NCBI GenBank assembly: GCA_017962375.1 | Contig: JAGCVJ010000015.1 | Location: 62,001 to 126,000, forward strand | Source of the DNA: Bacteroidales bacterium | GTDB lineage: Bacteria; Bacteroidota; Bacteroidia; Bacteroidales; UBA932 | Direction of reading: 5' to 3' | Length of the DNA: 64,000 bases | Shown here: positions 1-64,000 of the stretch, in pieces | How the letters are laid out: the number at the start of each line of letters is the position of its first letter | How positions within the stretch are numbered: position 1 is the first letter of the stretch | The notes under the pieces: generated by a model | What the model saw: only the letters and a program-made list of their open reading frames with translations | Databases searched by the model: none | What the model was told of the DNA's origin: nothing | Program-made: the position numbers and the translations under genes

Positions 1-990
1 GCCTGTTGCTGCATAGAAATCGAGGTTGCCGGTTGAGCCGAGGTTTACATACAGGTTGACCGGAATGCCCACATAATGCACGCTTTGCTTGATGCTGTAG
101 TTGGTCATGTTGATCCTGCCGTCATACTTGCTGTGCAGGTATGAATAGCTGATTCCGGTGCCCACAGAAAGATAGTGATTGATCTTGTAGTTCACTCCCA
201 GGGCAAAGTTCAGAGGCAAAGAATAGGACACTCCGGAAACCTGCTCTATTACAGGAGCGTGTGAGTACATTACATAGCTGGTTCTTTCAGCCAGCGCTGC
301 CACCATAGGATTTGCGGAGCCGTCCATCTTGCTCCTCTGCGAGAAATTGGACGAAGCGGAAATCGACACTCTCCTGCCGAAAGCAGGATTGTCTGAATAG
401 TCTCTGTCTCTGTGGTTCTTCTTTGAAGAAAATACGGAGGAGTTCTTTTCTTCCTTGTTGACGGTGACTGCATTTTCTTTTTCAGAAGTCTTTGAAACGG
501 TTTCCTCTTTTTCAGCCGGCTTTGCATCAGAAACAATCTCTTTCTCTGAAGGGTTCTCAGCGACTATCTCCTGAGAAGTTTCCCTCTGAAAATCCTTTGA
601 AGCTTCAGCCTCAGAGATTCCCTGCCGGCCTTTTGCAGCTGGAGTAACTGCGTAGGCCAGCACAGGATTCTGAGCATCCTTCTCCTGCTTAACCTCTACT
701 GGAGAGTTCTCCTCATTCCCTTCAGCCAGAATTGTAGTTTTTTCAATAGGCGTGTTTTCAGGCTGGAAAGGGGTTGGGTCAGAAGAAGGTGACTTCAAAA
801 GGAAAAAGCCTGCAACTACAGCGGCAGCCACAGCAGCCGCGGCACCCGCCCAGTAGAGATAACCTCCCTTCTTAGGAGCGGCTGACGGCAGCGACTGTGA
901 AACAGACTCCCACAAAGAAGAAGACTCCTCCCTTGTGAGCTGCCATTTCTTGTCCAGGCCCTTGTCCAATATGTCTTTCAACTTTCTCAC
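1..990 (-). CDS. Dual-membrane anti-sigma / outer-membrane beta-barrel protein (Dma-like), partial
   Basis: The frame is open from a GTG at 990 to the left window edge (330 residues, C-terminus missing). Residues 1-43 are a short charged, probably cytoplasmic segment. Residues 44-65 form one Ala/Val-rich transmembrane helix. Residues 66-205 are a Glu/Lys/Pro/Ser-rich linker. From about 206 alternating aromatic/glycine strands look like an outer-membrane beta-barrel (for example SVGTGISYSYLHS near 276). The GTG overlaps the sigma-factor stop as GTGA, so the two are co-translated. Such inner-membrane-linker-barrel proteins encoded beside an ECF sigma factor resemble the Dma (dual membrane-spanning anti-sigma) family described in Bacteroides thetaiotaomicron. 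By inference it binds the neighbouring sigma factor with its N-terminus and senses outer-membrane state with its barrel. Alternative: an ordinary porin-like protein with an uncleaved anchor. Confidence 0.75.
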   Translation of the reverse strand, partial: MRKLKDILDKGLDKKWQLTREESSSLWESVSQSLPSAAPKKGGYLYWAGAAAAVAAAVVAGFFLLKSPSSDPTPFQPENTPIEKTTILAEGNEENSPVEVKQEKDAQNPVLAYAVTPAAKGRQGISEAEASKDFQRETSQEIVAENPSEKEIVSDAKPAEKEETVSKTSEKENAVTVNKEEKNSSVFSSKKNHRDRDYSDNPAFGRRVSISASSNFSQRSKMDGSANPMVAALAERTSYVMYSHAPVIEQVSGVSYSLPLNFALGVNYKINHYLSVGTGISYSYLHSKYDGRINMTNYSIKQSVHYVGIPVNLYVNLGSTGNLDFYAATG

Positions 991-1580
991 TTTGCTTTTT
1001 CTTTAGACGAGTTCAACTTGTTGATTCTCTCCTGCAACCAAGCTCTTGCCCTGCTCAGCTGGGAGCGGCAGCCCCCTTCGCTCAGGTTCAGCATCTTGGA
1101 AATCTCCTTGTGGGAGAAACCCTCAATGGCGTAGAGGTTGAAAACCGTGCGGAAGCCGTCTGGCATGGAAACAATCAGTTCCATAAGCTTGTCGGCATCC
1201 AGCTGCGCCGTTTCTTCAGGATCAAGTTCCAGAGTTGCTTCAGCCTTGGAGGATTCTCCGTCTATCTGCACGGCCTGTTTCAGAATGTCAGTCTTGCGGA
1301 TCTGCATCAGGCAGGCCGTCACGAATATTCTTCTGGCCCAGCCTTCAAACATGCCTTCTCCGCGATAGTCTGAAAGCTTTGAGAAAAGGGTTATGAAACC
1401 GTCGTGAAGCACGTCCTTGGCCAATTCCCTTTCTCCCATATAGCGCAGACAAACGGGGAACATCCTCATAGAAAGCTTTTCATAAAGCTCTCTCTGCGCC
1501 CTTCTGTCCAGTTTTCTGCACTTGGCAACCAAGCCGGAATAAGGGTCCTGAAGTTCCCGTGTCTTTTTCTCGTCTGACAT
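987..1580 (-). CDS. ECF-type RNA polymerase sigma factor
   Basis: 197 residues, the usual size for an extracytoplasmic-function sigma-70 factor. Sigma region 2 lies at about residues 25-95 (LRYMGERELAKDVLHDGF and FEGWARRIFVTAC). Region 4 with its helix-turn-helix lies at about 130-190 (EGFSHKEISKMLNLSEG, then SQLSRARAWLQ). It would direct core polymerase to an envelope-related regulon. A -7 box on the minus strand at 1627-1620 precedes it. Its stop overlaps the GTG of the barrel protein, which is the probable cognate anti-sigma factor. The family call is firm; the regulon is not visible here. Confidence 0.93.
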   Translation of the reverse strand: MSDEKKTRELQDPYSGLVAKCRKLDRRAQRELYEKLSMRMFPVCLRYMGERELAKDVLHDGFITLFSKLSDYRGEGMFEGWARRIFVTACLMQIRKTDILKQAVQIDGESSKAEATLELDPEETAQLDADKLMELIVSMPDGFRTVFNLYAIEGFSHKEISKMLNLSEGGCRSQLSRARAWLQERINKLNSSKEKAK

Positions 1581-1619
1581 TAAGATGCAATTCTACGTTG
1601 AAAGGTTGCAAAAGCAACA

Positions 1620-1627
1620 CAAATTTA
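1620..1627 (-). promoter_or_regulatory. -7 box of the ECF sigma gene
   Basis: TAAATTTG read on the minus strand matches the Bacteroidota -7 consensus TAnnTTTG and lies 39 nt before the ATG at 1580. A small perfect hairpin (GTTGC, AAAA, GCAAC at 1605-1618) sits just downstream in the presumed leader. Confidence 0.55.
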
Positions 1628-1669
1628 ATGAATCTAAAGATAACTGGAGACGATTAGCACATTATTTGC

Positions 1670-1677
1670 TAATTTTG
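1670..1677 (+). promoter_or_regulatory. -7 box of the TPR gene
   Basis: TAATTTTG matches TAnnTTTG and ends 10 nt before the ATG at 1688, leaving a leader of only a few nucleotides. It diverges from the sigma-gene promoter 43 bp away. Confidence 0.55.
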
Positions 1678-1687
1678 TCTGTGTTGT

Positions 1688-3451
1688 ATGAGGCATGTTT
1701 TTTCCATATTTTCCGTGGCTGTCTGCATGTTATGGAGCGTTGCCGCGAGCTGGGGCCAAGACCTTAGGTCCATAGCCGCCAGCGACTCCTGCATGATTGA
1801 GGCAACCCTGGCCTTCAACCGCCAGAACACCGAAAAGGCCGCGGATCTGTGCCGCAAGGCTTTGGAATTCAACTCCAGAAACGACGCCGCCTACTATATG
1901 CTGGCCAAGCTGGCCATCGGAAGCGCGGATTATCTCCAGGCAGAAAAGCACCTCAAGAGCGCGGCCGAGATAGACAGCGCAAACTACTACTATATGGCAA
2001 CGCTCGGGGCCATATATCTCCAGAACAACGACATCCCCTCTGCCATCAAGCTCCACGAGTCTCTGATCAAGAGGTTCCCTTCCAAGCCGGACTCATACGT
2101 GGCCCTGATAAACCTCTATACACCGAGGGGGCAGTCCGACAAGGCGCTGGAGCTGGCGGACAAGCTGGAAAAGGCCATAGGGCCCAACGAGCAGTCCACA
2201 ATGGCCAGATTCAAGGTCTATACCGCAAGAAGAGAACACCAGAAAGCCATAGACGTGCTGGCAAAGGCAGACGAGGTTACGCCAAACCAGATGTACGAGA
2301 CATACATCGCAGACCTTTACGCCGGGCTGGGCAAAGACTCCCTGGCCCTAGCCTATTACAGCAAGGCGCTGGAGATCGACCCGGACTACATTCCCGCCCT
2401 GTACGGAAAGATGGAGACCTTCAGAAGGTACAAGAACTATCCGCTTTACCTGGCTTACCTGAAGTCTTTCCTGTCTAACCGCTATACAGACGGGAGCATA
2501 AAGAAAGCCCATTTGGAAGAGGTGATGAAAGATCCTGTATTCTATCAGCAGTACAGAAACGAAATGGCAGAGTGCATACAGGAATATGCCGCCTCAGCCC
2601 CGGCAGACAGCGCTGTTGCAATCTCCGGAGCCATAATGCTTTCAAGATACGGGGAGTTCCAGAAGGCCGGAAAGGTGCTGGACGGCATTCTCAAATATTA
2701 TCCCGAAGACGCCTATATCCGCAGAAACATGATGTCTTTCCTCTACAGCACCGAAAACTGGGAAAGGCTGGAAAGTTTCTCGGATTCCACCATGGCCCTG
2801 TTCCCGGACCAGGCTGTGGAACTCTTCCAGTTCAAGGCTTTCGCCGAGCTTAACCAGAAGAAATTCAATGCGGCCATCCAGACGCTGCTGTCCCAGGAAA
2901 AGGCCGTCAAAAAGCTCAGGGACACCTCAATGCTGCTGCAGATTTACTCTCTTGTGGGAGATATGTACCACAGCAAGAATGACGACAACAGTGCCTTCAA
3001 ATATTACGAAAAGGCGCTGAAGCTGGATTCAGACAATCCGGGAGTGCTCAACAACTACGCCTGGTATCTTGCAACGGGAAGCACAGACAGGATTCCGGAC
3101 AAGAAAACTCTGCGAAAGGCTCTCTCTATGGCAAAGACCGCCGTTGAGAAATCTTCCGGAGAGTCGCATTACCTTGACACCTACGCCTGGGTGCTGTTCT
3201 TGAACGGAGACGTGGAGGAGGCCAAGAAATACATGCAGCAGGCAGTGGCCTACGGCGGAGTTGACGACTCGGGCATTCTCACCCGTTATTCAGACATTCT
3301 GGCTTCCCTGAAAGAATATGACCTGGCAATGATGTACTACAAGAAAGCCCTGCTGAAAGCGGCAGAGAGCGGAAACCAGGCAGAGGTAGACAAGATAAGC
3401 GCCAGGATTGAAAAAACAGCCGCCCTCCAGAAGGAAGATGGTGGAAAATAA
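1688..3451 (+). CDS. Secreted tetratricopeptide-repeat protein
   Basis: 587 residues with an N-terminal signal peptide (about 1-23, ending SWGQ). The rest is almost entirely TPR helices: units with the W/Y-A-G-A-P pattern recur, for example AAYYMLAKLAIGSADYLQAE near 58, a unit near 225 ending in KALEIDPD, and another near 430 ending in KALKLDSD. It is probably a periplasmic scaffold. The next gene, an EnvC-like protein, starts 9 nt later, so the pair likely works together at the cell wall. The ATG at 1688 is chosen because it begins the signal peptide and follows a -7 box. The repeat family is certain; the partner is inferred from position. Confidence 0.85.
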   Translation: MRHVFSIFSVAVCMLWSVAASWGQDLRSIAASDSCMIEATLAFNRQNTEKAADLCRKALEFNSRNDAAYYMLAKLAIGSADYLQAEKHLKSAAEIDSANYYYMATLGAIYLQNNDIPSAIKLHESLIKRFPSKPDSYVALINLYTPRGQSDKALELADKLEKAIGPNEQSTMARFKVYTARREHQKAIDVLAKADEVTPNQMYETYIADLYAGLGKDSLALAYYSKALEIDPDYIPALYGKMETFRRYKNYPLYLAYLKSFLSNRYTDGSIKKAHLEEVMKDPVFYQQYRNEMAECIQEYAASAPADSAVAISGAIMLSRYGEFQKAGKVLDGILKYYPEDAYIRRNMMSFLYSTENWERLESFSDSTMALFPDQAVELFQFKAFAELNQKKFNAAIQTLLSQEKAVKKLRDTSMLLQIYSLVGDMYHSKNDDNSAFKYYEKALKLDSDNPGVLNNYAWYLATGSTDRIPDKKTLRKALSMAKTAVEKSSGESHYLDTYAWVLFLNGDVEEAKKYMQQAVAYGGVDDSGILTRYSDILASLKEYDLAMMYYKKALLKAAESGNQAEVDKISARIEKTAALQKEDGGK

Positions 3452-3460
3452 ACTTTTGTT

Positions 3461-4726
3461 ATGAGATTTGGACGGAAAACGGCAATGACGGCAACGGCGG
3501 CTCTGGCTGCCGCGATTCTGTTTGCCCTGCCGTCCGGGGCGCTGGCCCAGAACAAGACCATCGAGAAGAAAAAGCAGGAAGCCGGAAAGCTCCAGGAAGA
3601 CATCAAGTTCCTGGACAAACAGATATCAGAGACAAAGAAGCAGAGGGAGAACACCCTCTCCGAGCTCAAGCTGATAAACAAAAAGGTTGACACCAGAAAA
3701 AAGCTGATCGAAAGGCTGGAGGAGGACATCAAGCGGCAAAGCGACGAGATTTCCGGAAAGACAAGAGCCATCGAGATTATGAACGCCCGTCTGGACAGTC
3801 TCAAGGCTTCTTACAAGAGAATGATAATCAAGGCCTACCGCAACCGCGACACCAGAAAATGGTTCATGTACATAATTGCGAGCGAAAATGTGGAGCAAGG
3901 TTATCGCCGATGGAGCTATCTGAAAAAATACTCCGCCTCCCTGTCTGAAATGGCAAAGCAGATCAAGGAAGACACGAAAAGAATAGAGGGGGAAAGGAGC
4001 GAGCTTTCGCATCTTCAGGCCGAAAAGATAAAAGACCAGCAGGCCACCACCGAAGAGTACAACAAGCTCAAGAAAGACCAGGACAAGAGCAAGGCCTACG
4101 CCAACACTCTGGCCAAGCAGCAGAAAAAGTACGCCCAGGAGCTCCAGAAGAAAAAGCAGCAGGCGGACCGCCTGAACAAGGAAATAGAAAGGCTCATCTC
4201 CCAGGCCATTGCCTCTGAAAGGAAAAAGGCGGCCGAGGCGGCAAAGAAAAGCGGAACGTCAAAAACCGGCTCTTCTTCAAAGACCTATTCAGAAACCCCG
4301 GAGAGCGCCAAGCTCAGCGGCTCTTTCGAGAGCAACAAGGGCAACATTCCTTGGCCGGTGAAGAAAGGAATGATAGTGGAAGGCTTCGGCTCTCATCCTC
4401 ATCCAAGCATAAAGGGAGTTATGCTTCCGTTCAACAACGGAGTGAACATAGCCGCACCTAAGGGAAGCCAGGTCTTCAGCGTGTTCGAGGGAGTTGTAAA
4501 ACAGATAATAGTCATTCCGGGCTACAGCCACTGCGTGCTGATTGAGCACGGCAAGTTCTTCACCTTCTACTGCAAGCTGGGAAAGGTCAGCGTGAAGAAC
4601 GGGCAGAAAGTTGCCCAGGGAACCCTCCTCGGGACAATAGACAATAACCAGGAAAGCCCGGAGATACACTTCGAGCTCTGGATGGGCACCCAGAAACAGA
4701 ATCCTGAAAACTGGCTAAAGAAATAG
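3461..4726 (+). CDS. EnvC-like murein hydrolase activator with degenerate LytM domain
   Basis: 421 residues: signal peptide (1-29), a long Lys/Glu-rich coiled coil (about 30-260), a Ser/Thr linker, and a C-terminal LytM/M23 domain (about 297-421). The zinc ligands of active M23 peptidases are mostly gone. HxGxD is replaced by NNGVN (325-329), the Tyr-x-His-Leu strand reads FYCKL (369-373), and only one His of HxH survives (EIHFEL, 401-406). The architecture and loss of ligands match EnvC-type proteins, which activate amidases rather than cut peptidoglycan. It is therefore more likely a regulator of cell-wall hydrolysis at division than an endopeptidase. Its stop abuts the convergent kinase gene with no spacer. 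Confidence 0.85.
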   Translation: MRFGRKTAMTATAALAAAILFALPSGALAQNKTIEKKKQEAGKLQEDIKFLDKQISETKKQRENTLSELKLINKKVDTRKKLIERLEEDIKRQSDEISGKTRAIEIMNARLDSLKASYKRMIIKAYRNRDTRKWFMYIIASENVEQGYRRWSYLKKYSASLSEMAKQIKEDTKRIEGERSELSHLQAEKIKDQQATTEEYNKLKKDQDKSKAYANTLAKQQKKYAQELQKKKQQADRLNKEIERLISQAIASERKKAAEAAKKSGTSKTGSSSKTYSETPESAKLSGSFESNKGNIPWPVKKGMIVEGFGSHPHPSIKGVMLPFNNGVNIAAPKGSQVFSVFEGVVKQIIVIPGYSHCVLIEHGKFFTFYCKLGKVSVKNGQKVAQGTLLGTIDNNQESPEIHFELWMGTQKQNPENWLKK

Positions 4727-5347
4727 CTATTCCGTGAACAGTCCGCCCAGCTCGGCCTGGATGGCGTCTATAATGGCACTCAGGTCTTTCGGATTATTCT
4801 GGAAATCAAGCTTGTCCACGTCAATAATCAGAAGCTTGCCGTCTTTGTAGGTTGCGGCCCACTCTTCGTAGAGGTCATTCAGGCCCTTGAGGTAATCCAG
4901 GCGGATTCCCTCCTCGTATTTTCTTCCCCTCTTCTGGATATTGGCAACCAGATGCTCAATTGAAGACCTCAGGTAAATCATCAGGTCAGGCGGCTGGACA
5001 AGGGAAATCATCAGCGAGAACAAATCCTTGTAGTTCTGGTAGTCTCTTGATGGCATAAGCCCCATCTTGTGCAGGTTAGGGGCGAACACGCAGGAGTCCT
5101 CGTAGATTGTCCTATCCTGGATGACGTTCTCGTTGGAGTTACGGATATTGACCACCTCCTGGAACCTCTTGTTCAGAAAATAAATCTGAAGGTTGAAAGA
5201 CCAGCGAGGCATGTCGTTGTAGAAGTCTTCCAGATACGGGTTGTTATCAACCGGTTCATACTTAGGCACCCAGCCCAGATTCTTTGCCAGCAGCCCTGTC
5301 AGAGTAGTCTTTCCGCTGCCGATGTTTCCTGCGATTCCAATATGCAT
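4727..5347 (-). CDS. Deoxynucleoside kinase family protein
   Basis: 206 residues from the ATG at 5347, which places the P-loop GIAGNIGSGKTT directly at the N-terminus; an upstream in-frame start would add an atypical 11 residues. Family motifs are present: the substrate-site stretch EPVDNNPYLEDFY, QDRTIYED, and a lid-like arginine region around RGRKYEEGIRL. It should phosphorylate deoxynucleosides for dNTP salvage in the cytoplasm; the base preference cannot be read from sequence. It lies tail to tail with the EnvC-like gene: the TAG and CTA stops are directly adjacent. Confidence 0.88.
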   Translation of the reverse strand: MHIGIAGNIGSGKTTLTGLLAKNLGWVPKYEPVDNNPYLEDFYNDMPRWSFNLQIYFLNKRFQEVVNIRNSNENVIQDRTIYEDSCVFAPNLHKMGLMPSRDYQNYKDLFSLMISLVQPPDLMIYLRSSIEHLVANIQKRGRKYEEGIRLDYLKGLNDLYEEWAATYKDGKLLIIDVDKLDFQNNPKDLSAIIDAIQAELGGLFTE

Positions 5348-5432
5348 AGCTCTTGATTGAAGTTCAAGCAAATTTAGCAATAATCTTGTACAACATCAAG
5401 ACGCGCGCTAAATAAATTCAAAGCAGATTCCT

Positions 5433-5440
5433 TAAATTTG
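5433..5440 (+). promoter_or_regulatory. -7 box abutting the pcm start
   Basis: TAAATTTG, an exact TAnnTTTG match, ends 6 nt before the ATG at 5447. The mRNA would be leaderless or nearly so. The in-frame TTG at 5438 overlaps the box and is therefore unlikely to be the start. Confidence 0.6.
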
Positions 5441-5446
5441 CAGTTG

Positions 5447-6193
5447 ATGAGCATCGGCGACAAAGACACTTTGCTTTTTAAGGGAAGAAGGAGAATTCTC
5501 TCCGGGAGGCTGGAATCCCTCGGGCTATTCAACGATAACGTGCTGAAAGCCATCGGGGCCGTTCCCCGGCATCTTTTCGTGCAGAAAGGGCTGGAAGATC
5601 AGGCCTACAAGGATGTGCCTGTGGCCATCGGAGCCGGGCAGACAATTTCCCAGCCATCTACGGTAGCCCTCCAGACACAGCTGCTGGAACTGAAGGCGGG
5701 AGACCGCATACTGGAAATCGGAACCGGCTGCGGATACCAGAGCGCAGTGCTTTTCTACCTGGGAGCCGAAGTCTATTCCATAGAACGCCAGGAAGAGCTC
5801 TTCACCCAGGCTGCAAGAAATCTTGCCGAGGCGGAGTATATATTCCTTGACGAGGAGCATTCGGCCAGGACAGCCACATCGCTTGAGTGCGGAAAGATAC
5901 ACCTCTATCTGGGCGACGGGTTTGCCGGCCTGGAAGCAGAAGCGCCGTTCGACGGGATCATCGTCACCTGCGGAGCCCCAGAAGTTCCCGCGGCTCTTCT
6001 CAAGCAGCTAAAGACGGGCGGGAGGCTGGTTATTCCGGTCTACTGCGGCCCTTCGGGCGAAAATGATGAGAAGAACCAGGTTCTCAAGGTGATCGTGAAA
6101 ACTGCAGAGGGCCGGTTCAAGGCAAAAAACATATCGAGAATGAGCTTTGTGCCAATGCTCAAAGGCGTCAAGAGAAAACAGAAACAACAATGA
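5447..6193 (+). CDS. pcm: Protein-L-isoaspartate O-methyltransferase
   Basis: 248 residues. Family signatures are AIGAVPRHLFV, GAGQTISQPSTVALQTQ, the SAM-binding ILEIGTGCGYQSAVL, and FDGIIVTCGAPEVPAALLKQ followed by GGRLVIPV. It methylates isoaspartyl residues in aged proteins so that they can revert to aspartate. The length slightly exceeds the usual 210-220 because of a longer N-terminus and an insert near residues 125-150. It is the first gene of a tight run: its TGA overlaps the next ATG (ATGA). ATG 5447 is chosen because the -7 box ends only 6 nt upstream. Confidence 0.93.
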   Translation: MSIGDKDTLLFKGRRRILSGRLESLGLFNDNVLKAIGAVPRHLFVQKGLEDQAYKDVPVAIGAGQTISQPSTVALQTQLLELKAGDRILEIGTGCGYQSAVLFYLGAEVYSIERQEELFTQAARNLAEAEYIFLDEEHSARTATSLECGKIHLYLGDGFAGLEAEAPFDGIIVTCGAPEVPAALLKQLKTGGRLVIPVYCGPSGENDEKNQVLKVIVKTAEGRFKAKNISRMSFVPMLKGVKRKQKQQ

Positions 6194-6864
6194 TAACAGT
6201 CAAGACATTTTACCTGAACGAACTGAGAGAGTGCTGCTACATACTCTCGGACGAAACCAAAGAATGCGTGATAGTTGATCCGGGCATCAGCAGCAAAAGC
6301 GAACAGGACAGAATCGTGAAATACATATCTTCCGAAAACCTGAAGCCTGTAAAGCTGCTGTGCACCCACGGCCATTTCGACCACGTGATGGGCAACCGGT
6401 TCATAACAGACACTTACGGCATTCCCACATATATACACCCGGCAGACAAGGAGCTTCTCAAGGTGGCAAAGTCAACCTGCCTTCTTTTTGCCATCGCGAT
6501 AAAAGAGCCGTCTCTTGAAACCGAAGATCTGAAAGACGGAGACACCGTAACTTTCGGGCACTCTTCTCTGCAGGTGATTTCCACTCCGGGACACACCTGG
6601 GGCAGCGTGCTTTTCTATAACCCGGAAGAGAAGATCTGCCTTACCGGGGACACTGTTTTTGCAGGCAGCTGCGGACGGACGGACCTGCCTGAAGGAGACA
6701 ACAAGGCAATGTGCAAATCTCTGACAGAGATTATCGCCAAAAAGATTAGCCCAGACACTATTCTCTACCCGGGCCACGGCCCCGACACTACAATGGAGGA
6801 AGAGCTTGCCCATAACCCTTACCTGAGGAAAGACGTGTGGATGGGATTCAACCTGGATTTATAA
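6190..6864 (+). CDS. MBL-fold metallo-hydrolase (glyoxalase II-like)
   Basis: 224 residues with a complete metallo-beta-lactamase metal site: THGHFDH at 59-65, a later His in STPGHTWGS, an Asp in LTGDTVFAGSCGRTDLP, and the terminal YPGHGPDT. The GRTDLP signature is typical of YcbL/hydroxyacylglutathione hydrolase-like proteins, which hydrolyse thioesters. The substrate is unknown; glutathione is uncommon in this phylum, so another thiol ester is plausible. It overlaps pcm by 4 nt and its TAA shares a base with the uvrA ATG (TAATG). Confidence 0.85.
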   Translation: MITVKTFYLNELRECCYILSDETKECVIVDPGISSKSEQDRIVKYISSENLKPVKLLCTHGHFDHVMGNRFITDTYGIPTYIHPADKELLKVAKSTCLLFAIAIKEPSLETEDLKDGDTVTFGHSSLQVISTPGHTWGSVLFYNPEEKICLTGDTVFAGSCGRTDLPEGDNKAMCKSLTEIIAKKISPDTILYPGHGPDTTMEEELAHNPYLRKDVWMGFNLDL

Positions 6865-9698
6865 TGGACAGCATTGAGGTCATAGGAGCCAGAGAACATA
6901 ACCTGAAAGGGATAGATGTCACTATTCCCCGGGGGCAGTTTGTGGTCATAACCGGCCTGAGCGGAAGTGGCAAGTCTTCCCTGGCCTTCGACACCATATA
7001 CGCCGAAGGGCAGAGGCGCTATATGGAAACCCTCTCTGCATACGCCCGACAGTTCATAGGTATACTGGAAAGGCCGAAAGTGGAAAGCATTACAGGACTC
7101 AGCCCGATAATCGCCATAGAACAGAAGACCACCGGAAGCAACCCCCGTTCAACCGTAGGCACCATCACCGAGATTTACGATTTCCTCCGTCTGCTTTACG
7201 CCAGGGCGTCCGACGCTTATTCCCCCGTTACCGGAAAGAAACTGGTCAAATACACCGCAGAACAGATTGCAAATCTTATTGCCGAAGAGTACAGCAACCA
7301 GAAATGCTACCTGCTCGCCCCGCTGGTGATCGGCAGAAAAGGTCATTACAAAGAGCTCCTGGACGGGCTTCTCAAGAAGGGATTCACGCAAGTCAGAATA
7401 GATGGAACACTGTTTGATCTGGCAGACGTAAAGCCGCTCGACAGGTACAAGGTCCATTTCATAGAGCTGGTGGTGGACAAAATCATTCCGTCCAAAGAAG
7501 ATTTCAAGAGAATTTACACGTCGGTGAACACCGCTTTGGAAAGAGGCAAGGGAACGGTGGCTATAATAAGGCAGGGAGAGGAAGAAGGGCAGCTGCGCTT
7601 TTTCTCCATGCACCTGATGGATGCCGATACCGGAGAATCTCTTCCCGAGCCGGCTCCGTTCACATTCTCTTTCAACTCGCCGCAAGGAGCCTGCCCTGTC
7701 TGCAAAGGACTGGGCTACATAACCAGGATAGACTTGGAAAGGATCATCCCCGATCCTTCAAAAACAATAAACGGGGGCGGCATTATCCCTATCGGCAAAT
7801 ACAAGGACTCTGACACATTCAGGATACTGGAGGCTATGGCCGCCAAATACGGTTTTTCTCTCAACACTCCGATAAGAGACCTGCCCGAGGACGTGATGAA
7901 CATGATTCTCTACGGAACCCAGGAACTGTTCAGGGTAAGCCTTGCGGACGGAACGCTCCTGGCTTCTTTCCCGGGAGCCGCCGCCAAGATGCGCCAAAGT
8001 GAGGAAGAGGAAGAAACGGACAGAAAGAAGAAAGACCAGCTCAAGGAAAGATACATAGAAGAAATCCCGTGCCCGGAATGCAATGGTTCAAGACTCAAGA
8101 AAGAAGCGCTGTATTTCAAGATCGACGGCAAAAACATTGCCCAGGTGGCAGCTATGGACATCTCCTCTCTCAAACAATGGGTGGAACAGCTGCCTCAGGT
8201 TCTGGACAAGCGGCAGAACACCATTGCCCGGGACATTATAAAGGAACTCCGCGACCGCATAGGATTCCTCAGTGCCGTAGGCCTGGACTACCTCTCTCTC
8301 GACAGGGGAACTTCCACCCTCAGCGGTGGAGAAAGCCAGAGAATCAGGCTTGCAACCCAGATAGGAAGCAAGCTTGTGAATGTGCTTTACATTCTGGACG
8401 AGCCTAGCATAGGCCTCCACCAGAGAGACAACATAAAGCTGATCAATTCCCTCAAGCAGCTCCGCGACGAAGGCAATTCCGTTATGGTGGTGGAGCACGA
8501 CTCTCAAACCATGCTCAGCTGCGACCGCCTGATAGACCTTGGACCCGGAGCGGGAAACGACGGAGGAAAGCTGCTTTTCAATCTCACTCCCCAGGAGCTA
8601 AAGAAGATGCCTTTAGCCAAAGTCCGCAAGCTCGGCAGCCTGACGGCCGAATACCTGAGGGGCCTGAAAAACATCAGCATACCGGAGCAAAGAAGAAAAG
8701 GAAACGGCAAATTCCTTATACTCAAAGGAGCAACAGGCAACAACCTCAAGGGCGTGGACCTGAAGATTCCGCTGGGATGCCTGGTTGGTGTGAGCGGAGT
8801 GAGCGGAAGCGGTAAATCTTCGCTGATAAACCAGACCCTGATGCCTGTTCTCACCAACCATTTCTACAGAGCCCTGGACAGGCCTCTCCCTTATAAAAGC
8901 GTTGAAGGACTGGAGAATGTAGACAAGGTTATTGTTGTGGACCAGTCCCCTATCGGCCGTACGCCGCGCTCCAATCCGGCAACTTACGTGAACGTGTTCT
9001 CCGACATAAGAAAGCTTTTCGAGAAAACTCCGGACGCGCAGATCAGAGGCTTCAAGGCCGGAAGATTCTCCTTCAACACCAAGGGCGGAAGATGCGAGGT
9101 TTGCAAAGGAGCCGGAGTGGAAACTATCGAGATGCATTATCTGCCTAGCGTCTATGTCACCTGCAAGGAATGCCGCGGAAAAAGGTACAATTCGGAAACG
9201 CTGGAAGTCAAGTACAAAGGCAAGAATATCTATGACGTTCTGGAAATGACCATCAGCGAGGCCGCAAAGTTTTTCTCGTCCATTCCTTCCATATACCCGA
9301 AACTCAAGGCTATGGAAGATGTGGGCTTGGGCTATGTGAAGCTGGGCCAGCCTTCTACAACCCTCAGCGGAGGAGAGAGCCAGAGGGTTAAGCTCTCTGC
9401 TGAACTGTCCAGGAAAGATACCGGAAACTCCATCTTCCTTCTGGACGAGCCAACCACCGGCCTGCATTTCGAAGACATAAAGGTGCTGCTGGGCGTACTC
9501 CAGAAGATTGTTGACAAGGGCAATACCATTATCGTGATAGAACATAACCTGGATGTGCTCAAGAGCGTGGACTACCTGATTGACATGGGGCCGGAAGGAG
9601 GCCAGGGCGGCGGAAGGATAATCGCCGAGGGAACTCCTGAAGAAGTATCCCGGGACAAAAACAGCGTAACGGGAAAATATCTTAACTTAGTATTTTGA
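6864..9698 (+). CDS. uvrA: Excinuclease ABC subunit A
   Basis: 944 residues, the full family length. There are two ABC ATPase modules, with Walker A GLSGSGKSSLAF and GVSGSGKSSLIN and signatures LSGGESQRIRLA and LSGGESQRVKLS. The zinc-binding CxxC pairs are present (CPVCKG, CPECNG, CEVCKG, CKECRG). As a dimer with UvrB it scans DNA for bulky lesions in nucleotide excision repair. ATG 6864 is chosen over an upstream in-frame start at 6837 because the protein then begins with the conserved I-x-V-x-GAREHNLK stretch and makes a TAATG junction with the hydrolase gene. Confidence 0.97.
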   Translation: MDSIEVIGAREHNLKGIDVTIPRGQFVVITGLSGSGKSSLAFDTIYAEGQRRYMETLSAYARQFIGILERPKVESITGLSPIIAIEQKTTGSNPRSTVGTITEIYDFLRLLYARASDAYSPVTGKKLVKYTAEQIANLIAEEYSNQKCYLLAPLVIGRKGHYKELLDGLLKKGFTQVRIDGTLFDLADVKPLDRYKVHFIELVVDKIIPSKEDFKRIYTSVNTALERGKGTVAIIRQGEEEGQLRFFSMHLMDADTGESLPEPAPFTFSFNSPQGACPVCKGLGYITRIDLERIIPDPSKTINGGGIIPIGKYKDSDTFRILEAMAAKYGFSLNTPIRDLPEDVMNMILYGTQELFRVSLADGTLLASFPGAAAKMRQSEEEEETDRKKKDQLKERYIEEIPCPECNGSRLKKEALYFKIDGKNIAQVAAMDISSLKQWVEQLPQVLDKRQNTIARDIIKELRDRIGFLSAVGLDYLSLDRGTSTLSGGESQRIRLATQIGSKLVNVLYILDEPSIGLHQRDNIKLINSLKQLRDEGNSVMVVEHDSQTMLSCDRLIDLGPGAGNDGGKLLFNLTPQELKKMPLAKVRKLGSLTAEYLRGLKNISIPEQRRKGNGKFLILKGATGNNLKGVDLKIPLGCLVGVSGVSGSGKSSLINQTLMPVLTNHFYRALDRPLPYKSVEGLENVDKVIVVDQSPIGRTPRSNPATYVNVFSDIRKLFEKTPDAQIRGFKAGRFSFNTKGGRCEVCKGAGVETIEMHYLPSVYVTCKECRGKRYNSETLEVKYKGKNIYDVLEMTISEAAKFFSSIPSIYPKLKAMEDVGLGYVKLGQPSTTLSGGESQRVKLSAELSRKDTGNSIFLLDEPTTGLHFEDIKVLLGVLQKIVDKGNTIIVIEHNLDVLKSVDYLIDMGPEGGQGGGRIIAEGTPEEVSRDKNSVTGKYLNLVF

Positions 9699-9702
9699 AA
9701 TT

Positions 9703-11394
9703 ATGGAAAAGATAAGAGTTTACTGTACCAACAACAGACATTATTACGATGTGGATCCCGGATCCACCCTGAAGATGCTTCTGGGCATTATGGAGCATGA
9801 CTGGGACAATATGACGGTTCTGGCCGCATACGTCAACCACGATCTCAAGGAACTGGGGTTTCAGCTCTACATGGCATCTACCGTTCACTTTGTCACATAT
9901 AAGGACGCCGATGGCAGAAGATGCTACAAGCGTTCCCTCAACTTCTTGTGCCAAAAGGTTATACACGACCTTTTCCCAGACCGCACGCTGTGCTTCGACT
10001 ACAACCTCCCGAACGGGCAGTACGGAGAGTTGAGGATGAGGGAAGATTTCTCCAAGACCATTCCTATGACGGAAGCTGAACTGAAGGCGGTCAACGACAA
10101 GATGTGGTATCTGGTGAAAAAAGACGTTCCGTTCATCAAGAAAAAGAGGACAAACTCCAGCGCAAACGCCCTCTTTCTTTCCAATGGGCAGAAATCCAAG
10201 GCCCGCCTTAACGAAAGCGGCGGAGAGTATTTTGTAACCCTTTATTATCTGGATGGTTACGGAGACTGCTTCTATGGTCCTATGGTTTTTTCCACTGGCG
10301 ATCTGGACAGGTGGAGCATCAAGCGTTACAGCGATGGATTCTGCCTTCAGTCTCCGGAACCGGAATCTCCTTACGACCTTCCGCCTCAGAGGTACCAGAA
10401 GAAGCTGGCCGAGATCTTTGAAGAATACAGCAACTGGTGCAACGTGCTTGGCGTAAGAGACATTGCCACAGCAAATGAGGTTATCGGCGAAGGCCTGGGC
10501 AAAATGGCAATTTCCCTGTGCGAGGCTCTCCACGAAAAGAAGTACGCCCTTATTGCGGACATGATCGGCGAGAGAAGGAAAGACGTGAAACTCGTGCTTG
10601 TGGCAGGCCCGTCATCAAGCGGCAAAACCACCACATCCAAGAGACTTGCCCTCCAGATGAAAATCCTGGGCCTCAATCCTGTAGTTTTGGGCATGGACGA
10701 CTATTTCGTGGACAGGGAACTGACTCCAAAAGACGAAAAGGGAGAATACAATTTCGAGAGCATATACGCCCTCAATATGGACATGCTCAACGACCACCTG
10801 AACAAGCTCTTCAACGGAGAGGAAGTAACTCTTCCTAAATTCGATTTCACTACAGGAAAGAATTCTCTCACGGGTCCTTCAATCCGGCTCAAGGAAAATG
10901 ACGTGCTGATTATGGAAGGCATTCACGCCCTGAATCCTATTCTGACGGAAAAAATCGCTGATGAAAAAAAGTTCAAGGTTTACGCTTCCGCCCTCACGTC
11001 GCTTTCCATAGACGAGAACAACCATATCTCCACCACCGACACCCGTATGCTCAGGAGAATGGTTAGAGACAATGCTTTCAGAGGCTACACCGCTGAAGAC
11101 ACCATCAACCGCTGGCCGAGTGTAACTGCAGGAGAAAGGAAGAACATCTTCCCTTACCAGGAGAATGCGGACATTATGTTCAACTCGTCTCTCCTTTATG
11201 AACTGCCTATGCTCAAATATTATGCAGAACCTCTTCTGAGAAGGATATCGCCGATGAGCCCTGCTTATGCAGAAAGCCTTAGGCTAATAAACTTCCTCAG
11301 CAGGATTGTGGCCCTCACCCCTGAAGAGCAGACGGCCATTCCGCCAACTTCCGTAATGAGGGAATTCATCGGTGGCAGCGCCTTCAACTATTGA
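9703..11394 (+). CDS. Nucleoside kinase (uridine kinase-like) with TGS-like N-terminal region
   Basis: 563 residues. The C-terminal half is a phosphoribulokinase/uridine kinase-type P-loop domain: LVAGPSSSGKTTTSKRLALQ at about 301-320, then GMDDYFVDRE and LIMEGIHALNP. The N-terminal part begins like a TGS/ThrRS-type domain (IRVYCTNNRHYYDVDPGST). This arrangement is known in Bacteroidota as a long nucleoside kinase. It probably phosphorylates uridine/cytidine or a related nucleoside; the exact substrate is not certain. It starts 4 nt after uvrA and is probably cotranscribed with it. Confidence 0.85.
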   Translation: MEKIRVYCTNNRHYYDVDPGSTLKMLLGIMEHDWDNMTVLAAYVNHDLKELGFQLYMASTVHFVTYKDADGRRCYKRSLNFLCQKVIHDLFPDRTLCFDYNLPNGQYGELRMREDFSKTIPMTEAELKAVNDKMWYLVKKDVPFIKKKRTNSSANALFLSNGQKSKARLNESGGEYFVTLYYLDGYGDCFYGPMVFSTGDLDRWSIKRYSDGFCLQSPEPESPYDLPPQRYQKKLAEIFEEYSNWCNVLGVRDIATANEVIGEGLGKMAISLCEALHEKKYALIADMIGERRKDVKLVLVAGPSSSGKTTTSKRLALQMKILGLNPVVLGMDDYFVDRELTPKDEKGEYNFESIYALNMDMLNDHLNKLFNGEEVTLPKFDFTTGKNSLTGPSIRLKENDVLIMEGIHALNPILTEKIADEKKFKVYASALTSLSIDENNHISTTDTRMLRRMVRDNAFRGYTAEDTINRWPSVTAGERKNIFPYQENADIMFNSSLLYELPMLKYYAEPLLRRISPMSPAYAESLRLINFLSRIVALTPEEQTAIPPTSVMREFIGGSAFNY

Positions 11395-11417
11395 CAAAAA
11401 CAAAAAAACATAAGCGT

Positions 11418-12038
11418 ATGAAAAAGATTTGTTCCATTATCGCATCATTAGTTCTTCTTTCCAGCTGCGGAACCATGGGTTCGGATACCGGAAACATTCT
11501 CGGATCCATCCTTGGCGCTCTCGGAAACGAGAACACCGTTAATTCTCTTGCAGACCTGGTAATCGGATATGTCAAGATTGACCAGAGCCAGCTTGTGGGC
11601 ACCTGGAAATATACCGAACCATCTTGCGCCTTTACAAGTGAAAACCTTCTTGCAAAAGCAGGCGGAGCAGCAGTTGCAGGCCAGATCAAGGGCAAACTGC
11701 TGCCTGTATTCCAGCAGGTTGGGGTAAATGCCAACAACACCTACTTCACCTTTACTGATGACAACCAGTTCAGCGCCAAGATCAACGGAATTCCTTGGAA
11801 TGGCACCTACACTTACGACCCTAACACCGGAACTCTCAAGATGAAGAGCCTGCTTCTTTCCAGCACAGCCTTCATCACCCGTTCCACCAAGGGCCTCAAC
11901 CTTAATTTCGAGAGCAAGAAACTGCTCAACATCCTTCAGGTTGCAGGTGCTATGAGCGGCAACGCCAACCTCCAGACCATCACCGATCTGAGCAAGAATT
12001 ACGACGGAGTCCGCCTGGGCTTCAACATGTACAAGTAA
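11418..12038 (+). CDS. DUF4923-family lipoprotein
   Basis: 206 residues from the ATG at 11418. The TTG at 11391 would put a polar extension before the signal sequence. The lipobox LLSSC places the lipidated Cys at 17. The body contains VGTWKYTEPSCAFTSENLL and NGTYTYDPNTGTLKMK, which I recognise from the DUF4923 family of Bacteroidales. Function is unknown; the strand-rich fold with a WKY motif suggests a small lipocalin-like envelope protein. It should be processed by Lgt (encoded at 62930-63808). Confidence 0.8.
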   Translation: MKKICSIIASLVLLSSCGTMGSDTGNILGSILGALGNENTVNSLADLVIGYVKIDQSQLVGTWKYTEPSCAFTSENLLAKAGGAAVAGQIKGKLLPVFQQVGVNANNTYFTFTDDNQFSAKINGIPWNGTYTYDPNTGTLKMKSLLLSSTAFITRSTKGLNLNFESKKLLNILQVAGAMSGNANLQTITDLSKNYDGVRLGFNMYK

Positions 12039-12055
12039 CAGGATTTTGAATCAGG

Positions 12056-12090
12056 AAACCGGTGTCAGCCCTTGAGGATGATGCCGGTTT
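12056..12090 (+). terminator. Possible terminator after the DUF4923 gene
   Basis: AAACCGG (12056-12062) can pair with CCGGTTT (12084-12090), followed by a T-rich stretch on the plus strand. The distal arm lies inside the 3' end of the convergent response-regulator gene, and the loop is long (21 nt), so the call is weak. Confidence 0.35.
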
Positions 12091-12733
12091 TCTTTATTAT
12101 CTCGATTGAGACATCGGGATCAGATTTGAGGGCTCCCCTGAGCTTGTCTATCTGAACGTCCAAGTTGTGGGAGATGCTTTCGTTGTCATAGTCTCCCCAG
12201 ATAGTTCCCTGTATCTTTTTGCGGTCCACGCATTTGCCTATCTCGCGGCAAAGCATCTCAAGGACTTTGGCTCCCGTAGGGGTAATGCGGATTTCTTCAT
12301 CGCCGATGATGAGCCTTCTGGAGGTGGTGTCAAAGGTGAACTTGCCGATTTTGTAGGAGTTGTCAGACTGTGTGCCGATGCCTTTCTGCTGAAGCAGAGA
12401 CTTTATGTTCAGGTCAAGCTGCTGCACGTTGAAAGGTTTCTTGAGGTACATGTTGGCCCCGCTCTGCTTGAGAAACTCCATCTTCCCCGTTAGAACTATA
12501 ATCGGAATGTCGTTGCTTGCGGAGCGGATTTTCTCAATCATGGTGTTGCCGTCCATTCCCTCTCCCATCTCGAGGTCAGACACAACAATGTCCGGGCGGA
12601 AAGAAGCTATGGCCTTGAGCCCCTCCTTTCCGTCTATGGCGGTTTCAACTATGTAATCTCCCTGTTTCTCAAGCTTTTTCTTGATCAGAAAACTGAGATT
12701 GGTGTCGTCTTCAACAATTAGCAGTCTTATCAT
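12065..12733 (-). CDS. OmpR-family response regulator
   Basis: 222 residues. The receiver domain (1-118) has acidic pocket E8-D9-D10, phosphoacceptor D53, T82 and K98. The C-terminal winged helix (about 128-220) has the DNA-recognition pattern ITPTGAKVLEMLCREIGKCV and SHNLDVQIDKLRGAL. It starts 12 nt after the histidine kinase stop and is clearly its partner. The pair resembles the RprX/RprY system of Bacteroidales, though I cannot confirm orthology from sequence alone. The target regulon is unknown. Confidence 0.93.
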   Translation of the reverse strand: MIRLLIVEDDTNLSFLIKKKLEKQGDYIVETAIDGKEGLKAIASFRPDIVVSDLEMGEGMDGNTMIEKIRSASNDIPIIVLTGKMEFLKQSGANMYLKKPFNVQQLDLNIKSLLQQKGIGTQSDNSYKIGKFTFDTTSRRLIIGDEEIRITPTGAKVLEMLCREIGKCVDRKKIQGTIWGDYDNESISHNLDVQIDKLRGALKSDPDVSIEIIKKTGIILKG

Positions 12734-12745
12734 GGCTCTTGTCTT

Positions 12746-14068
12746 TTATTCATCCGCGATATCATACTGGCGCCTGGAAGGAAAGCCGAGAATAACTTCG
12801 GTGAAAAGCCCTTCCTGGCTGTCTATGTTCACATAGCCTCCAAAGAATTTCATAAGCTGATATACATAGTTCAGCCCTATGCCGTGGCCAGAAATGCCCA
12901 CCGTGTTCTCACCCCTTTCAAATTTCTTGAACAGCCTCTTGGAGGCCTCCTTTGAGAAACCTGTTCCGTTGTCTTTTATCTTGAGCTCGGTGTATTTTCC
13001 CTTCTTGACGCTTCTGGCCGTTATCTTTACCTTCCTGGCCGAATACTTTATGGAATTGTCCACCAGATTGTCTATTATCTCCGTCAGGTAGAGCCTGTCA
13101 GCTATAAGCCACTTTTCCTGTGAAAGGTCAGCGGAGAATTCCACCTCCTTGGAAGGAGTGGGGTAAAGAGCGTCCAGCCTAGACTTAACGCCCTCGAAGA
13201 ATTTCTCCAGGTCTATCTGCTCATACACGAACTTAAGGCGCTTGTTGTCCACCTTGGCCACATTTATCACCTTTTCGCAGATGCTGTTCAGGTGGCGGCA
13301 CTCGTCATCGAGTATCTTGAGCTGATCAACGGTATCCGGATCGGAATTGATCTGTGGATTGTCCTTGAAGTCCTCCGCGATAATCATTATTGAAGACAAA
13401 GGAGTCTTCATGTCATGAATCATTGCGTAGGTATGGTCTTTCCTGAGGTTGTTGATGAAATTCACCTTGTTCAAGGTGCGTATCATCTTCCAAAGGCAGA
13501 AAATCACGAACAGGGCTATAAGGAAGGAGAAGATTATCAGCATCTTCAAACTTGGGAGAATGGCGCTGTAAGGATTGGTGATAATGGCAGCCACTCCCTT
13601 TGTAAGGTCTGTGGAAGTAGGAACTATGTGAGTGGACAGAGAGGAGAAGGTGCTCTTTTCCTTTTCAGGGTCGGTCAGAAAATCATCAGCAGTGCGGTAA
13701 ACGCTCGTGTCATTTACAGTCTGCACTATCTTGAAATTCAGCGTCTGCAGTTCCTTATCCGCAAGATTGTCCGCAAATATGTATCTGAGCGTGTTCAGAT
13801 TAACCTGGCTGCCATTCTTCTCCAGAACTTCTCCGATGCCCATCAGCACGCTGGATGAAAATGGAGATGACATTCTAGCATAAGAGGTGTCTGCCAGATG
13901 GTAGAAACGTATCATAGACTCCTCCTCAACGGCATTTCTGAAACACTCGTCAACCGTTACGTACATGTTCTTTTCCAGGGAGTTATAAACCCTGAGCAAA
14001 AGAATGTACTGCAGAGGAAGCAGAGCCACTGCCGCAATTATCGCCAATATTTTGAAAGGCCACTTCAT
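12746..14068 (-). CDS. Sensor histidine kinase
   Basis: 440 residues. Transmembrane helices at about 8-26 and 172-194 bracket a periplasmic sensor domain of about 145 residues with no recognised fold. The HisKA motif is IHDMKTPLSS with H218 as phosphoacceptor. The ATP-binding domain has NLVDNSIKYS, KDNGTGF and GHGIGLNYV. No HAMP domain is obvious. It begins one nucleotide after the upstream kinase gene ends and is followed by its response regulator. The HDMKTP form of the H-box is typical of RprX-like kinases. Confidence 0.93.
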   Translation of the reverse strand: MKWPFKILAIIAAVALLPLQYILLLRVYNSLEKNMYVTVDECFRNAVEEESMIRFYHLADTSYARMSSPFSSSVLMGIGEVLEKNGSQVNLNTLRYIFADNLADKELQTLNFKIVQTVNDTSVYRTADDFLTDPEKEKSTFSSLSTHIVPTSTDLTKGVAAIITNPYSAILPSLKMLIIFSFLIALFVIFCLWKMIRTLNKVNFINNLRKDHTYAMIHDMKTPLSSIMIIAEDFKDNPQINSDPDTVDQLKILDDECRHLNSICEKVINVAKVDNKRLKFVYEQIDLEKFFEGVKSRLDALYPTPSKEVEFSADLSQEKWLIADRLYLTEIIDNLVDNSIKYSARKVKITARSVKKGKYTELKIKDNGTGFSKEASKRLFKKFERGENTVGISGHGIGLNYVYQLMKFFGGYVNIDSQEGLFTEVILGFPSRRQYDIADE

Positions 14069-14069
14069 T

Positions 14070-15065
14070 CTATGCTTTTTCTATTATCTCGGCGATGCCG
14101 TTTCTTATTTCGTCCCAGGTCTGAGGGCTCATTTTGGTGCCAATTATTTCCACCACCCTTGAAGACACCAGAGAGCCGATCTTGCCGCATACATCGAGCG
14201 GAAGATTTCTGGAATAGCCGTAAAGGAAGCCAGCGGCAAACATGTCTCCAGCGCCGGTGGCGTCCACGGCCTTGGCCGGGAACGGGGCTATCCTGTATTT
14301 CTCGTCTCCGCTCTTTACAAATGAGCCCTGAGCTCCTATCTTCACCACCGCTATCTTGCAAACCTTGGCCAGCTCATCCAGGGCCTCTTCCGGAGCCTTG
14401 TGGGTATAAGCCTTGGATTCAGACTCGTTGGCAAAAATGATATCTACATAATTCTCAACTATCTCGTGAAGGAAATCATAGTTGCTCTCCACCACATTAT
14501 AGCTTGCAAGGTCCAGGGAAATGGTCATTCCGAACTTTTTCCCGATTTCAGCAGCCTTCCTGACAAGAGCTTGGTTCTGAACTAGATATCCCTCTAAATG
14601 AAGGATGTCATAGCCGTCGAAAAAGCCTTCGTTCAGATCCTCTGGCCCCTGTTCCAGGGAGGCTCCCATGAAATTGGCAAACGTGCGCTCCGCATTAGGT
14701 GGAGTTATGAACACCATAGATCTTCCGCTGCTCTGGGTGCCGTGAAGAAGAATGGAAGAAATGCCTATAAGCTCCTGTCCTTTCTTGAACAAGCGGCCCA
14801 GCTCGTCATCTCCTACCTTGCCTATAAAGGCGCTCTTCATTCCGAGCACTGCCGCACCGGTAATCGTGTTGGCGCAGCTTCCGCCCGGCATTATCTGTAT
14901 CTCCCTGTCTTTTATTTCATTCCAGATGGTGGAAGCGGTTGCTGAATCCACCCAGTTCATACTGCCCACAGGGAGCCTGTATTTCTTGAGTATAGACTCG
15001 TCTTCCATTACCGTCAGGATGTCTGTCAAAGCGTTGCCAATTCCTATAATAGATTTCATCGCCAT
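14070..15065 (-). CDS. PfkB-family carbohydrate/adenosine kinase
   Basis: 331 residues with both PfkB signatures: the N-terminal region around GIGNALTDIL and GGSCANTITGAAVLG, and the C-terminal DATGAGDMFAAGFLYG with the catalytic Asp. It resembles Bacteroidota proteins annotated as adenosine kinase; ribokinase-like specificity is also possible. Start choice is ATG 15065 or the ATG two codons later. A minus-strand -7 box lies at 15091-15084. It leads the operon that continues into the two-component system. Confidence 0.87.
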   Translation of the reverse strand: MAMKSIIGIGNALTDILTVMEDESILKKYRLPVGSMNWVDSATASTIWNEIKDREIQIMPGGSCANTITGAAVLGMKSAFIGKVGDDELGRLFKKGQELIGISSILLHGTQSSGRSMVFITPPNAERTFANFMGASLEQGPEDLNEGFFDGYDILHLEGYLVQNQALVRKAAEIGKKFGMTISLDLASYNVVESNYDFLHEIVENYVDIIFANESESKAYTHKAPEEALDELAKVCKIAVVKIGAQGSFVKSGDEKYRIAPFPAKAVDATGAGDMFAAGFLYGYSRNLPLDVCGKIGSLVSSRVVEIIGTKMSPQTWDEIRNGIAEIIEKA

Positions 15066-15083
15066 TCAATATTTGCTTGTTTA

Positions 15084-15091
15084 CAAAGGTA
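15084..15091 (-). promoter_or_regulatory. -7 box of the PfkB-kinase operon
   Basis: TACCTTTG on the minus strand fits TAnnTTTG and lies 18 nt before the ATG at 15065. Confidence 0.5.
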
Positions 15092-15105
15092 TCATTTATT
15101 TTGCG

Positions 15106-15113
15106 TAAATTTG
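15106..15113 (+). promoter_or_regulatory. -7 box of the flippase-like gene
   Basis: TAAATTTG ends 20 nt before the ATG at 15134. It lies downstream of the in-frame alternative start at 15077, which favours the ATG at 15134. Confidence 0.55.
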
Positions 15114-15133
15114 TTTTGGCGATAAAAAGAATT

Positions 15134-16159
15134 ATGCAGCAAGAAAAATCCAGGAGGTTCTCCGCTAAAAATATCATACAGTATGTGCTGATGCTAGCTA
15201 TAGCAATTCTGTTGCTGTACTTCTGCTTCAGGAACGTCGAATGGGAGAAATTCGTATCTAATCTGTCCTCCTGCCGTTGGGGGTGGATAATAATGGCCAT
15301 GCTCGCCGGAGTCATAGAATTTGCAGTAAGAGGATACCGGTGGAAAATGATTCTTGCCCAGATAGATCCCGAATCTTCTTTCGGGGCCTCGTACCATGGA
15401 GTTACCATAGGCAACCTGGCAAACTTCGCATTCCCGAGAATCGGAGAAATCGTAAGGTGCGGAGTGGTTTCTACCTTGAAGAAAAACACAACTTTCGAAG
15501 GTGCCGTCGGTACTGTAGTGGCTGAAAGGGCCTGGGATCTTATCTGTCTGATAACCATTACAGTAGTCTTTGCCATCTCCTGCTGGGGCGAGTTTGGTGA
15601 ATTCTTCAAGAAAAACATGATCAATCCGGAATCCGGAGAAAAGTCAGCCTCTTCGCTGACAATAACCTTCATTGCCCTTGCCGTCATAGTCTTGCTGTGC
15701 GTGCTTGCTTTCGTGTTCAGGAGGCGCTTGGCAAAGACAAAGGTCGGAAGGAAAGCCTCCGGATTCGTGTCCAATATGTGGAAAGGGATAAAATCCATCT
15801 TCAAGATAAGGAATAAGTGGCTGTTTTTCCTTCTGACAATCTTGCTTTGGGGTACCTTCTTCGCTACAAGCATCTTCACTGTATGGGCCTTCCCGCTGCT
15901 CGACCCTCTGGGGTGGAAAGACGCATTATTCCTGATGGTAGTAGGAAGCCTTGGCTGGGTTGTGCCCGTACAAGGTGGTATCGGCGCCTACCATGGCATC
16001 ATAGCACTGGCTGCCACCCAGGTATACTCGCTTCAATGGGAAGAGGGATTGAGCTTCGCAACCGTCAGCCACGGATCCCAGGCGGTTATAATGATCTTGA
16101 CCGGAATCTTGTCGCTGATTATTTACACCGTCCTTAAAAGAAAAATAAAGAAGTCATGA
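15134..16159 (+). CDS. Flippase-like integral membrane protein (LPG_synthase_TM family)
   Basis: 341 residues with about eight hydrophobic helices. The family pattern includes an early EFAVRGYRWKMIL stretch, the loop GEIVRCG, and the late motif VPVQGGIGAYHGIIALA. Such proteins (PF03706, UPF0104) are predicted lipid or polyprenyl-linked glycan flippases or aminoacyl-lipid synthase membrane domains; here no soluble synthase domain is attached. Substrate is unknown. Its TGA overlaps the ATG of the GH77-like gene, so the two are translationally coupled. Confidence 0.8.
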   Translation: MQQEKSRRFSAKNIIQYVLMLAIAILLLYFCFRNVEWEKFVSNLSSCRWGWIIMAMLAGVIEFAVRGYRWKMILAQIDPESSFGASYHGVTIGNLANFAFPRIGEIVRCGVVSTLKKNTTFEGAVGTVVAERAWDLICLITITVVFAISCWGEFGEFFKKNMINPESGEKSASSLTITFIALAVIVLLCVLAFVFRRRLAKTKVGRKASGFVSNMWKGIKSIFKIRNKWLFFLLTILLWGTFFATSIFTVWAFPLLDPLGWKDALFLMVVGSLGWVVPVQGGIGAYHGIIALAATQVYSLQWEEGLSFATVSHGSQAVIMILTGILSLIIYTVLKRKIKKS

Positions 16160-18333
16160 ACATATTCTTCAGAGTAAGAGTCAACACCAAGCCGGGCGAG
16201 GAAGTCTTCATCACAGGCTCCTCCCCTCTTCTTGGCAACTATTATCCCGACAAGGCGTTCAAGATGGAAGACGCCGGACAGAATTCTGCCGGGGAAACGC
16301 TTTGGGAGGCCAGGCTGCTGTTTGACTCGCTGAAAGAAAGAGTTCTGTTCTACAAGTATTTCGTCAAAAGCACGGACGGCACTATCACCTACGAGGTTGG
16401 CGGCGGAAGAAGGCTCGCCCTGAACTCCGCCACTTCAAAAATCGAAAGTATAGACCACTGGCAGGAATATACAGAGGAGGCTCCTTTCCTCACCGACCCT
16501 TTCGCCCATGTTTTCTACGGTTCCACTTACAGCCCTTACACCCAGACACACAACAAAAACTACGAGCTTATAATCAGGGCCGTTGTGCCTAACGTGCCTA
16601 AAGACTGCAGGATAGTGCTTTGCGGAGAAGGCAAGAGGCTCGGAAACTGGAGGCCTGAGCACGGCGTGAAAATGGCAAGGCTGAAAGGCCTCAAGTGGAT
16701 TGCCAGCTTCTCCACCGAAGGCCTTGAGGGCCAGACCTGGAAATACAAGCTGGCTATGGTGAACCAGAAAACCGGAGAAGCAATCTTTGAAACTCTTCCC
16801 GAAGACAAGGAAAGAGAGTTTCTGATTCCGAAAATCGGGAGGAACGAAACGGTCATAAAGGAGCATTCTCAGGTAAAGTTCCCTCCTGCCAAGCGCAAGT
16901 TTTCAGGATGCGTTGTTCCTATTTTCTCCATAAGGACAGAAGCAAGCAGCGGATGCGGCTGCATAGAAGACCTGAAGACTATAATAGACTGGACTAGGAA
17001 AACCGGAATGAAGGTGGTGGAGATTCTCCCTGTGAATGACACAGCCCACAATTTTAGCGGAGCCGACTCAAACCCTTACAGATGCATTACCTCGCTGGGA
17101 ATAAACCCTCTGTATCTATCTCTGGACCTGATGAGTCTGACCGACAAGCAGAAGGAAAAGGAAGCCCGCAAAGAGATGAAATCCCTCAACCGCAGGGCTA
17201 CCGTAGACTATGAAGACCTCTACTACTTCAAGAAAAAATATCTGGAAGACATATTTGCCGAAAGGGGCAAGAAAGATGCCGCCCATCCGGACTTCTACAA
17301 GTTCCTCAACGAGCATAGAGACTGGGTTTACGGCTATGCTTTATTCAGCGCCCTGAGAGACACTTACAAGACTGCCGACTTCACGCGTTGGGATTCTTTC
17401 AGCAAATATTCGGAAGACATATCCCAGGCGTTCGGAGGCAGGACTCTCAGCAAGACCTACGCCGCCGCCCATTCCGTTCTGGGAAGGTTCAACTGGGAAA
17501 CTATCCAGAAAATCCACCAGAAAACACAGTTCTACATCTGGCTGCAGTTCCACCTGTTCAGCCAGTTGAACGATATGATCAAATACGCTCACTCAAACGG
17601 CATCGCGATAAAAGGAGAGCTCCAGATGAGAGTACTGAAAAACAGTGTGGACACCTGGAAATTCCCTCATCTTTTCAAAGCCGAGTCGAAGGACGGATTT
17701 GCCGTCTTCAACTGGAAAGCCCTGGAGGAGGAAAACTATATGTGGTGGAAAAAGCGCATGAGGGTAATGAGCTGGTATCTCGATATCTACAGCATTAGCC
17801 AAGAAGATGTCTGCACCAAGGAAGAAGAACCTCTCTATAACAAAATGATACCTCAGCTGGCGGCCACATCCAATATGATGGGCTGGGGCAACGGCTGGGA
17901 GAGCCTGAGGCTTCTGCCTATGTCCAAAGCCGAGGACAATCCGGAAACTCCTTACCTGGGCACCGTCTATTCCTCCACTCCTCAGTCAAAGACACTCAGA
18001 ATGTGGCTCGGGGAAAAGAACAAAACCATCAGTTTCACATCCGAAGACAAAAAGCAGACTTTCTTCGATGCCACACAGCAAGAGTGCATCGCCGAGATTG
18101 AAAGCATACTGAAAAAAGACAGCATGTTCGCCATGGTTTCCATCCAGGACTGGATGAGCCTGGACTCAAAGCTAAGGAGCCGCTTCCCTTATTCCGAAAG
18201 AATCAACAATCCGGAGGGAAAAGACCAAGTCTGGAAATACCGCATGCACATAAATGCAGAGAGCCTGCTAAGTGCAGACTCTCTCAACAGTCTTATTTCC
18301 AAACTCATCACCGATTCCAAAAGAGAGGAATAA
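16156..18333 (+). CDS. CBM20-GH77 (4-alpha-glucanotransferase-like) protein with lost catalytic motifs
   Basis: 725 residues. Two CBM20-type starch-binding modules lie at about 1-100 and 132-230. A GH77-like barrel follows, with recognisable LPVNDTA (291), NPYRCITSLGINPLYLSL (306), GIAIKGELQ (482), FNW (518) and a C-terminal INNPEGKDQVWKYRMH. The catalytic positions of amylomaltases are missing. YRIDH (nucleophile Asp) reads YSISQ at 545-549, THD (stabilising Asp) reads TPQ at 608-610, and the usual segment between nucleophile and acid/base motif is mostly deleted. Bacteroidales homologues with this layout are about 850-900 residues. The frame is intact, so I read it as a glycogen/maltodextrin-binding pseudoenzyme rather than an active transferase. 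It is coupled to the flippase-like gene. Confidence 0.82.
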   Translation: MNIFFRVRVNTKPGEEVFITGSSPLLGNYYPDKAFKMEDAGQNSAGETLWEARLLFDSLKERVLFYKYFVKSTDGTITYEVGGGRRLALNSATSKIESIDHWQEYTEEAPFLTDPFAHVFYGSTYSPYTQTHNKNYELIIRAVVPNVPKDCRIVLCGEGKRLGNWRPEHGVKMARLKGLKWIASFSTEGLEGQTWKYKLAMVNQKTGEAIFETLPEDKEREFLIPKIGRNETVIKEHSQVKFPPAKRKFSGCVVPIFSIRTEASSGCGCIEDLKTIIDWTRKTGMKVVEILPVNDTAHNFSGADSNPYRCITSLGINPLYLSLDLMSLTDKQKEKEARKEMKSLNRRATVDYEDLYYFKKKYLEDIFAERGKKDAAHPDFYKFLNEHRDWVYGYALFSALRDTYKTADFTRWDSFSKYSEDISQAFGGRTLSKTYAAAHSVLGRFNWETIQKIHQKTQFYIWLQFHLFSQLNDMIKYAHSNGIAIKGELQMRVLKNSVDTWKFPHLFKAESKDGFAVFNWKALEEENYMWWKKRMRVMSWYLDIYSISQEDVCTKEEEPLYNKMIPQLAATSNMMGWGNGWESLRLLPMSKAEDNPETPYLGTVYSSTPQSKTLRMWLGEKNKTISFTSEDKKQTFFDATQQECIAEIESILKKDSMFAMVSIQDWMSLDSKLRSRFPYSERINNPEGKDQVWKYRMHINAESLLSADSLNSLISKLITDSKREE

Positions 18334-18342
18334 AAAGTCTGA

Positions 18343-19134
18343 TTATCGTTTATTCTCCGCATATTCTGCCGCGAGTTTTACAAGATGCTGGAACAGCGGC
18401 AGGAATGTGTTGTTGCCTGAATACACGAACCCTTCAGGGTGGAACTGCACCCCGTAAGATCTTCCGTCTTCGCTTTCAATTGCCTCGATTATTCCGTCCG
18501 GAGCCTTTGCTGTAACCTTGAAGCCCTTGGCTATCTTTCCGCAAGCCTGGTGGTGGAAGGAGTTCACGGCAATGCTCTCTGTCTTGAGAAGCTTTGCAAC
18601 CAGAGAGCCCTTGACTATATTGATTGTATGGCTGCCGTATGACCTCGGACCGTTCTGGCGGTGCTGGATGGCATTCTCAACCTCTGAAGGAATGTCCTGG
18701 ATCAGGTCGCCGCCCATAGCGATGTTAAGGCACTGGATGCCTCTGCAGATGCCGAATACCGGAATCTTTCTTTTAACGGCCTTTCGTATCAGCACCAAAT
18801 CGTAGAAATCCCTGTCCGGCACCACTTCTCCGAGGAAGCGGCTAGGCTCCTGGCCGAAGAGCAGAGGGCTCACGTCCTCTCCTCCTGTCATCAGAAGGCC
18901 GTCTATATGGTCGAGATACTCGTCTATTTCCTTTTCATTTGTGGTAATCGGGATTATGAAAGGAATGCCTCCGGCCTTCCTGACGCTTTTGATGTAAGTC
19001 ATCCCCACCTCAACGGTTGTTCCGTCAATTGAGCAGGAAATTCCTATAACCGGCTTCTTCTGGCTTTGAGCCAAAGCCGGTATGCAGAGCAGCAAAGCTG
19101 CCAGCAACATTATTGAAGAATAAAATCTTTTCAT
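18343..19134 (-). CDS. Exported class I glutamine amidotransferase-like hydrolase (PuuD/peptidase C26 type)
   Basis: 263 residues with a signal peptide (about 1-22, LCIPALAQ). The catalytic set of peptidase C26/gamma-glutamyl hydrolases is present: the nucleophile elbow FGICRGIQCLN, VQFHPEG with the His, and an upstream LLMTGGEDVSP. Homologues such as PuuD hydrolyse gamma-glutamyl amides. Here the enzyme is exported, so its target could be gamma-glutamyl peptides or folate polyglutamates in the periplasm. It starts 12 nt after the serine hydrolase gene and probably shares its promoter. Confidence 0.85.
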   Translation of the reverse strand: MKRFYSSIMLLAALLLCIPALAQSQKKPVIGISCSIDGTTVEVGMTYIKSVRKAGGIPFIIPITTNEKEIDEYLDHIDGLLMTGGEDVSPLLFGQEPSRFLGEVVPDRDFYDLVLIRKAVKRKIPVFGICRGIQCLNIAMGGDLIQDIPSEVENAIQHRQNGPRSYGSHTINIVKGSLVAKLLKTESIAVNSFHHQACGKIAKGFKVTAKAPDGIIEAIESEDGRSYGVQFHPEGFVYSGNNTFLPLFQHLVKLAAEYAENKR

Positions 19135-19146
19135 ATCTGTATTCTT

Positions 19147-20799
19147 TTATTTTCTGGTCCAGCCGCCGAAAGCCTTTTCCTCTCCCTCGCCGAACTCCTG
19201 GTCAAATCCTGTAACCTTGCCGTCTTCCATCCTGAAAGTCAGCTCAAAGCCGTGTCCGTCGCTACGGAAGATGTAGGTTGTGCCGCTCTTGTGCTTGAGC
19301 TCTTTCTTCCACTCTTTCACTCCGGCGTATTTTGCAGGGATGCGGAAAAGCTTGCCTTTCTCGTAAGTGATGATTATGTCTCCGAACGGAGCCTCTTTGG
19401 TGTAAGTTCCTGCAAAGATGCTCTTGTCTGCAACTTCAGGCTTAACCTCCGGTTTTTCCTTGGCTTTCTGCTCAGCGATAACTTTGTCTCTGTATTCGGT
19501 ATAGTCTTTCCAGTATTCTGCGCTGTAGTCTCTAAGCGGCTCCTCAGCTCCTCTTACAAGGTCGATGACTCTTCTCATGATGGCATATCTAGGATTGGCT
19601 CCAACCTCGCAGTTGAGCAGCACGCAGCCTGCAAGTTTCAGCTCAGGAACATAGTAGCAGATTGCGGTAACTCCCCATGAAGTTCCCGTGTGGAAGTACA
19701 GCTTGTAGTTGTGGTTCTGCTCTATGAACCAGCACATTCCGTAGAGCCTCATCATAGTGGAATCCTGGCTGGTGATTGTATATCCGCGGTGCAGAGGAAG
19801 TATTGCCTTTCTCGGCATAATGAAAGTTGTATCCACCACGTTTCCGTTTTTGTCGCGATTAACAATATAGCCGTTGTTGCAGTGGAACTGGGCATATCTG
19901 ATCAGGTCTTCAATAGTTGAGCAGAGGCTTCCTGCAGGGCCGATAACGGTCAGCCAGTTGAGGGCCTGCTCGTCTCCGTAAAGAGGAAGCACGGCAACTT
20001 TTCCGTCACCGGTATATGTCCAGTCGTGAGGAGTAACCACATCCTTTGATGCAGCAAATCCGTCTGCGTTCATTGTTGAGGATTTCATTCCCAGAGGCTT
20101 GAACACTCTTTCACGAACATTCTCTTCCCATGTCTTGCCCGTGTATTTCTCTATCAGCTTGGAGCATACCACAAAGGTTATGTTGTTGTAGTCATAGCCG
20201 GAGCGGAAGCTGAATCCTGGCTTAAGAAGGCCGAGCATTGTATAGGTCTCGTCTCTGTCGTAGCCGAGGTTGCCAAAGTATGTTCCGGCTTCGTCAACAA
20301 GACCGGTGGAGTGCAGCAGAGCATCTCTTACGAGCATGTTGTTTGTAACGTAGTCATCCCCGGGGAACATCCTGAAGTCAGGCAGCAGGTTCTTTACGGT
20401 ATCGGTCCACTTGAACTTGCCCTCATTCACCAGCTGAGCCATCACGGTTGCGGTGAAAGACTTTGATACAGAGGCTATCTGGAACAGTGTTGATGTCTTG
20501 ACCGGATCTCCCGGCTTGTTGACTACAGGAACAACTCCGGCCTGGGTGAACTTGCACTCATCATACTTCACTCCGGCAAAGCCCGCTCCATCAGCAGGCC
20601 TTAGTTCCTTCACTCCGTAAGCCTTCATGAAGACCACTTTGTTGTCAACCGACACGGCTACTGAAGCTCCTGGAATCTGCCAGGTTTCCATCACCTGCTT
20701 TACATAATCATCAACCTTCTGTGAAAAATCATCGTTCTGCGCGAACACAGGCGCCGCAAACACAAGCGCCATCGCTGAGACTAAAAGAAAACGTTTCAT
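19147..20799 (-). CDS. Exported serine hydrolase, beta-lactamase/class C PBP family
   Basis: 550 residues with a signal peptide (1-20). The beta-lactamase-type domain (about 25-400) has SxxK at S110-V-S-K113, a Tyr-x-Asn element in SGYDYNNITF, and HTG in YFHTGTSWG. About 130 C-terminal residues form a strand-rich domain like those following esterase/D-aminopeptidase homologues. It could be a D-amino-acid peptidase, esterase or carboxypeptidase; nothing points specifically to antibiotic resistance. A minus-strand -7 box lies at 20832-20825. It leads a two-gene operon with the C26 hydrolase. Confidence 0.87.
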   Translation of the reverse strand: MKRFLLVSAMALVFAAPVFAQNDDFSQKVDDYVKQVMETWQIPGASVAVSVDNKVVFMKAYGVKELRPADGAGFAGVKYDECKFTQAGVVPVVNKPGDPVKTSTLFQIASVSKSFTATVMAQLVNEGKFKWTDTVKNLLPDFRMFPGDDYVTNNMLVRDALLHSTGLVDEAGTYFGNLGYDRDETYTMLGLLKPGFSFRSGYDYNNITFVVCSKLIEKYTGKTWEENVRERVFKPLGMKSSTMNADGFAASKDVVTPHDWTYTGDGKVAVLPLYGDEQALNWLTVIGPAGSLCSTIEDLIRYAQFHCNNGYIVNRDKNGNVVDTTFIMPRKAILPLHRGYTITSQDSTMMRLYGMCWFIEQNHNYKLYFHTGTSWGVTAICYYVPELKLAGCVLLNCEVGANPRYAIMRRVIDLVRGAEEPLRDYSAEYWKDYTEYRDKVIAEQKAKEKPEVKPEVADKSIFAGTYTKEAPFGDIIITYEKGKLFRIPAKYAGVKEWKKELKHKSGTTYIFRSDGHGFELTFRMEDGKVTGFDQEFGEGEEKAFGGWTRK

Positions 20800-20824
20800 A
20801 TCCTATGCATATAAACTGTAAATA

Positions 20825-20832
20825 CAAATATA
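20825..20832 (-). promoter_or_regulatory. -7 box of the serine hydrolase operon
   Basis: TATATTTG on the minus strand lies 25 nt before the ATG at 20799 and 12 bp from the divergent radA box. Confidence 0.55.
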
Positions 20833-20844
20833 ACTTTTTGTTTC

Positions 20845-20852
20845 TAAATTTG
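20845..20852 (+). promoter_or_regulatory. -7 box of radA
   Basis: TAAATTTG ends 16 nt before the radA ATG at 20869. Confidence 0.55.
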
Positions 20853-20868
20853 CAGAAAGCATTAAACT

Positions 20869-22242
20869 ATGGCAAAGGTCAAGAAAGCGTTTTTCTGCAA
20901 CAACTGCGGTTACGAGAGTCCGAAATGGCTGGGGCAGTGCCCTTCCTGCGGACAGTGGAATACAATGGTGGAAGAGGTGATAAGCCGCGGCGAAGGCCCT
21001 TCTTCCAAGAGTTTTACCGCCGGCGGCATCAACGCCAAGCCCCAGAGGCTGTCTGAAATTGAGGCCAGCGGCAATGAGGAAAGGATTTCTTTCGGCTCCC
21101 TGGGAGAGTTGGACCGCATTCTCGGAGGCGGAATGGTTAAAGGCTCCCTGGTTCTGATCGGAGGAGAGCCCGGCATAGGAAAATCCACCCTCAGCCTGCA
21201 GATTCCGCTTTCCAACCCAAACCTTAAAACTCTCTATGTATCAGGCGAGGAGAGCGCCCGCCAGATAAAAATGAGGGCTGAAAGGCTTGGGGGAATCCAC
21301 GATGGCTGCTACATCCTTCCCGAAACTTCTCTAGACAACATCATAGACCAGGCAAAGGCCATAAAGCCTGAGCTGATGATCATAGATTCCATCCAGACCA
21401 TCTTCTCCACCGCCGTTGAATCTTCTGCCGGAAGCGTTTCCCAGGTTAAGGAATGCGCCGTTTCTCTTCTGAGGTTCGCCAAGGAGACCAACACTCCTGT
21501 AATCATCATCGGCCACATCACCAAAGACGGCACCATTGCCGGCCCTAAGGTTCTGGAGCATATCGTAGATGTTGTCCTCCAGTTCGAGGGAGACACAAGG
21601 CATTCTTTCCGAATTCTCAGAAGCATCAAAAACCGCTTCGGTGCATCTGCGGAACTGGCTGTATACGAGATGACAGGAACTGGCCTCAGAGAAGTCCTCA
21701 ACCCTAGCGAGATGTTCATCTCCACCCATGAGGAAAGCCTCAGCGGCAGCGCCGTTGCCGCAATGCTGGACGGCACACGTCCGTTCCTGATAGAAGTGCA
21801 GGCCCTTGTATCAACCGCCGCCTACGGCACGCCTCAGCGTTCCGCCACCGGCTTTGATGTCAGAAGGCTCAATATGCTTCTTGCCGTCCTGGAAAAGAGA
21901 GTCGGCTTCAAGATCGGCGCAAAGGATGTCTTCCTGAACATCGCCGGAGGCATCAAGGTTGCCGACCCGGCCTGTGACCTTGCCATCATTATGAGCATCC
22001 TCTCCTCAAACTTCGATGTTGCAGTAAGCCAGAAATATACCTTTGCGGCAGAGGTTGGCCTCAGCGGAGAAATCCGCCCTGTTTCCCAGATAGAGAGAAG
22101 AATCGCCGAGGCGGAAAAGCTCGGCTTCGAGAGAATCTACATCTCCTCCTACAGCCAGAAAGAAGAAAAGCAGCACAAGAAAATCAAAGTCATCCGTGCC
22201 TCTTCAATCCCTCAAATCGTAAGAGATATCTTTCAGGAATAA
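20869..22242 (+). CDS. radA: DNA repair protein RadA (Sms)
   Basis: 457 residues. It has an N-terminal C4 zinc finger (CNNCGY and CPSCGQW, residues 10-30), a RecA-like ATPase with Walker A GGEPGIGKST, the RadA-specific KNRFG motif, and a C-terminal Lon-protease-like domain (GGIKVADPACDLAI, then GLSGEIRPVSQIERR). It is a helicase that extends recombination branches during homologous recombination. Its 3' end overlaps the convergent prmC gene by 10 nt. Confidence 0.97.
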   Translation: MAKVKKAFFCNNCGYESPKWLGQCPSCGQWNTMVEEVISRGEGPSSKSFTAGGINAKPQRLSEIEASGNEERISFGSLGELDRILGGGMVKGSLVLIGGEPGIGKSTLSLQIPLSNPNLKTLYVSGEESARQIKMRAERLGGIHDGCYILPETSLDNIIDQAKAIKPELMIIDSIQTIFSTAVESSAGSVSQVKECAVSLLRFAKETNTPVIIIGHITKDGTIAGPKVLEHIVDVVLQFEGDTRHSFRILRSIKNRFGASAELAVYEMTGTGLREVLNPSEMFISTHEESLSGSAVAAMLDGTRPFLIEVQALVSTAAYGTPQRSATGFDVRRLNMLLAVLEKRVGFKIGAKDVFLNIAGGIKVADPACDLAIIMSILSSNFDVAVSQKYTFAAEVGLSGEIRPVSQIERRIAEAEKLGFERIYISSYSQKEEKQHKKIKVIRASSIPQIVRDIFQE

Positions 22243-23120
22243 ACGGCTTTTGCAAAGCGGCGGCGGCCGGAAAGGTCTTCCAGGATGCTGATATTCTGGA
22301 AGTTTTTGTCATTCAGCATCTGCTGTATTTTATCGGCGAACAGAGGGTTGATTTCAAAGTAGAGAAGGCCTTCGGGGGTTAGGAGTTCTTTAGCCATCTC
22401 AGCGATTTTTTCGTAGAACAGTATTGGATTGTCATCTGGAACAAAAAGGGCTTCCTTAGGCTCGAAGTCCAGCACGTTCTTGTGCATTTGCTCCTTTTCT
22501 TTTTCAGCGATGTAAGGAGGATTGGAAACTATCACATCCAGCTTGCCTATAAAGGACTTGAGCATATTCAGGTCTCCATTTAGCACGTCGTATTTGAGGA
22601 ACATCGGCCATCGGCTGGAGTACAGGAGCTTCTGGTTCTTGGCGTATTGAAGGGCCGTGTCTGAAATGTCACAACCATATGTTTCAAGAGTAATGGCGTC
22701 AGAGAGTCTTTTATGCAGAGTCCATGCTATGCAGCCGGTTCCGGTGCAGATGTCGAATATCTTAAATGGTGCAACTTTCGGTTTGTTCTGAGTATTCTTC
22801 AGGTCTTTTAAATCGCTGATGATAAGGGTTACCAGTTCCTCGGTTTCAGGCCTTGGAATCAAAACTCCTGGACCGACCTTGAACTTTTCTCCGCAGAAAT
22901 ATTCAAAGCCTGAGATATATTGGATCGGCTCTCCGCTTGCAAGGCGGTCTATAACGTTGTTGCTGTCGCCGATTTCTGTTTCGGGATAGGTAATCTGTTT
23001 TGTGCGGGAGATGTTGAATATATCTTCAAGGGCCCTGGATGCAAGAGAGGCCGCTTCCTCTTTGCCGTAGAGCGGAAGCAGCCTTCTTTTGCAATCATCT
23101 ATGAACTCTCTGATTGTCAT
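22233..23120 (-). CDS. prmC: Peptide chain release factor N5-glutamine methyltransferase
   Basis: 295 residues from the ATG at 23120, chosen because it overlaps the tnaA stop as ATGA and begins MTIREFIDDCK; a longer frame to 23171 would run into tnaA. The SAM-binding motif is FDICTGTGCIAWTL, the substrate motif is VSNPPYIAE, and PGVLIPRPETEELV is the usual PrmC signature. It methylates the GGQ glutamine of release factors RF1/RF2. It is the last gene of the PBP1A-ddl-tnaA-prmC run. Confidence 0.95.
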   Translation of the reverse strand: MTIREFIDDCKRRLLPLYGKEEAASLASRALEDIFNISRTKQITYPETEIGDSNNVIDRLASGEPIQYISGFEYFCGEKFKVGPGVLIPRPETEELVTLIISDLKDLKNTQNKPKVAPFKIFDICTGTGCIAWTLHKRLSDAITLETYGCDISDTALQYAKNQKLLYSSRWPMFLKYDVLNGDLNMLKSFIGKLDVIVSNPPYIAEKEKEQMHKNVLDFEPKEALFVPDDNPILFYEKIAEMAKELLTPEGLLYFEINPLFADKIQQMLNDKNFQNISILEDLSGRRRFAKAVYS

Positions 23121-24493
23121 CCAAGTCTCTTGAGCTGGACGGTAAAGTGGCGCATCAGAGGAGCTTCCCATTCAATGGCAACACCTCTTGTGATGGTCTT
23201 GCGCCTGTCGTAAACGTTCTTCAGGGCAGCGGCAATAACCTTCATGTGGTTGTCTGTGTAAACCCTTCTTGGAATGGCCATTCGGAGAAGGTCCAGACCG
23301 CCGAAGCGGTTCTGCCTGGTTACTGGGTCACGGTCTGCAAGCATGTAGCCGATTTCGCAGGCGCGGATACCGGCCTCAAGATAAAGTTCACAGGTAAGTG
23401 TCTGGGCAGGGAATTCTTCCTTAGGAACATCGGTGAGCACCTTGTCTGCATCCACGAAGATGGCATGTCCGCCGGCAGGTCTCTGATAAGGAATGCCGTA
23501 CTCGTCGAGCAGGCTTGCAAGATACTGGACCTGATGGATACGGGTATGCAGCATGTCGAACTCGGTGTTCTCGTCAAGACCCTGGGCCAGGGCGTTGAGG
23601 TCCCTTCCGTTCATTCCGCCGTAGGTAACATAGCCTTCAAAAGGAATGCAGAAGAGCTTTGCTCCCTCGTACCATTCCTTGTTTCTGGTGCCGATGAAGC
23701 CACCCATATTCACCACGCCGTCTTTCTTGGCGCTCATTGTCATGGCATCTGCCTCTGTGTACATCTCAAGGGTGATTTCCTTTATGGTCTTGTCTGCATA
23801 GCCTTCCTCCCTTGTCTTGATGAAGTAGGCGTTCTCGGCAAAGCGGGCGGAATCCATCACTACAGGCACTCCGTACTTGTGGCAGAGTGCGCAGGTGTCT
23901 TTGATGTTCTTCATTGAAACAGGCTGTCCGCCAACGGTGTTGTTGGTAACGGTGAGCACCATGAAAGGCACGTTGCCCTTGTTCTCAACGAGCACTTTCT
24001 CAAGCTTTTCCAGAGAAACATTGCCCTTGAAAGGAACCTCCTTCTGGGTGTCCTTGGCCTCGTCTGTGGTTACGTCAATGGCCTTGGCCTTGCGGCTTTC
24101 TATATGACCCTTGGTGGTATCGAAATGGGCATTGCCGGGGATTACGTTGCCAGCCTTTACCAGGAAGGAGAAGAGAACGTTCTCGGCGGCCCTTCCCTGG
24201 TGGGTAGGGATGAAATACGGCATGCCGAAAATCTTCTTTGCCATAGCCTCGAACTTGTAGAAAGAGGTGGCTCCGGCATAGCTCTCGTCGCCGAGCATGA
24301 GCTCAGACCACTGGCGGTCGCTCATGGCGCCTGTTCCGCTGTCGGTCAGAAGGTCTATGTAAACCTGTTCTGCCTTTAACTGAAATACATTGTAATGAGC
24401 CTCGCCCAGCCACTTTTTCCTCTCCTCGAGAGTGGAGCGGCGGAGGGGCTCAACCATTTTTATTTTCCAAGATTCTGCAAAAGGTAGTTCCAT
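23117..24493 (-). CDS. tnaA: Tryptophanase
   Basis: 458 residues, matching the tryptophanase/tyrosine phenol-lyase family. Signatures are YIDLLTDSGTGAMSDRQW, FIPTHQGRAAEN, TNNTVGGQPVSM, and the PLP-lysine motif MSAKKDG (K257) followed by NMGGF. The C-terminal AGIRACEIG and RDP patterns match tryptophanase better than tyrosine phenol-lyase. It cleaves tryptophan to indole, pyruvate and ammonia. There is no visible TnaC-type leader. It lies 23 nt after ddl and overlaps prmC by 4 nt, so it appears to be expressed constitutively with cell-wall genes. Confidence 0.95.
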   Translation of the reverse strand: MELPFAESWKIKMVEPLRRSTLEERKKWLGEAHYNVFQLKAEQVYIDLLTDSGTGAMSDRQWSELMLGDESYAGATSFYKFEAMAKKIFGMPYFIPTHQGRAAENVLFSFLVKAGNVIPGNAHFDTTKGHIESRKAKAIDVTTDEAKDTQKEVPFKGNVSLEKLEKVLVENKGNVPFMVLTVTNNTVGGQPVSMKNIKDTCALCHKYGVPVVMDSARFAENAYFIKTREEGYADKTIKEITLEMYTEADAMTMSAKKDGVVNMGGFIGTRNKEWYEGAKLFCIPFEGYVTYGGMNGRDLNALAQGLDENTEFDMLHTRIHQVQYLASLLDEYGIPYQRPAGGHAIFVDADKVLTDVPKEEFPAQTLTCELYLEAGIRACEIGYMLADRDPVTRQNRFGGLDLLRMAIPRRVYTDNHMKVIAAALKNVYDRRKTITRGVAIEWEAPLMRHFTVQLKRLG

Positions 24494-24516
24494 ATATTTT
24501 GATTCGTTAGTGTTTT

Positions 24517-25527
24517 CTATCTCGGAACGAAGGCCTCTTCTATAAGGCTGGATATGAAGTCCTTGATGTCTATTCCGGCAACCCTGAGCATCTTTGGGAC
24601 GAGGCTCATCTCGGTCATTCCCGGAACGGTGTTGGTCTCAAGGAAGTAAATATGCTCTTTTTCCGTTACGATGTAGTCCATCCTGACTATGCCGCGACAT
24701 CCCATGTAGGAGTAGATCTGTTCCGTGAGGTTCTGGATCTTGGCGCTCAGCACCGGGGAAATTGGAGCCGGACAGATTTCCTCGCTCTCCCCCAGGTACT
24801 TGGCCTCGTAGTCGAAAAACTCCCTGTGAGTGACAATCTCCGTAACGGGAAGAGCCGTGATCTTGCCGTGGAACATGAAAACTCCACAAGTCATCTCCCT
24901 GCCTTTAACGGCTTTTTCTGCCAGTATGGTGCCGCATTCGGTGAAAGCCTTGTCAATTGCCTCTTGAAGCTCACTCTCAGTCTTGACCTTGGATACTCCG
25001 AAGCTGCTGCCGCCCACGGTTGGCTTTACAAACATAGGAAGGCCCACCTGGCGAATAATTTCGCGGAGAGAATAAGGCCTGTTCTTGCTGATGAAAATAT
25101 CGTCCGCCATCTTCACTCCGGCAAAGTCCAGGAACCTCTTGCAGGAATGCTTGTCAAAAGTAATCGCCGACACAAATGAAGAGCAGGAGGTGAAAGGCAC
25201 TTTCTGCATTTCCAGATAGCCCTGCAAAAGACCGTTTTCTCCCGGAGTTCCGTGAATCATAATCAGGGCAGCGTCCGGTTTTGTCTTTTCTTCCTCAGCG
25301 ATAAAGGAGAAGTCGTTCTTGTCTATGGTGACGGCGCCCTCGTGAGCGAGCACCTTTTCAACGGTCAGATTCTCAGGCGGAAGCACAAACCAGTCTGTTC
25401 CTTCTATGAAGACTATAAACGGGTTGTACTTCTGGCGGTCTATGTTAGCCAGAGTGTTAAGCGCGGAACGAACGCTCACCTCTCTTTCAGATGAGTCTCC
25501 TCCGCAAAAGACAGCAATTGTTTTCAT
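24517..25527 (-). CDS. ddl: D-alanine--D-alanine ligase
   Basis: 336 residues, ATP-grasp fold. Typical motifs are FCGGDSSEREVSVRSA at the start, HGTPGENGLLQGYLE, VKPTVGGSSFGVSKV, and the metal-binding FLETNTVPGMTEMSLVPK. It makes the D-Ala-D-Ala dipeptide for peptidoglycan stem peptides. Its ATG lies one nucleotide from the stop of the PBP1A gene, so precursor synthesis and polymerisation are coupled in one operon. Confidence 0.97.
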   Translation of the reverse strand: MKTIAVFCGGDSSEREVSVRSALNTLANIDRQKYNPFIVFIEGTDWFVLPPENLTVEKVLAHEGAVTIDKNDFSFIAEEEKTKPDAALIMIHGTPGENGLLQGYLEMQKVPFTSCSSFVSAITFDKHSCKRFLDFAGVKMADDIFISKNRPYSLREIIRQVGLPMFVKPTVGGSSFGVSKVKTESELQEAIDKAFTECGTILAEKAVKGREMTCGVFMFHGKITALPVTEIVTHREFFDYEAKYLGESEEICPAPISPVLSAKIQNLTEQIYSYMGCRGIVRMDYIVTEKEHIYFLETNTVPGMTEMSLVPKMLRVAGIDIKDFISSLIEEAFVPR

Positions 25528-25528
25528 T

Positions 25529-27850
25529 CTAGTTCTCCTCTATGAAGTTGTCCACGTCCTCAGGATATTCCTCGGTGGCGGCAGAAGATATGCAGTTCAG
25601 GCTGTAGCCCGTAGGCATTGTGAACTTGTCGTTGATGGATATAGGAATTGAAGGATCGTCCAGCACTTTCTTCATGAATATGGCCCAGATAGGAAGGGCT
25701 ACGGAAGCGCCCTGTCCCTGGCCGGTCCAGCGGAAGTGAACCTGGCGGTCTTCAGCTCCCACCCAGACACCTACCGTAAGCCTCGGCGCATAGCCTATGA
25801 ACCATCCGTCGGAGTTGTCGTTGGTGGTTCCGGTCTTGCCGGCAAACTCGCCTCCGGTGATGTACCTTCTGGCTCTGGATCCTGTTCCTCCGTCCACAAC
25901 GCCTCTCATCATCTGAACCATGGTGTAAGCAGTATTCTCGCCTATCGCCTCTCTCTTCCTGGAGGCGAAGTTGGTTATAACCCTGCCGTTCTTGTCTTCA
26001 ATCCTGGTAACAAAGACAGGCTCCACGAACACGCCTTTGCTAGGGAAAGTGTTGTAGGCGCTTACCATCTGGTAAACAGGAATGTCGGCAGAACCCACGC
26101 ACAGAGAATGCACGGGCTCCAGATGGCATTTGATGCCCATGTTGTGAGCCATCCTCACCACAGCCTCAGGGCCGAACTGCTTCATGAGAAAGGCCGAAAC
26201 GTTGTTGTTGGACATCATAAGACCCCATCGCAGAGTGACGGTGGCGCCGTTGCCGCCGCCCTTAGGAGTCCAGACGGTGTTGCCTATCACAAATGACTGA
26301 GGCTGGTTGACGGTAACGTCGCAAGGAGTGAAGCCCTCCTGCATGGCCAGCGTGTAGAGGAACGGCTTGAAGGTGGATCCCACCTGCCTCTGGCCCTGCA
26401 TAACCTGGTCGTACTTGAAGTAGTTGTAGTTGGCTCCTCCCACGTAAGCTCTCACAAATCCGGTCTCAGGCTCTATGGCCATAATGCCGGTCCTCAGGAA
26501 AGACTTGAAATACTTGATGGAGTCGTTAGGCGTCATGGTGGTGTCTATGTAGCCCTTAGGGTTCCACGCGAACACCCTCATATCGGTCTTCTTGTCAAAG
26601 CTGGCCTCTATCTCGGACTCGCTGTAGCCGGCCTCCTTCATGTTCTTGTAGCGGTCAGACCAGCGGCGGGCTCTTTTCATCAGCGACTCTATAACGTCTG
26701 CCGGAGTGTTGTCTGCAAACGGATAGTTCTTGCGGTACTTGAGGTCCTCCTTGAACTGCGGCTGCAGATATTTCAGATGCTCCACGGCTGCCTGCTCGGC
26801 ATATCTCTGCATTTTTCCGTTAAGAGGAGTGTATATCTTCAGGCCATCTTTCTCCAGCTCGTACTTGCTTCCGTCCGGCTTGAAATTCTTGTTTAGCCAG
26901 CCGTAGAGAGGATCGTCTTTCCAGGAAGCGGAGTCCTGGCTGTACTGTTCCATATCGGTGTACTTGGATCTGACCGGCTTGTTGGCGCTCATGATTCTCT
27001 TGATCATGTCCCTGAAATAAGGGGCCTGGCCGTTGGACACGTCCACGTCTCCCTTGGATGCCAGGATGATAGGAATCTTGACTATGGAATCGTACTGGGC
27101 GTCTGTCAGGTAGCCGTACTTGTTCATCTGCTTGAGAACGTGGTTGCGCCTCTGCAGAGAAAGCTCCGGATTGCGGACCGGATTGTACTTGGTCGGCTTG
27201 TTCACCATACCCACAAGCAGGGCAGCCTCTTCAACGTTGAGGTCTTTAGGAAGCTTGCCGAAGAAAGTGGAAGAGGCACTCTTGATTCCGTAGGCGTTTC
27301 TGCCGAAGAACACGGCATCGAGATACATGCTCATTATCTCTTCCTTGGTGTAGCTTCTCTCCAGCTTGATGGCGGTAATCCATTCCTTGAACTTGGTGGT
27401 TATGAGCTTGAGCTTGCCCTTCCCCTCGCCTCTTGGGAAAAGGCTTTTTGCCAGCTGCTGGCTAAGGGTGGATCCGCCGCCGCCGCTGGTGCGGTTGCCC
27501 ATGGCAATACTCTTTACCGCAACCCTGACAAGGCTCTTCCCGTCTATACCGCTATGATCATAGAACCTGGCGTCTTCCGTAGCCACCAGAGCGTCTTTCA
27601 GGTTCTGGGAAAGCTCCTCGTAATTGGAATAAGACCTGTTCTCTATGTGATAGGTATTAAGAAGAGTGCCGTCCTCAGCGATAATCTGGGTGGCCAGGTT
27701 GCTCTGCGGATCTTCCAGCTCCTCAAAAGACGGAATGTCGGCGAAAATCCAGACGAAAAGCAAGGCCAGAAGGATGAGGATAATAGGACTGAACACTATA
27801 ATCCACAGCCATTTTATAAAACGTTTCCGGTTCTTTATCTTAAAACTCAT
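25529..27850 (-). CDS. Class A penicillin-binding protein (PBP1A), bifunctional
   Basis: 773 residues. Domains in order: a short cytoplasmic tail and one membrane helix (about 14-35); the GT51 glycosyltransferase with EDARFYDHSGID, GGGSTLSQQLAK and RSYTKEEIMSMYLD; and a transpeptidase with STFKPF (Ser nucleophile), SNNNV and KTGTTNDNSDGWF. It polymerises and crosslinks peptidoglycan outside the inner membrane. It heads the operon leading into ddl, tnaA and prmC. A -7 box lies at 27915-27908 on the minus strand, and the leader contains a small perfect hairpin (TTGCCC, ATA, GGGCAA at 27868-27882). Confidence 0.96.
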   Translation of the reverse strand: MSFKIKNRKRFIKWLWIIVFSPIILILLALLFVWIFADIPSFEELEDPQSNLATQIIAEDGTLLNTYHIENRSYSNYEELSQNLKDALVATEDARFYDHSGIDGKSLVRVAVKSIAMGNRTSGGGGSTLSQQLAKSLFPRGEGKGKLKLITTKFKEWITAIKLERSYTKEEIMSMYLDAVFFGRNAYGIKSASSTFFGKLPKDLNVEEAALLVGMVNKPTKYNPVRNPELSLQRRNHVLKQMNKYGYLTDAQYDSIVKIPIILASKGDVDVSNGQAPYFRDMIKRIMSANKPVRSKYTDMEQYSQDSASWKDDPLYGWLNKNFKPDGSKYELEKDGLKIYTPLNGKMQRYAEQAAVEHLKYLQPQFKEDLKYRKNYPFADNTPADVIESLMKRARRWSDRYKNMKEAGYSESEIEASFDKKTDMRVFAWNPKGYIDTTMTPNDSIKYFKSFLRTGIMAIEPETGFVRAYVGGANYNYFKYDQVMQGQRQVGSTFKPFLYTLAMQEGFTPCDVTVNQPQSFVIGNTVWTPKGGGNGATVTLRWGLMMSNNNVSAFLMKQFGPEAVVRMAHNMGIKCHLEPVHSLCVGSADIPVYQMVSAYNTFPSKGVFVEPVFVTRIEDKNGRVITNFASRKREAIGENTAYTMVQMMRGVVDGGTGSRARRYITGGEFAGKTGTTNDNSDGWFIGYAPRLTVGVWVGAEDRQVHFRWTGQGQGASVALPIWAIFMKKVLDDPSIPISINDKFTMPTGYSLNCISSAATEEYPEDVDNFIEEN

Positions 27851-27907
27851 ATTCTTTCTCTATTTTTTTGCCCATAGGGCAATGATTGCAAAAATTGGTT
27901 CAAAAAA

Positions 27908-27915
27908 CAAAAATA
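27908..27915 (-). promoter_or_regulatory. -7 box of the PBP1A operon
   Basis: TATTTTTG on the minus strand lies 57 nt before the ATG at 27850. Confidence 0.5.
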
Positions 27916-27925
27916 CAAATAAAAA

Positions 27926-27958
27926 TTTGGAATGAATGGGAGTTAATGATTTACTTTG
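27926..27958 (+). promoter_or_regulatory. topA promoter (-33 and -7 elements)
   Basis: TTTG (27926-27929) lies 21 nt upstream of TTACTTTG (27951-27958), which differs from TAnnTTTG at one base. The ATG is 29 nt further on. Confidence 0.45.
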
Positions 27959-27987
27959 CACCTCAATAAAAACAAACGAGGGGATTT

Positions 27988-30357
27988 ATGGGAGAGAAAC
28001 TAGTAATCGTTGAGTCACCGGCCAAGGCCAAGACAATTGAGAAGTTCCTGGGAAAGGGATACACAGTTAAATCAAGTTTCGGACATATATGTGATTTGCC
28101 TAAGACTTCCTTGGGCATAGACATAGAAAACGGGTTCAAGCCCAAATATCAGGTTCCGGCAGACAAGAAAAAGGTGGTTGCAGACCTTAAAGCTCTGGCC
28201 GCAAAGGCAGACACCGTCTATCTGGCATCCGATGAAGACCGCGAGGGAGAAGCCATAGCCTGGCACCTCCAGAACAATCTGGGACTCAAGCCTGAGAACA
28301 CGCAAAGAATTGTGTTCCACGAAATTACAAAAGACGCCATACTGAATGCCGTTCAGAACCCGAGAAACGTGGACGAGAACCTTGTCAACGCCCAGCAGGC
28401 AAGAAGGGTTCTGGACCGTATCGTCGGATTCGAGCTGTCTCCGGTTCTGTGGAGAAAGGTGGGAAAAGGCCTTTCCGCCGGAAGGGTTCAGTCTGTTGCC
28501 GTAAGGCTTATCGTCGACAGGGAAAGAGAAATCCAGAATTTCAACCCGGCGCCTTTCTTCAAGGTAAGCGGCATTTTCCATCCTCAGGCCGAAGGCCAGA
28601 ACGTGCGCCTCAACGCAACCCTGGAGGACAAGTTCACCGCCGAAGAACAGGCAAGAGCTTTCCTGGAAAAATGCAACGGCGGCTGCCGCTTCAGCATATC
28701 TGACATAGAAAAGAAAGAGGCTGTTAAGTATCCGGCCCCTCCTTTCACAACCTCAGCCCTGCAGCAGGAAGCCAGCCGCAAGCTCGGTTTCTCGGTGAGC
28801 CAGACAATGAGAATAGCCCAGAAGCTCTACGAGAGCGGTCTGATCACCTATATGAGAACAGACTCCACCAACTTGTCTTCTCTGGCTATCAATACAATAA
28901 AGCAGGCCATCATAGATAATTACGGCGAGCAGTATTCAAAGGTAAGGCAGTTCCACACTCATCAGAAGGGAGCTCAGGAAGCTCACGAGGCAATCCGCCC
29001 TACTTACGCCGCCAACAAGACAATCGAAGGCACTTCAGCCGAAAAGAAGCTCTACGAACTTATCTGGAAGAGAGCTGTTGCTTCTCAGATGGCAGACGCC
29101 AAGGTGGAGAAGACCACCATCACCATTGCCTCCGACAAATTCTCTGAGAGTTTCATCTGCGAAGGAGAGAAGATTCTGTTTGACGGATTCCTCAAGCTCT
29201 ATATAGAAGGAAAGGATGACGAGCCGGAAGAAGAGACTCTGAACCAGATTATTCCTAACCTTGAAAAGGGAGAAACGCTGGATGCTGTCAGCATTGAGGC
29301 CATGCAGAAATTCACCCCTAAGCCTCCGCGTTATTCAGAGGCTTCGCTGGTAAAGAAAATGGAAGAGCTGGGCATCGGAAGACCGAGCACCTACGCTACT
29401 GTCATCACCACCATCACCAGCAAGAGAGGCTATGTGGTCAAAGACTCCAGGCCAGGCGTAAAGAGAGACGCCGTGAAGATAACTCTGGACTCTCCGTCAG
29501 AAACTCCAAATCAGGGAAAGATATCCAGGACAACTGTCACCGAAACATACGGGGCTGAGAAGAACAAGCTCTTCCCTCAGGATATGGGAACCGTTGTTAC
29601 TCATTATCTGGAAGACAATTTCAAAGGCATAATGGACTACGAGTTCACCGCCAGCATCGAGGACGACTTTGACAAGATTGCAAAAGGCAAGATGGTCTGG
29701 ACAAACCTGATTTCATCTTTCTACACTCCGTTCCACAACACTGTGGCAGCCCAGAATCAGGAAAAGACTCACGTTACCGCAGAAAGGAATCTGGGAGCCG
29801 ACCCTAAGGACGGCAAGCCTATTTTTGTAAGGCTGGGCAAGTTCGGCCCTCTGGCTCAGAAAGGCGCTTCGGACGACCCTCAGAAGCAGTTTGCATCGCT
29901 GAGGAAAGACCAGTCTATAGAAACCATAACCCTTGAAGAGGCGGCCAAGCTGTTTGAGCTTCCAAGGCTTGTTGGGCACATAGACGGCAAGGAAGTAACG
30001 AGCGCTGTGGGAAGATACGGCGCCTATATCAAACACGACGGCAAATTCTATTCTCTGGCCAAGGGACAGGACCCTTACACCATAACCGTTGAACAGGCTC
30101 AAGAGCTGATCAAGGCAAAGGAACAGGCCGCAGAAAAGAGCCTTCTCAAGGTCTTCGAGGCAGAGGACATCCAGATCATCAACGGAAGATACGGCCCTTA
30201 CATCAAGCACGGTGGAAACAACTACAAGATTCCTAAAGGAAGAGGCGCAAAGAGCGCTGAGAGCCTCACCCTGGAAGACTGCCGCGCTATCATAGCTAAC
30301 ACCACGGCCACAAACTCAAGCAAGCCGTCCGCAAGGAAAACTGCAAAAGCCAAGTAA
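27988..30357 (+). CDS. topA: DNA topoisomerase I
   Basis: 789 residues. The N-terminal TOPRIM domain has VIVESPAKAKTIEKFLG and SDEDREGEAIAWHL. The active-site tyrosine lies in GLITYMRTDST, and the RPSTYATVITTI motif follows. The C-terminus carries repeat motifs (GRYGAYIKHDGKFYSL, GRYGPYIKHGGNNYKIPKG) in place of the classical four-cysteine zinc fingers, as is common in this phylum. It relaxes negative supercoils. It is followed 4 nt later by the arginase-like gene. Confidence 0.97.
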   Translation: MGEKLVIVESPAKAKTIEKFLGKGYTVKSSFGHICDLPKTSLGIDIENGFKPKYQVPADKKKVVADLKALAAKADTVYLASDEDREGEAIAWHLQNNLGLKPENTQRIVFHEITKDAILNAVQNPRNVDENLVNAQQARRVLDRIVGFELSPVLWRKVGKGLSAGRVQSVAVRLIVDREREIQNFNPAPFFKVSGIFHPQAEGQNVRLNATLEDKFTAEEQARAFLEKCNGGCRFSISDIEKKEAVKYPAPPFTTSALQQEASRKLGFSVSQTMRIAQKLYESGLITYMRTDSTNLSSLAINTIKQAIIDNYGEQYSKVRQFHTHQKGAQEAHEAIRPTYAANKTIEGTSAEKKLYELIWKRAVASQMADAKVEKTTITIASDKFSESFICEGEKILFDGFLKLYIEGKDDEPEEETLNQIIPNLEKGETLDAVSIEAMQKFTPKPPRYSEASLVKKMEELGIGRPSTYATVITTITSKRGYVVKDSRPGVKRDAVKITLDSPSETPNQGKISRTTVTETYGAEKNKLFPQDMGTVVTHYLEDNFKGIMDYEFTASIEDDFDKIAKGKMVWTNLISSFYTPFHNTVAAQNQEKTHVTAERNLGADPKDGKPIFVRLGKFGPLAQKGASDDPQKQFASLRKDQSIETITLEEAAKLFELPRLVGHIDGKEVTSAVGRYGAYIKHDGKFYSLAKGQDPYTITVEQAQELIKAKEQAAEKSLLKVFEAEDIQIINGRYGPYIKHGGNNYKIPKGRGAKSAESLTLEDCRAIIANTTATNSSKPSARKTAKAK

Positions 30358-30361
30358 TTAT

Positions 30362-31282
30362 ATGGAAACCAACCCGGTCAAAAAAGCCTATTCGAAACTC
30401 TTCAGCGTCTCCAGGGGAATGGAGAAAACTGCTGTTATCACTCTCGGCGAGTATATCAGCCAGAAAGCGAAAAAGCAGAAAAAGGCCAAGGACGGCTCCC
30501 CTGTTGCACAGATTGTGATCTGCGGAGAAAAGCTTCCCGACATAGACTCTCTGCATCTGGGAAGGAACATCCCAAGCTCTCTTGTGTGCTCTGGAGAAAA
30601 CATCCCGGTGCAGCTGATAGACAAGATTAAAAAGCAGAAGACGTTTTCCGTGATCGGGGTTCAGAAATATGTGTTCTTCCCGGAGATGGAGACGGCCCTT
30701 GGCAGCTGCGGATTTGAAACCGTGCATCTGGGGGCTATAAGAGACGACGCTTCCATTTGCGAACCTCTCCTCAGAAATGTCAAATATGTCTTTCTGGACA
30801 TGGCCAGCGTAAAGCACGCGGACTATCCGTGGGAGAAAAACGCCAACCCGAACGGCTTCTACTCAGATGAAATATGCCAGATTGCAAGATACATCGGCTT
30901 TTCCTGCAGCCTGAAGACCGTTTTCATATACGGAATTCCGGAGAAGAAATGCCCTCAGGTCTGCGCAAATCTGGCCGCCCAGACCGCCTGGCACATAGCT
31001 GACGCGGTAGCCAACAACATTAAGGAAGACCCGCAGGCAGAGAGGCTGAAAGGAAAGCTTCCTTCACAATTCGAACATAAAATCGTAGACTTCTGCTCTC
31101 ACGGCGACACCCTCACTTTCATAATGAGCGCCGCTACCGGAAGATGGTGGATAGAAGTGCCTGTAATAAAGAAAAACACCACTGAGCTGCTGGCCTGCAC
31201 TGCCGCCGACTACCAGACTGCATGCGAAGGCCAGGTGCCTGTAAGATGGCTTTATTACTACAACAGGCTGAACTCCATATAA
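30362..31282 (+). CDS. Degenerate arginase/formimidoylglutamase-like protein
   Basis: 306 residues. The C-terminal half resembles the Bacteroidota arginase-superfamily protein often annotated formimidoylglutamase: FLDMASVKHAD (about 144), NGFYSDEICQIARYIG, GRWWIEVP (about 261) and a terminal DYQTACEGQVPVRWL. The metal-binding Asp-Met-Asp of active members reads Asp-Met-Ala here. The N-terminal half lacks the glycine/histidine metal motifs, and the protein is some 70-80 residues shorter than I expect for the family. It is probably catalytically dead. It starts 4 nt after topA, a neighbourhood I associate with this family in Bacteroides. Function unknown. Confidence 0.6.
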   Translation: METNPVKKAYSKLFSVSRGMEKTAVITLGEYISQKAKKQKKAKDGSPVAQIVICGEKLPDIDSLHLGRNIPSSLVCSGENIPVQLIDKIKKQKTFSVIGVQKYVFFPEMETALGSCGFETVHLGAIRDDASICEPLLRNVKYVFLDMASVKHADYPWEKNANPNGFYSDEICQIARYIGFSCSLKTVFIYGIPEKKCPQVCANLAAQTAWHIADAVANNIKEDPQAERLKGKLPSQFEHKIVDFCSHGDTLTFIMSAATGRWWIEVPVIKKNTTELLACTAADYQTACEGQVPVRWLYYYNRLNSI

Positions 31283-31297
31283 CATTTTTTAATATTT

Positions 31298-31329
31298 TTT
31301 GCCGATTTGATTTAAAAATTCTATTTTTG
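31298..31329 (+). promoter_or_regulatory. Promoter of the Lrp-family gene
   Basis: TTTG (31298-31301), 20 nt, then TATTTTTG (31322-31329): a canonical Bacteroidota -33/-7 pair. The ATG is at 31364, giving a leader of about 30 nt. Confidence 0.7.
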
Positions 31330-31363
31330 CAATAGAGTTTTTGAAAACATAACCTATAAGAAT

Positions 31364-31885
31364 ATGGCAAAATATCAAATCGACGAAACCGACCAGAAAA
31401 TTCTATCCGCTCTGGTCAAGAACGCCAGAACTCCGTTTTTGGAGATAGCCCGTGACTGCGGCGTGTCTGGAGCTGCTATCCATCAGAGATTCAAGAAAAT
31501 GGAGTCTCTTGGAATTATTACCGGTTCGCGTCTGCTAGTAAAGCCTGCCACCCTGGGACTGGATGTATGCGCTTTTGTAGAGGTTAACCTTTCACCTGTA
31601 AACAAATATCCTGAAGTGATTGACGCCCTGAGGAAGATTCCGGAGGTGGTTGAGTGTCATTTTGTAACTGGAAGGCACACCCTGCTTCTGAAGATGTACT
31701 GCTTCAACCACGACCATCTTCTGGACATTCTGATCAACACTATCCAGAACATTCCTAGCGTGCAGGATACCGAGACGCTGGTTTCTCTGGACCAGGCCAT
31801 CGAGCGCCAGGTTTGGGTAAAGGATCACCCAGAGGAAAAGGGATATCACAGGAAAGACAGAAGAGGCTCCAAGAAAAAGGCCTAG
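31364..31885 (+). CDS. Lrp/AsnC-family transcriptional regulator
   Basis: 173 residues. The N-terminal helix-turn-helix starts IDETDQKILSALVKNARTPF, with DNA-contact helix GVSGAAIHQRFKKME. The C-terminal RAM ligand-binding domain (about 70-150) contains EVVECHFVTGRHTLLLKM. The roughly 20-residue basic tail is longer than in minimal Lrp proteins. It probably senses an amino acid and controls metabolism. Its stop overlaps the convergent ispD stop in the tetranucleotide CTAG. Confidence 0.93.
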   Translation: MAKYQIDETDQKILSALVKNARTPFLEIARDCGVSGAAIHQRFKKMESLGIITGSRLLVKPATLGLDVCAFVEVNLSPVNKYPEVIDALRKIPEVVECHFVTGRHTLLLKMYCFNHDHLLDILINTIQNIPSVQDTETLVSLDQAIERQVWVKDHPEEKGYHRKDRRGSKKKA

Positions 31886-32574
31886 ACTTCCGGAAAGAGG
31901 CGGCGGGCAAACTCAAGATCGTCCTGAGTGGTGATTTTCAGGTTGAACTTGCTGCCTTCAATAATATCAAAACTGTAACCGCTACTCTCCATCACGGTCG
32001 CATCATCTGTGAACGCCGGGGAGTACGGTTTTTTATATGCCATCTTCAAACGGGTGGAGTCAAACACTTGAGGCGTCTGCACCAGCACATAGTTCTCCCT
32101 GACAACCGGATGAGAACCCGTCTGGACACCGTCCGCAGAAAATTCTTTTTCCCTCATAGACTCAACCACAGGCAGAGCCGGAATAACTCCGGCGCACTTC
32201 TCGTCAAGAGGATGAGTAAGCAGTTCCATCAGCAGCTCGTCCGGAACAATGGGACGCACGCCGTCGTGAACGGCAACCACGGCTCCGTCCGGAACCTCCT
32301 CCAGGGCCGCCCTTACAGAATGGAACCTGGTCATTCCGCCCGAAACTATGGTATGAGGAAAAAACAGGTTGTGGCTCTGGTAATAGTCTTTCCAGAGCTG
32401 AATGTGTGAAGGAGGCAGAACCAGAACCACCTCTATCGGGAGAGGCAGGTTAAGAAAAAGCTCTATTGTCCTGAGCAATATGGGTTTGCCATTGAGGTCC
32501 AAAAACTGCTTTGGAACGTCGGCCTTCATCCTCCGTCCAACTCCTCCCGCCGTTATGACTGCGTAGTACTTCAT
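31882..32574 (-). CDS. ispD: 2-C-methyl-D-erythritol 4-phosphate cytidylyltransferase
   Basis: 230 residues from the ATG at 32574, which puts the nucleotide-binding ITAGGVGRRM at the N-terminus. Other signatures are PKQFLDLNGKPILLRT, VAVHDGVRPIV and VQTPQVFD. It makes CDP-methylerythritol in the MEP isoprenoid pathway. A minus-strand -7 box is at 32602-32595. Confidence 0.95.
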   Translation of the reverse strand: MKYYAVITAGGVGRRMKADVPKQFLDLNGKPILLRTIELFLNLPLPIEVVLVLPPSHIQLWKDYYQSHNLFFPHTIVSGGMTRFHSVRAALEEVPDGAVVAVHDGVRPIVPDELLMELLTHPLDEKCAGVIPALPVVESMREKEFSADGVQTGSHPVVRENYVLVQTPQVFDSTRLKMAYKKPYSPAFTDDATVMESSGYSFDIIEGSKFNLKITTQDDLEFARRLFPEV

Positions 32575-32594
32575 CTGCGTATTTTTTCTCTCCA

Positions 32595-32602
32595 CAAAAG
32601 TA
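32595..32602 (-). promoter_or_regulatory. -7 box of ispD
   Basis: TACTTTTG on the minus strand lies 20 nt before the ispD ATG at 32574. Confidence 0.5.
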
Positions 32603-32623
32603 AAAATATTTGACCTAATTTCT

Positions 32624-32631
32624 TAATTTTG
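32624..32631 (+). promoter_or_regulatory. -7 box of the purH-mre operon
   Basis: TAATTTTG ends 23 nt before the GTG start of purH and diverges from the ispD box 21 bp away. Confidence 0.55.
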
Positions 32632-32654
32632 TAGGTACCCAAAAAGCAGGTATC

Positions 32655-34130
32655 GTGAAACAGATAAGAAAAGCACTGATTTCCGTCTATCACAAAGACG
32701 GAATCATCGAGATAGCAGAACTTTTGAGGCAGGGCGGAGCGGAAATACTCTCCACCGGCGGCACTGCGGCGTTTCTTGAGGAAAACGGCTTTAAAGTAAC
32801 TAAGGCCGAGGACCTTACGCATTACCCTTCTATATTGGGCGGAAGGGTGAAAACCCTGCATCCGGCCATTTTCGGAGGCATTTTGGGCAGAAGAGACAAC
32901 CCTAAAGACCTGGAAGAGTTCAACACCTATTCCATTGAACCTATAGACCTTGTGGTGGTAGATCTCTATCCTTTCGAGGAATATGTGGCAAAAGGCGCTT
33001 CCCAGGAAGAGATTATCGAGAAAATAGATATCGGCGGCATCTCCCTTATAAGAGCCGCGGCAAAGAATTTCAACGATGTGGCTATAGTCCCTTCCAGGAA
33101 GCAGTACGGATATCTGTTGGATCTGCTCAAGCGTCAGGGCTGCAGCACAGACCTTTCCCAGAGAAAATATCTGGCAGCGCAAGCGTTCGGAGTCTCATCC
33201 TCATACGACCGCGCCATTTTCGGGTGGTTCAGCTCCACTCCTCTGCGATACGGGGAAAACCCTCACCAGAAAGGCGTCTTCATCGGCGATAAAGACTCTC
33301 TGCCAGAGCAGATTCACGGAAAGGAACTTTCCTACAACAATCTTCTGGACGTGGAGGCCGCCATTGAACTGATCAGCGATTTTGACGAAACCACGGTAGC
33401 GGTAATAAAGCACAACAACGCCTGCGGATGCGCCAGCGCCCCTGATGTGCTTCAGGCGTGGAAGAGGGCTCTTGCGGGAGATCCGGTTTCCGCCTTCGGA
33501 GGCATAATAGTCACAAACGCGCCGGTAGAAAAGGATGTCGCCGAGGAAATGAACAAGCTCTTCTTCGAAGTTGTCATAGCCCCTTCATACGATGAAGACG
33601 CTCTGGAAATCCTCAAGTCCAAGAAGAACCGCATCATACTGGTAAACAAGGGCGTAAAGCTTTCTCCGGTTAAATTCCGCAGCCTTTTGGGAGGAGAGCT
33701 GCGGCAGGAAAGAGACACCCGGTGCGAAATCCCTGAGGACCTGAAGCCGGTCACCACCCTTTCTCCGGACAAAGACAAGGTGGAGGATCTTCTGTTTGCC
33801 AACAAACTGGTTAAGCACTCCAAGTCCAACGCCATAGTTTTGGCAAAGGATAAGCAGCTCATAGCCAGCGGAGTGGGTCAGACTTCCAGGGTTGACGCCC
33901 TCAAGCAAGCCATACAGAAAGCCCACAGTTTCGGCTTCAGCACAGAAGGAGCGGTAATGGCTTCCGACGCATTCTTCCCGTTCAAGGATTGTGTCGAGAT
34001 AGCATTCGAGAACGGTATCAGAACGGTGATCCAGCCGGGCGGATCAATCCGTGACAATGAAAGCGTGGAATTCTGCAACAATAACGGAATCGCCATGGTA
34101 ATGACCGGTATAAGACACTTCAAACATTGA
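32655..34130 (+). CDS. purH: Bifunctional AICAR transformylase / IMP cyclohydrolase
   Basis: 491 residues starting at GTG. The N-terminal MGS-like cyclohydrolase domain has RKALISVYHKDGI, LSTGGTAAFLEENG and GGRVKTLHP. The transformylase domain has RYGENPHQKGVF, KHNNACGCA and SDAFFPFKD, and ends RHFKH. It catalyses the last two steps of IMP synthesis. It lies 19 nt ahead of mreB with no visible promoter between them, linking purine synthesis to the elongasome operon. Confidence 0.96.
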   Translation: MKQIRKALISVYHKDGIIEIAELLRQGGAEILSTGGTAAFLEENGFKVTKAEDLTHYPSILGGRVKTLHPAIFGGILGRRDNPKDLEEFNTYSIEPIDLVVVDLYPFEEYVAKGASQEEIIEKIDIGGISLIRAAAKNFNDVAIVPSRKQYGYLLDLLKRQGCSTDLSQRKYLAAQAFGVSSSYDRAIFGWFSSTPLRYGENPHQKGVFIGDKDSLPEQIHGKELSYNNLLDVEAAIELISDFDETTVAVIKHNNACGCASAPDVLQAWKRALAGDPVSAFGGIIVTNAPVEKDVAEEMNKLFFEVVIAPSYDEDALEILKSKKNRIILVNKGVKLSPVKFRSLLGGELRQERDTRCEIPEDLKPVTTLSPDKDKVEDLLFANKLVKHSKSNAIVLAKDKQLIASGVGQTSRVDALKQAIQKAHSFGFSTEGAVMASDAFFPFKDCVEIAFENGIRTVIQPGGSIRDNESVEFCNNNGIAMVMTGIRHFKH

Positions 34131-34149
34131 AAGAAAAGTTAAGAGAAAT

Positions 34150-35181
34150 ATGGCATTTTCATTTTTGACACAGGAACTTGCAATCGACCTCGGAACGGCC
34201 AACACTGTCATTTTCATGAAAGACAAGATCGTGGTCGATGAGCCTTCTATCATCGCGATAGACATGAACACGAAAAAGCCTATGGCCATTGGAACACAGG
34301 CCAGGCTGATGCACGAGAGAACTAATCCGAACATCAAGACAATCAGGCCTATGAAAGACGGCGTTATTGCCGACTTCCAGGCTGCTGAACATATGATCCG
34401 CGGATTCATCAAGATGATAAACAGCAAGAGAACTTCTCTGTTCACCCCTAACCTGAGAATTGTAATAGCAATTCCAAGCGGCAGCACCGAGGTGGAGACC
34501 AGGGCCGTAAGGGATGCCGCCGAGCATTCCGGAGGAAGAGACGTTTGGATTCTTCTCGAGCCTATGGCTGCAGCTATCGGAATCGGGCTGGACGTGGAGA
34601 AACCTTCAGGACACATGGTTGTTGACATAGGAGGCGGAACCACCGAATGTGCCGTGATCTCTCTGGGCGGCATTGTATGGAACGAGAGCCTCAAGGTGGC
34701 AGGAGACGTATTCACTTCTGACATCCAGCAGTATATGCGCCAGCAGTACAACATCAAGATCGGAGAAATTACTGCAGAGCAGATCAAGATAGCCGTGGGA
34801 GCGGCTCTTCCTGAACTGGAGACTCCGCCGGAGCCTTTCGTTGTAAGAGGCCCGAACCTGATGACAGCATATCCGGTTGACGTTCCGGTAACGTCAATGG
34901 AAATAGCCCATTGCCTGGACAAGTCCCTGGCAAAGCTGGAGGCCACCATTATCAAGGTGCTCGAGCAGACCCCTCCTGAGCTTTACGCAGATATCGTGAA
35001 GGAAGGCATCTACCTGAGCGGCGGCGGAGCCCTGATCAGAGGACTGGACAAGAGGCTCAGCGACAAGCTCAAGATTCCTTTCCACGTTGCAGAGGATCCG
35101 CTGAGGGCTGTTGCAAGAGGCACAAACACCGCTTTGAAGAATCTGGCAAAGAGACACTTCCTCCCTTATCTGATGAGATAA
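34150..35181 (+). CDS. mreB: Rod shape-determining protein MreB
   Basis: 343 residues, actin-like ATPase. Motifs are LAIDLGTANTVIF (phosphate 1), VVDIGGGTTECAVISLGGI (phosphate 2), RDVWILLEPMAAAIGIGLDV and the adenosine motif YLSGGGALIRGL. It forms membrane-associated filaments that organise lateral peptidoglycan synthesis. It is the first of five consecutive elongasome genes. Confidence 0.98.
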   Translation: MAFSFLTQELAIDLGTANTVIFMKDKIVVDEPSIIAIDMNTKKPMAIGTQARLMHERTNPNIKTIRPMKDGVIADFQAAEHMIRGFIKMINSKRTSLFTPNLRIVIAIPSGSTEVETRAVRDAAEHSGGRDVWILLEPMAAAIGIGLDVEKPSGHMVVDIGGGTTECAVISLGGIVWNESLKVAGDVFTSDIQQYMRQQYNIKIGEITAEQIKIAVGAALPELETPPEPFVVRGPNLMTAYPVDVPVTSMEIAHCLDKSLAKLEATIIKVLEQTPPELYADIVKEGIYLSGGGALIRGLDKRLSDKLKIPFHVAEDPLRAVARGTNTALKNLAKRHFLPYLMR

Positions 35182-35193
35182 CCGCTCCCGATA

Positions 35194-36066
35194 ATGAGAC
35201 TTCCTCCGCTGATTTACAACTCCATCGGGAAGTTCCTGGTTTTCGCCATCCTGGAAACCGTATGCATACTGCTCATAATCAACAGCAGCATCGTGCAGAA
35301 ATACAGGATAATGGAAGGCGTGCGCTCATTCCAGTCTTTCTTCTGGGAAAAGAGCACGGAGGTAAAGAAATACACCAGCCTTTATGACAGCAACCGGCAG
35401 CTTGAGGAAGAAAACACGCGGCTTTTGAAGCAGAACCTTCTATTCCGCAACTACATTGTCCGCACCATGGGAGAAAGCAAGCTGGAAGAGCTGTCCGGCC
35501 AGTTGAAAGAAAACGCCGGAGACTCTTCCCTGACAAGCTACTCCTTCACCCTTGCCAAGGTTGTCAAGAACACCTTGAATTCCACTCACAACTACCTGAT
35601 CATAGACAAGGGCAAAAGAGACGGCATCACCGAAGACCTCGGGGTGATGACTCCGAGCGGAGTTGTTGGAATCGTAAGGGGCGTAGGAGAAAGATTCAGC
35701 TATGTGCACTCTTTCCTCAATCTCAGGCAAAGCATAAGCGCCAAGATCGGAAACACGGAATCCCCGGGAACCCTCAGATGGGAGGGCGGAAGCATCTACA
35801 AGGCTTATCTGAATGAGATTCCGCTCAATACGGAAGTTTCAAAGGGAGATACGGTTTACACCAGCGGCAACTCGTCGTTCTTCCCGTCGGACATTCCGGT
35901 GGGAAAGGCCATTTCCTTCTCCATAGACAACGGAGCGCACAAGAAGGTTGAGGTGGAGCTGCTCCAGGATTTCTCCAACCTCGATTACGTCATAGTTCTC
36001 AGGAACGAGGACAAGAGGGAGATAGACTCCCTCTCGGCTATTCAACCTCCTGAACCCAAGAAATAA
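35194..36066 (+). CDS. mreC: Rod shape-determining protein MreC
   Basis: 290 residues. One N-terminal membrane helix (about 12-30), a short coiled coil (about 45-95), then the two beta domains typical of MreC (LIIDKGKRDGITEDLGVMTPSGVVG and GDTVYTSGNSSFFPSDIPVGKA). It bridges MreB and the periplasmic penicillin-binding proteins. Its TAA shares one base with the mreD ATG (TAATG). Confidence 0.95.
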   Translation: MRLPPLIYNSIGKFLVFAILETVCILLIINSSIVQKYRIMEGVRSFQSFFWEKSTEVKKYTSLYDSNRQLEEENTRLLKQNLLFRNYIVRTMGESKLEELSGQLKENAGDSSLTSYSFTLAKVVKNTLNSTHNYLIIDKGKRDGITEDLGVMTPSGVVGIVRGVGERFSYVHSFLNLRQSISAKIGNTESPGTLRWEGGSIYKAYLNEIPLNTEVSKGDTVYTSGNSSFFPSDIPVGKAISFSIDNGAHKKVEVELLQDFSNLDYVIVLRNEDKREIDSLSAIQPPEPKK

Positions 36067-36575
36067 TGGCCTGGCTGAAATACATATTCGGATTCATCGT
36101 GATACTGGCGCTCCAGCTTTTGTGCTGCGAGTTCATAAACCTCTGGCCTATTCTGTATATCGCGATTATCCCGATTATGGTTATTCTGCTGCCTTCCAGC
36201 GTGAGCACTTACGCCATCATGCTCTGCGGGTTTGCCATAGGGCTTCTCACTGATGCCCTTTCAGACGGGGTGCTGGGGCTTAACGCCGCCTGCTGCACTC
36301 TTGTAGGAGCATGCAAGAATATGATAACCAGGCCGATGAGAAAATACGAGGGTCTGTCTGACGAGGGCGGGGCGGAAAGTGTGGAATGGAGAAGCGGAAA
36401 ACTAATTGCGCTTCTGGCCATCTGCTATCTGCTGTTCTTTGTGCCGTACGTGCTGATAGACGGAGCGGGAGCCGCAGGAGTGTGGTACCTTGTCGCCCGA
36501 ATAGCGTTGAATGTGGTGGTGAATGTTATTATAGCGTTTCTGCTTGTCAGGCTATGGATAAAAAGGTTCTTCTGA
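36066..36575 (+). CDS. mreD: Rod shape-determining protein MreD
   Basis: 169 residues, hydrophobic throughout with five or six predicted helices. It is recognised mainly by size, membrane character, the segment around GFAIGLLTDALSDGVLGLNA and its position between mreC and PBP2. It overlaps the PBP2 gene by 22 nt. Confidence 0.88.
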   Translation: MAWLKYIFGFIVILALQLLCCEFINLWPILYIAIIPIMVILLPSSVSTYAIMLCGFAIGLLTDALSDGVLGLNAACCTLVGACKNMITRPMRKYEGLSDEGGAESVEWRSGKLIALLAICYLLFFVPYVLIDGAGAAGVWYLVARIALNVVVNVIIAFLLVRLWIKRFF

Positions 36576-38389
36576 TAACCGGTATCATAGTGGTGGCGCT
36601 GTGTCTTGCGGCAAGGATGTTCTGGCTGCAGATAATAGATGACCATTACAAGGTGAGCGCCGACAACAACGCCCTCCTCTACCAGACGCAGTATCCCGCC
36701 AGGGGAGAAATCAAAGACCGCAACGGCAACATACTGGTGGGAAACAAAACCACCTACGACATAATGGTCACTCCGGTGGACATCGAAGAGTTCGACACCA
36801 TAGATTTCTGCCTAACCTTCCACGTGGACATAAACGATGTGCGCAAGAAACTGAAATACTACAGGGAAAACAAGCGCAAGATCGGATACCAGACATTCAC
36901 TTTCATCAAGCAGGTTCCAAGCAGCGACTACAGCCATTATGCTGAAAAAGCCTACAAATTCCCCGGCTTCTACGCCATCAGCCGAACAGCCAGAGTATAT
37001 CCATACGAAGCCGGGGCCAGCCTTTACGGCTATATCAACGAAGCGGACTCAGCCTACCTGGCTAACAATCCGGAATACCGCAGGGGAGACTATGTGGGCA
37101 TAACCGGCATTGAGCGTTCATACGAAGACGTGCTGCGCGGAAAGAAGGGCTACAATATTATGGTCCGCGATGTTCACAACAGGATTCGCCAGAGCTTCAA
37201 GAACGGAGAGTATGACGTGGCGGCCGAACCAGGCAAAGACCTGATAGCCAGCATAGATGGCCCTCTTCAGCAATACGGCGAGTGGCTGATGAAAGACAAG
37301 GTGGGGAGCATAGTTGCCATAGAGCCTTCCACCGGAGAAATCCTGGCCATCGTTTCTTCTCCGGGCCTTACCGTAAACGACCTTTCCAACATCAGGAAAG
37401 AATACGGAAGGCTGGCCTCGGACCCTTACAAGCCTATGTTCAACAGGGCGGTCATGAGCGCCTATCCTCCGGGCAGCGTATTCAAGACTGTGAACGCGCT
37501 CATCGGCCAGCAGAACGGAGTGATAACGCCTGACACAAAATTCTCCTGCTCCAGGGGCTTCTACTACGCCGGCGGAAAAATGGGATGCCACGGCCACCGC
37601 AGTCCCCTCAACCTGAGGGAGTCTATAATGATGAGCTGCAACGCCTATTACGCCAACGTGTTCAGGGCCATTATGAGAGACCCTAACCACCAGCCGATAT
37701 CCGACGCCTTCGACCACTGGAAAGAGCAGGTACAAAAATTCGGCATAGGCGTCAAGCTCGGCAGCGACTTCCCGTCGGAGCTTCAAGGCAACCTGCCATC
37801 CACCAAGACTTACGACAAGATTCACGGCAAAGGCAAATGGAGCGCCTTCAACATACTCTCTCTGGCTATAGGCCAGGGCGAGGTTGGAGCCACTCCGCTT
37901 CAGATTGCAAACCTGGCCGCAACCATAGCAAACAAGGGGTATTACATTATCCCACACCTGATCCGAAACGCCCCCGATTCGCTGAGAAGAGCAAAGTATA
38001 CAGAAAAGCACTGGGTTGGCATAGACCAGCAGCACTTCGATCCTGTTATTGAAGGCATGTACCTGGCGGTCAACGCCCCTCCCGGCGCCGGCGGCACATC
38101 CCGCAGGGCTTACATAGACGATATCGTAGTTTGCGGGAAAACCGGAACGGCCCAGAACCCTCACGGAAGAGACAACTCCGTGTTCATGTGCTTCGCCCCA
38201 AGAGAGAACCCCAAGATTGCCGTTTGCGTCTATCTGGAAAATTCCGGAGCCGGAGGAACCTGGGCGGCGCCTGTAGCTTCTCTCATCGTTGAAAAATATC
38301 TGAGGGGAGAGGTCAAGAGAACCGAATTTGAGCAGATGGTTCACTCCACCAACCTCAAGCAGTATGTACCTGTAAAAAGAAAGAAATGA
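36554..38389 (+). CDS. mrdA: Penicillin-binding protein 2
   Basis: 611 residues from the ATG at 36554, which starts just before the membrane helix (LLITGIIVVALCLAARMFW); a longer in-frame start at 36386 lies deep inside mreD. The pedestal domain has RGEIKDRNGNILV. The transpeptidase domain has the SxxK motif in YPPGSVFKTV, MSCNAYYANVF (SxN-type) and CGKTGTAQNPHGRDNS. It crosslinks peptidoglycan for elongation and partners with RodA, encoded next with an ATGA overlap. Confidence 0.96.
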   Translation: MDKKVLLITGIIVVALCLAARMFWLQIIDDHYKVSADNNALLYQTQYPARGEIKDRNGNILVGNKTTYDIMVTPVDIEEFDTIDFCLTFHVDINDVRKKLKYYRENKRKIGYQTFTFIKQVPSSDYSHYAEKAYKFPGFYAISRTARVYPYEAGASLYGYINEADSAYLANNPEYRRGDYVGITGIERSYEDVLRGKKGYNIMVRDVHNRIRQSFKNGEYDVAAEPGKDLIASIDGPLQQYGEWLMKDKVGSIVAIEPSTGEILAIVSSPGLTVNDLSNIRKEYGRLASDPYKPMFNRAVMSAYPPGSVFKTVNALIGQQNGVITPDTKFSCSRGFYYAGGKMGCHGHRSPLNLRESIMMSCNAYYANVFRAIMRDPNHQPISDAFDHWKEQVQKFGIGVKLGSDFPSELQGNLPSTKTYDKIHGKGKWSAFNILSLAIGQGEVGATPLQIANLAATIANKGYYIIPHLIRNAPDSLRRAKYTEKHWVGIDQQHFDPVIEGMYLAVNAPPGAGGTSRRAYIDDIVVCGKTGTAQNPHGRDNSVFMCFAPRENPKIAVCVYLENSGAGGTWAAPVASLIVEKYLRGEVKRTEFEQMVHSTNLKQYVPVKRKK

Positions 38390-39846
38390 CGGGGGGAATG
38401 TCATATAACAGCACTAGACGGGCAAGGAAAGTGGATTTCGGACTTCTGCTTTCCTACCTGATCCTTGTTGTGTTCGGCTGGCTGAACATCTACTCCGCTG
38501 TATATTCAGAGGAACACTCGTTCATTCTCGACTTCAGCCAAAGGTACGGCCTGCAGTTTATCTGGGTTTGCATTTCTCTGGGAGTGGCCATTGTGCTGCT
38601 GTACCTGATAAACCCGAGAAACTTCCCGCCACTTACGCCAATCTTTTATGTTGCCATGTTGGTGCTGCTGACCGCCGTCATTTTCCTTGGCAAGGAAGTC
38701 AACGGCTCCAGAAGCTGGTTCTTCATCGGCTCTTTCGGTCTTCAGCCGGCTGAGTTCTCAAAGATAACCACGGCTCTGCTGCTTTCATACGTAATGAGCC
38801 AGTACGGATTTTCTCTGAGCAACAGGAAGGACGCTCTCAGGGCGGCTCTCGTGGTTATTGTCCCTATTTTGCTGATCCTGATGGAGAAGGAAACCGGAAG
38901 CGCTCTGGTTTATGTAGGACTGATACTGGTGTTCTATATGGAGGGTCTGGCCGGATGGGTTATTGTGCTTGGTCTGGGGCTGATTGCAATGTTTGTCATC
39001 ACGATTGCCCTGTCTCCGCTTACGGCCCTGGTGTGCGCTTTCAGCGTCTGCTGCATAATCAGATTCTTCACTTCCAGAAAACCGGTCTGGCTTCTGACCG
39101 CAATTCCGCTGGCTGTTTTGATGTGCTATATCCCTACCCTTTCCGAAACTGAAACCTTCGGTTTTCTCAAAGCCTTGAAGCCGGAAGTGTGGGTTCTTCT
39201 GCTTATGCTCCCTCACGTTTTCTTCTGGACAAGAGACATTCTGGCAAAGAGAGAGACTCCTTCCGGCAAATACGCCCTTATCAGCCTCGTGGCGGCTGTG
39301 ATTATGGTCTTTTCCGTAAATATCATCTTCGACAAGGTGCTCCAGCCTCACCAGAAGGCCAGGATAGAGAACCTGCTCGGCATAACGGAAGACCTGCAGG
39401 GCATAGGCTACAACGTGCATCAGTCAAAGATAGCCATAGGAAGCGGCGGCTTTACTGGAAAGGGATTTTTGAACGGAACCCAGACAAAGTACAATTTTGT
39501 ACCGGAGCAGAGCACGGACTTCATCTTCTGCACCGTAGGCGAAGAATGGGGATTTCTGGGAAGCCTGCTGCTTTTGGGAGTTTACATTTTCCTGATAACG
39601 AGAATCATACACCTGGCGTCAAAGAACACCGACGCCTTCACCCGCATTTACGGATACTGCGTGGCTTCTATTTTCCTGATGCACGTGGTGATAAACATCG
39701 GGATGACTATGGGCCTTCTGCCGGTTATAGGCATACCGCTGCCGTTCCTCAGCTACGGAGGATCCGGCATGATGAGTTTCACCATACTGCTGTTTATCTT
39801 TATCAGGCTTGATATGGAGCGTCAGAACAAGGACGCCGACTTCTAG
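38386..39846 (+). CDS. rodA: RodA-type peptidoglycan glycosyltransferase (SEDS family)
   Basis: 486 residues with about ten membrane helices. SEDS motifs are GSRSWFFIGSFGLQPAEFSK, KIAIGSGGFTGKGFLNGTQT, FVPEQSTDFIFCTVGEEWG and PFLSYGGSGMM. It is longer than E. coli RodA (370) because of an insert near residues 190-290, as seen in Bacteroidota. It polymerises glycan strands with PBP2. ATG 38386 overlaps the PBP2 stop; ATG 38398, preceded by a run of six G, is an alternative start. Its stop overlaps the convergent fabF stop in CTAG. Confidence 0.95.
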   Translation: MTGGMSYNSTRRARKVDFGLLLSYLILVVFGWLNIYSAVYSEEHSFILDFSQRYGLQFIWVCISLGVAIVLLYLINPRNFPPLTPIFYVAMLVLLTAVIFLGKEVNGSRSWFFIGSFGLQPAEFSKITTALLLSYVMSQYGFSLSNRKDALRAALVVIVPILLILMEKETGSALVYVGLILVFYMEGLAGWVIVLGLGLIAMFVITIALSPLTALVCAFSVCCIIRFFTSRKPVWLLTAIPLAVLMCYIPTLSETETFGFLKALKPEVWVLLLMLPHVFFWTRDILAKRETPSGKYALISLVAAVIMVFSVNIIFDKVLQPHQKARIENLLGITEDLQGIGYNVHQSKIAIGSGGFTGKGFLNGTQTKYNFVPEQSTDFIFCTVGEEWGFLGSLLLLGVYIFLITRIIHLASKNTDAFTRIYGYCVASIFLMHVVINIGMTMGLLPVIGIPLPFLSYGGSGMMSFTILLFIFIRLDMERQNKDADF

Positions 39847-41096
39847 TCTTCAACCTTAGCCAGAATCATCGAACTGTTGTGCCCGCCGAAACCGAAAGTG
39901 TTGCTAAGGGCAACCTTAACCTCTCTCTTCTGAGATTTGTTGAATGTGAGGTTCAGTTTCGGATCTATCTCCGGATCATCCGTGAAATGGTTGATGGTTG
40001 GAGGCACCGTTCCGCTGTTTATGGCGTGGATGCAGGCCATTGCCTCAATGGCTCCGGCAGCTCCCAGCAGATGTCCGGTCATAGACTTGGTGGAAGATAT
40101 GTTCATATTGTAGACGGCATCTCCGAAAACTTCCTTGATTGCCTTGAGCTCAGCGATGTCTCCAAGATGCGTAGATGTTCCGTGAACATTGATGTAGTCC
40201 ACGTCTTCAGGCTTCAGGCCGGCTCTCTTGAGGGCGGTCTTCATTGCGGCCTTTGCTCCCAGTCCTTCAGGATGCGGAGCTGTGATATGATGAGCGTCTG
40301 CGCTTACGCCGCAGCCTTTGAGTTCAGCGTAAATCTTTGCGCCTCTGGCCTTGGCGTGCTCGTACTCCTCGAGAACGAGAATACCGGCGCCTTCGCCTAG
40401 AACAAAGCCATCTCTGTCCAGGTCAAACGGACGAGATGCGGTCTTAGGATCGTCGTTGCGGGTGGAAAGGGCCTTTGCGGAATTGAAACCGCCCACGCCA
40501 GGAATTGTAATGGCAGCCTCAGCACCGCCGGTAATAATCATGTCCGCCTCGTCCAGAAGGATGAGGTCGTATGAGCAATGTATTGCGTGTGAAGAGGATG
40601 CGCAGGCAGAAACCGTAGCGAAATTAGGACCCATGAAGCCATACTTGATGGAAACGAATCCGGCTGCGATGTCTGCAATCATTTTTGGAATAAGGAAAGG
40701 AGTGAACCTCGGATGACTTCCGCCATTGACGAAATCAATCATGTTTTCTGTCATGGTCTCGATGCCGCCCACTCCGGAACCGATAATTACTCCGGCTCTG
40801 GTCTTGTCCAGCTTCTCGAAGTCTATTGCCGCGTCGGAAACAGCCTGGTCTGCAGCCGCAACTGCAAACTGGCAGTAACGGTCCATCTTTCTGGCCTCTT
40901 TCCTGTCGATGTACTGAAGCGGATCAAAACCCTTTACCTCGCAGGCGAACCTGGTATTGAATTCAGAAGCGTCAAACCTGGTGATAGGACCTGCGCCGCT
41001 CACTCCGGCATCCAAGGCTTTAAAATATTCTTCTACATTGTTTCCCAGGGGATTGAATGTACCGAGTCCGGTTACCACCACTCTCCTTTTTTCCAT
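39843..41096 (-). CDS. fabF: Beta-ketoacyl-ACP synthase II
   Basis: 417 residues, thiolase fold. The active-site Cys is in VSACASSSHAIH and the two catalytic His are in NVHGTSTHLGD and SMTGHLLGAAG; the glycine-rich NTFGFGGHNSS ends the protein. It extends acyl-ACP in fatty acid synthesis. It lies downstream of acpP on the same strand, separated by a terminator-like hairpin that may act as an attenuator, leaving more acpP than fabF transcript. Confidence 0.97.
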   Translation of the reverse strand: MEKRRVVVTGLGTFNPLGNNVEEYFKALDAGVSGAGPITRFDASEFNTRFACEVKGFDPLQYIDRKEARKMDRYCQFAVAAADQAVSDAAIDFEKLDKTRAGVIIGSGVGGIETMTENMIDFVNGGSHPRFTPFLIPKMIADIAAGFVSIKYGFMGPNFATVSACASSSHAIHCSYDLILLDEADMIITGGAEAAITIPGVGGFNSAKALSTRNDDPKTASRPFDLDRDGFVLGEGAGILVLEEYEHAKARGAKIYAELKGCGVSADAHHITAPHPEGLGAKAAMKTALKRAGLKPEDVDYINVHGTSTHLGDIAELKAIKEVFGDAVYNMNISSTKSMTGHLLGAAGAIEAMACIHAINSGTVPPTINHFTDDPEIDPKLNLTFNKSQKREVKVALSNTFGFGGHNSSMILAKVED

Positions 41097-41127
41097 ATAT
41101 AATCTGTTTAAGGGTTATCAAAAAAAA

Positions 41128-41155
41128 GGGAAACCCCGAAAACTCAGGGTTTCCC
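41128..41155 (-). terminator. Hairpin with T-tract between acpP and fabF
   Basis: Perfect 9-bp stem GGGAAACCC (41128-41136) / GGGTTTCCC (41147-41155), followed on the minus strand by eight or more T. It lies 20 nt after the acpP stop. Because fabF continues on the same strand it is probably a partial terminator. Confidence 0.8.
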
Positions 41156-41174
41156 CTAAAAAGGCAATTGGAGC

Positions 41175-41411
41175 TTAGTTCTTCTGAGCCTCAATATATT
41201 TTACTGCATCGCCAACAGTAGCAATCTTCTGTGCCTCTTCCTCAGGGATCTGGATTTCGAAAGCCTTCTCGAATTCCATAATCAGTTCAACTGTGTCGAG
41301 AGAATCAGCGCCAAGATCCTTGGTGAAGTTTGCCTCTGGAGTGATTTCAGCTTCGTCAACTCCTAACTTTTCAACGATGATCTCCTTTACCTTTGAAGTA
41401 ATGTCTGCCAT
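41175..41411 (-). CDS. acpP: Acyl carrier protein
   Basis: 78 residues, acidic, with the phosphopantetheine site [12 protein letters not shown] (Ser37). The start at 41411 (MADITSK) is preferred over an ATG two codons upstream because of family length. It carries acyl chains for fatty acid synthesis and sits before fabF. A minus-strand -7 box is at 41467-41460, giving a leader of about 40 nt. Confidence 0.97.
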
Positions 41412-41459
41412 GATCAAAAAATTTAGTTAATACAATAAGTTTATAATTTTAGTATGCCG

Positions 41460-41467
41460 CAAATATA
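41460..41467 (-). promoter_or_regulatory. -7 box of acpP
   Basis: TATATTTG on the minus strand, 48 nt before the acpP ATG. Confidence 0.6.
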
Positions 41468-41486
41468 ATCATTTTTTTTTAATGAG

Positions 41487-41494
41487 TATATTTG
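41487..41494 (+). promoter_or_regulatory. -7 box of purN
   Basis: TATATTTG on the plus strand. It lies downstream of the in-frame ATG at 41482, which argues that purN starts at ATG 41563. Confidence 0.6.
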
Positions 41495-41562
41495 TCCACA
41501 GCAAGCCCTTACATTGGGCCTTGCCAAGCAAAACAGATGCCAAAGGAAAAATCAGGTACAAA

Positions 41563-42126
41563 ATGTTCAGAATAGCAGTGTTCGCATCGGGCAGCGGAAC
41601 CAACGCCGAAAACCTCATCCGCCACTTCAATTATGAGCTAAGGGGAGCAAAGGCAAAGGTAGAACTAGTGGTCTGCAACAAGCCGGAAGCCTATGTCCTT
41701 ACCCGGGCAAAGAATCTTGAAGTTCCCTCCGCCGTAACCAAAGATACGGGGGAAATACTTCAACTCCTCGGGCAATATGAAATCAATTTCATCCTCCTGG
41801 CCGGCTATCTTCTGAAAATCCCCAAGGAACTCATAGACCTTTATCCGGACAGGATCATAAACATCCACCCGGCCCTTCTTCCCAAATTCGGCGGCAAGGG
41901 CATGTACGGAGAAAGGGTCCACAAGGCCGTTCTGGAAAACAAGGAAAAGTACAGCGGCATAACCATCCATCTCGTGGACGAGGAGATGGACCACGGGAAA
42001 ATCCTGTTCCAGTCTTCCTTCATCCTCAGCGATGACGAAACCCTGGAATCTCTAGAAGAGAAAATCCATATAAGAGAGCAGGCGGACTATCCGAGAGTTG
42101 TTGAAGCCTATCTCAATTCCCTGTAG
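41563..42126 (+). CDS. purN: Phosphoribosylglycinamide formyltransferase
   Basis: 187 residues from ATG 41563, which begins directly with the strand FRIAVFASGSGTNAENLI. The catalytic triad region contains NIHPALLPKFGGKGMYG, and SGITIHLVDEEMDHGKIL carries the conserved Asp. It transfers a formyl group to GAR in purine synthesis. The 3' end overlaps the convergent dsbD-like gene by 19 nt. Confidence 0.95.
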   Translation: MFRIAVFASGSGTNAENLIRHFNYELRGAKAKVELVVCNKPEAYVLTRAKNLEVPSAVTKDTGEILQLLGQYEINFILLAGYLLKIPKELIDLYPDRIINIHPALLPKFGGKGMYGERVHKAVLENKEKYSGITIHLVDEEMDHGKILFQSSFILSDDETLESLEEKIHIREQADYPRVVEAYLNSL

Positions 42127-44084
42127 GCGTCAAGGCCTTTTTGCAGGAAATCAACGTAGTTGTCCACGTTAAGGTTGTAGCCCACCGGGCCGGAGAGGGT
42201 ATTGCCGTCTGAATCCAGCACCAGGTAGAAGGGCTGGGCGTTGGCGCTGAATTTCTCCATCACGAAGCGGGAGTTTATCTTGCCCATTCCCTTGAGGACC
42301 TTTCCGTCTTCAAGAGTCACATAGTCTTCGGGCAGAACATCCATCTTGTCGTCTCCGTACAAAGAGCAGATCACAAAATCGTTCCTGAGCATTTCCAGGA
42401 CTTTCGGATCGCTCCAGACCCTGGCCTCCATCTCGCGGCAGTTCACGCAGCCGTGGCCGGTGAAGTCGAAGAACACCGGCTTTCCCTGCTCCTTTGAAGC
42501 CTTGAGAGCCTCGTCAAAGGTGAAGTAGCCCACCAGCCCGTGAGGCAGGTGAAGTTTATCTGAATACTTCCTGTCCGGAACAACGGAATTAACCGTCGTT
42601 GAGGAAGGATTATATGTTCCTATAGCCGCTCCGCTGGTGTAAGGCACCACAAAATCCTGAGTCTGGATTGGCGGCAGATAGCCGCTGAGGGCTTTCAAAG
42701 GAGCTCCCCACATTCCCGGAATCATATAAACCATGAACGCAAAGGTTATGATGGCGAGCATCAGCCTTCCCACGCTCACGTGGTCAGACGGAGAGTCGTA
42801 CTTGAACCTGAGCTTGCCCAGAAGGTACATTCCCAGAAGGGCGGCTATCACAATCCAGAACGCCAGATAAACCTCCCTGTCCAAAATGCCCCAGTGGTAG
42901 GTCTGGTCTGCAACGGAGAGGAACTTCATGCCAAGGGCCAGCTCTATGAAGCCCAGCACCACTTTCACGCTGTTGAGCCATCCGCCGCTCTTTGGCAGTT
43001 TCTTCAGAAGACTCGGGGCAAACGCAAATATCGTGAACGGAATAGCAAAGACTATCGAGAACACCAGCATCACTACTATAGGCGTCATCACCTCCCCCTG
43101 CATGCTCTTGATTATCGCTGAGCCGACAATAGGGCCGGTGCAGGAGAAAGACACCAGTACCAGCGTCAGAGCCATGAAGAACACTCCCAGTATTCCTCCC
43201 CGATTAGACTTGCTGTCTGCCTTGTTTACCACCGAACTCGGGAGCACAATCTCAAACGCTCCGAAGAAGCTCAAGGCGAAAATCACGAATATCAGGAAGA
43301 ATATTACGTTTATCCAGCTGGTTGCAATCCAGTTGAAAATGTCTGCCGCAAAGTTCTTTCCGCCAAGAGTGTATGTCAGCAGAATTATTATCGCGATAGG
43401 AATAGTGTAGATCAGCACTATGCAGATGCCGTAGAGGATGGCCATGAACCTCCCCTTTGAAGGATTCTTCTCGTTCTGCTTGAGGAAGAAAGACACGGTC
43501 ATAGGAATCATAGGGAACACGCAAGGAGTCAAAAGCGCCACAAGCCCCCAGGCTATGGCCTCCAGAATGAAGCCCCAGAGGGAACCTCCCTTAGTCTTCT
43601 CAGGCGAAGATATAACCGCCGTTTCCGGCAGGCCCAGGCTCATTTCAGCCTCTTGAGGAGCCACACAGCTGCCGTGTGTGCAGGCCTGGTATTCCACCGC
43701 CACCTTCAGCTTTTTGCCAAGGGCCTCCGGAGAAACCCTTATCTTCTGGGCCAGGATGTCTCCGTTTTCTATGAGGTCTATCTCCATGCCGAAGGTTTCA
43801 TCCATCACCCTTCGGCCGCCCTGCTTTACGTACGGTTCGCCTATAAGCTCCACTCCCTCTCCGCTTACGGTAAGGATTGTAGGATTGGGACCTCCGTCAT
43901 ACGGGCCCAGGCCGTAGGTGTGCCACCCCTCCTCTATCTTTGCCGTAACCTGCACCTCAAACACTCCGGGCTCAATCTCCTCCATCTGGGATTTCCACTT
44001 TACCGGCTCGCCCATGTCAAACTGAGCGTATGAAACTGCAGCAAAGCACAGCAGCAATGATAGACTCAACAAAAATCTTTTCAT
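42108..44084 (-). CDS. dsbD: Thiol:disulfide interchange protein (DsbD-like), three-domain
   Basis: 658 residues: signal peptide (1-20); periplasmic N-terminal domain with a Cys pair in YQACTHGSCVAP; an eight-helix core with redox cysteines in LTPCVFPMIPM and SFSCTGPIVGS; and a C-terminal thioredoxin domain with GHGCVNCREME. All six cysteines expected of DsbD are present. It moves electrons from cytoplasmic thioredoxin to periplasmic targets. The -7 box at 44129-44122 lies inside the T-tract of the preceding terminator. Confidence 0.93.
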   Translation of the reverse strand: MKRFLLSLSLLLCFAAVSYAQFDMGEPVKWKSQMEEIEPGVFEVQVTAKIEEGWHTYGLGPYDGGPNPTILTVSGEGVELIGEPYVKQGGRRVMDETFGMEIDLIENGDILAQKIRVSPEALGKKLKVAVEYQACTHGSCVAPQEAEMSLGLPETAVISSPEKTKGGSLWGFILEAIAWGLVALLTPCVFPMIPMTVSFFLKQNEKNPSKGRFMAILYGICIVLIYTIPIAIIILLTYTLGGKNFAADIFNWIATSWINVIFFLIFVIFALSFFGAFEIVLPSSVVNKADSKSNRGGILGVFFMALTLVLVSFSCTGPIVGSAIIKSMQGEVMTPIVVMLVFSIVFAIPFTIFAFAPSLLKKLPKSGGWLNSVKVVLGFIELALGMKFLSVADQTYHWGILDREVYLAFWIVIAALLGMYLLGKLRFKYDSPSDHVSVGRLMLAIITFAFMVYMIPGMWGAPLKALSGYLPPIQTQDFVVPYTSGAAIGTYNPSSTTVNSVVPDRKYSDKLHLPHGLVGYFTFDEALKASKEQGKPVFFDFTGHGCVNCREMEARVWSDPKVLEMLRNDFVICSLYGDDKMDVLPEDYVTLEDGKVLKGMGKINSRFVMEKFSANAQPFYLVLDSDGNTLSGPVGYNLNVDNYVDFLQKGLDAYRELR

Positions 44085-44121
44085 ATAGAATCCTGTCTAT
44101 TTTTCAAAAAATCAAAGCATA

Positions 44122-44129
44122 CAAAAATA
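44122..44129 (-). promoter_or_regulatory. -7 box of dsbD, embedded in a terminator T-tract
   Basis: TATTTTTG on the minus strand begins 4 nt after the hairpin at 44159-44134. The ATG is 37 nt further on. Confidence 0.55.
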
Positions 44130-44133
44130 GAAA

Positions 44134-44159
44134 GCGGGAGTTACAAAAGCAACTCCCGC
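44134..44159 (-). terminator. Terminator after the esterase gene
   Basis: Perfect 9-bp stem GCGGGAGTT / AACTCCCGC with an 8-nt loop. It is followed on the minus strand by a T-rich stretch that also contains the dsbD -7 box. A second inverted repeat, GCAACTAATC (44161-44170) with GATTAGTTG (44200-44208), lies immediately before it in transcript order. Confidence 0.75.
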
Positions 44160-44256
44160 AGCAACTAATCGAAAAAAAAACGAATCTATGAACACTTGTG
44201 ATTAGTTGTTATTCTATGTTTAGACAACGCAGAACGCCAAAAGTAAAGTGGCAATT

Positions 44257-45012
44257 CTATTTTTTGCGCTTGGAGAACAGCCACGACATGAAATCAGGCA
44301 TCTCGAAGGCTTTCCACCAGCACACGTGTCCGCACCCCGGGAATTCATGGTAGCGGACATCTGCTCCGGCGGCCTTCAGGGCACGGTAGGCATCCCTGGA
44401 GCCTGAAACCGGAACGGCAGGGTCGCTGTCTCCGTGATAAAGGCTGAACGACACGCCCTCGAATTTTCCGAGCCTATCCGGATTGATGTCTCCGCAGATA
44501 GGAACCGCGGCGGCAAAAATATCGGGATGACGGGCAACTGCATCAAATGCGCCGATTCCACCCATAGACATTCCATAGATATACACTCGTTTCGGATCTA
44601 CATCCGGCCTCTGCAGGAACAGATGCACGAGTTCCATAACCTGTTTCATCATCTTGCTCTCCGGGTAATCCTTCGGAAAATCGTAGGAGCCTGGACTCAC
44701 GTCAAAAGCCCAGGTACGCCCCTCCGGGCATTGCGGCACGATTACAAAGCAAGGATAATCCTCACGGTTTACCGGATTGAGAAACATCTGCGCTCCAAAG
44801 GTTGTCCTTTCATTGTCATTTCCCCTTTCGCCGGATGTGTGCAAATAAAGGACAAGAGGATACTTTTCAGTATTCTCCGTCTTTTGCGGAACGAGATAAC
44901 GGTAAAGGAGGGTATCGCCGTCCATGCAGCGAAGCTTTCCGTATTCATAAGATTGCGCCTTAACCGTCAGTGAGAAAAAGAAGGCCATTAACAGAAGAGT
45001 CCAACGTTTCAT
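44257..45012 (-). CDS. Exported alpha/beta hydrolase (esterase/peptidase-like)
   Basis: 251 residues with a signal peptide (1-20). The nucleophile elbow is YGMSMGGIG (Ser149), with likely Asp197 in HGDSDPAVPV and His229 in FPGCGHVCWW. LVLYLHTSGERGND near 54 is the oxyanion-hole region. It resembles the PHB-depolymerase/feruloyl-esterase-like hydrolases common in polysaccharide degraders. The real substrate cannot be assigned. A minus-strand -7 box lies at 45054-45047; a terminator follows at 44159-44134. The 48 bp just past the stop hold nothing recognisable. Confidence 0.85.
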   Translation of the reverse strand: MKRWTLLLMAFFFSLTVKAQSYEYGKLRCMDGDTLLYRYLVPQKTENTEKYPLVLYLHTSGERGNDNERTTFGAQMFLNPVNREDYPCFVIVPQCPEGRTWAFDVSPGSYDFPKDYPESKMMKQVMELVHLFLQRPDVDPKRVYIYGMSMGGIGAFDAVARHPDIFAAAVPICGDINPDRLGKFEGVSFSLYHGDSDPAVPVSGSRDAYRALKAAGADVRYHEFPGCGHVCWWKAFEMPDFMSWLFSKRKK

Positions 45013-45046
45013 ATCTAAAAGCTTTGGTGTTACAATGATTCTTTTT

Positions 45047-45054
45047 CAAAAATA
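45047..45054 (-). promoter_or_regulatory. -7 box of the esterase gene
   Basis: TATTTTTG on the minus strand, 34 nt before the ATG at 45012. Confidence 0.5.
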
Positions 45055-45101
45055 ATCATTTCTCTTCGATTTTGTGCCACTTTTTGTGCCACCCTTAAAA
45101 G

Positions 45102-45135
45102 AAAACCGCCTTGCAGGTGTCTACAAAGCGGTTTT
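45102..45135 (-). terminator. Terminator after tRNA-Leu(UAA)
   Basis: Outer stem AAAACCGC / GCGGTTTT with an inner 6-bp stem (TTGTAG / CTGCAA, one G-T pair) and a short T run on the minus strand, 5 nt beyond the tRNA 3' end. Confidence 0.8.
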
Positions 45136-45140
45136 AGTGT

Positions 45141-45225
45141 GCTCGGGACGGGAATCGAACCCGTACGGACATTTCTGTCCACAGGATTTTAAGTCCGGCG
45201 TGTATACCAATTTCACCACCCGAGC
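45141..45225 (-). tRNA. tRNA-Leu(UAA)
   Basis: 85 nt with a 7-bp acceptor stem GCTCGGG / CCCGAGC, a D-arm, anticodon loop CTTAAAA (anticodon UAA), a long variable arm and the T-arm GGGTTCGAATCCC. The long variable arm fits a leucine tRNA. CCA is not encoded. It has no promoter box of its own directly upstream, so it is probably transcribed with tRNA-Leu(GAG). Confidence 0.93.
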
Positions 45226-45236
45226 TCCTTTTCAAA

Positions 45237-45267
45237 AAAGACCGGCCATATTGTTTGGTCGGTCTTT
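45237..45267 (-). terminator. Hairpin with T-tract between the two tRNA-Leu genes
   Basis: 12-bp stem AAAGACCGGCCA (45237-45248) / TGGTCGGTCTTT (45256-45267) with one wobble pair, followed by six T on the minus strand. It looks like an intrinsic terminator, yet the downstream tRNA has no visible promoter, so it may be leaky or act in processing. Confidence 0.7.
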
Positions 45268-45270
45268 CGT

Positions 45271-45352
45271 GCCCAGGACAAGAGTCGAACCTGCACACCA
45301 TTTCTGGCACTACCCCCTCAAAGTAGCGTGTCTACCATTCCACCACCTGGGC
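45271..45352 (-). tRNA. tRNA-Leu(GAG)
   Basis: 82 nt with acceptor stem GCCCAGG / CCTGGGC, anticodon stem-loop CTACT-TTGAGGG-GGTAG (anticodon GAG), a long variable arm and the T-arm CAGGTTCGACTCTTG. CCA is not encoded. A -7 box lies 11 nt upstream. Confidence 0.93.
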
Positions 45353-45363
45353 ATTTGGGACTG

Positions 45364-45371
45364 CAAATATA
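45364..45371 (-). promoter_or_regulatory. -7 box of the tRNA-Leu pair
   Basis: TATATTTG on the minus strand. It shares the 18-nt sequence TATATTTGCAGTCCCAAA with the tRNA-Gly promoter. Confidence 0.65.
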
Positions 45372-45399
45372 TAAATTATTTTCAAATATTGCTCTCGAT

Positions 45400-46464
45400 C
45401 TAAATTTTAGTCAGGCTTTCCGGAAACAGTTTAACCATAGAGGTCTTCCATACAAACTTTCTCCAATAATAACCTATTCTGTTCCATAGAGACTGGCGCC
45501 CCTGAGGCCTCTTGAGGAAGAATCCGAAGTTGCCGCTTTCAATTATGAGGTCCATAAGCCGCTCTGCCTTCGGAAGCTGGGTTTCATCGTAGAACGGGAA
45601 CTCTTCCACAGGAAGGCCGAGAAGGTCAACCAGAAGGCATCCGAACACCTGCCAAGAGTGCAGCAGCTTGTGAGAGGTCAGAGACTTGAGTATGATCTCC
45701 CTGTTGAGAGTCTTGCCGCTTGAAGACAGCACGGCGGCCAGATCGCAGAGCTGCCTTAGGCCCGTACCATTTGCAACAAGGGCAGAGAACATGTGCACAA
45801 AAACGAAGATGGCGTTGAATTCGTCTTCCGGAACTCTAATCATCACCTCGGACCCGGCCGGGGAGAAAGTCCTCGAAGAATTTTTTACCTGCTCGTCTCC
45901 CCAGGAAAGGAAGAAAGAGTTCATCTCCGAAGAAGAAGTCTCCACGCAGCTTCTGTGAATCTCAACCCTGAAGTCAGAAACGTAAAAGTCTGTGTGCTTG
46001 CTGCCTTGCCTTGCTATGGCATAGCCGTGCTTTGCAAGAACCCGAGGAATCTTTTCGTAATTGCGGCTGCCAACAAGAAGGTCCACGTCGCCGCACTGGC
46101 GAAGGAGAGGCTTGCGGTAAGAACGGGCTATGCCCTGGCCTTTGATCAGGACAGAAGGCATCTCTTCGTCTTCAAGAAGAGAATAGACCTTGGCGGCGGC
46201 ACTGTCCAGCAGATGATGAATTCTGGCGTTGGAGGCCATAGACTCAAACAGGTCTGAGATGCAGTCTTCCTTAACTGCTTCTTTCACGCCGGACAGTTCC
46301 ATACCCTCAGCCACAATGGGGATAATGGTCTGCTGACGGGCCCATCTGGTTATCTTCTCCCAGTCTGTGCCTTCGGTCTGCAGATCTTCCGCCTTGCCCC
46401 ACATTCCCATCCTTACAAGAGAGAGAAATTGCCTGAGGTTGTGTATGTCCTTGCCCTTAGCCAT
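45400..46464 (-). CDS. NTP_transf_5-family nucleotidyltransferase-like protein
   Basis: 354 residues. The core has the nucleotidyltransferase signature VLIKGQGIARSYRKPLLRQ followed by CGDVDLLV (Asp-x-Asp) near 137, and VEIHRSC, matching the uncharacterised NTP_transf_5 family (PF14907). These proteins often sit in polysaccharide loci, but here the neighbours are tRNAs. Substrate unknown. A -7 box ends 7 nt before the ATG, within the terminator of tRNA-Gly, so the mRNA may be leaderless. Confidence 0.8.
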   Translation of the reverse strand: MAKGKDIHNLRQFLSLVRMGMWGKAEDLQTEGTDWEKITRWARQQTIIPIVAEGMELSGVKEAVKEDCISDLFESMASNARIHHLLDSAAAKVYSLLEDEEMPSVLIKGQGIARSYRKPLLRQCGDVDLLVGSRNYEKIPRVLAKHGYAIARQGSKHTDFYVSDFRVEIHRSCVETSSSEMNSFFLSWGDEQVKNSSRTFSPAGSEVMIRVPEDEFNAIFVFVHMFSALVANGTGLRQLCDLAAVLSSSGKTLNREIILKSLTSHKLLHSWQVFGCLLVDLLGLPVEEFPFYDETQLPKAERLMDLIIESGNFGFFLKRPQGRQSLWNRIGYYWRKFVWKTSMVKLFPESLTKI

Positions 46465-46471
46465 TGCAGTG

Positions 46472-46479
46472 CAAAATTA
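46472..46479 (-). promoter_or_regulatory. -7 box of the nucleotidyltransferase gene
   Basis: TAATTTTG on the minus strand starts just beyond the T-tract of the tRNA-Gly terminator and ends 7 nt before the ATG at 46464. Confidence 0.55.
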
Positions 46480-46481
46480 AT

Positions 46482-46506
46482 AAAAAGCCTCCCGCAAGCG
46501 AGAGGC
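46482..46506 (-). terminator. Terminator after tRNA-Gly
   Basis: GCCTCTCGC / GCGGGAGGC hairpin (46487-46506, one G-T pair) followed on the minus strand by TTTTT: a standard intrinsic terminator. Confidence 0.85.
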
Positions 46507-46530
46507 ACACTTCAAATTATGAAAACTTCG

Positions 46531-46603
46531 AGCGGAAAACGGGACTCGGACCCGCGACCCCAACCTTGGCAAGGTTGTGCTCTACCAACTGAGCTATTTC
46601 CGC
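46531..46603 (-). tRNA. tRNA-Gly(GCC)
   Basis: 73 nt including the discriminator T. Acceptor stem GCGGAAA / TTTCCGC, D-arm with GTTGGTAGAGC, anticodon stem-loop AACC-TTGCCAA-GGTT (anticodon GCC), T-arm GCGGGTCCGAGTCCCGT. CCA is not encoded. Confidence 0.95.
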
Positions 46604-46614
46604 GTTTGGGACTG

Positions 46615-46645
46615 CAAATATAGCAATCTTTGCTTTTCCTGCAAA
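46615..46645 (-). promoter_or_regulatory. Promoter of tRNA-Gly
   Basis: On the minus strand TTTG (46645-46642), 19 nt, then TATATTTG (46622-46615): a textbook Bacteroidota -33/-7 pair. The tRNA begins 11 nt downstream. Confidence 0.75.
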
Positions 46646-46663
46646 AAAAAGTTTCGAGGCCAA

Positions 46664-46692
46664 TTTGATTACACTCAAGTTTTATAAATTTG
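46664..46692 (+). promoter_or_regulatory. Promoter of the GH10-like gene
   Basis: TTTG (46664-46667), 17 nt, TAAATTTG (46685-46692). The ATG is only 4 nt downstream, so the transcript is probably leaderless. Confidence 0.65.
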
Positions 46693-46696
46693 GAGT

Positions 46697-48310
46697 ATGA
46701 AAAACAAATCTCTGAAAACCGTTCTTTGCGCTTTGGCTTTCTCAGCGATTCTCTGCTCAAGCGCCTTTTCTCAAGTAAACAACAGAAGCAAAGTGTTCAA
46801 CCCCCTGACAGACAAGGTTGAAGTGAACCACGAATTCAGGGGCGCCTGGCTCACTACCGTAAGAGGATCGGACTGGCCGAAAAAAATCAGGATCAACTAC
46901 AAAAGGCTTCCGAAAGAATCCAAGCACGAGCAGAAGATCCGAATCGAGAGGCAGAGAGACTCGCAGAAAAGAGCCTTGGTGGATGTGATAACCAAGATCA
47001 AGGAAACCGGCTGCAACGTGGTTATCATGCAGCTCTGCTGCAACTCCGAAACTTACTACAAGTCCAAGATTCTGCCTTGGGACCACAACCTGACCGGAGT
47101 TCAGGGAGAAGATCCGGGATATGACCCTTTGAAGCTGGCGATTGAAACCGCCCACAGCCTGGGAATGCAGATCCACGGCTGGTTTAACCCTATGAGGGTG
47201 GGAAGCGTGGACAGTGATAGAACAAAGAAACACCCTTGCTTCAAGCATCCGGATAGAGTGATAAAATACGGCAAGACCATGTACTGGAACCCGGGAAATC
47301 CGGAAGTCATCCAATATCTGTATGACCTTATCTACGAGGTGATGAGCAACTATGACCTGGACGGGGCTCATATAGACGACTTCTTCTACCCGGACGGGCT
47401 GAGGGAAAAGCTGGAACTGCTGCCTAAGCTCAGAGACAGCCTCAAGACTCTGACCGACAAAAATGAAATCGCCGAGCTGAAAAAGACTATAAACAAGATT
47501 GATGACAGCAGAGTGTGGGACGATGCCGCCTGGTTCAACAAATACGGCAACGGAATGGAGCTCGGCCGCTGGAGAGAAGAAAACGTGAACAAGATTGTGG
47601 CTGCCATGTACAAGGCCACTCACGACGCCAAGCCGGAAGCAGTCTTCGGCGTTAGCCCGGGAGGAAGACTGGTCAACACCCAGAAACTCTATGCCGACCC
47701 TCAGTACTGGATAGCAGAAGGCACCATAGACTATCTGGCTCCTCAGATCTACTGGCAGCACGGCCACAGGATTGCGGACTTCAAGAAAGTGCTGGACAGC
47801 TGGGAGCCTATAATGAAAGGCGTGCCTTGCCTGCCGGGCCTTGCCGCCTACCGCTACAAGGAAAAGGGCTTTGACTCCATGGACGAATATGTTCTCCAGG
47901 TAGCTGAAAGCCGCGATGCAGACTTTGTGCAGGGCAATATCTGGTTCACCACCCACAGCCTTTTCCGCAAAGATTTCTTGGACTGCCTCAAGCAGAACAT
48001 CTACAAATACCCTAGCCTGATTCCTAAACTGGGCAAGTCTTCAGACATAGCACCAACGCCAGTTACCCTTACCGAGAGCAACGGAGTGCTCAAATGGGAG
48101 AAAAGCCCTGCTGCAAAGAGCTATGCCGTTTACAAGCTCTACATATCGGGCTACTCTCCTGACGGTTTCACCGCCCTTTGGCGGGGAGGGCTCATAGGCC
48201 AGACCTCAGAAAACACGTTCTCCGCCCCTGAAAGAGCGGAGAACTATGTGGTTGTTGCTATAAACGGGAAGGAAAAATCCGCCCCAAGCAATGTTGTGTT
48301 CGTGCGCTAA
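46697..48310 (+). CDS. Exported glycoside hydrolase family 10-like protein (DUF187)
   Basis: 537 residues with a signal peptide (1-26). The DUF187/GHL10 barrel starts with FRGAWLTTVRGSDWP and contains AIETAHSLGMQIHGWFNPMRV, YDLDGAHIDDFFYPDG and FGVSPGG; a C-terminal fibronectin-III-like domain covers about 445-537. Homologues are predicted glycosidases acting on envelope or host glycans; the specificity is unknown. Start choice is clear because the signal peptide begins at this ATG. The stop overlaps the convergent pheS stop (CTAA). Confidence 0.88.
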   Translation: MKNKSLKTVLCALAFSAILCSSAFSQVNNRSKVFNPLTDKVEVNHEFRGAWLTTVRGSDWPKKIRINYKRLPKESKHEQKIRIERQRDSQKRALVDVITKIKETGCNVVIMQLCCNSETYYKSKILPWDHNLTGVQGEDPGYDPLKLAIETAHSLGMQIHGWFNPMRVGSVDSDRTKKHPCFKHPDRVIKYGKTMYWNPGNPEVIQYLYDLIYEVMSNYDLDGAHIDDFFYPDGLREKLELLPKLRDSLKTLTDKNEIAELKKTINKIDDSRVWDDAAWFNKYGNGMELGRWREENVNKIVAAMYKATHDAKPEAVFGVSPGGRLVNTQKLYADPQYWIAEGTIDYLAPQIYWQHGHRIADFKKVLDSWEPIMKGVPCLPGLAAYRYKEKGFDSMDEYVLQVAESRDADFVQGNIWFTTHSLFRKDFLDCLKQNIYKYPSLIPKLGKSSDIAPTPVTLTESNGVLKWEKSPAAKSYAVYKLYISGYSPDGFTALWRGGLIGQTSENTFSAPERAENYVVVAINGKEKSAPSNVVFVR

Positions 48311-49335
48311 ATCACGCTTTTGAATTCCTTGAGGAAGCGGACGTCATTCTCAAAGTAGTGCCTTAAGTCGTTGACCATCCACTTGAGCATGGCTATTCTC
48401 TCGATACCCATACCGAATGCGAATCCGGTGTATTTCTTGCTGTCGATTCCGCTGGCTTCGAGCACGTTAGGATCAACCATCCCGGCACCCATAATCTCCA
48501 GCCAGCCGGTTCCCTTGCAGATGTTGCAGCCCTTGCCGCCGCAGATGTTGCAGCTGATGTCAACCTCTGTGCTAGGCTCGGTGAACGGGAAGTATGAAGG
48601 CCTCATGCGGATCTGAGTCTGGGGGCCGAACATCTCCTGGACAAACAGAAGGATAGCCTGCTTGAGGTCAGCGAAGCTCACGCCCTCATCTATGTAAAGA
48701 CCCTCCACCTGATGGAAGATGCAGTGAGCTCTGGCGCTGATGGCCTCGTTGCGGAACACTCTGCCCGGGCACACCACCCTGATAGGCGGCTTCTGCCTTT
48801 CCATGGTTCTTACCTGAACGCTGGAAGTGTGGGTTCTCAGAAGAATAGGATCGTCGCTCTCAGGATTGATGAAGAATGTGTCCTGCATGTCCCTTGCCGG
48901 ATGCTCCGGAGGGAAGTTCAGGGCTGAGAACACGTGCCAGTCATCCTCAATCTCAGGACCTTCGGCAACGGCAAACCCGAATTTGGAGAAAATGTCCAGG
49001 ATCTCTTCCCTTACCAGAGAAATAGGATGCCTGGTGCCGAGCTCGAAAAAGTCTCCCGGCTTGGTGAAGTCTGTCTTGGTGTCTATGTCGAGCACGTCTT
49101 CAAAAGACTCCCTGAGCGATTCTATCTTTTCAGCAGCCTTGGTCTTGAGTTCGTTCAGGCACTTGCCGAATTCCCTCTTGAGCTCTGGGGCCACGGTGCG
49201 GAACTCGTCGAACAGACGGGTTATCTCGCCCTTCTTTCCAAGGAGCTTCACTCTAAGCTCTTCAACATCCTGAAGCTTTTCTGCACGGAACTGCTCAATC
49301 CTGTCGAGCACGTTTTCTATGTCTTTACGATCCAT
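48307..49335 (-). CDS. pheS: Phenylalanine--tRNA ligase alpha subunit
   Basis: 342 residues from ATG 49335. A longer frame to 49422 would cross the promoter. The N-terminal coiled coil is followed by the class II core: RDMQDTFFI, RVFRNEAISARAHCIFHQVEG, FTEPSTEVD, a four-cysteine segment (CNICGGKGCNICKGTGW) and the motif 3 region FAFGMGIERIAMLKW. With PheT it charges tRNA-Phe; pheT is not in this window. A -7 box lies at 49365-49358 (minus). Confidence 0.97.
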   Translation of the reverse strand: MDRKDIENVLDRIEQFRAEKLQDVEELRVKLLGKKGEITRLFDEFRTVAPELKREFGKCLNELKTKAAEKIESLRESFEDVLDIDTKTDFTKPGDFFELGTRHPISLVREEILDIFSKFGFAVAEGPEIEDDWHVFSALNFPPEHPARDMQDTFFINPESDDPILLRTHTSSVQVRTMERQKPPIRVVCPGRVFRNEAISARAHCIFHQVEGLYIDEGVSFADLKQAILLFVQEMFGPQTQIRMRPSYFPFTEPSTEVDISCNICGGKGCNICKGTGWLEIMGAGMVDPNVLEASGIDSKKYTGFAFGMGIERIAMLKWMVNDLRHYFENDVRFLKEFKSVI

Positions 49336-49357
49336 CTTCTTTGTTTTTATCGGGGAG

Positions 49358-49365
49358 CAAATATA
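49358..49365 (-). promoter_or_regulatory. -7 box of pheS
   Basis: TATATTTG on the minus strand, 22 nt before the pheS ATG at 49335. Confidence 0.6.
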
Positions 49366-49385
49366 CTCAATCTTGAGAAAAACGG

Positions 49386-50681
49386 CTAAATGTCGTCTCT
49401 GACTACCGGCATTGTCATGCACCTGGCTCCGCCGCCGCCTCTTGGAAGCTCGCTGCCTTCAATGGTGATGACACATCTTTTCTCTTTCTCGAGATCTACT
49501 TTGTCGTTGATTACATCATCGGCTGTCACGATATTGAAGCCGGCCTGATTCAAGGCGTTGAGTGTATGAACGTTGCGGGCGTACGAGAGAATCTTTCCAG
49601 GGGCTATTGCAAAGCTGTTGGCTCCGCTGTGCCACTGCTCGCGGTCTGCGTTCCACTCGTCCTCGTCTCCGCCGCAAAGCACCGGTTCCAGGTCCTTGCC
49701 CAGTTTTCTCAGGGTGGAGAGCACGTTCTGCTCGGTGCGGATTTTCTTCACCCTTCCGCCGTCTATTGTAATATGCACGGTACGGTACTGGTTCTCCCAG
49801 AGAATCAGCGGCTCGTAAATCAGGCAGGCGTCATTGTCGAGCATCGTGAACACCATATCCATGTGGATGAAAGACTCCACGTCGTCCGGCAGCTGCTGAA
49901 CTATAATGTGCTTCTGGTCTCCGTCCTGATCCTGGCAGAATCGCTGAATGAGCCTGTCTATGCCCTGTGAGGTGGTCCTGAGACCGTTGCCCACAAGCAG
50001 TATGTTCTTGTCTATTACCAGAATGTCTCCGCCTTCCACGCTCACGTTGTTCTTTACAGAGCTGCCCGCAATTCCGCCTTCTCCGGCTCTTTCCTTGGAG
50101 AATTCGTTGGCGTCAATTATTGAGCAGTCGAAAAGTTTAGGGTTGGAGAATATCGCCTCCATAATCAGCGACTCCCTCACCCTCACCTTGTTGGCCATCT
50201 TGCAAATGAGCACGTCCTCGCCGATTGAGGCGGAAGCGTCTCTTGTGAAGTAGAAGTTGTATAGCGGCTGCAGGGCATAGTAGTCATCCGCCAAAAACGC
50301 CGTGAGAGTGTCTATCTTGGCCGGAAGGCCCTCAAGAAGCAGCCTCGTGAGTTTCTTGGTGGAAGTGCCCATAAGCATATCGTAATACTCCGGCACATTT
50401 TCTATGGTGCAGATTCTCTTGAGCAGCATGCTGCGGTCTCCCGGATCATCCAGGACAACTCCCAGAAGCTTGTCCACCTGGTAGGTGTCCGTCCACTTCT
50501 CGAGCACGCCCCTTAGCTGGGCGTATTCCTTCTGGGCTATGGAAAGGTTCAGAATGTCGCTGTAGAGAGCTCGCTGAGCTATTCGCGGAGTCATGTTCTC
50601 CACCTCCTCGCCCGGCGTATGGAGGATCACTCCCCTCAATCTGCCTATTTCACTGTGTACTTTAACTTTTACTGGATCCAT
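49386..50681 (-). CDS. Arginine deiminase family protein
   Basis: 431 residues, pentein fold. Conserved features are FTRDAS (about 165), the guanidinium-site VEGGDILVI (about 216), FIHMDMVFTMLD with His/Asp, and the C-terminal catalytic Cys in PRGGGGARCMTMPVVRD. It should hydrolyse arginine to citrulline and ammonia. The usual partners (carbamoyltransferase, carbamate kinase, antiporter) are absent here. It begins 10 nt after manC ends, so the two are probably cotranscribed. Related penteins (agmatine or peptidyl-arginine deiminase) differ in these motifs and are less likely. Confidence 0.87.
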   Translation of the reverse strand: MDPVKVKVHSEIGRLRGVILHTPGEEVENMTPRIAQRALYSDILNLSIAQKEYAQLRGVLEKWTDTYQVDKLLGVVLDDPGDRSMLLKRICTIENVPEYYDMLMGTSTKKLTRLLLEGLPAKIDTLTAFLADDYYALQPLYNFYFTRDASASIGEDVLICKMANKVRVRESLIMEAIFSNPKLFDCSIIDANEFSKERAGEGGIAGSSVKNNVSVEGGDILVIDKNILLVGNGLRTTSQGIDRLIQRFCQDQDGDQKHIIVQQLPDDVESFIHMDMVFTMLDNDACLIYEPLILWENQYRTVHITIDGGRVKKIRTEQNVLSTLRKLGKDLEPVLCGGDEDEWNADREQWHSGANSFAIAPGKILSYARNVHTLNALNQAGFNIVTADDVINDKVDLEKEKRCVITIEGSELPRGGGGARCMTMPVVRDDI

Positions 50682-50691
50682 ATATCTGTTT

Positions 50692-51786
50692 TTACATGTA
50701 TTCTCCCAATTTGTTCAGTTTCAAGTCTGCCGCAAGAGCCTTTATCTGCTTCTCGTCTCTTGGGCAGATCAGCAGCACGTCGTCTGTGGTTATCACGATA
50801 AAGTTCTTCAGACCTTTTACCACCATCAGCTTGTCTTTTTCCGCAGACACTATAATGCTGTCCTTGACGCCTTCCAGCAGAACTTTGGACGTGTTGACAA
50901 GATTTCCGGCCTTGTCCTTGTCGCCCTGGGCGTAGATGCTTTCCCAGGTTCCCAGATCGCTCCACCCGAAGGAGGCTTCGAACACGCGGCACTTGTCGGT
51001 CTTTTCCATAACTCCGTAGTCTATGGAAATGGCCATGCAGGCCTCGTAGATCTTGTCCACCATCTCCTGCTCCTTTTCCGTGTAATAATGCTCGGCGATG
51101 TCCGAGAAAGATGCAGCGATATCCGGAAGATGGGCTTCAAGCTCTTTCTTTATTGTCTTGATGTTCCACACGAATATTCCCGAGTTCCACAGAAACTCCC
51201 CGCTGCTGAAAAGCACCTTGGCCATCTCGGCATCCGGCTTCTCGGTAAAGGTCTTCACCTGGTAGCAGGCGTGGCCCTTTATGACTTCAGCCTTGGCCTT
51301 GTTGGCCTGAATGTAACCGTACTGGGTTTCAGGACGGGTTGGCTTTATTCCCAAAGTTATAAGGGAGTCTGAAGTGGCGGCATATTCCATCGCCGTTTCA
51401 ATGGTCTCCAGGAAAATGTCTTCGTTGAGGATCAGATGATCAGCAGGAGACACCACCACAGTGGCGTCCGGAGCTTTCTTGAACAGCTTGTAAGTGGCGT
51501 ATGCAATACAAGGAGCCGTATTCCTCTTGTGGTTTTCCAGAAGCACATTTTCTTTAGGGATTTCAGGAACCTGCTCGGCGATCAGGCCTTCATACTGCTT
51601 TGCAGACACTATGAGAATGTTCTCAACCGGAATTATCTTGCTGAAACGGTCTACAGTTGCCTGCAGGAAGGAACGCCCCGTTCCCAATATGTCCAGAAAC
51701 TGCTTAGGATGCGCATTGCGGGACACCGGCCAGAAGCGGCTGCCAACTCCTCCCGCCATTATTATGCAATATTTGTTTGAAACCAT
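50692..51786 (-). CDS. manC: Mannose-1-phosphate guanylyltransferase
   Basis: 364 residues covering only the nucleotidyltransferase domain; there is no C-terminal isomerase domain. Signatures are IIMAGGVGSRFWPVSR, NAHPKQFLDILG, VSPADHLI, FTEKPDAEMA, LWNSGIFVWN and FGWSDLGTW. It makes GDP-mannose for surface glycans. The upstream 42 bp contain only a near-match -7 box (TATCTTGT, minus 51814-51807). Confidence 0.94.
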   Translation of the reverse strand: MVSNKYCIIMAGGVGSRFWPVSRNAHPKQFLDILGTGRSFLQATVDRFSKIIPVENILIVSAKQYEGLIAEQVPEIPKENVLLENHKRNTAPCIAYATYKLFKKAPDATVVVSPADHLILNEDIFLETIETAMEYAATSDSLITLGIKPTRPETQYGYIQANKAKAEVIKGHACYQVKTFTEKPDAEMAKVLFSSGEFLWNSGIFVWNIKTIKKELEAHLPDIAASFSDIAEHYYTEKEQEMVDKIYEACMAISIDYGVMEKTDKCRVFEASFGWSDLGTWESIYAQGDKDKAGNLVNTSKVLLEGVKDSIIVSAEKDKLMVVKGLKNFIVITTDDVLLICPRDEKQIKALAADLKLNKLGEYM

Positions 51787-51828
51787 ATCTTGCTAAAAAG
51801 TTTTACAAGATAATCATTTTCCCCGAAT

Positions 51829-52245
51829 TTACCAATGAGGCCGGAAGGCTTCGGGAGTAAAGGTGAGCGTATGTCCTTGTTCTGACATCTCAATGCCGAT
51901 AACGTCAAAGACCACCTCCTTGTGGCATTTGCTGCTTCTGACAAAGGCATCGGCAGCGTTGGCCAGAAGCTTCTGCTTGTGCGGGAGAATTGTCAGCTCG
52001 GGCGCAACGATTGAACCCTCGGCCCTGGACCTCACTTCTACAATGTGAATGAAAGAACTGTTCTGCAATGGCTCTGCCGCCTTGCCTTCAGATGTAAGCA
52101 GAGGACCCTCTGCAATAATGTCTATCTCCAGATGATTGTGCCTGTAGTTTCTCTCCAGGATCCTCAGGCCGTGGGCTTCAAGCCATCCGGCAGCAATGTC
52201 CTCAGCCCTTCTTCCCTTTTCAACGGTTGTTTCCTCTCTCTTCAT
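51829..52245 (-). CDS. YraN/UPF0102 family endonuclease-like protein
   Basis: 138 residues from ATG 52245; an upstream in-frame start would cross a terminator and promoter. The family core is GRRAEDIAAGWLEAHG, LEIDIIAEG and IHIVEVRSR, the Holliday-junction-resolvase-like nuclease pattern. Between the last two there is a short insert (about 15 residues). Function in cells is unresolved. Confidence 0.87.
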   Translation of the reverse strand: MKREETTVEKGRRAEDIAAGWLEAHGLRILERNYRHNHLEIDIIAEGPLLTSEGKAAEPLQNSSFIHIVEVRSRAEGSIVAPELTILPHKQKLLANAADAFVRSSKCHKEVVFDVIGIEMSEQGHTLTFTPEAFRPHW

Positions 52246-52271
52246 TCCTTTTTCCGTTTGTGTTCCTGCTT

Positions 52272-52279
52272 CAAAAATA
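52272..52279 (-). promoter_or_regulatory. -7 box of yraN
   Basis: TATTTTTG on the minus strand, embedded in the T-rich tail of the terminator at 52310-52285, 26 nt before the ATG at 52245. Confidence 0.55.
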
Positions 52280-52284
52280 ATAAA

Positions 52285-52310
52285 AAAGAGGGTGGTTGCC
52301 CACCCTCTTT
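52285..52310 (-). terminator. Terminator after the biotin carrier gene
   Basis: Perfect 11-bp stem AAAGAGGGTGG / CCACCCTCTTT with a 4-nt loop and six T on the minus strand, 22 nt beyond the stop at 52332. Confidence 0.9.
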
Positions 52311-52331
52311 CAATCGCTGAGAACTGTTTAA

Positions 52332-52751
52332 TCACTTCTTCTTGAAAGTTACCAGAAGGGCGCCCTTAGGGAGAGACTCTCCTTCCTTGGCGTTCACTTC
52401 CTTTATTATGCCTTCCATTGGAGAAGTAACCACGTTCATCATCTTCATTGCCTCGTAGATCATCAGCTTGTCGCCCTTTTTCACCTTCTGGCCCGGCTTT
52501 ACGAATATCTCGATTACCGAACCGGGGATGTGGGACAGCACCTTGCAAGGATCCGGGGCTTTCCAAGGCTTTCTCTCAAGAAACTTCTTGGTCAGGAAAG
52601 TCTTGTATTCCCTGCCTTCCTCCGCTATGCGGAGTTTTTTCTTTGAAGCTTCTGGAATGGAAACCTCTACGGCATCGCTGATTTCACCCAGCGTGTGCAG
52701 TTCCTCGTTTTCCTGAGCCTCAATATTCTGCGCTTTGTTGTTTTCTGCCAT
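52332..52751 (-). CDS. Biotin/lipoyl carrier protein (decarboxylase/carboxylase biotin subunit)
   Basis: 139 residues. The C-terminal half is a biotinyl domain with the biotin site EAMKMMN and the half-turn GEVK-like strand KPGQKVKKGD; the N-terminal half is a charged linker. It carries CO2 on biotin for the acyl-CoA carboxylase/decarboxylase encoded 18 nt upstream (mmdA). A strong terminator follows. Confidence 0.92.
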   Translation of the reverse strand: MAENNKAQNIEAQENEELHTLGEISDAVEVSIPEASKKKLRIAEEGREYKTFLTKKFLERKPWKAPDPCKVLSHIPGSVIEIFVKPGQKVKKGDKLMIYEAMKMMNVVTSPMEGIIKEVNAKEGESLPKGALLVTFKKK

Positions 52752-52769
52752 AGCCGATAGCTTTTACCA

Positions 52770-54317
52770 TTAAAACGGTGGAATGCCGTGCTTTTTCTTA
52801 GGCATGCCGGCGTTCTTGTGCTGTGAAACATCCAGAGACTGCAGAATGAACTGGCGGGTGTCTGCAGGGTTGATTACGGAATCGATATATCCCTTGGACG
52901 CGGCAACGTAAGGGTTGGCGAATTTCTCCTTGTATTCGGCAACCTTCTGTTTGCGCATTGCTTCAGGATCTTCGGCTTCCATTATCTCCTTGCGGAAGAT
53001 GATGTTGGCTGCGCCCTGAGGACCCATAACGGCAATCTCTGCCGTAGGCCATGCAAACACGAAGTCTGCTCTCAGGTGGCGGGAGTTCATGGCAATGTAG
53101 CCTCCGCCGTAAGCCTTTCTCAGTATGACGGTTATCTTAGGAACGGTAGCCTCTGAGTAAGCGTACAGAAGCTTTGCTCCGTGGCGGATCACTCCGGCGT
53201 GTTCCTGGTCAACTCCAGGCAGGTAGCCCGGCATGTCCTCCAGTGTCACGATAGGAATGTTGAAAGCGTCGCAGAAGCGGATGAACCTTGCGGCCTTGTC
53301 TGAAGAGTCGCAGTCCAGAACGCCTGCAAGGTAGAGAGGCTGGTTGGCGATGAAGCCCACTGTGCGGCCTTCTATCCTGCCGTATCCAACTACGATGTTC
53401 TTTGCCCAAAGCTCCTGGATTTCCAGGAATTCAGAGTCGTCTACAAGGGCCTTGATCACGTTTCTGACATCATACGGTTCTGTAGGATCTGCAGGAACCG
53501 TCTTCACGATGTTGTATTTCTTGAGCGGAAGGCCCGGCTTCTTTTCCTGCGGCTGGGCGTTGTTGTTTGCCGGCAGATAAGACAGAAGGTTCTTTATCTG
53601 GGCAAAGCACTCCTCCTCGCTTTCTGCAAAGAAGTGAGCATTTCCTGTAGTCTCGCAATGCACCCTGGCTCCGCCGAGGCTCTCCATGTCTATCTCTTCG
53701 CCGAGAACAGACTTGATTACCTCAGGTCCGGTGATGAACATCTTGGATATCTTGTCCACCACAAACACATAGTCTGTAAGAGCCGGAGAATAAACCGCTC
53801 CGCCGGCGCAAGGGCCGAGGATAACTGAAATCTGCGGTATGACTCCGCTGTTGAGAGTGTTGCGGAAAAAGATCTCGCCGTATCCTGCAAGAGAATTCAC
53901 GCCCTCCTGGATTCTGGCTCCTCCGGAGTCGTTGATTCCGATAAGCGGAATCCTCAGTTTGAGGGCATAGTCCATAATCTTGGTGATCTTGCGGGCGTGC
54001 ATGCTTCCCAGAGAACCGCCGGCAACGGTGAAGTCCTGCGCGTAAACAGCAACCGGCTGGCCGTTGATCTTTCCTGTTCCTATTACCACACCGTCTCCGG
54101 CAAGGTCTTTCTTCTCCATGCCGAACTCGCGGGCATCGTGCTGGATGAACAGGTCGTACTCGTAGAAGGTTCCTTCGTCAAGGAGTTTTCTGATACGCTC
54201 TCTGGCCGGAAGCTTTCCCATTGCTATCTGCTTTGCAATGGCCTTGTCGCCTCCACCCTGAAGAGCATGCTGGGTCCTCTCCTGCAATTCAGTGATTTTT
54301 TTGCTGAGTAAACTCAT
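52770..54317 (-). CDS. mmdA: Methylmalonyl-CoA decarboxylase alpha / propionyl-CoA carboxylase beta subunit
   Basis: 515 residues with two crotonase-like halves. Signatures are AGGSLGSMHARKITKIMDYA, INDSGGARIQEGVNSLAGY, LGPCAGGAVYSPALTDY, LEDMPGYLPGVDQEHAGVI and AYGGGYIAMNSR. It moves the carboxyl group between (methyl)malonyl-CoA and biotin in the succinate-propionate pathway. In Bacteroides an epimerase and a membrane decarboxylase beta subunit usually flank it; neither is here. Downstream is only the biotin carrier. A -7 box is at 54357-54350 (minus). Confidence 0.92.
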   Translation of the reverse strand: MSLLSKKITELQERTQHALQGGGDKAIAKQIAMGKLPARERIRKLLDEGTFYEYDLFIQHDAREFGMEKKDLAGDGVVIGTGKINGQPVAVYAQDFTVAGGSLGSMHARKITKIMDYALKLRIPLIGINDSGGARIQEGVNSLAGYGEIFFRNTLNSGVIPQISVILGPCAGGAVYSPALTDYVFVVDKISKMFITGPEVIKSVLGEEIDMESLGGARVHCETTGNAHFFAESEEECFAQIKNLLSYLPANNNAQPQEKKPGLPLKKYNIVKTVPADPTEPYDVRNVIKALVDDSEFLEIQELWAKNIVVGYGRIEGRTVGFIANQPLYLAGVLDCDSSDKAARFIRFCDAFNIPIVTLEDMPGYLPGVDQEHAGVIRHGAKLLYAYSEATVPKITVILRKAYGGGYIAMNSRHLRADFVFAWPTAEIAVMGPQGAANIIFRKEIMEAEDPEAMRKQKVAEYKEKFANPYVAASKGYIDSVINPADTRQFILQSLDVSQHKNAGMPKKKHGIPPF

Positions 54318-54349
54318 ATCATTAGGTTTTAGTATAGTCCAAATCGGGG

Positions 54350-54357
54350 CAAAGATA
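54350..54357 (-). promoter_or_regulatory. -7 box of the mmdA operon
   Basis: TATCTTTG on the minus strand, 32 nt before the ATG at 54317. Confidence 0.6.
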
Positions 54358-54426
54358 CAAAAATTAAATATTATGCCCTTTGGGGCATTTCCGCAGCAAT
54401 GCCTGCTATTGATTCCATTAAAATCT

Positions 54427-54434
54427 TATCTTTG
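54427..54434 (+). promoter_or_regulatory. -7 box of gcvP
   Basis: TATCTTTG, 61 nt before the gcvP ATG. The leader carries a perfect 6-bp hairpin TGAGGA-TTGTT-TCCTCA (54445-54461). The leader is far too short for a glycine riboswitch. Confidence 0.55.
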
Positions 54435-54495
54435 TAAATTGTGTTGAGGATTGTTTCCTCAGCGATTGGTGAAACTAAAAACTTAAAAGAATTAT

Positions 54496-57354
54496 ATGGC
54501 ATACACATTTGCTCAAAGGCACATCGGGCCGCGCGGCGAAGATATCTCCCAGATGCTTTCCGCACTCGGTGTAAACTCAATGGAAGAACTTGTCAAACAG
54601 ACCGTTCCTGAAAACATCCTGCTCAAGGAAGATTTGAAGATGGATGCTCCTATGACGGAGAACGCCTACCTGGCTCACCTGAAGGAGATGGTTTCAAAGA
54701 ACAAGAATTTCCGCTCTCTGATAGGACAGGGATATTACGGAACCGGAGTGCTTCCGGTTATCATCAGAAACATCTTTGAAAACCCTTGCTGGTACACATC
54801 CTACACTCCATACCAGGCAGAGATTTCTCAAGGAAGGCTGGAGGCTCTGCTGATCTTCCAGACCGTTATCAGCTCCCTGACCGGCTTCTCTCTTTCCAAC
54901 TGCTCCATGCTAGACGACAGCCAGGCAGCGGGAGAGGCTATGAGGGTGATGTTCAACCTCAGAAGCCGTGACGCCCAGAAGGCCGGCAAGAATGTCCTGT
55001 TCGTAGACGACGAGGTTTTCCCTCAGGTCAAGTCCGTAATCCGCACAAGAGCCGAGGGACTTGGAATCAAGGTGGTCTTCGGCGAGTGGGACAAGTGGGA
55101 AATTGATCCTATGTGCTTCGGAGCGCTGGTTCAGTATCCAGCCGCAGACGGAGAGGTCAGAGACTATTCCGCTTTCTGCGCCAAGATGCACGAAGCCGGA
55201 GCAATGGTTACAGCATACTGTGATATCCTCGCCCTGGCAGTGCTGAAAGAACCTGCAGCCTGGGGAGCGGACATCGCAGTCGGAAGCGCCCAGAGATTCG
55301 GACTCCCTATGGGATTCGGCGGCCCTGTGGCAGGATATCTGGCAACCCGTGAAGAATACAAGAGAAGCGTCCCTGGAAGAATCATCGGCGTTACCGTGGA
55401 CCGTCTGGGCAACAAGGCCGTAAGACTCGCCCTGCAGACCCGCGAGCAGCATATCAAGAGAGAGAAGGCAACTTCCAATGTCTGCACCGCCACCGCCCTT
55501 ATGGCAACTATGAGCGGCATGTACGCAGTATATCACGGACCTGAAGGCCTGAAGTCCATTGCCCGCAACGCAGAGCTTTTCGCCCACAGGGTTGCTTCTC
55601 ACCTTAAGGAGGCCGGCTATAAGCTGACCAACGAAGAGTTCTTTGACACTATCGAGATATCAGGCGCAGACCAGGAGGAAATAAGGAAGAAAGCCCTTGC
55701 GGAAGGCCTGAACTTCTTCTACGCAGAGTGCGGCAAGATCAAGATCAGCTTCGACGAGCTAAGCTGCAAGGAAGAGGCTCACAAGATCCTGAAAGTATTT
55801 GGCATAGAGCCTTGCTGCTGCCACGGCCAGGGCGGACATCATCATTGCCCTGCTGAAAGGACTTTCATGAAGAGAGAAACTCCTATCCTTACTCAGAAGG
55901 TGTTCAACTCATACCACAGCGAAACCGCAATGATGCGTTTCATCAAGATGCTGGAAAGGAAAGACATCTCCCTTGCCCATTCAATGATTCCGCTGGGAAG
56001 CTGCACTATGAAGCTCAACGCTGCCGTAGAAATGATGCCTCTCAGCTGGAGCGAACTAACAAACGTTCATCCTCTGGCGCCTAAAGACCAGGTTGAGGGT
56101 TACATGCAGCTCATCGACGAACTGATGAAGGATCTGAACACCATCACCGGCTTTGCCGCCTGCTCGCTCCAGCCTAACTCCGGCGCCGCGGGAGAATATG
56201 CCGGACTTACCACCATCCACCGCTACTTCAAGGCCAACGGCCAGGACAACCGCAATGTTATGATTATCCCTACTTCCGCACACGGAACCAACCCGGCTTC
56301 CGCCGCAATGGCTGGTTTCAACATTGTGCTGGTAGGCTGCGATGAAAACGGCAACATCAACGTGGAAGAGCTTGAGCAGAAGGCCGAGGCCGCAGGAGAA
56401 AACCTGGCCGGACTGATGATCACCTATCCTTCCACCCACGGAGTATTTGAAGTAAAGATCAGGGAAATCGTAGATGCTATCCACAAGTTCGGTGGAAAAG
56501 TCTATATGGACGGAGCCAATATGAACGCCCAGATCGGCCTGACCAATCCTGGCACAATCGGAGCAGACATCTGCCACCTGAATCTCCACAAGTCGTTTGC
56601 AATGCCTCACGGCGGCGGCGGTCCTGGAGTAGGCCCTATCTGCTGCACTGCAGAACTGGCTCCTTACCTGCCTGGCCATCCTGAGGAGAACTGCATCGCG
56701 AGAACTTGCCAGAAAGCAAAGGGCTGCAAGGGTGAAGATGCCGTTTCATCGGCTCTCTACGGAAACCCTCTGCTGCTTCCTATCACCCACGCCTACATCA
56801 AGCTGCTGGGCGCCCAGGGCCTGAAGGAATCCAGCGAGGTTGCCATCCTCAATGCCAACTACATCGCCGAGCAGCTCAAGAACGAGTTCCCTACCGTTTA
56901 TTCCGGAGCTACCGGAAGAGTTGCCCATGAGTGCCTGCTGGACTGCAGAGACTTCATGAAAAAGTACGGCGTTGGCTCTACTGACATTGCCAAGAGACTT
57001 ATGGACTTCGGCTTCCACGCTCCTACCCTCTCCTTCCCTGTTCACGAAACCCTTATGGTTGAGCCTACGGAGAGCGAGCCTAAAGAGGAAATGGACCGTT
57101 TCATAGAGGCTATGAAGACCATCAAGGCCGAGTGCGAAAAGATTGCTTCCGGAGAGTTCGATCCTAAGGACAATCCTGTTGCCAACGCTCCGCATCCTGC
57201 CCACGAGTGCTGCTCAGATGCATGGAGCCACCCTTACTCAAGGGAACTGGCCGCCTATCCTCTGGAGTGGATCAGGGAAAACAAGTTCTGGCCTGCAGTG
57301 TCCAGGGTTGACGACGGCTACGGCGACCGCAACCTTGTCTGCACCTGCCAGTAA
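54496..57354 (+). CDS. gcvP: Glycine dehydrogenase (decarboxylating), P-protein
   Basis: 952 residues, the fused single-chain form. The N-terminal half has RHIGPRGEDISQML, GQGYYGTGVLPVI and YTPYQAEISQGRLEALL. The C-terminal half has SMIPLGSCTMKLNA, the PLP lysine in NLHKSFAMPHGGGGPG, and MVEPTESEPKEEMDRFI. A Cys/His-rich stretch at about 438-450 joins the halves. It decarboxylates glycine in the glycine cleavage system; H and T proteins are not in this window. Confidence 0.97.
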   Translation: MAYTFAQRHIGPRGEDISQMLSALGVNSMEELVKQTVPENILLKEDLKMDAPMTENAYLAHLKEMVSKNKNFRSLIGQGYYGTGVLPVIIRNIFENPCWYTSYTPYQAEISQGRLEALLIFQTVISSLTGFSLSNCSMLDDSQAAGEAMRVMFNLRSRDAQKAGKNVLFVDDEVFPQVKSVIRTRAEGLGIKVVFGEWDKWEIDPMCFGALVQYPAADGEVRDYSAFCAKMHEAGAMVTAYCDILALAVLKEPAAWGADIAVGSAQRFGLPMGFGGPVAGYLATREEYKRSVPGRIIGVTVDRLGNKAVRLALQTREQHIKREKATSNVCTATALMATMSGMYAVYHGPEGLKSIARNAELFAHRVASHLKEAGYKLTNEEFFDTIEISGADQEEIRKKALAEGLNFFYAECGKIKISFDELSCKEEAHKILKVFGIEPCCCHGQGGHHHCPAERTFMKRETPILTQKVFNSYHSETAMMRFIKMLERKDISLAHSMIPLGSCTMKLNAAVEMMPLSWSELTNVHPLAPKDQVEGYMQLIDELMKDLNTITGFAACSLQPNSGAAGEYAGLTTIHRYFKANGQDNRNVMIIPTSAHGTNPASAAMAGFNIVLVGCDENGNINVEELEQKAEAAGENLAGLMITYPSTHGVFEVKIREIVDAIHKFGGKVYMDGANMNAQIGLTNPGTIGADICHLNLHKSFAMPHGGGGPGVGPICCTAELAPYLPGHPEENCIARTCQKAKGCKGEDAVSSALYGNPLLLPITHAYIKLLGAQGLKESSEVAILNANYIAEQLKNEFPTVYSGATGRVAHECLLDCRDFMKKYGVGSTDIAKRLMDFGFHAPTLSFPVHETLMVEPTESEPKEEMDRFIEAMKTIKAECEKIASGEFDPKDNPVANAPHPAHECCSDAWSHPYSRELAAYPLEWIRENKFWPAVSRVDDGYGDRNLVCTCQ

Positions 57355-57374
57355 GGCACGTTATAAACTAGTGA

Positions 57375-57833
57375 TTAGTAATCGTCGCCGCGCTGCTCAG
57401 CCCGGCGGCGATCTTTGTCTTTGATAGACTCTCTCTTGTCGTACTCTTTCTTTCCTTTGGCCAGAGCTATGTTCAGCTTGGCGTAGCCGTTGTCGCTGAT
57501 GAAAAGCCTTGTAGGTACAATTGTCAGGCCCTTCTCCTTTACAGAGCGCTCCAGCTTGTTGAGTTCCTTGCGGGTGAGAAGAAGCTTGCGGTCACGCTTT
57601 GGATCTTTGCGGTTGAAGCTTGCCCAGAAGTATTCAGAGATGTGCATGTTTTTCACATAGAGTTCTCCGCGATTGAACACGCAATAGGTATCAGCCAGCG
57701 ACGCCTTCCCGGCACGGATAGACTTTATCTCCGTTCCGTAAAGGACCACTCCCGCAGTGTAAGTTTCCAGGAACTCATAGTCGAACCCGGCCCTGCGGTT
57801 TTTGATATCTATTTTCGCGCTCTTCTGTTTCAT
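57375..57833 (-). CDS. smpB: SsrA-binding protein SmpB
   Basis: 152 residues. Motifs are [56 protein letters not shown] and the basic C-terminal tail ([19 protein letters not shown]). It delivers tmRNA to stalled ribosomes; ssrA itself is not in the window. A -7 box ends only 5 nt before the ATG. Confidence 0.97.
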
Positions 57834-57838
57834 TAGCG

Positions 57839-57846
57839 CAAATGTA
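57839..57846 (-). promoter_or_regulatory. -7 box abutting the smpB start
   Basis: TACATTTG on the minus strand fits TAnnTTTG and ends 5 nt before the ATG at 57833, predicting a leaderless or nearly leaderless mRNA. Confidence 0.5.
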
Positions 57847-57859
57847 GCACATTAATCGT

Positions 57860-57867
57860 TAATTTTG
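57860..57867 (+). promoter_or_regulatory. -7 box of miaA
   Basis: TAATTTTG ends 11 nt before the ATG at 57879 and diverges from the smpB box 13 bp away. Confidence 0.5.
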
Positions 57868-57878
57868 TATTGTTCAAT

Positions 57879-58814
57879 ATGGAAGACATAGATTTCAAAC
57901 GGGAGTGGACAGACTGCGACATGCTGGTTGTGATGGGGCCAACGGCTTCCGGAAAGACGGCGTTTGCGGTTAAGGTGGCACGGTGGATCAACTCGCTTTG
58001 CAAAGAAGGCTCTTTGCCTTATGACGGATGCCATATCATCAGCGCAGATTCAAGGCAGGTGTATCGCGGAATGGATATCGGAACCGGCAAAGATCTGGCC
58101 GAGTACGGGGAGATTACGTACCATCTTATAGACATCGCTGAGGCGGGAGAGAAATATGACCTGTTCCGCTACAAGAAAGACTTCCAGAAAGTTTACCCGG
58201 AACTCAAGAAGAAAAACATCTTCCCGATACTTTGCGGAGGCAGCGGACTGTACATAGAGGCCGTATGCAAAGACTATGACTTGAAGGAAGTTGCGCCGGA
58301 TCCGGAGCTCAGGAAAGAGCTTGAGCAAAAGAGCATGGAAGAACTTGTTTCCATGCTCACCGACCTGAAGGCAAAGCACGGAACGGAGCCTCACAACAAC
58401 ACGGATTTCGACACCAGGAAAAGAGTCATCCGGGCCATTGAAATAGAAAGGGCATACGACAGCATTCCTCAGCGAGAAGAATCTTTTGAAGGGCCTAAGA
58501 GGGTGCATTATCTGGCGCTGAATCCGGACCGGGAACTCAGGAACCAGAAGATAGACCGCAGGCTGGATGAAAGGCTCAAAAGCGGAATGGTGGATGAGGT
58601 CAAGACCCTGATGGACAAGGGTATAAAGCCGGAAGATTTGATCTACTACGGCCTTGAGTACAAGTTCCTGACTCAATACATCACAGGAGAAATATCATAC
58701 GACTGGATGAAAGAGCATCTGGCAATTGCAATCCATCAGTTTGCAAAACGGCAGATGACCTGGCTCCGCGGTATGGAAAGGAGGGGAATCAAAATAGAAT
58801 GGATAAAAGTCTAA
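57879..58814 (+). CDS. miaA: tRNA dimethylallyltransferase
   Basis: 311 residues from ATG 57879; a TTG three codons earlier is too close to the -7 box. Family signatures are MGPTASGKTAFAVKVARW, ISADSRQVYRGMDIGTGK, GGSGLYIEAV and HQFAKRQMTWLRGM. It adds a dimethylallyl group to A37 of tRNAs that read UNN codons. It is followed 4 nt later by the SGNH hydrolase gene. Confidence 0.96.
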   Translation: MEDIDFKREWTDCDMLVVMGPTASGKTAFAVKVARWINSLCKEGSLPYDGCHIISADSRQVYRGMDIGTGKDLAEYGEITYHLIDIAEAGEKYDLFRYKKDFQKVYPELKKKNIFPILCGGSGLYIEAVCKDYDLKEVAPDPELRKELEQKSMEELVSMLTDLKAKHGTEPHNNTDFDTRKRVIRAIEIERAYDSIPQREESFEGPKRVHYLALNPDRELRNQKIDRRLDERLKSGMVDEVKTLMDKGIKPEDLIYYGLEYKFLTQYITGEISYDWMKEHLAIAIHQFAKRQMTWLRGMERRGIKIEWIKV

Positions 58815-58818
58815 GAAT

Positions 58819-59976
58819 ATGAAGAAGTGTTTTTCAATCCTGGCTCTGCTGGTGTTTGCCTTTACCCACAACGCTGGCGCCCAGAAAGTTTCAGAGCTCA
58901 AGTTCTACGATGTAAAAGACCTTATAGCACAAGGAGATGCGGTGATGATAGGCCAGGCCGAAAAGCCTACGGCAGACAGCTGCTATTATTATCGTCTGCC
59001 AAACAAGCTCAAGGGAATCGTGAGAAAAGACCTTTGGGAGCTGGGATGTGACGGGGCCGGAATAGCCATCCGCTTCTCCACAGACGCTCAGTGCATCGGA
59101 GCAAAATGGACACTGACCTACAACTTCGGCATGGCTCACATGGCTTATACCGGAATCAAGGGAATGGACCTTTATGTTTACGATAAAGAAAAAGAGTGGA
59201 AGTTTGCCGGAACCGCCTTCCCTAACGGCAAGAACTCGGCCAGCGTATTCGTGAGGAAAATGTATGGAGGAAAGAAGGAATACATGATCTATCTTCCTCT
59301 TTACGACGGAGTTGAGAAGATGGAGATTGGCATAGACTCTACGGCAACTATCTATGCCCCGAGCGGAGCCCTGCTGCCGGAAAACACCCGCCTTCCAATA
59401 CTGTTTTACGGAACCAGCATAACCCAGGGCGGCTGCGTTTCAAGACCGGGAATGGCTTACCCCGCAATCATAGAAAGGAAGCTCGGGGTGCCGACCATTA
59501 ACCTCGGCTTCTCGGGCAACGGAAGAATGGACGGCAACATGGCGGACTGGATAAAGACAATTCCTGTGTCTGCGATAGTACTGGATTGCCTGCCTAACTG
59601 CACATACAATACAACTCGCGACAGCTCAGACTATTTCATAGGCTGGATAGCCTACTCCAACCCGAATGTTCCGGTATATCTGGTTAACAATTTCGAATAT
59701 CCTCAGCAGTTCATCCTGCCGGGAAACAACGATGATATGGTTCAGGAAAACATCCTGATCAAGGAAATTTACAAGAGGCTGAAGAAAAGAGGAACCACCA
59801 TCAAAGACCCTGAAACCGGACAGGAAATCAAGACCGGTCCTCTGAAGAACCTCAGGTTCATAGATGTGTCAAAGGAAAAGGGCATCGGCAATGAAGACAC
59901 CGTAGACGGCAACCACATGACCGACCTCGGCACCGCTCACTTCTCAAAGCGCCTGCTCAAACATATCAAACACTAG
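58819..59976 (+). CDS. Exported SGNH/GDSL-type hydrolase
   Basis: 385 residues with a signal peptide (1-21). A strand-rich N-terminal domain (about 25-180) precedes the SGNH fold: block I FYGTSITQGGC (Ser), block II GFSGNGRMD, block III around DCLPNCT, and block V DGNHMTDLGTAHF (Asp/His). Bacteroidota proteins of this layout are predicted carbohydrate esterases. The substrate is unknown. It shares a transcript with miaA, and its stop overlaps the convergent gene in CTAG. Confidence 0.88.
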   Translation: MKKCFSILALLVFAFTHNAGAQKVSELKFYDVKDLIAQGDAVMIGQAEKPTADSCYYYRLPNKLKGIVRKDLWELGCDGAGIAIRFSTDAQCIGAKWTLTYNFGMAHMAYTGIKGMDLYVYDKEKEWKFAGTAFPNGKNSASVFVRKMYGGKKEYMIYLPLYDGVEKMEIGIDSTATIYAPSGALLPENTRLPILFYGTSITQGGCVSRPGMAYPAIIERKLGVPTINLGFSGNGRMDGNMADWIKTIPVSAIVLDCLPNCTYNTTRDSSDYFIGWIAYSNPNVPVYLVNNFEYPQQFILPGNNDDMVQENILIKEIYKRLKKRGTTIKDPETGQEIKTGPLKNLRFIDVSKEKGIGNEDTVDGNHMTDLGTAHFSKRLLKHIKH

Positions 59977-60734
59977 AAGCCCCAGGCTGCTTTAACATCG
60001 GCCGGGATGGTCTGGGCGTCTATGTAATCTACTGTGACGAAAGATGAATGGTTCTCGTCGTAATCGGCGTCTGTTTTATCCTTGTACACAATTCTCAGAA
60101 TAATCCAGCCCTTGACATCTGCCTTGCAGTTATCGCCCGGGAAGAAAGTTATATAGTACATTTCCGGACCAGACTTTGAAAAAGCTATTGGATCTTCAAC
60201 GTTATCTCCCTCTCCGCCATCTACATATACCTGCAGTCTTTTATGCCAGTTATTGAACATGGCTCTTGTGTTGTCATCTGAGTTAAGCCTGGTCTGAAGC
60301 TCAACACGGTAAACTTTTCTTTCTTTCGAGAAATGGATATACGCTGTAACTGCCATTGCCGGAAAGATTCCGGAATAAACATCAACATTGCCATATCCGT
60401 CCAGAAAAAGATCTTCCGTTTGTTCATCCTCATATTCAAAATCTGCATCTTCCAACTTATTCTCGAATTCGAGGACATCAAGATTAAACGGAATGTTGCA
60501 GAAAGTCATGTATTCCGACTTCAGCATAGTCTTCAGGCTGCCGGAAATTTCTACAGGTGTCAGATCCTGCTGCTGGACAGCTGGCTTAGGGTTTTTGTCT
60601 GGCATGTTTTCCTTGGTCAGCGACGGCTGGTTCTGGATGGTGGTCTGGCCGCCTGTGCGGACTCTGGACCTGTTTTGGGAGTAGCCGCCAACTGCTATCA
60701 TTACAAGGACGGCGAGCAGTGCAAGTCTTTTCAT
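59973..60734 (-). CDS. Unrecognised exported protein
   Basis: 253 residues, not recognised. Residues 1-19 are a signal peptide (AVGGYSQ). A Gln/Pro/Asn-rich linker (20-65) precedes an acidic, strand-rich domain with EYEDEQTEDLFLDGYGNVDVYSG near 97 and a strand run ending in GWIILRIVYKD. There is a single Cys pair (FCNIPF and DNCKAD). It diverges from the WG-repeat gene and may belong with it. Confidence 0.7.
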   Translation of the reverse strand: MKRLALLAVLVMIAVGGYSQNRSRVRTGGQTTIQNQPSLTKENMPDKNPKPAVQQQDLTPVEISGSLKTMLKSEYMTFCNIPFNLDVLEFENKLEDADFEYEDEQTEDLFLDGYGNVDVYSGIFPAMAVTAYIHFSKERKVYRVELQTRLNSDDNTRAMFNNWHKRLQVYVDGGEGDNVEDPIAFSKSGPEMYYITFFPGDNCKADVKGWIILRIVYKDKTDADYDENHSSFVTVDYIDAQTIPADVKAAWGF

Positions 60735-60755
60735 AACTGATGTCTTTTAACAAAC

Positions 60756-60763
60756 CAAAGTTA
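60756..60763 (-). promoter_or_regulatory. -7 box of the unrecognised exported protein gene
   Basis: TAACTTTG on the minus strand, 21 nt before the ATG at 60734; a TTG lies 18 nt upstream as a possible -33 element. Confidence 0.5.
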
Positions 60764-60806
60764 CATCAAAATTTGTTCCTGCAAGTATGATTTTTGCAGG
60801 AATTGT

Positions 60807-60814
60807 TATCTTTG
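60807..60814 (+). promoter_or_regulatory. -7 box of the WG-repeat gene
   Basis: TATCTTTG ends 17 nt before the ATG at 60832. The upstream in-frame ATG at 60787 lies before this box and is rejected as the start. Confidence 0.55.
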
Positions 60815-60831
60815 AAAAAACATTCAATTTT

Positions 60832-62469
60832 ATGAAATCGCGTCTTCACCTATTCGCGGCTATCGCCGTGATATTATTCGGAACGTTTGCCCTTCTATCT
60901 TTTGGAAGCAATAAATGCTATTCTCAAAGCGCCTTGGAAACCTTAAAGGCCATGGGCGGAAACGCTCGTGTAAACGTTCCTCCGGTAAGCGACCCCGTCT
61001 GCTGCTATTGCGGAGCTAACAGAAGCGATTCTCCTAGGCGGGAAGCCCACAAGCCAGGGTGCCCGAGTTATGAGGCAGAACAAAGAGCCAACAACCAGAA
61101 CAATTCGAACAGTTCTGGATACCAGGCATATACTGGATCTTATAACTACAATGCTCAAGGCGACCACCATTATGTAACATACGCTGACCATGCCGGCAGC
61201 TCTTACGTTCCTCCAAAACCAATAAGGGAAACGGCGGAAGGGCAGGCTATGCTGGACGTTGCAGGGGCAGCCGGAGAGGCTGCGGCAATGTTGCTGGCAG
61301 AAGGTCTCAAAGCCCTGTTTTCCTGGAGCGCTGAACGTGTATTCAGCAGAGACCACCACGGAAGGGAGTATGACCGCAGCGTCAAGGACAAGAACTGGGG
61401 AACAATGCAGGTCATCGAGAAAAACGGAACAGAAGGAATCTGGGACAAAGGAGCAAAAAAATGGTATGTAAAACCAGGAAAATATCATAACATCCACATA
61501 TTCGACGGGTATGGCGTGGTGCTCCAGGACAAGAACGGAAAATGGGGAATGATTGAACCGACCGACAACGGAAGAATTCTGGTGCAGTTTGAATATGACG
61601 ACTGCAAATTCATTTCCGAAGGAGGCACCGGCTCTCCTGTTGTATTCGGATACAAGGATGAGAAAGGTTATATGCACTATATGATAGGCCGCAACGTTCT
61701 AGACAAATCCAAGAACGCCTATCATTTTGATTTCTACGACGGTCATTACAGCCAGGTGGAAATCACCGGAAGGCAGCATCCTACCAGGGGAGAACTGATT
61801 GCCCTGATTGCCAAAGACTACGACACCGGAAAGAGCAAGATTATGTCATATAACTGCAATAATATCTTTGGCGCAAGACAGGATGAAAAATATGACGACG
61901 TAATCCTTACCGGAATGATGGAGGTGAGCGAGCAAAAATTCAAAGACCTGAACGGAAGGGAGGTTACCCTCTGGGACGACTACTACAAAGTGAAGAACAA
62001 TGGCAAGATGGGATATGTAGTAACTCGCCACAACACTTTTGCAGACCACTCCTACGGCTCGTCTGAACTCCTGAGCTGCGATTATGATAATGTAACCCCT
62101 CTGGAGACTCAGGCTTACGTATATGAAAGCATGCACAACCAATTCAGCTCAAGAAGCTCCAAAGAATTGGTGATTACAGAAAAAGACGGAAAATTCGGCG
62201 TTGGCTTCACATATTCGGAATCTGCCAAAAAACCTAAATATGATGACATTGGCATTGTGAACATCCGCGATGCAGACGGTGACCTTATGCCTGTTGCCAT
62301 AACAAAAGAAGGCAATAAATATACGGCACGGCGCCTCGACAGCATTCCAATTTACTGGGATGACGGCAGCGAAGTTCAGGCCAATGATTTCCTGAAGGTC
62401 ATAGACCGCCTGAACAAGCACGCGAAAGCCTGCCCTCATGCCTGGAGAAAAATGAAAATCAAAAAATAA
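60832..62469 (+). CDS. Exported protein with Cys/His knuckle and WG-type repeats
   Basis: 545 residues. An N-terminal membrane or signal helix (about 6-25) is followed by a compact CCYCG...HKPGCPSY motif (C57-C58-x-C60, H73, C77). Next come an Asn/Ser/Tyr-rich linker (80-125), a hydrophobic amphipathic helix (about 140-170), and a long strand-rich region with WG-like repeats (NWGTMQVIEKNGTEGIW, KNGKWGMIEP, KDGKFGVGF). WG proteins are often surface or periplasmic, but no specific role is known. The next gene follows after 9 nt. Confidence 0.75.
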   Translation: MKSRLHLFAAIAVILFGTFALLSFGSNKCYSQSALETLKAMGGNARVNVPPVSDPVCCYCGANRSDSPRREAHKPGCPSYEAEQRANNQNNSNSSGYQAYTGSYNYNAQGDHHYVTYADHAGSSYVPPKPIRETAEGQAMLDVAGAAGEAAAMLLAEGLKALFSWSAERVFSRDHHGREYDRSVKDKNWGTMQVIEKNGTEGIWDKGAKKWYVKPGKYHNIHIFDGYGVVLQDKNGKWGMIEPTDNGRILVQFEYDDCKFISEGGTGSPVVFGYKDEKGYMHYMIGRNVLDKSKNAYHFDFYDGHYSQVEITGRQHPTRGELIALIAKDYDTGKSKIMSYNCNNIFGARQDEKYDDVILTGMMEVSEQKFKDLNGREVTLWDDYYKVKNNGKMGYVVTRHNTFADHSYGSSELLSCDYDNVTPLETQAYVYESMHNQFSSRSSKELVITEKDGKFGVGFTYSESAKKPKYDDIGIVNIRDADGDLMPVAITKEGNKYTARRLDSIPIYWDDGSEVQANDFLKVIDRLNKHAKACPHAWRKMKIKK

Positions 62470-62478
62470 ATATATACA

Positions 62479-62958
62479 ATGAAAAAAGTCCTATTCCTTA
62501 CAGCCCTGATTTTATGCTCCTTGGGAGTAAGGGCGCAGAATGTCAATACAGAAATAGTTGATTCTGTTTTCATCGCGATCACTATGGATTCTCCTTTTTC
62601 CAAATGCTTTGGAAATGTTGACGTCAACAAAGACGGAGTGGTGACATTCGCTGAGGCAAATGCCGCAGACACTCTTTATCTGGGATACGGCGGAAGGAAG
62701 AACATCATCTCCAACGTGGATTTTCTGAAGCACTTCCCTAACCTGAAATATCTCAACCCTGGAAACGCCACGGTTGAAGAATTAGACCTGAGGCACATGA
62801 AAAAGCTTGAAGTTCTGGACCTTACCCTTGCGCCCTTTGTAAAGAAGATTACGATAACCACAGGATGTTTTCCTAAGATTATCTACCCGAGCGGAGAAGG
62901 AGATTTTACCGTAACCAGAGTTTACGACCCTAACGACCAGTCGTCTTGGTGGCATTAG
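62479..62958 (+). CDS. Small exported EF-hand/leucine-rich-repeat protein
   Basis: 159 residues with a signal peptide (1-20). A complete EF-hand-like calcium loop DVNKDGVVTFAE (D48, N50, D52, T56, E59) is followed by short leucine-rich-repeat-like strands (FLKHFPNLKYLN, VEELDLRHMKKLEVLDL). It resembles one dockerin-type half followed by an LRR fragment. Function unknown. It is cotranscribed with the WG-repeat gene, and its 3' end overlaps the convergent lgt gene by 29 nt. Confidence 0.7.
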   Translation: MKKVLFLTALILCSLGVRAQNVNTEIVDSVFIAITMDSPFSKCFGNVDVNKDGVVTFAEANAADTLYLGYGGRKNIISNVDFLKHFPNLKYLNPGNATVEELDLRHMKKLEVLDLTLAPFVKKITITTGCFPKIIYPSGEGDFTVTRVYDPNDQSSWWH

Positions 62959-63808
62959 GCAACTCCTGGCGGAGCATAGGTTTCTTGAACCTGTAGCTGA
63001 AGATGATGAACAGCAGGCCCGCAACCACGAACGGAATGCTCAGAAGCTGGCCGTTGTTCAGAAGCCTTCCGCCGGCGGCGGCTACTGCATCAGAGCCTTC
63101 CTGAGGAAGTTTGCAGAACTCTATCAGGAACCTCGCGCCAAACAGAAGAACCAGGAAAAGACCGAAAAGGAAGCCTCTGTAAGGGGCTTTCCTGTTGTCT
63201 TTGTGTCTGCGATATATCCAGTTCAGTATCAGACCTATAAGAAGATATGACAGAGCCTCGTAGAGCTGTGTCGGATGATGCGGAACGCTTTGCCCGTCGC
63301 GGACGAAAATGAATCCCCAAGGAACACTGGTCTCGTATCCGTAGATTTCAGAGTTCATCAGGTTTCCCAGCCTTATGGCCATTCCGGCAAACGGAATCGC
63401 AAGAGCCAGGCGGTCGCAGATCCACACATAGTCAATGTTATATTTCTTGCCGTATTTGTGGGCGTACCACCATATTCCGATCAATATGGCAAAAGCTCCT
63501 CCGTGGCTGGCAAGTCCACCGTGCCATACCTTGAAGATTTCGCCTATATTGTTCTTGTAAAAATCCCAGTCGTAGAAAAACACGTGGCCCAGCCTCGCTC
63601 CCACAAGAGCGCAGATCAGCAGCATATACAGCATCGGGTCCAGAAGCTTGGACGGAAGCCCTTCTCTCTTGTAGAATTTAGAAAACAGCCAGTAGCCGAA
63701 GATGAAGCCGGAGACGAACAGCACTCCGTACCATCTTAACTGGAACCCTCCTATCGAGAAAATATAGGGACTTACATCCCATTTTATTGCCAATAAACTC
63801 TGTAACAT
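62930..63808 (-). CDS. lgt: Prolipoprotein diacylglyceryl transferase
   Basis: 292 residues with about seven membrane helices. The Lgt signature appears as IRLGNLMNSEIYG, and HPTQLYEALSYLL and FLIEFCKLPQEG are also typical. It transfers diacylglycerol to the lipobox cysteine of lipoproteins at the inner membrane. It starts 3 nt after the partial upstream gene ends. Confidence 0.95.
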   Translation of the reverse strand: MLQSLLAIKWDVSPYIFSIGGFQLRWYGVLFVSGFIFGYWLFSKFYKREGLPSKLLDPMLYMLLICALVGARLGHVFFYDWDFYKNNIGEIFKVWHGGLASHGGAFAILIGIWWYAHKYGKKYNIDYVWICDRLALAIPFAGMAIRLGNLMNSEIYGYETSVPWGFIFVRDGQSVPHHPTQLYEALSYLLIGLILNWIYRRHKDNRKAPYRGFLFGLFLVLLFGARFLIEFCKLPQEGSDAVAAAGGRLLNNGQLLSIPFVVAGLLFIIFSYRFKKPMLRQELPNATKTTGR

Positions 63809-63811
63809 ATT

Positions 63812-64000
63812 CTACTTTGTAAACATTCTTGCAAAAACGCTCAGCGGAATAACTTTCTTGAACTTGTCTTCAAGAGCCAGTTCCCCGCAAGTGTATTCCC
63901 TGCCTGCATAGTCTCCGAAGGCTTTCTTGAGCAACGTGTCTGCCAAAAGTGCGGAATAGCCGTTGGAATAAAGGTTCAGCACCACATACGAATGCTCTTT
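63812..64000 (-). CDS. C-terminal fragment of an unrecognised gene
   Basis: 62 residues from the right window edge to a TAG at 63812-63814, 3 nt before the lgt ATG. The visible tail (KEHSYVVLNLYSNGYSALLA, then KFKKVIPLSVFARMF) has no motif I recognise. It is most likely the upstream member of an operon with lgt. Confidence 0.6.
   Translation of the reverse strand, partial: KEHSYVVLNLYSNGYSALLADTLLKKAFGDYAGREYTCGELALEDKFKKVIPLSVFARMFTK

Follow-up and report, generated by a model that had tools for sequence, protein, structure and literature searches.

A probable Dma/Reo-class pair of ECF sigma factor and barrel-bearing anti-sigma factor in an uncultured Bacteroidales genome

Two adjoining genes at the left end of the stretch of DNA analysed here (the window: 64,000 nt, bases 62001-126000 of contig C8 in a genome of 2.17 Mb and 87% estimated completeness) probably encode an ECF sigma factor and a dual membrane-spanning anti-sigma factor of the Dma/Reo class, the second protein holding and then freeing the first in the manner proposed below. 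The architecture of the anti-sigma protein, the pairing of the genes and their conservation, the length of the tether and the conservation of the promoter are all supported by computation. Dma1-3 and Reo already define this architecture, and it is their class that the window locus joins.

The sigma gene (987..1580, minus strand) encodes a Das/EcfO-like protein of 197 aa, in which Pfam recognises both Sigma70_r2 (35.5 bits) and Sigma70_r4_2 (51.1 bits) above cut-off, identifying the gene that adjoins the barrel anti-sigma gene as one for an ECF sigma factor. Beyond its own gene, the sigma protein has seven weaker sigma matches in the genome; the whole barrel protein has one match there. The anti-sigma frame (1..990, minus strand) begins with a GTG at 990 and is open at the window edge, its remainder lying to the left of the window. 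The sigma stop and this GTG overlap as GTGA (987..990, minus strand), as the first-pass annotation had noted. Among homologues, which it had proposed to search for the GTGA junction, the tight coupling of the two genes is conserved, and the exact four letters vary. With gene starts set by rule at the start codon nearest the preceding stop, the start-to-stop distance runs from -23 to +25 nt in 76 named relatives (-4 in three) and from -11 to +28 nt in 48 unnamed relatives (-4 in ten), these two sets sharing species and the 48 including the window's own copy; the genes overlap in 42 of the 76 and 18 of the 48. These variable distances rule out the GTGA letters as a family marker.

The surroundings of the pair are as follows. 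Divergent genes at 1688-4726 encode a 587-aa TPR protein and a 421-aa coiled-coil protein, the latter resembling an M23/EnvC-type peptidase by eye, and a divergent start codon recurs at the same position in most of the aligned upstream rows. On the other side, genes for an MlaE-family-like permease (below the curated cut-off) and an ABC ATPase (L002:4223-5727) converge on the anti-sigma gene, the ATPase gene ending 3 bases from it.

Leftward extension of the contig completed the barrel protein, which occupies L002:5731-6990 (minus strand), is 419 aa long and has the C-terminus FHLK. Its most hydrophobic 19-residue window comprises residues 47-65, leaving 46 residues in front, and Pfam places OMP_b-brl_2 at residues 239-373 with 36.7 bits against a cut-off of 27. 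AlphaFold2 was run on a relative, L060, standing in for the window protein. The L060 model has helices at residues 2-15 and 20-33 (block pLDDT 58-78), a helix at 45-64 of low confidence (48-60), no structure over residues 65-212 (mostly 40-54), and a C-terminal part with nine strand elements, or eight if 355-360 and 365-379 are counted as one interrupted strand. In this barrel the first strand has a block pLDDT of 90, with values of 50-59 in the loop that follows and 86-98 from residue 251 onwards, and in a fold comparison the folded protein matches OmpA-type eight-stranded barrels. The barrel that had been expected in the full-length protein is thus found, both as a Pfam match above cut-off and in the fold of a relative.

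On this basis, the window protein can be divided into four parts, all encoded on the minus strand. A putative cytoplasmic anti-sigma segment (residues 1-43; 862..990) has two helices, modelled with moderate confidence in L060, and a near-invariant tryptophan, W27. It is followed by a predicted inner-membrane helix (about residues 45-65; 796..858), placed by hydropathy and by the low-pLDDT helix of L060, and by a weakly conserved tether with no predicted structure (about residues 66-206; 373..795), whose borders were carried over from L060 by eye. Last comes the start of the OmpA-like barrel (about residues 207-330; 1..372), assigned from OMP_b-brl_2, the L060 model and the fold matches, and continuing to residue 419 outside the window. 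The Dma-type layout read from the partial gene is supported: a predicted cytoplasmic segment, a single helix, a sufficiently long tether (about 140 residues), a barrel matching eight-stranded ones and an ECF sigma partner. Arguing against a signal-peptidase site after the helix, all 96 proteins of a non-redundant set have 39 or more residues ahead of the hydrophobic window, and in the column of W27 tryptophan is the top residue, at a frequency of 0.99.

Searches with the N-terminus gave no known anti-sigma domain in Pfam at E values up to 1, including no match to the class I (ASDI) fold, and no anti-sigma match among solved structures in a profile search. According to one survey, an ASDI neighbour is reported for only 6% of Bacteroidetes ECFs (PMC7406223). 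The best match of the N-terminal profile to a solved structure, CHD_r1, was rejected, having an E value of 0.013 over 16 positions only. For the full-length profile, the best match (E 0.0019) was an outer membrane protein chain of 9hiv, an entry whose title names the BamADG components of the B. thetaiotaomicron BAM machinery, and this was also set aside.

Contact between the two proteins was modelled with a stop-read-through fusion of the sigma and anti-sigma proteins of a relative. The mean pLDDT of this model is 66.9 (57.3-61.7 for the other four models), and the helix around W27 is confident, with a block pLDDT of 89. The sigma domains are placed as in some anti-sigma-bound crystal structures and unlike others. 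The sigma part fits CnrH over both domains (151 residues); the alignment covers a single domain for AlgU in its two complexes with MucA and for sigmaE bound to RseA (89-91 residues, 91 for sigmaE), and SigK-RskA and BldN-RsbN fit poorly, with rmsd values of 7.7 and 12.1. SigG1 (7qh5), whose title names no anti-sigma factor, fits equal to the best (148 residues, rmsd 4.6). With so mixed a comparison, the model is no proof of contact, and at most suggests that residues 1-43 may bind the sigma factor.

The length of the tether was estimated from 96 non-redundant proteins out of 122 complete ones, duplicates and two cut sequences (L063 and L139) having been dropped. From the membrane helix to an invariant proline of the barrel, the mean distance is 178.9 residues (s.d. 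14.2, range 153-222), and in the window protein it is 193. The first strand and its following loop account for about 50 of these residues, which leaves a free tether of roughly 100-170 residues, and about 140 here. Taking 0.36 nm of chain contour per residue and a periplasm of 20-25 nm, even the shortest tether, with a contour near 37 nm, exceeds the periplasm. Across the same proteins, the mean frequency of the top residue falls from 0.52 in the barrel to 0.36-0.39 in the N-terminus and helix and to 0.13 in the linker. The tether thus keeps its length whilst its sequence varies, as a spacer would behave. Loci of one other family (L152-L158 and L160, family code f6) have open frames of 474-620 aa behind a related sigma gene, and at L152 and L158 these show longer charged linkers and a diverged C-terminal part.

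The barrel protein has a match at E ≤ 0.001 in 36 of the 39 genomes of the genus. Matches were also found in 124 of 149 sampled family genomes, many of the rows aligning over the barrel part alone. Directly upstream, a long ORF of sigma size is present in 48 of 48 loci examined, a count that includes the window's own copy and leaves out L025, which lies at a contig end; 27 of these ORFs were aligned, and all 27 share the invariant residues of the sigma factor. Starting from the sigma side, with the best 80 of 526 relatives, the barrel protein lies directly downstream in 76 loci. Three of the remaining loci (L084, L128 and L133) are cut short, the contig ending 61-136 bases past the sigma stop. 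The other, L112, is a close sigma homologue truly without an adjoining barrel anti-sigma gene, its long ORFs being on the other strand. The sigma relatives are records of uncultured Bacteroidales, many of them from the guts of ruminants and other animals, and there is no B. thetaiotaomicron record among the best 80 of the 526.

A pattern resembling the sigmaE type of promoter (GAACTT-N16-TCTGA), TGCAACCTTT-N11-TGCATCTT, lies ahead of the sigma gene at 1582..1610 on the minus strand, and we take it as the predicted ECF promoter of the operon itself. The exact pattern has a single match in the window and a single match in the genome. Its spacing is the same in 27 of 29 genus rows (L019 and L039 do not have the exact form), and 55 of 124 redundant rows match the promoter regular expression, all with the same length. 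When a matrix trained on the genus was applied to the 19 family rows outside it, which are the independent rows, 18 scored above at least 99 of 100 shuffles, and L050 failed. The full scan passed 90 of 95 rows, although these include species that trained the matrix. As the pattern used for the shuffle control was derived from the site itself, that control says little, and support for the promoter comes from its conservation. Within 1581-1589, the -10-like box ends one base before the sigma start codon, which would imply either a near-leaderless transcript or the use of another start; from GCATC to the assigned sigma start there are 3 bases in the window and 15 in L031. By eye, in an upstream alignment of 13 rows, a possible housekeeping -7 box, TAAATTTG, can also be seen at 1620..1627 (minus strand), which we take to fit the motif TAnnTTTG.

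Over the whole genome, the strict promoter consensus matches only the operon itself, so that no envelope regulon is visible. Allowing up to one mismatch, GCAACYTT-N13-GCATCTW has two sites in the genome (none in the control), the second of them antisense inside an apparent ribosomal-protein gene (by eye), and TGCARC-N15-TGCATCTW has five, against four in the reversed control. One such one-mismatch promoter-like site, L264 (G000:C7:150322-150350, minus strand), lies about 45 bases before a gene for a 276-aa protein that looks lipoprotein-like by eye; since sites of this type are no commoner than in the reversed control, it is a weak lead to a regulon. NigD proteins belong to the regulon of relatives in Bacteroides and Phocaeicola, as described in PMC13088901, PMC13114119 and PMC9308784. 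The 87%-complete window genome gave no NigD_N match, whereas the control genome of Bacteroides ihuae does match. The link to vesiculation that the first-pass annotation had named for Dma-type proteins is hence unsupported at this locus, and a vesicle function should not be assumed.

Amongst known systems, RseA-sigmaE and CnrY-CnrH are alike in having a membrane anti-sigma factor that holds an ECF sigma factor; to our knowledge, neither has an outer-membrane barrel. The closer likeness is to Dma1/Das1 and Dma2/Das2 of Bacteroides thetaiotaomicron, which by their description in PMC13088901 share with the window pair an N-terminal anti-sigma part, one membrane helix, a long disordered tether, a C-terminal barrel and an adjacent ECF sigma gene. 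The window locus differs from theirs in having no third co-directional gene, the convergent ABC ATPase gene standing there instead, and no NigD_N protein was found in the 87%-complete window genome. The same source describes the dma2 deletion phenotype as requiring Das2, and places Dma3 in the same class of barrel anti-sigma factors, with a sigma-like domain and the anti-sigma part in one chain where the window locus has two overlapping genes (PMC13088901). EcfO-Reo of Bacteroides fragilis and Phocaeicola vulgatus is also alike, with a sigma gene followed by one for a predicted periplasm-spanning anti-sigma factor with a C-terminal barrel, and is described as being induced by envelope-targeting toxins (PMC9308784, PMC13114119). 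Its described regulon contains three nigD genes, whereas none is recognised in the window genome. According to PMC13114119, Reo extends through all five compartments, and treatment with BcpT or Bd-A upregulates ecfO-reo more than any other genes; bacteroidetocin A is described as binding and inhibiting BamA (PMC9308784).

If the pair operates as we infer, residues 1-43, as two helices around W27, would keep the sigma factor bound on the cytoplasmic side of the inner membrane. The single helix would pass through that membrane, the disordered tether of about 140 residues would pass through the periplasm, and the OmpA-like barrel would sit in the outer membrane. A disturbed outer membrane, or disturbed insertion of the barrel, would then cost the anti-sigma factor its grip, by proteolysis or by a change at the tether, and the freed sigma factor would use the promoter at 1582-1610 to transcribe, at the least, its own operon.

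How the grip is lost bears on the strongest alternative, for which RseA, an anti-sigma factor released by a protease relay, is the precedent. Outer-membrane stress would here bare the tether to a periplasmic protease, an intramembrane protease would then free the sigma factor, and the barrel would be merely the stress-sensitive end. We put the chance of this a little below even. It competes with the idea of the first-pass annotation that the signal passes with no protease relay; being compatible with membership of the class, it overlaps in probability with the reading preferred above. A long, weakly conserved and structureless tether would make a natural substrate, and regulated intramembrane proteolysis of the anti-sigma factor is among the ECF activation mechanisms named in PMC4183432. 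Another possibility, proposed for Dma2 by its authors in PMC13088901, is that the outer loops of the barrel recognise a surface ligand, such as a glycan, and pass the signal inward. We consider this unlikely for the window pair. Its neighbours encode an MlaE-family-like permease, an ABC ATPase, a TPR protein and, by eye, an M23-like peptidase, with no glycan-utilisation genes seen among them, and a protein matched in 36 of the 39 genomes of the genus is better suited to a core role in the envelope than to the sensing of one glycan. The induction of relatives by a BamA inhibitor and by an envelope toxin likewise fits a sentinel of envelope assembly or integrity better than a glycan sensor.

The failure of Pfam (E up to 1) and of solved structures to reveal a known anti-sigma domain in the N-terminus would also be expected if the protein were a mere outer-membrane protein beside a sigma gene, its N-terminal part being a signal anchor with no anti-sigma activity. 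This seems to us very improbable in view of the pairing counts from both sides (76 of 80 among the best 80 of 526 sigma loci, and 48 of 48 from the barrel), the near-invariance of W27 in 96 proteins and the occurrence of similar pairing in other families. The genetics of the published relatives, as described in their reports, also argues against it.

The pairing in other families was surveyed at 59 related sigma loci outside the family, picked by us from the best matches listed, several of them from one genome. At 22 of the 59 the next gene is long (at least 380 aa), and 16 of these 22 match OMP_b-brl_2 at E up to 0.01. At another 28 (within L206-L258), a short next gene (177-363 aa by the start rule) is followed by a gene of at least 250 aa, which matches OMP_b-brl_2 at E up to 0.01 in 21 cases; of the seven that do not match, one is CHU_C/nidogen-like and one has diacylglycerol-kinase domains. 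When ten of the 28 were sampled, nine second genes matched OMP_b-brl_2, seven of them above the curated cut-off, and the ten short proteins gave no barrel match in Pfam, with two weak unrelated matches below cut-off. The second gene is small at 8 of the 59 loci, seven of these looking like thioesterases by eye, and L248 fits no category. At L204, L205, L217, L218, L221, L228 and L230 (family code f4) the gene behind the anti-sigma gene encodes about 143 aa and is thioesterase-like by eye, and in the anti-sigma proteins of L204, L205 and L217 the W motif recurs before the membrane helix.

The adjacency of short anti-sigma genes and barrel genes is not due to chance: the 20 genomes with a short-type locus have 5-18 OMP_b-brl_2 matches each (219 in total), and, at about one bacterial gene per kilobase, these amount to well under 1% of genes. 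By eye, most of 20 listed second proteins start with a signal-peptide-like stretch. Seven aligned short proteins share the W motif, and in many of the short proteins the C-terminal tail is charged and helix- or strand-like (by eye), possibly a docking element. We suggest, tentatively and at slightly less than even confidence, that the Dma design is modular, the single covalent chain being one of its forms; the other, in several other Bacteroidota families, would consist of a short anti-sigma factor with membrane helix and tether, plus a separately exported OmpA-like barrel encoded by the next gene. Having no covalent link, this form would rely on the tether docking with the barrel or with the outer membrane, and docking or undocking would carry the signal. 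No description of it was found in a search of the full-text literature; the founding 2024 Dma paper, which lies outside that search, may have one.

A quick tree of 77 sigma proteins, labelled as fused or split by ORF length and order (with L248 left out; the survey itself had excluded G274:C11, at a contig edge), needs 4 changes of the fused state, compared with a mean of 25.6 when shuffled. All 25 rows from the order Bacteroidales group together (support 81), and all are fused. The best tree suggests that the fused and two-protein forms may have interchanged more than once, but its strongly supported branches force only one change and so do not require this.

The window locus extends this recently described class of envelope sensors to uncultured Bacteroidales of animal guts. 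It brings with it three testable features, namely a tether whose length is kept and whose sequence is not, a fixed promoter of autoregulatory type, and a near-constant pairing of the two genes. If the two-protein form is real, it would serve as an experiment of nature on whether signalling depends on joining the two membranes covalently, one of the main questions about the class.
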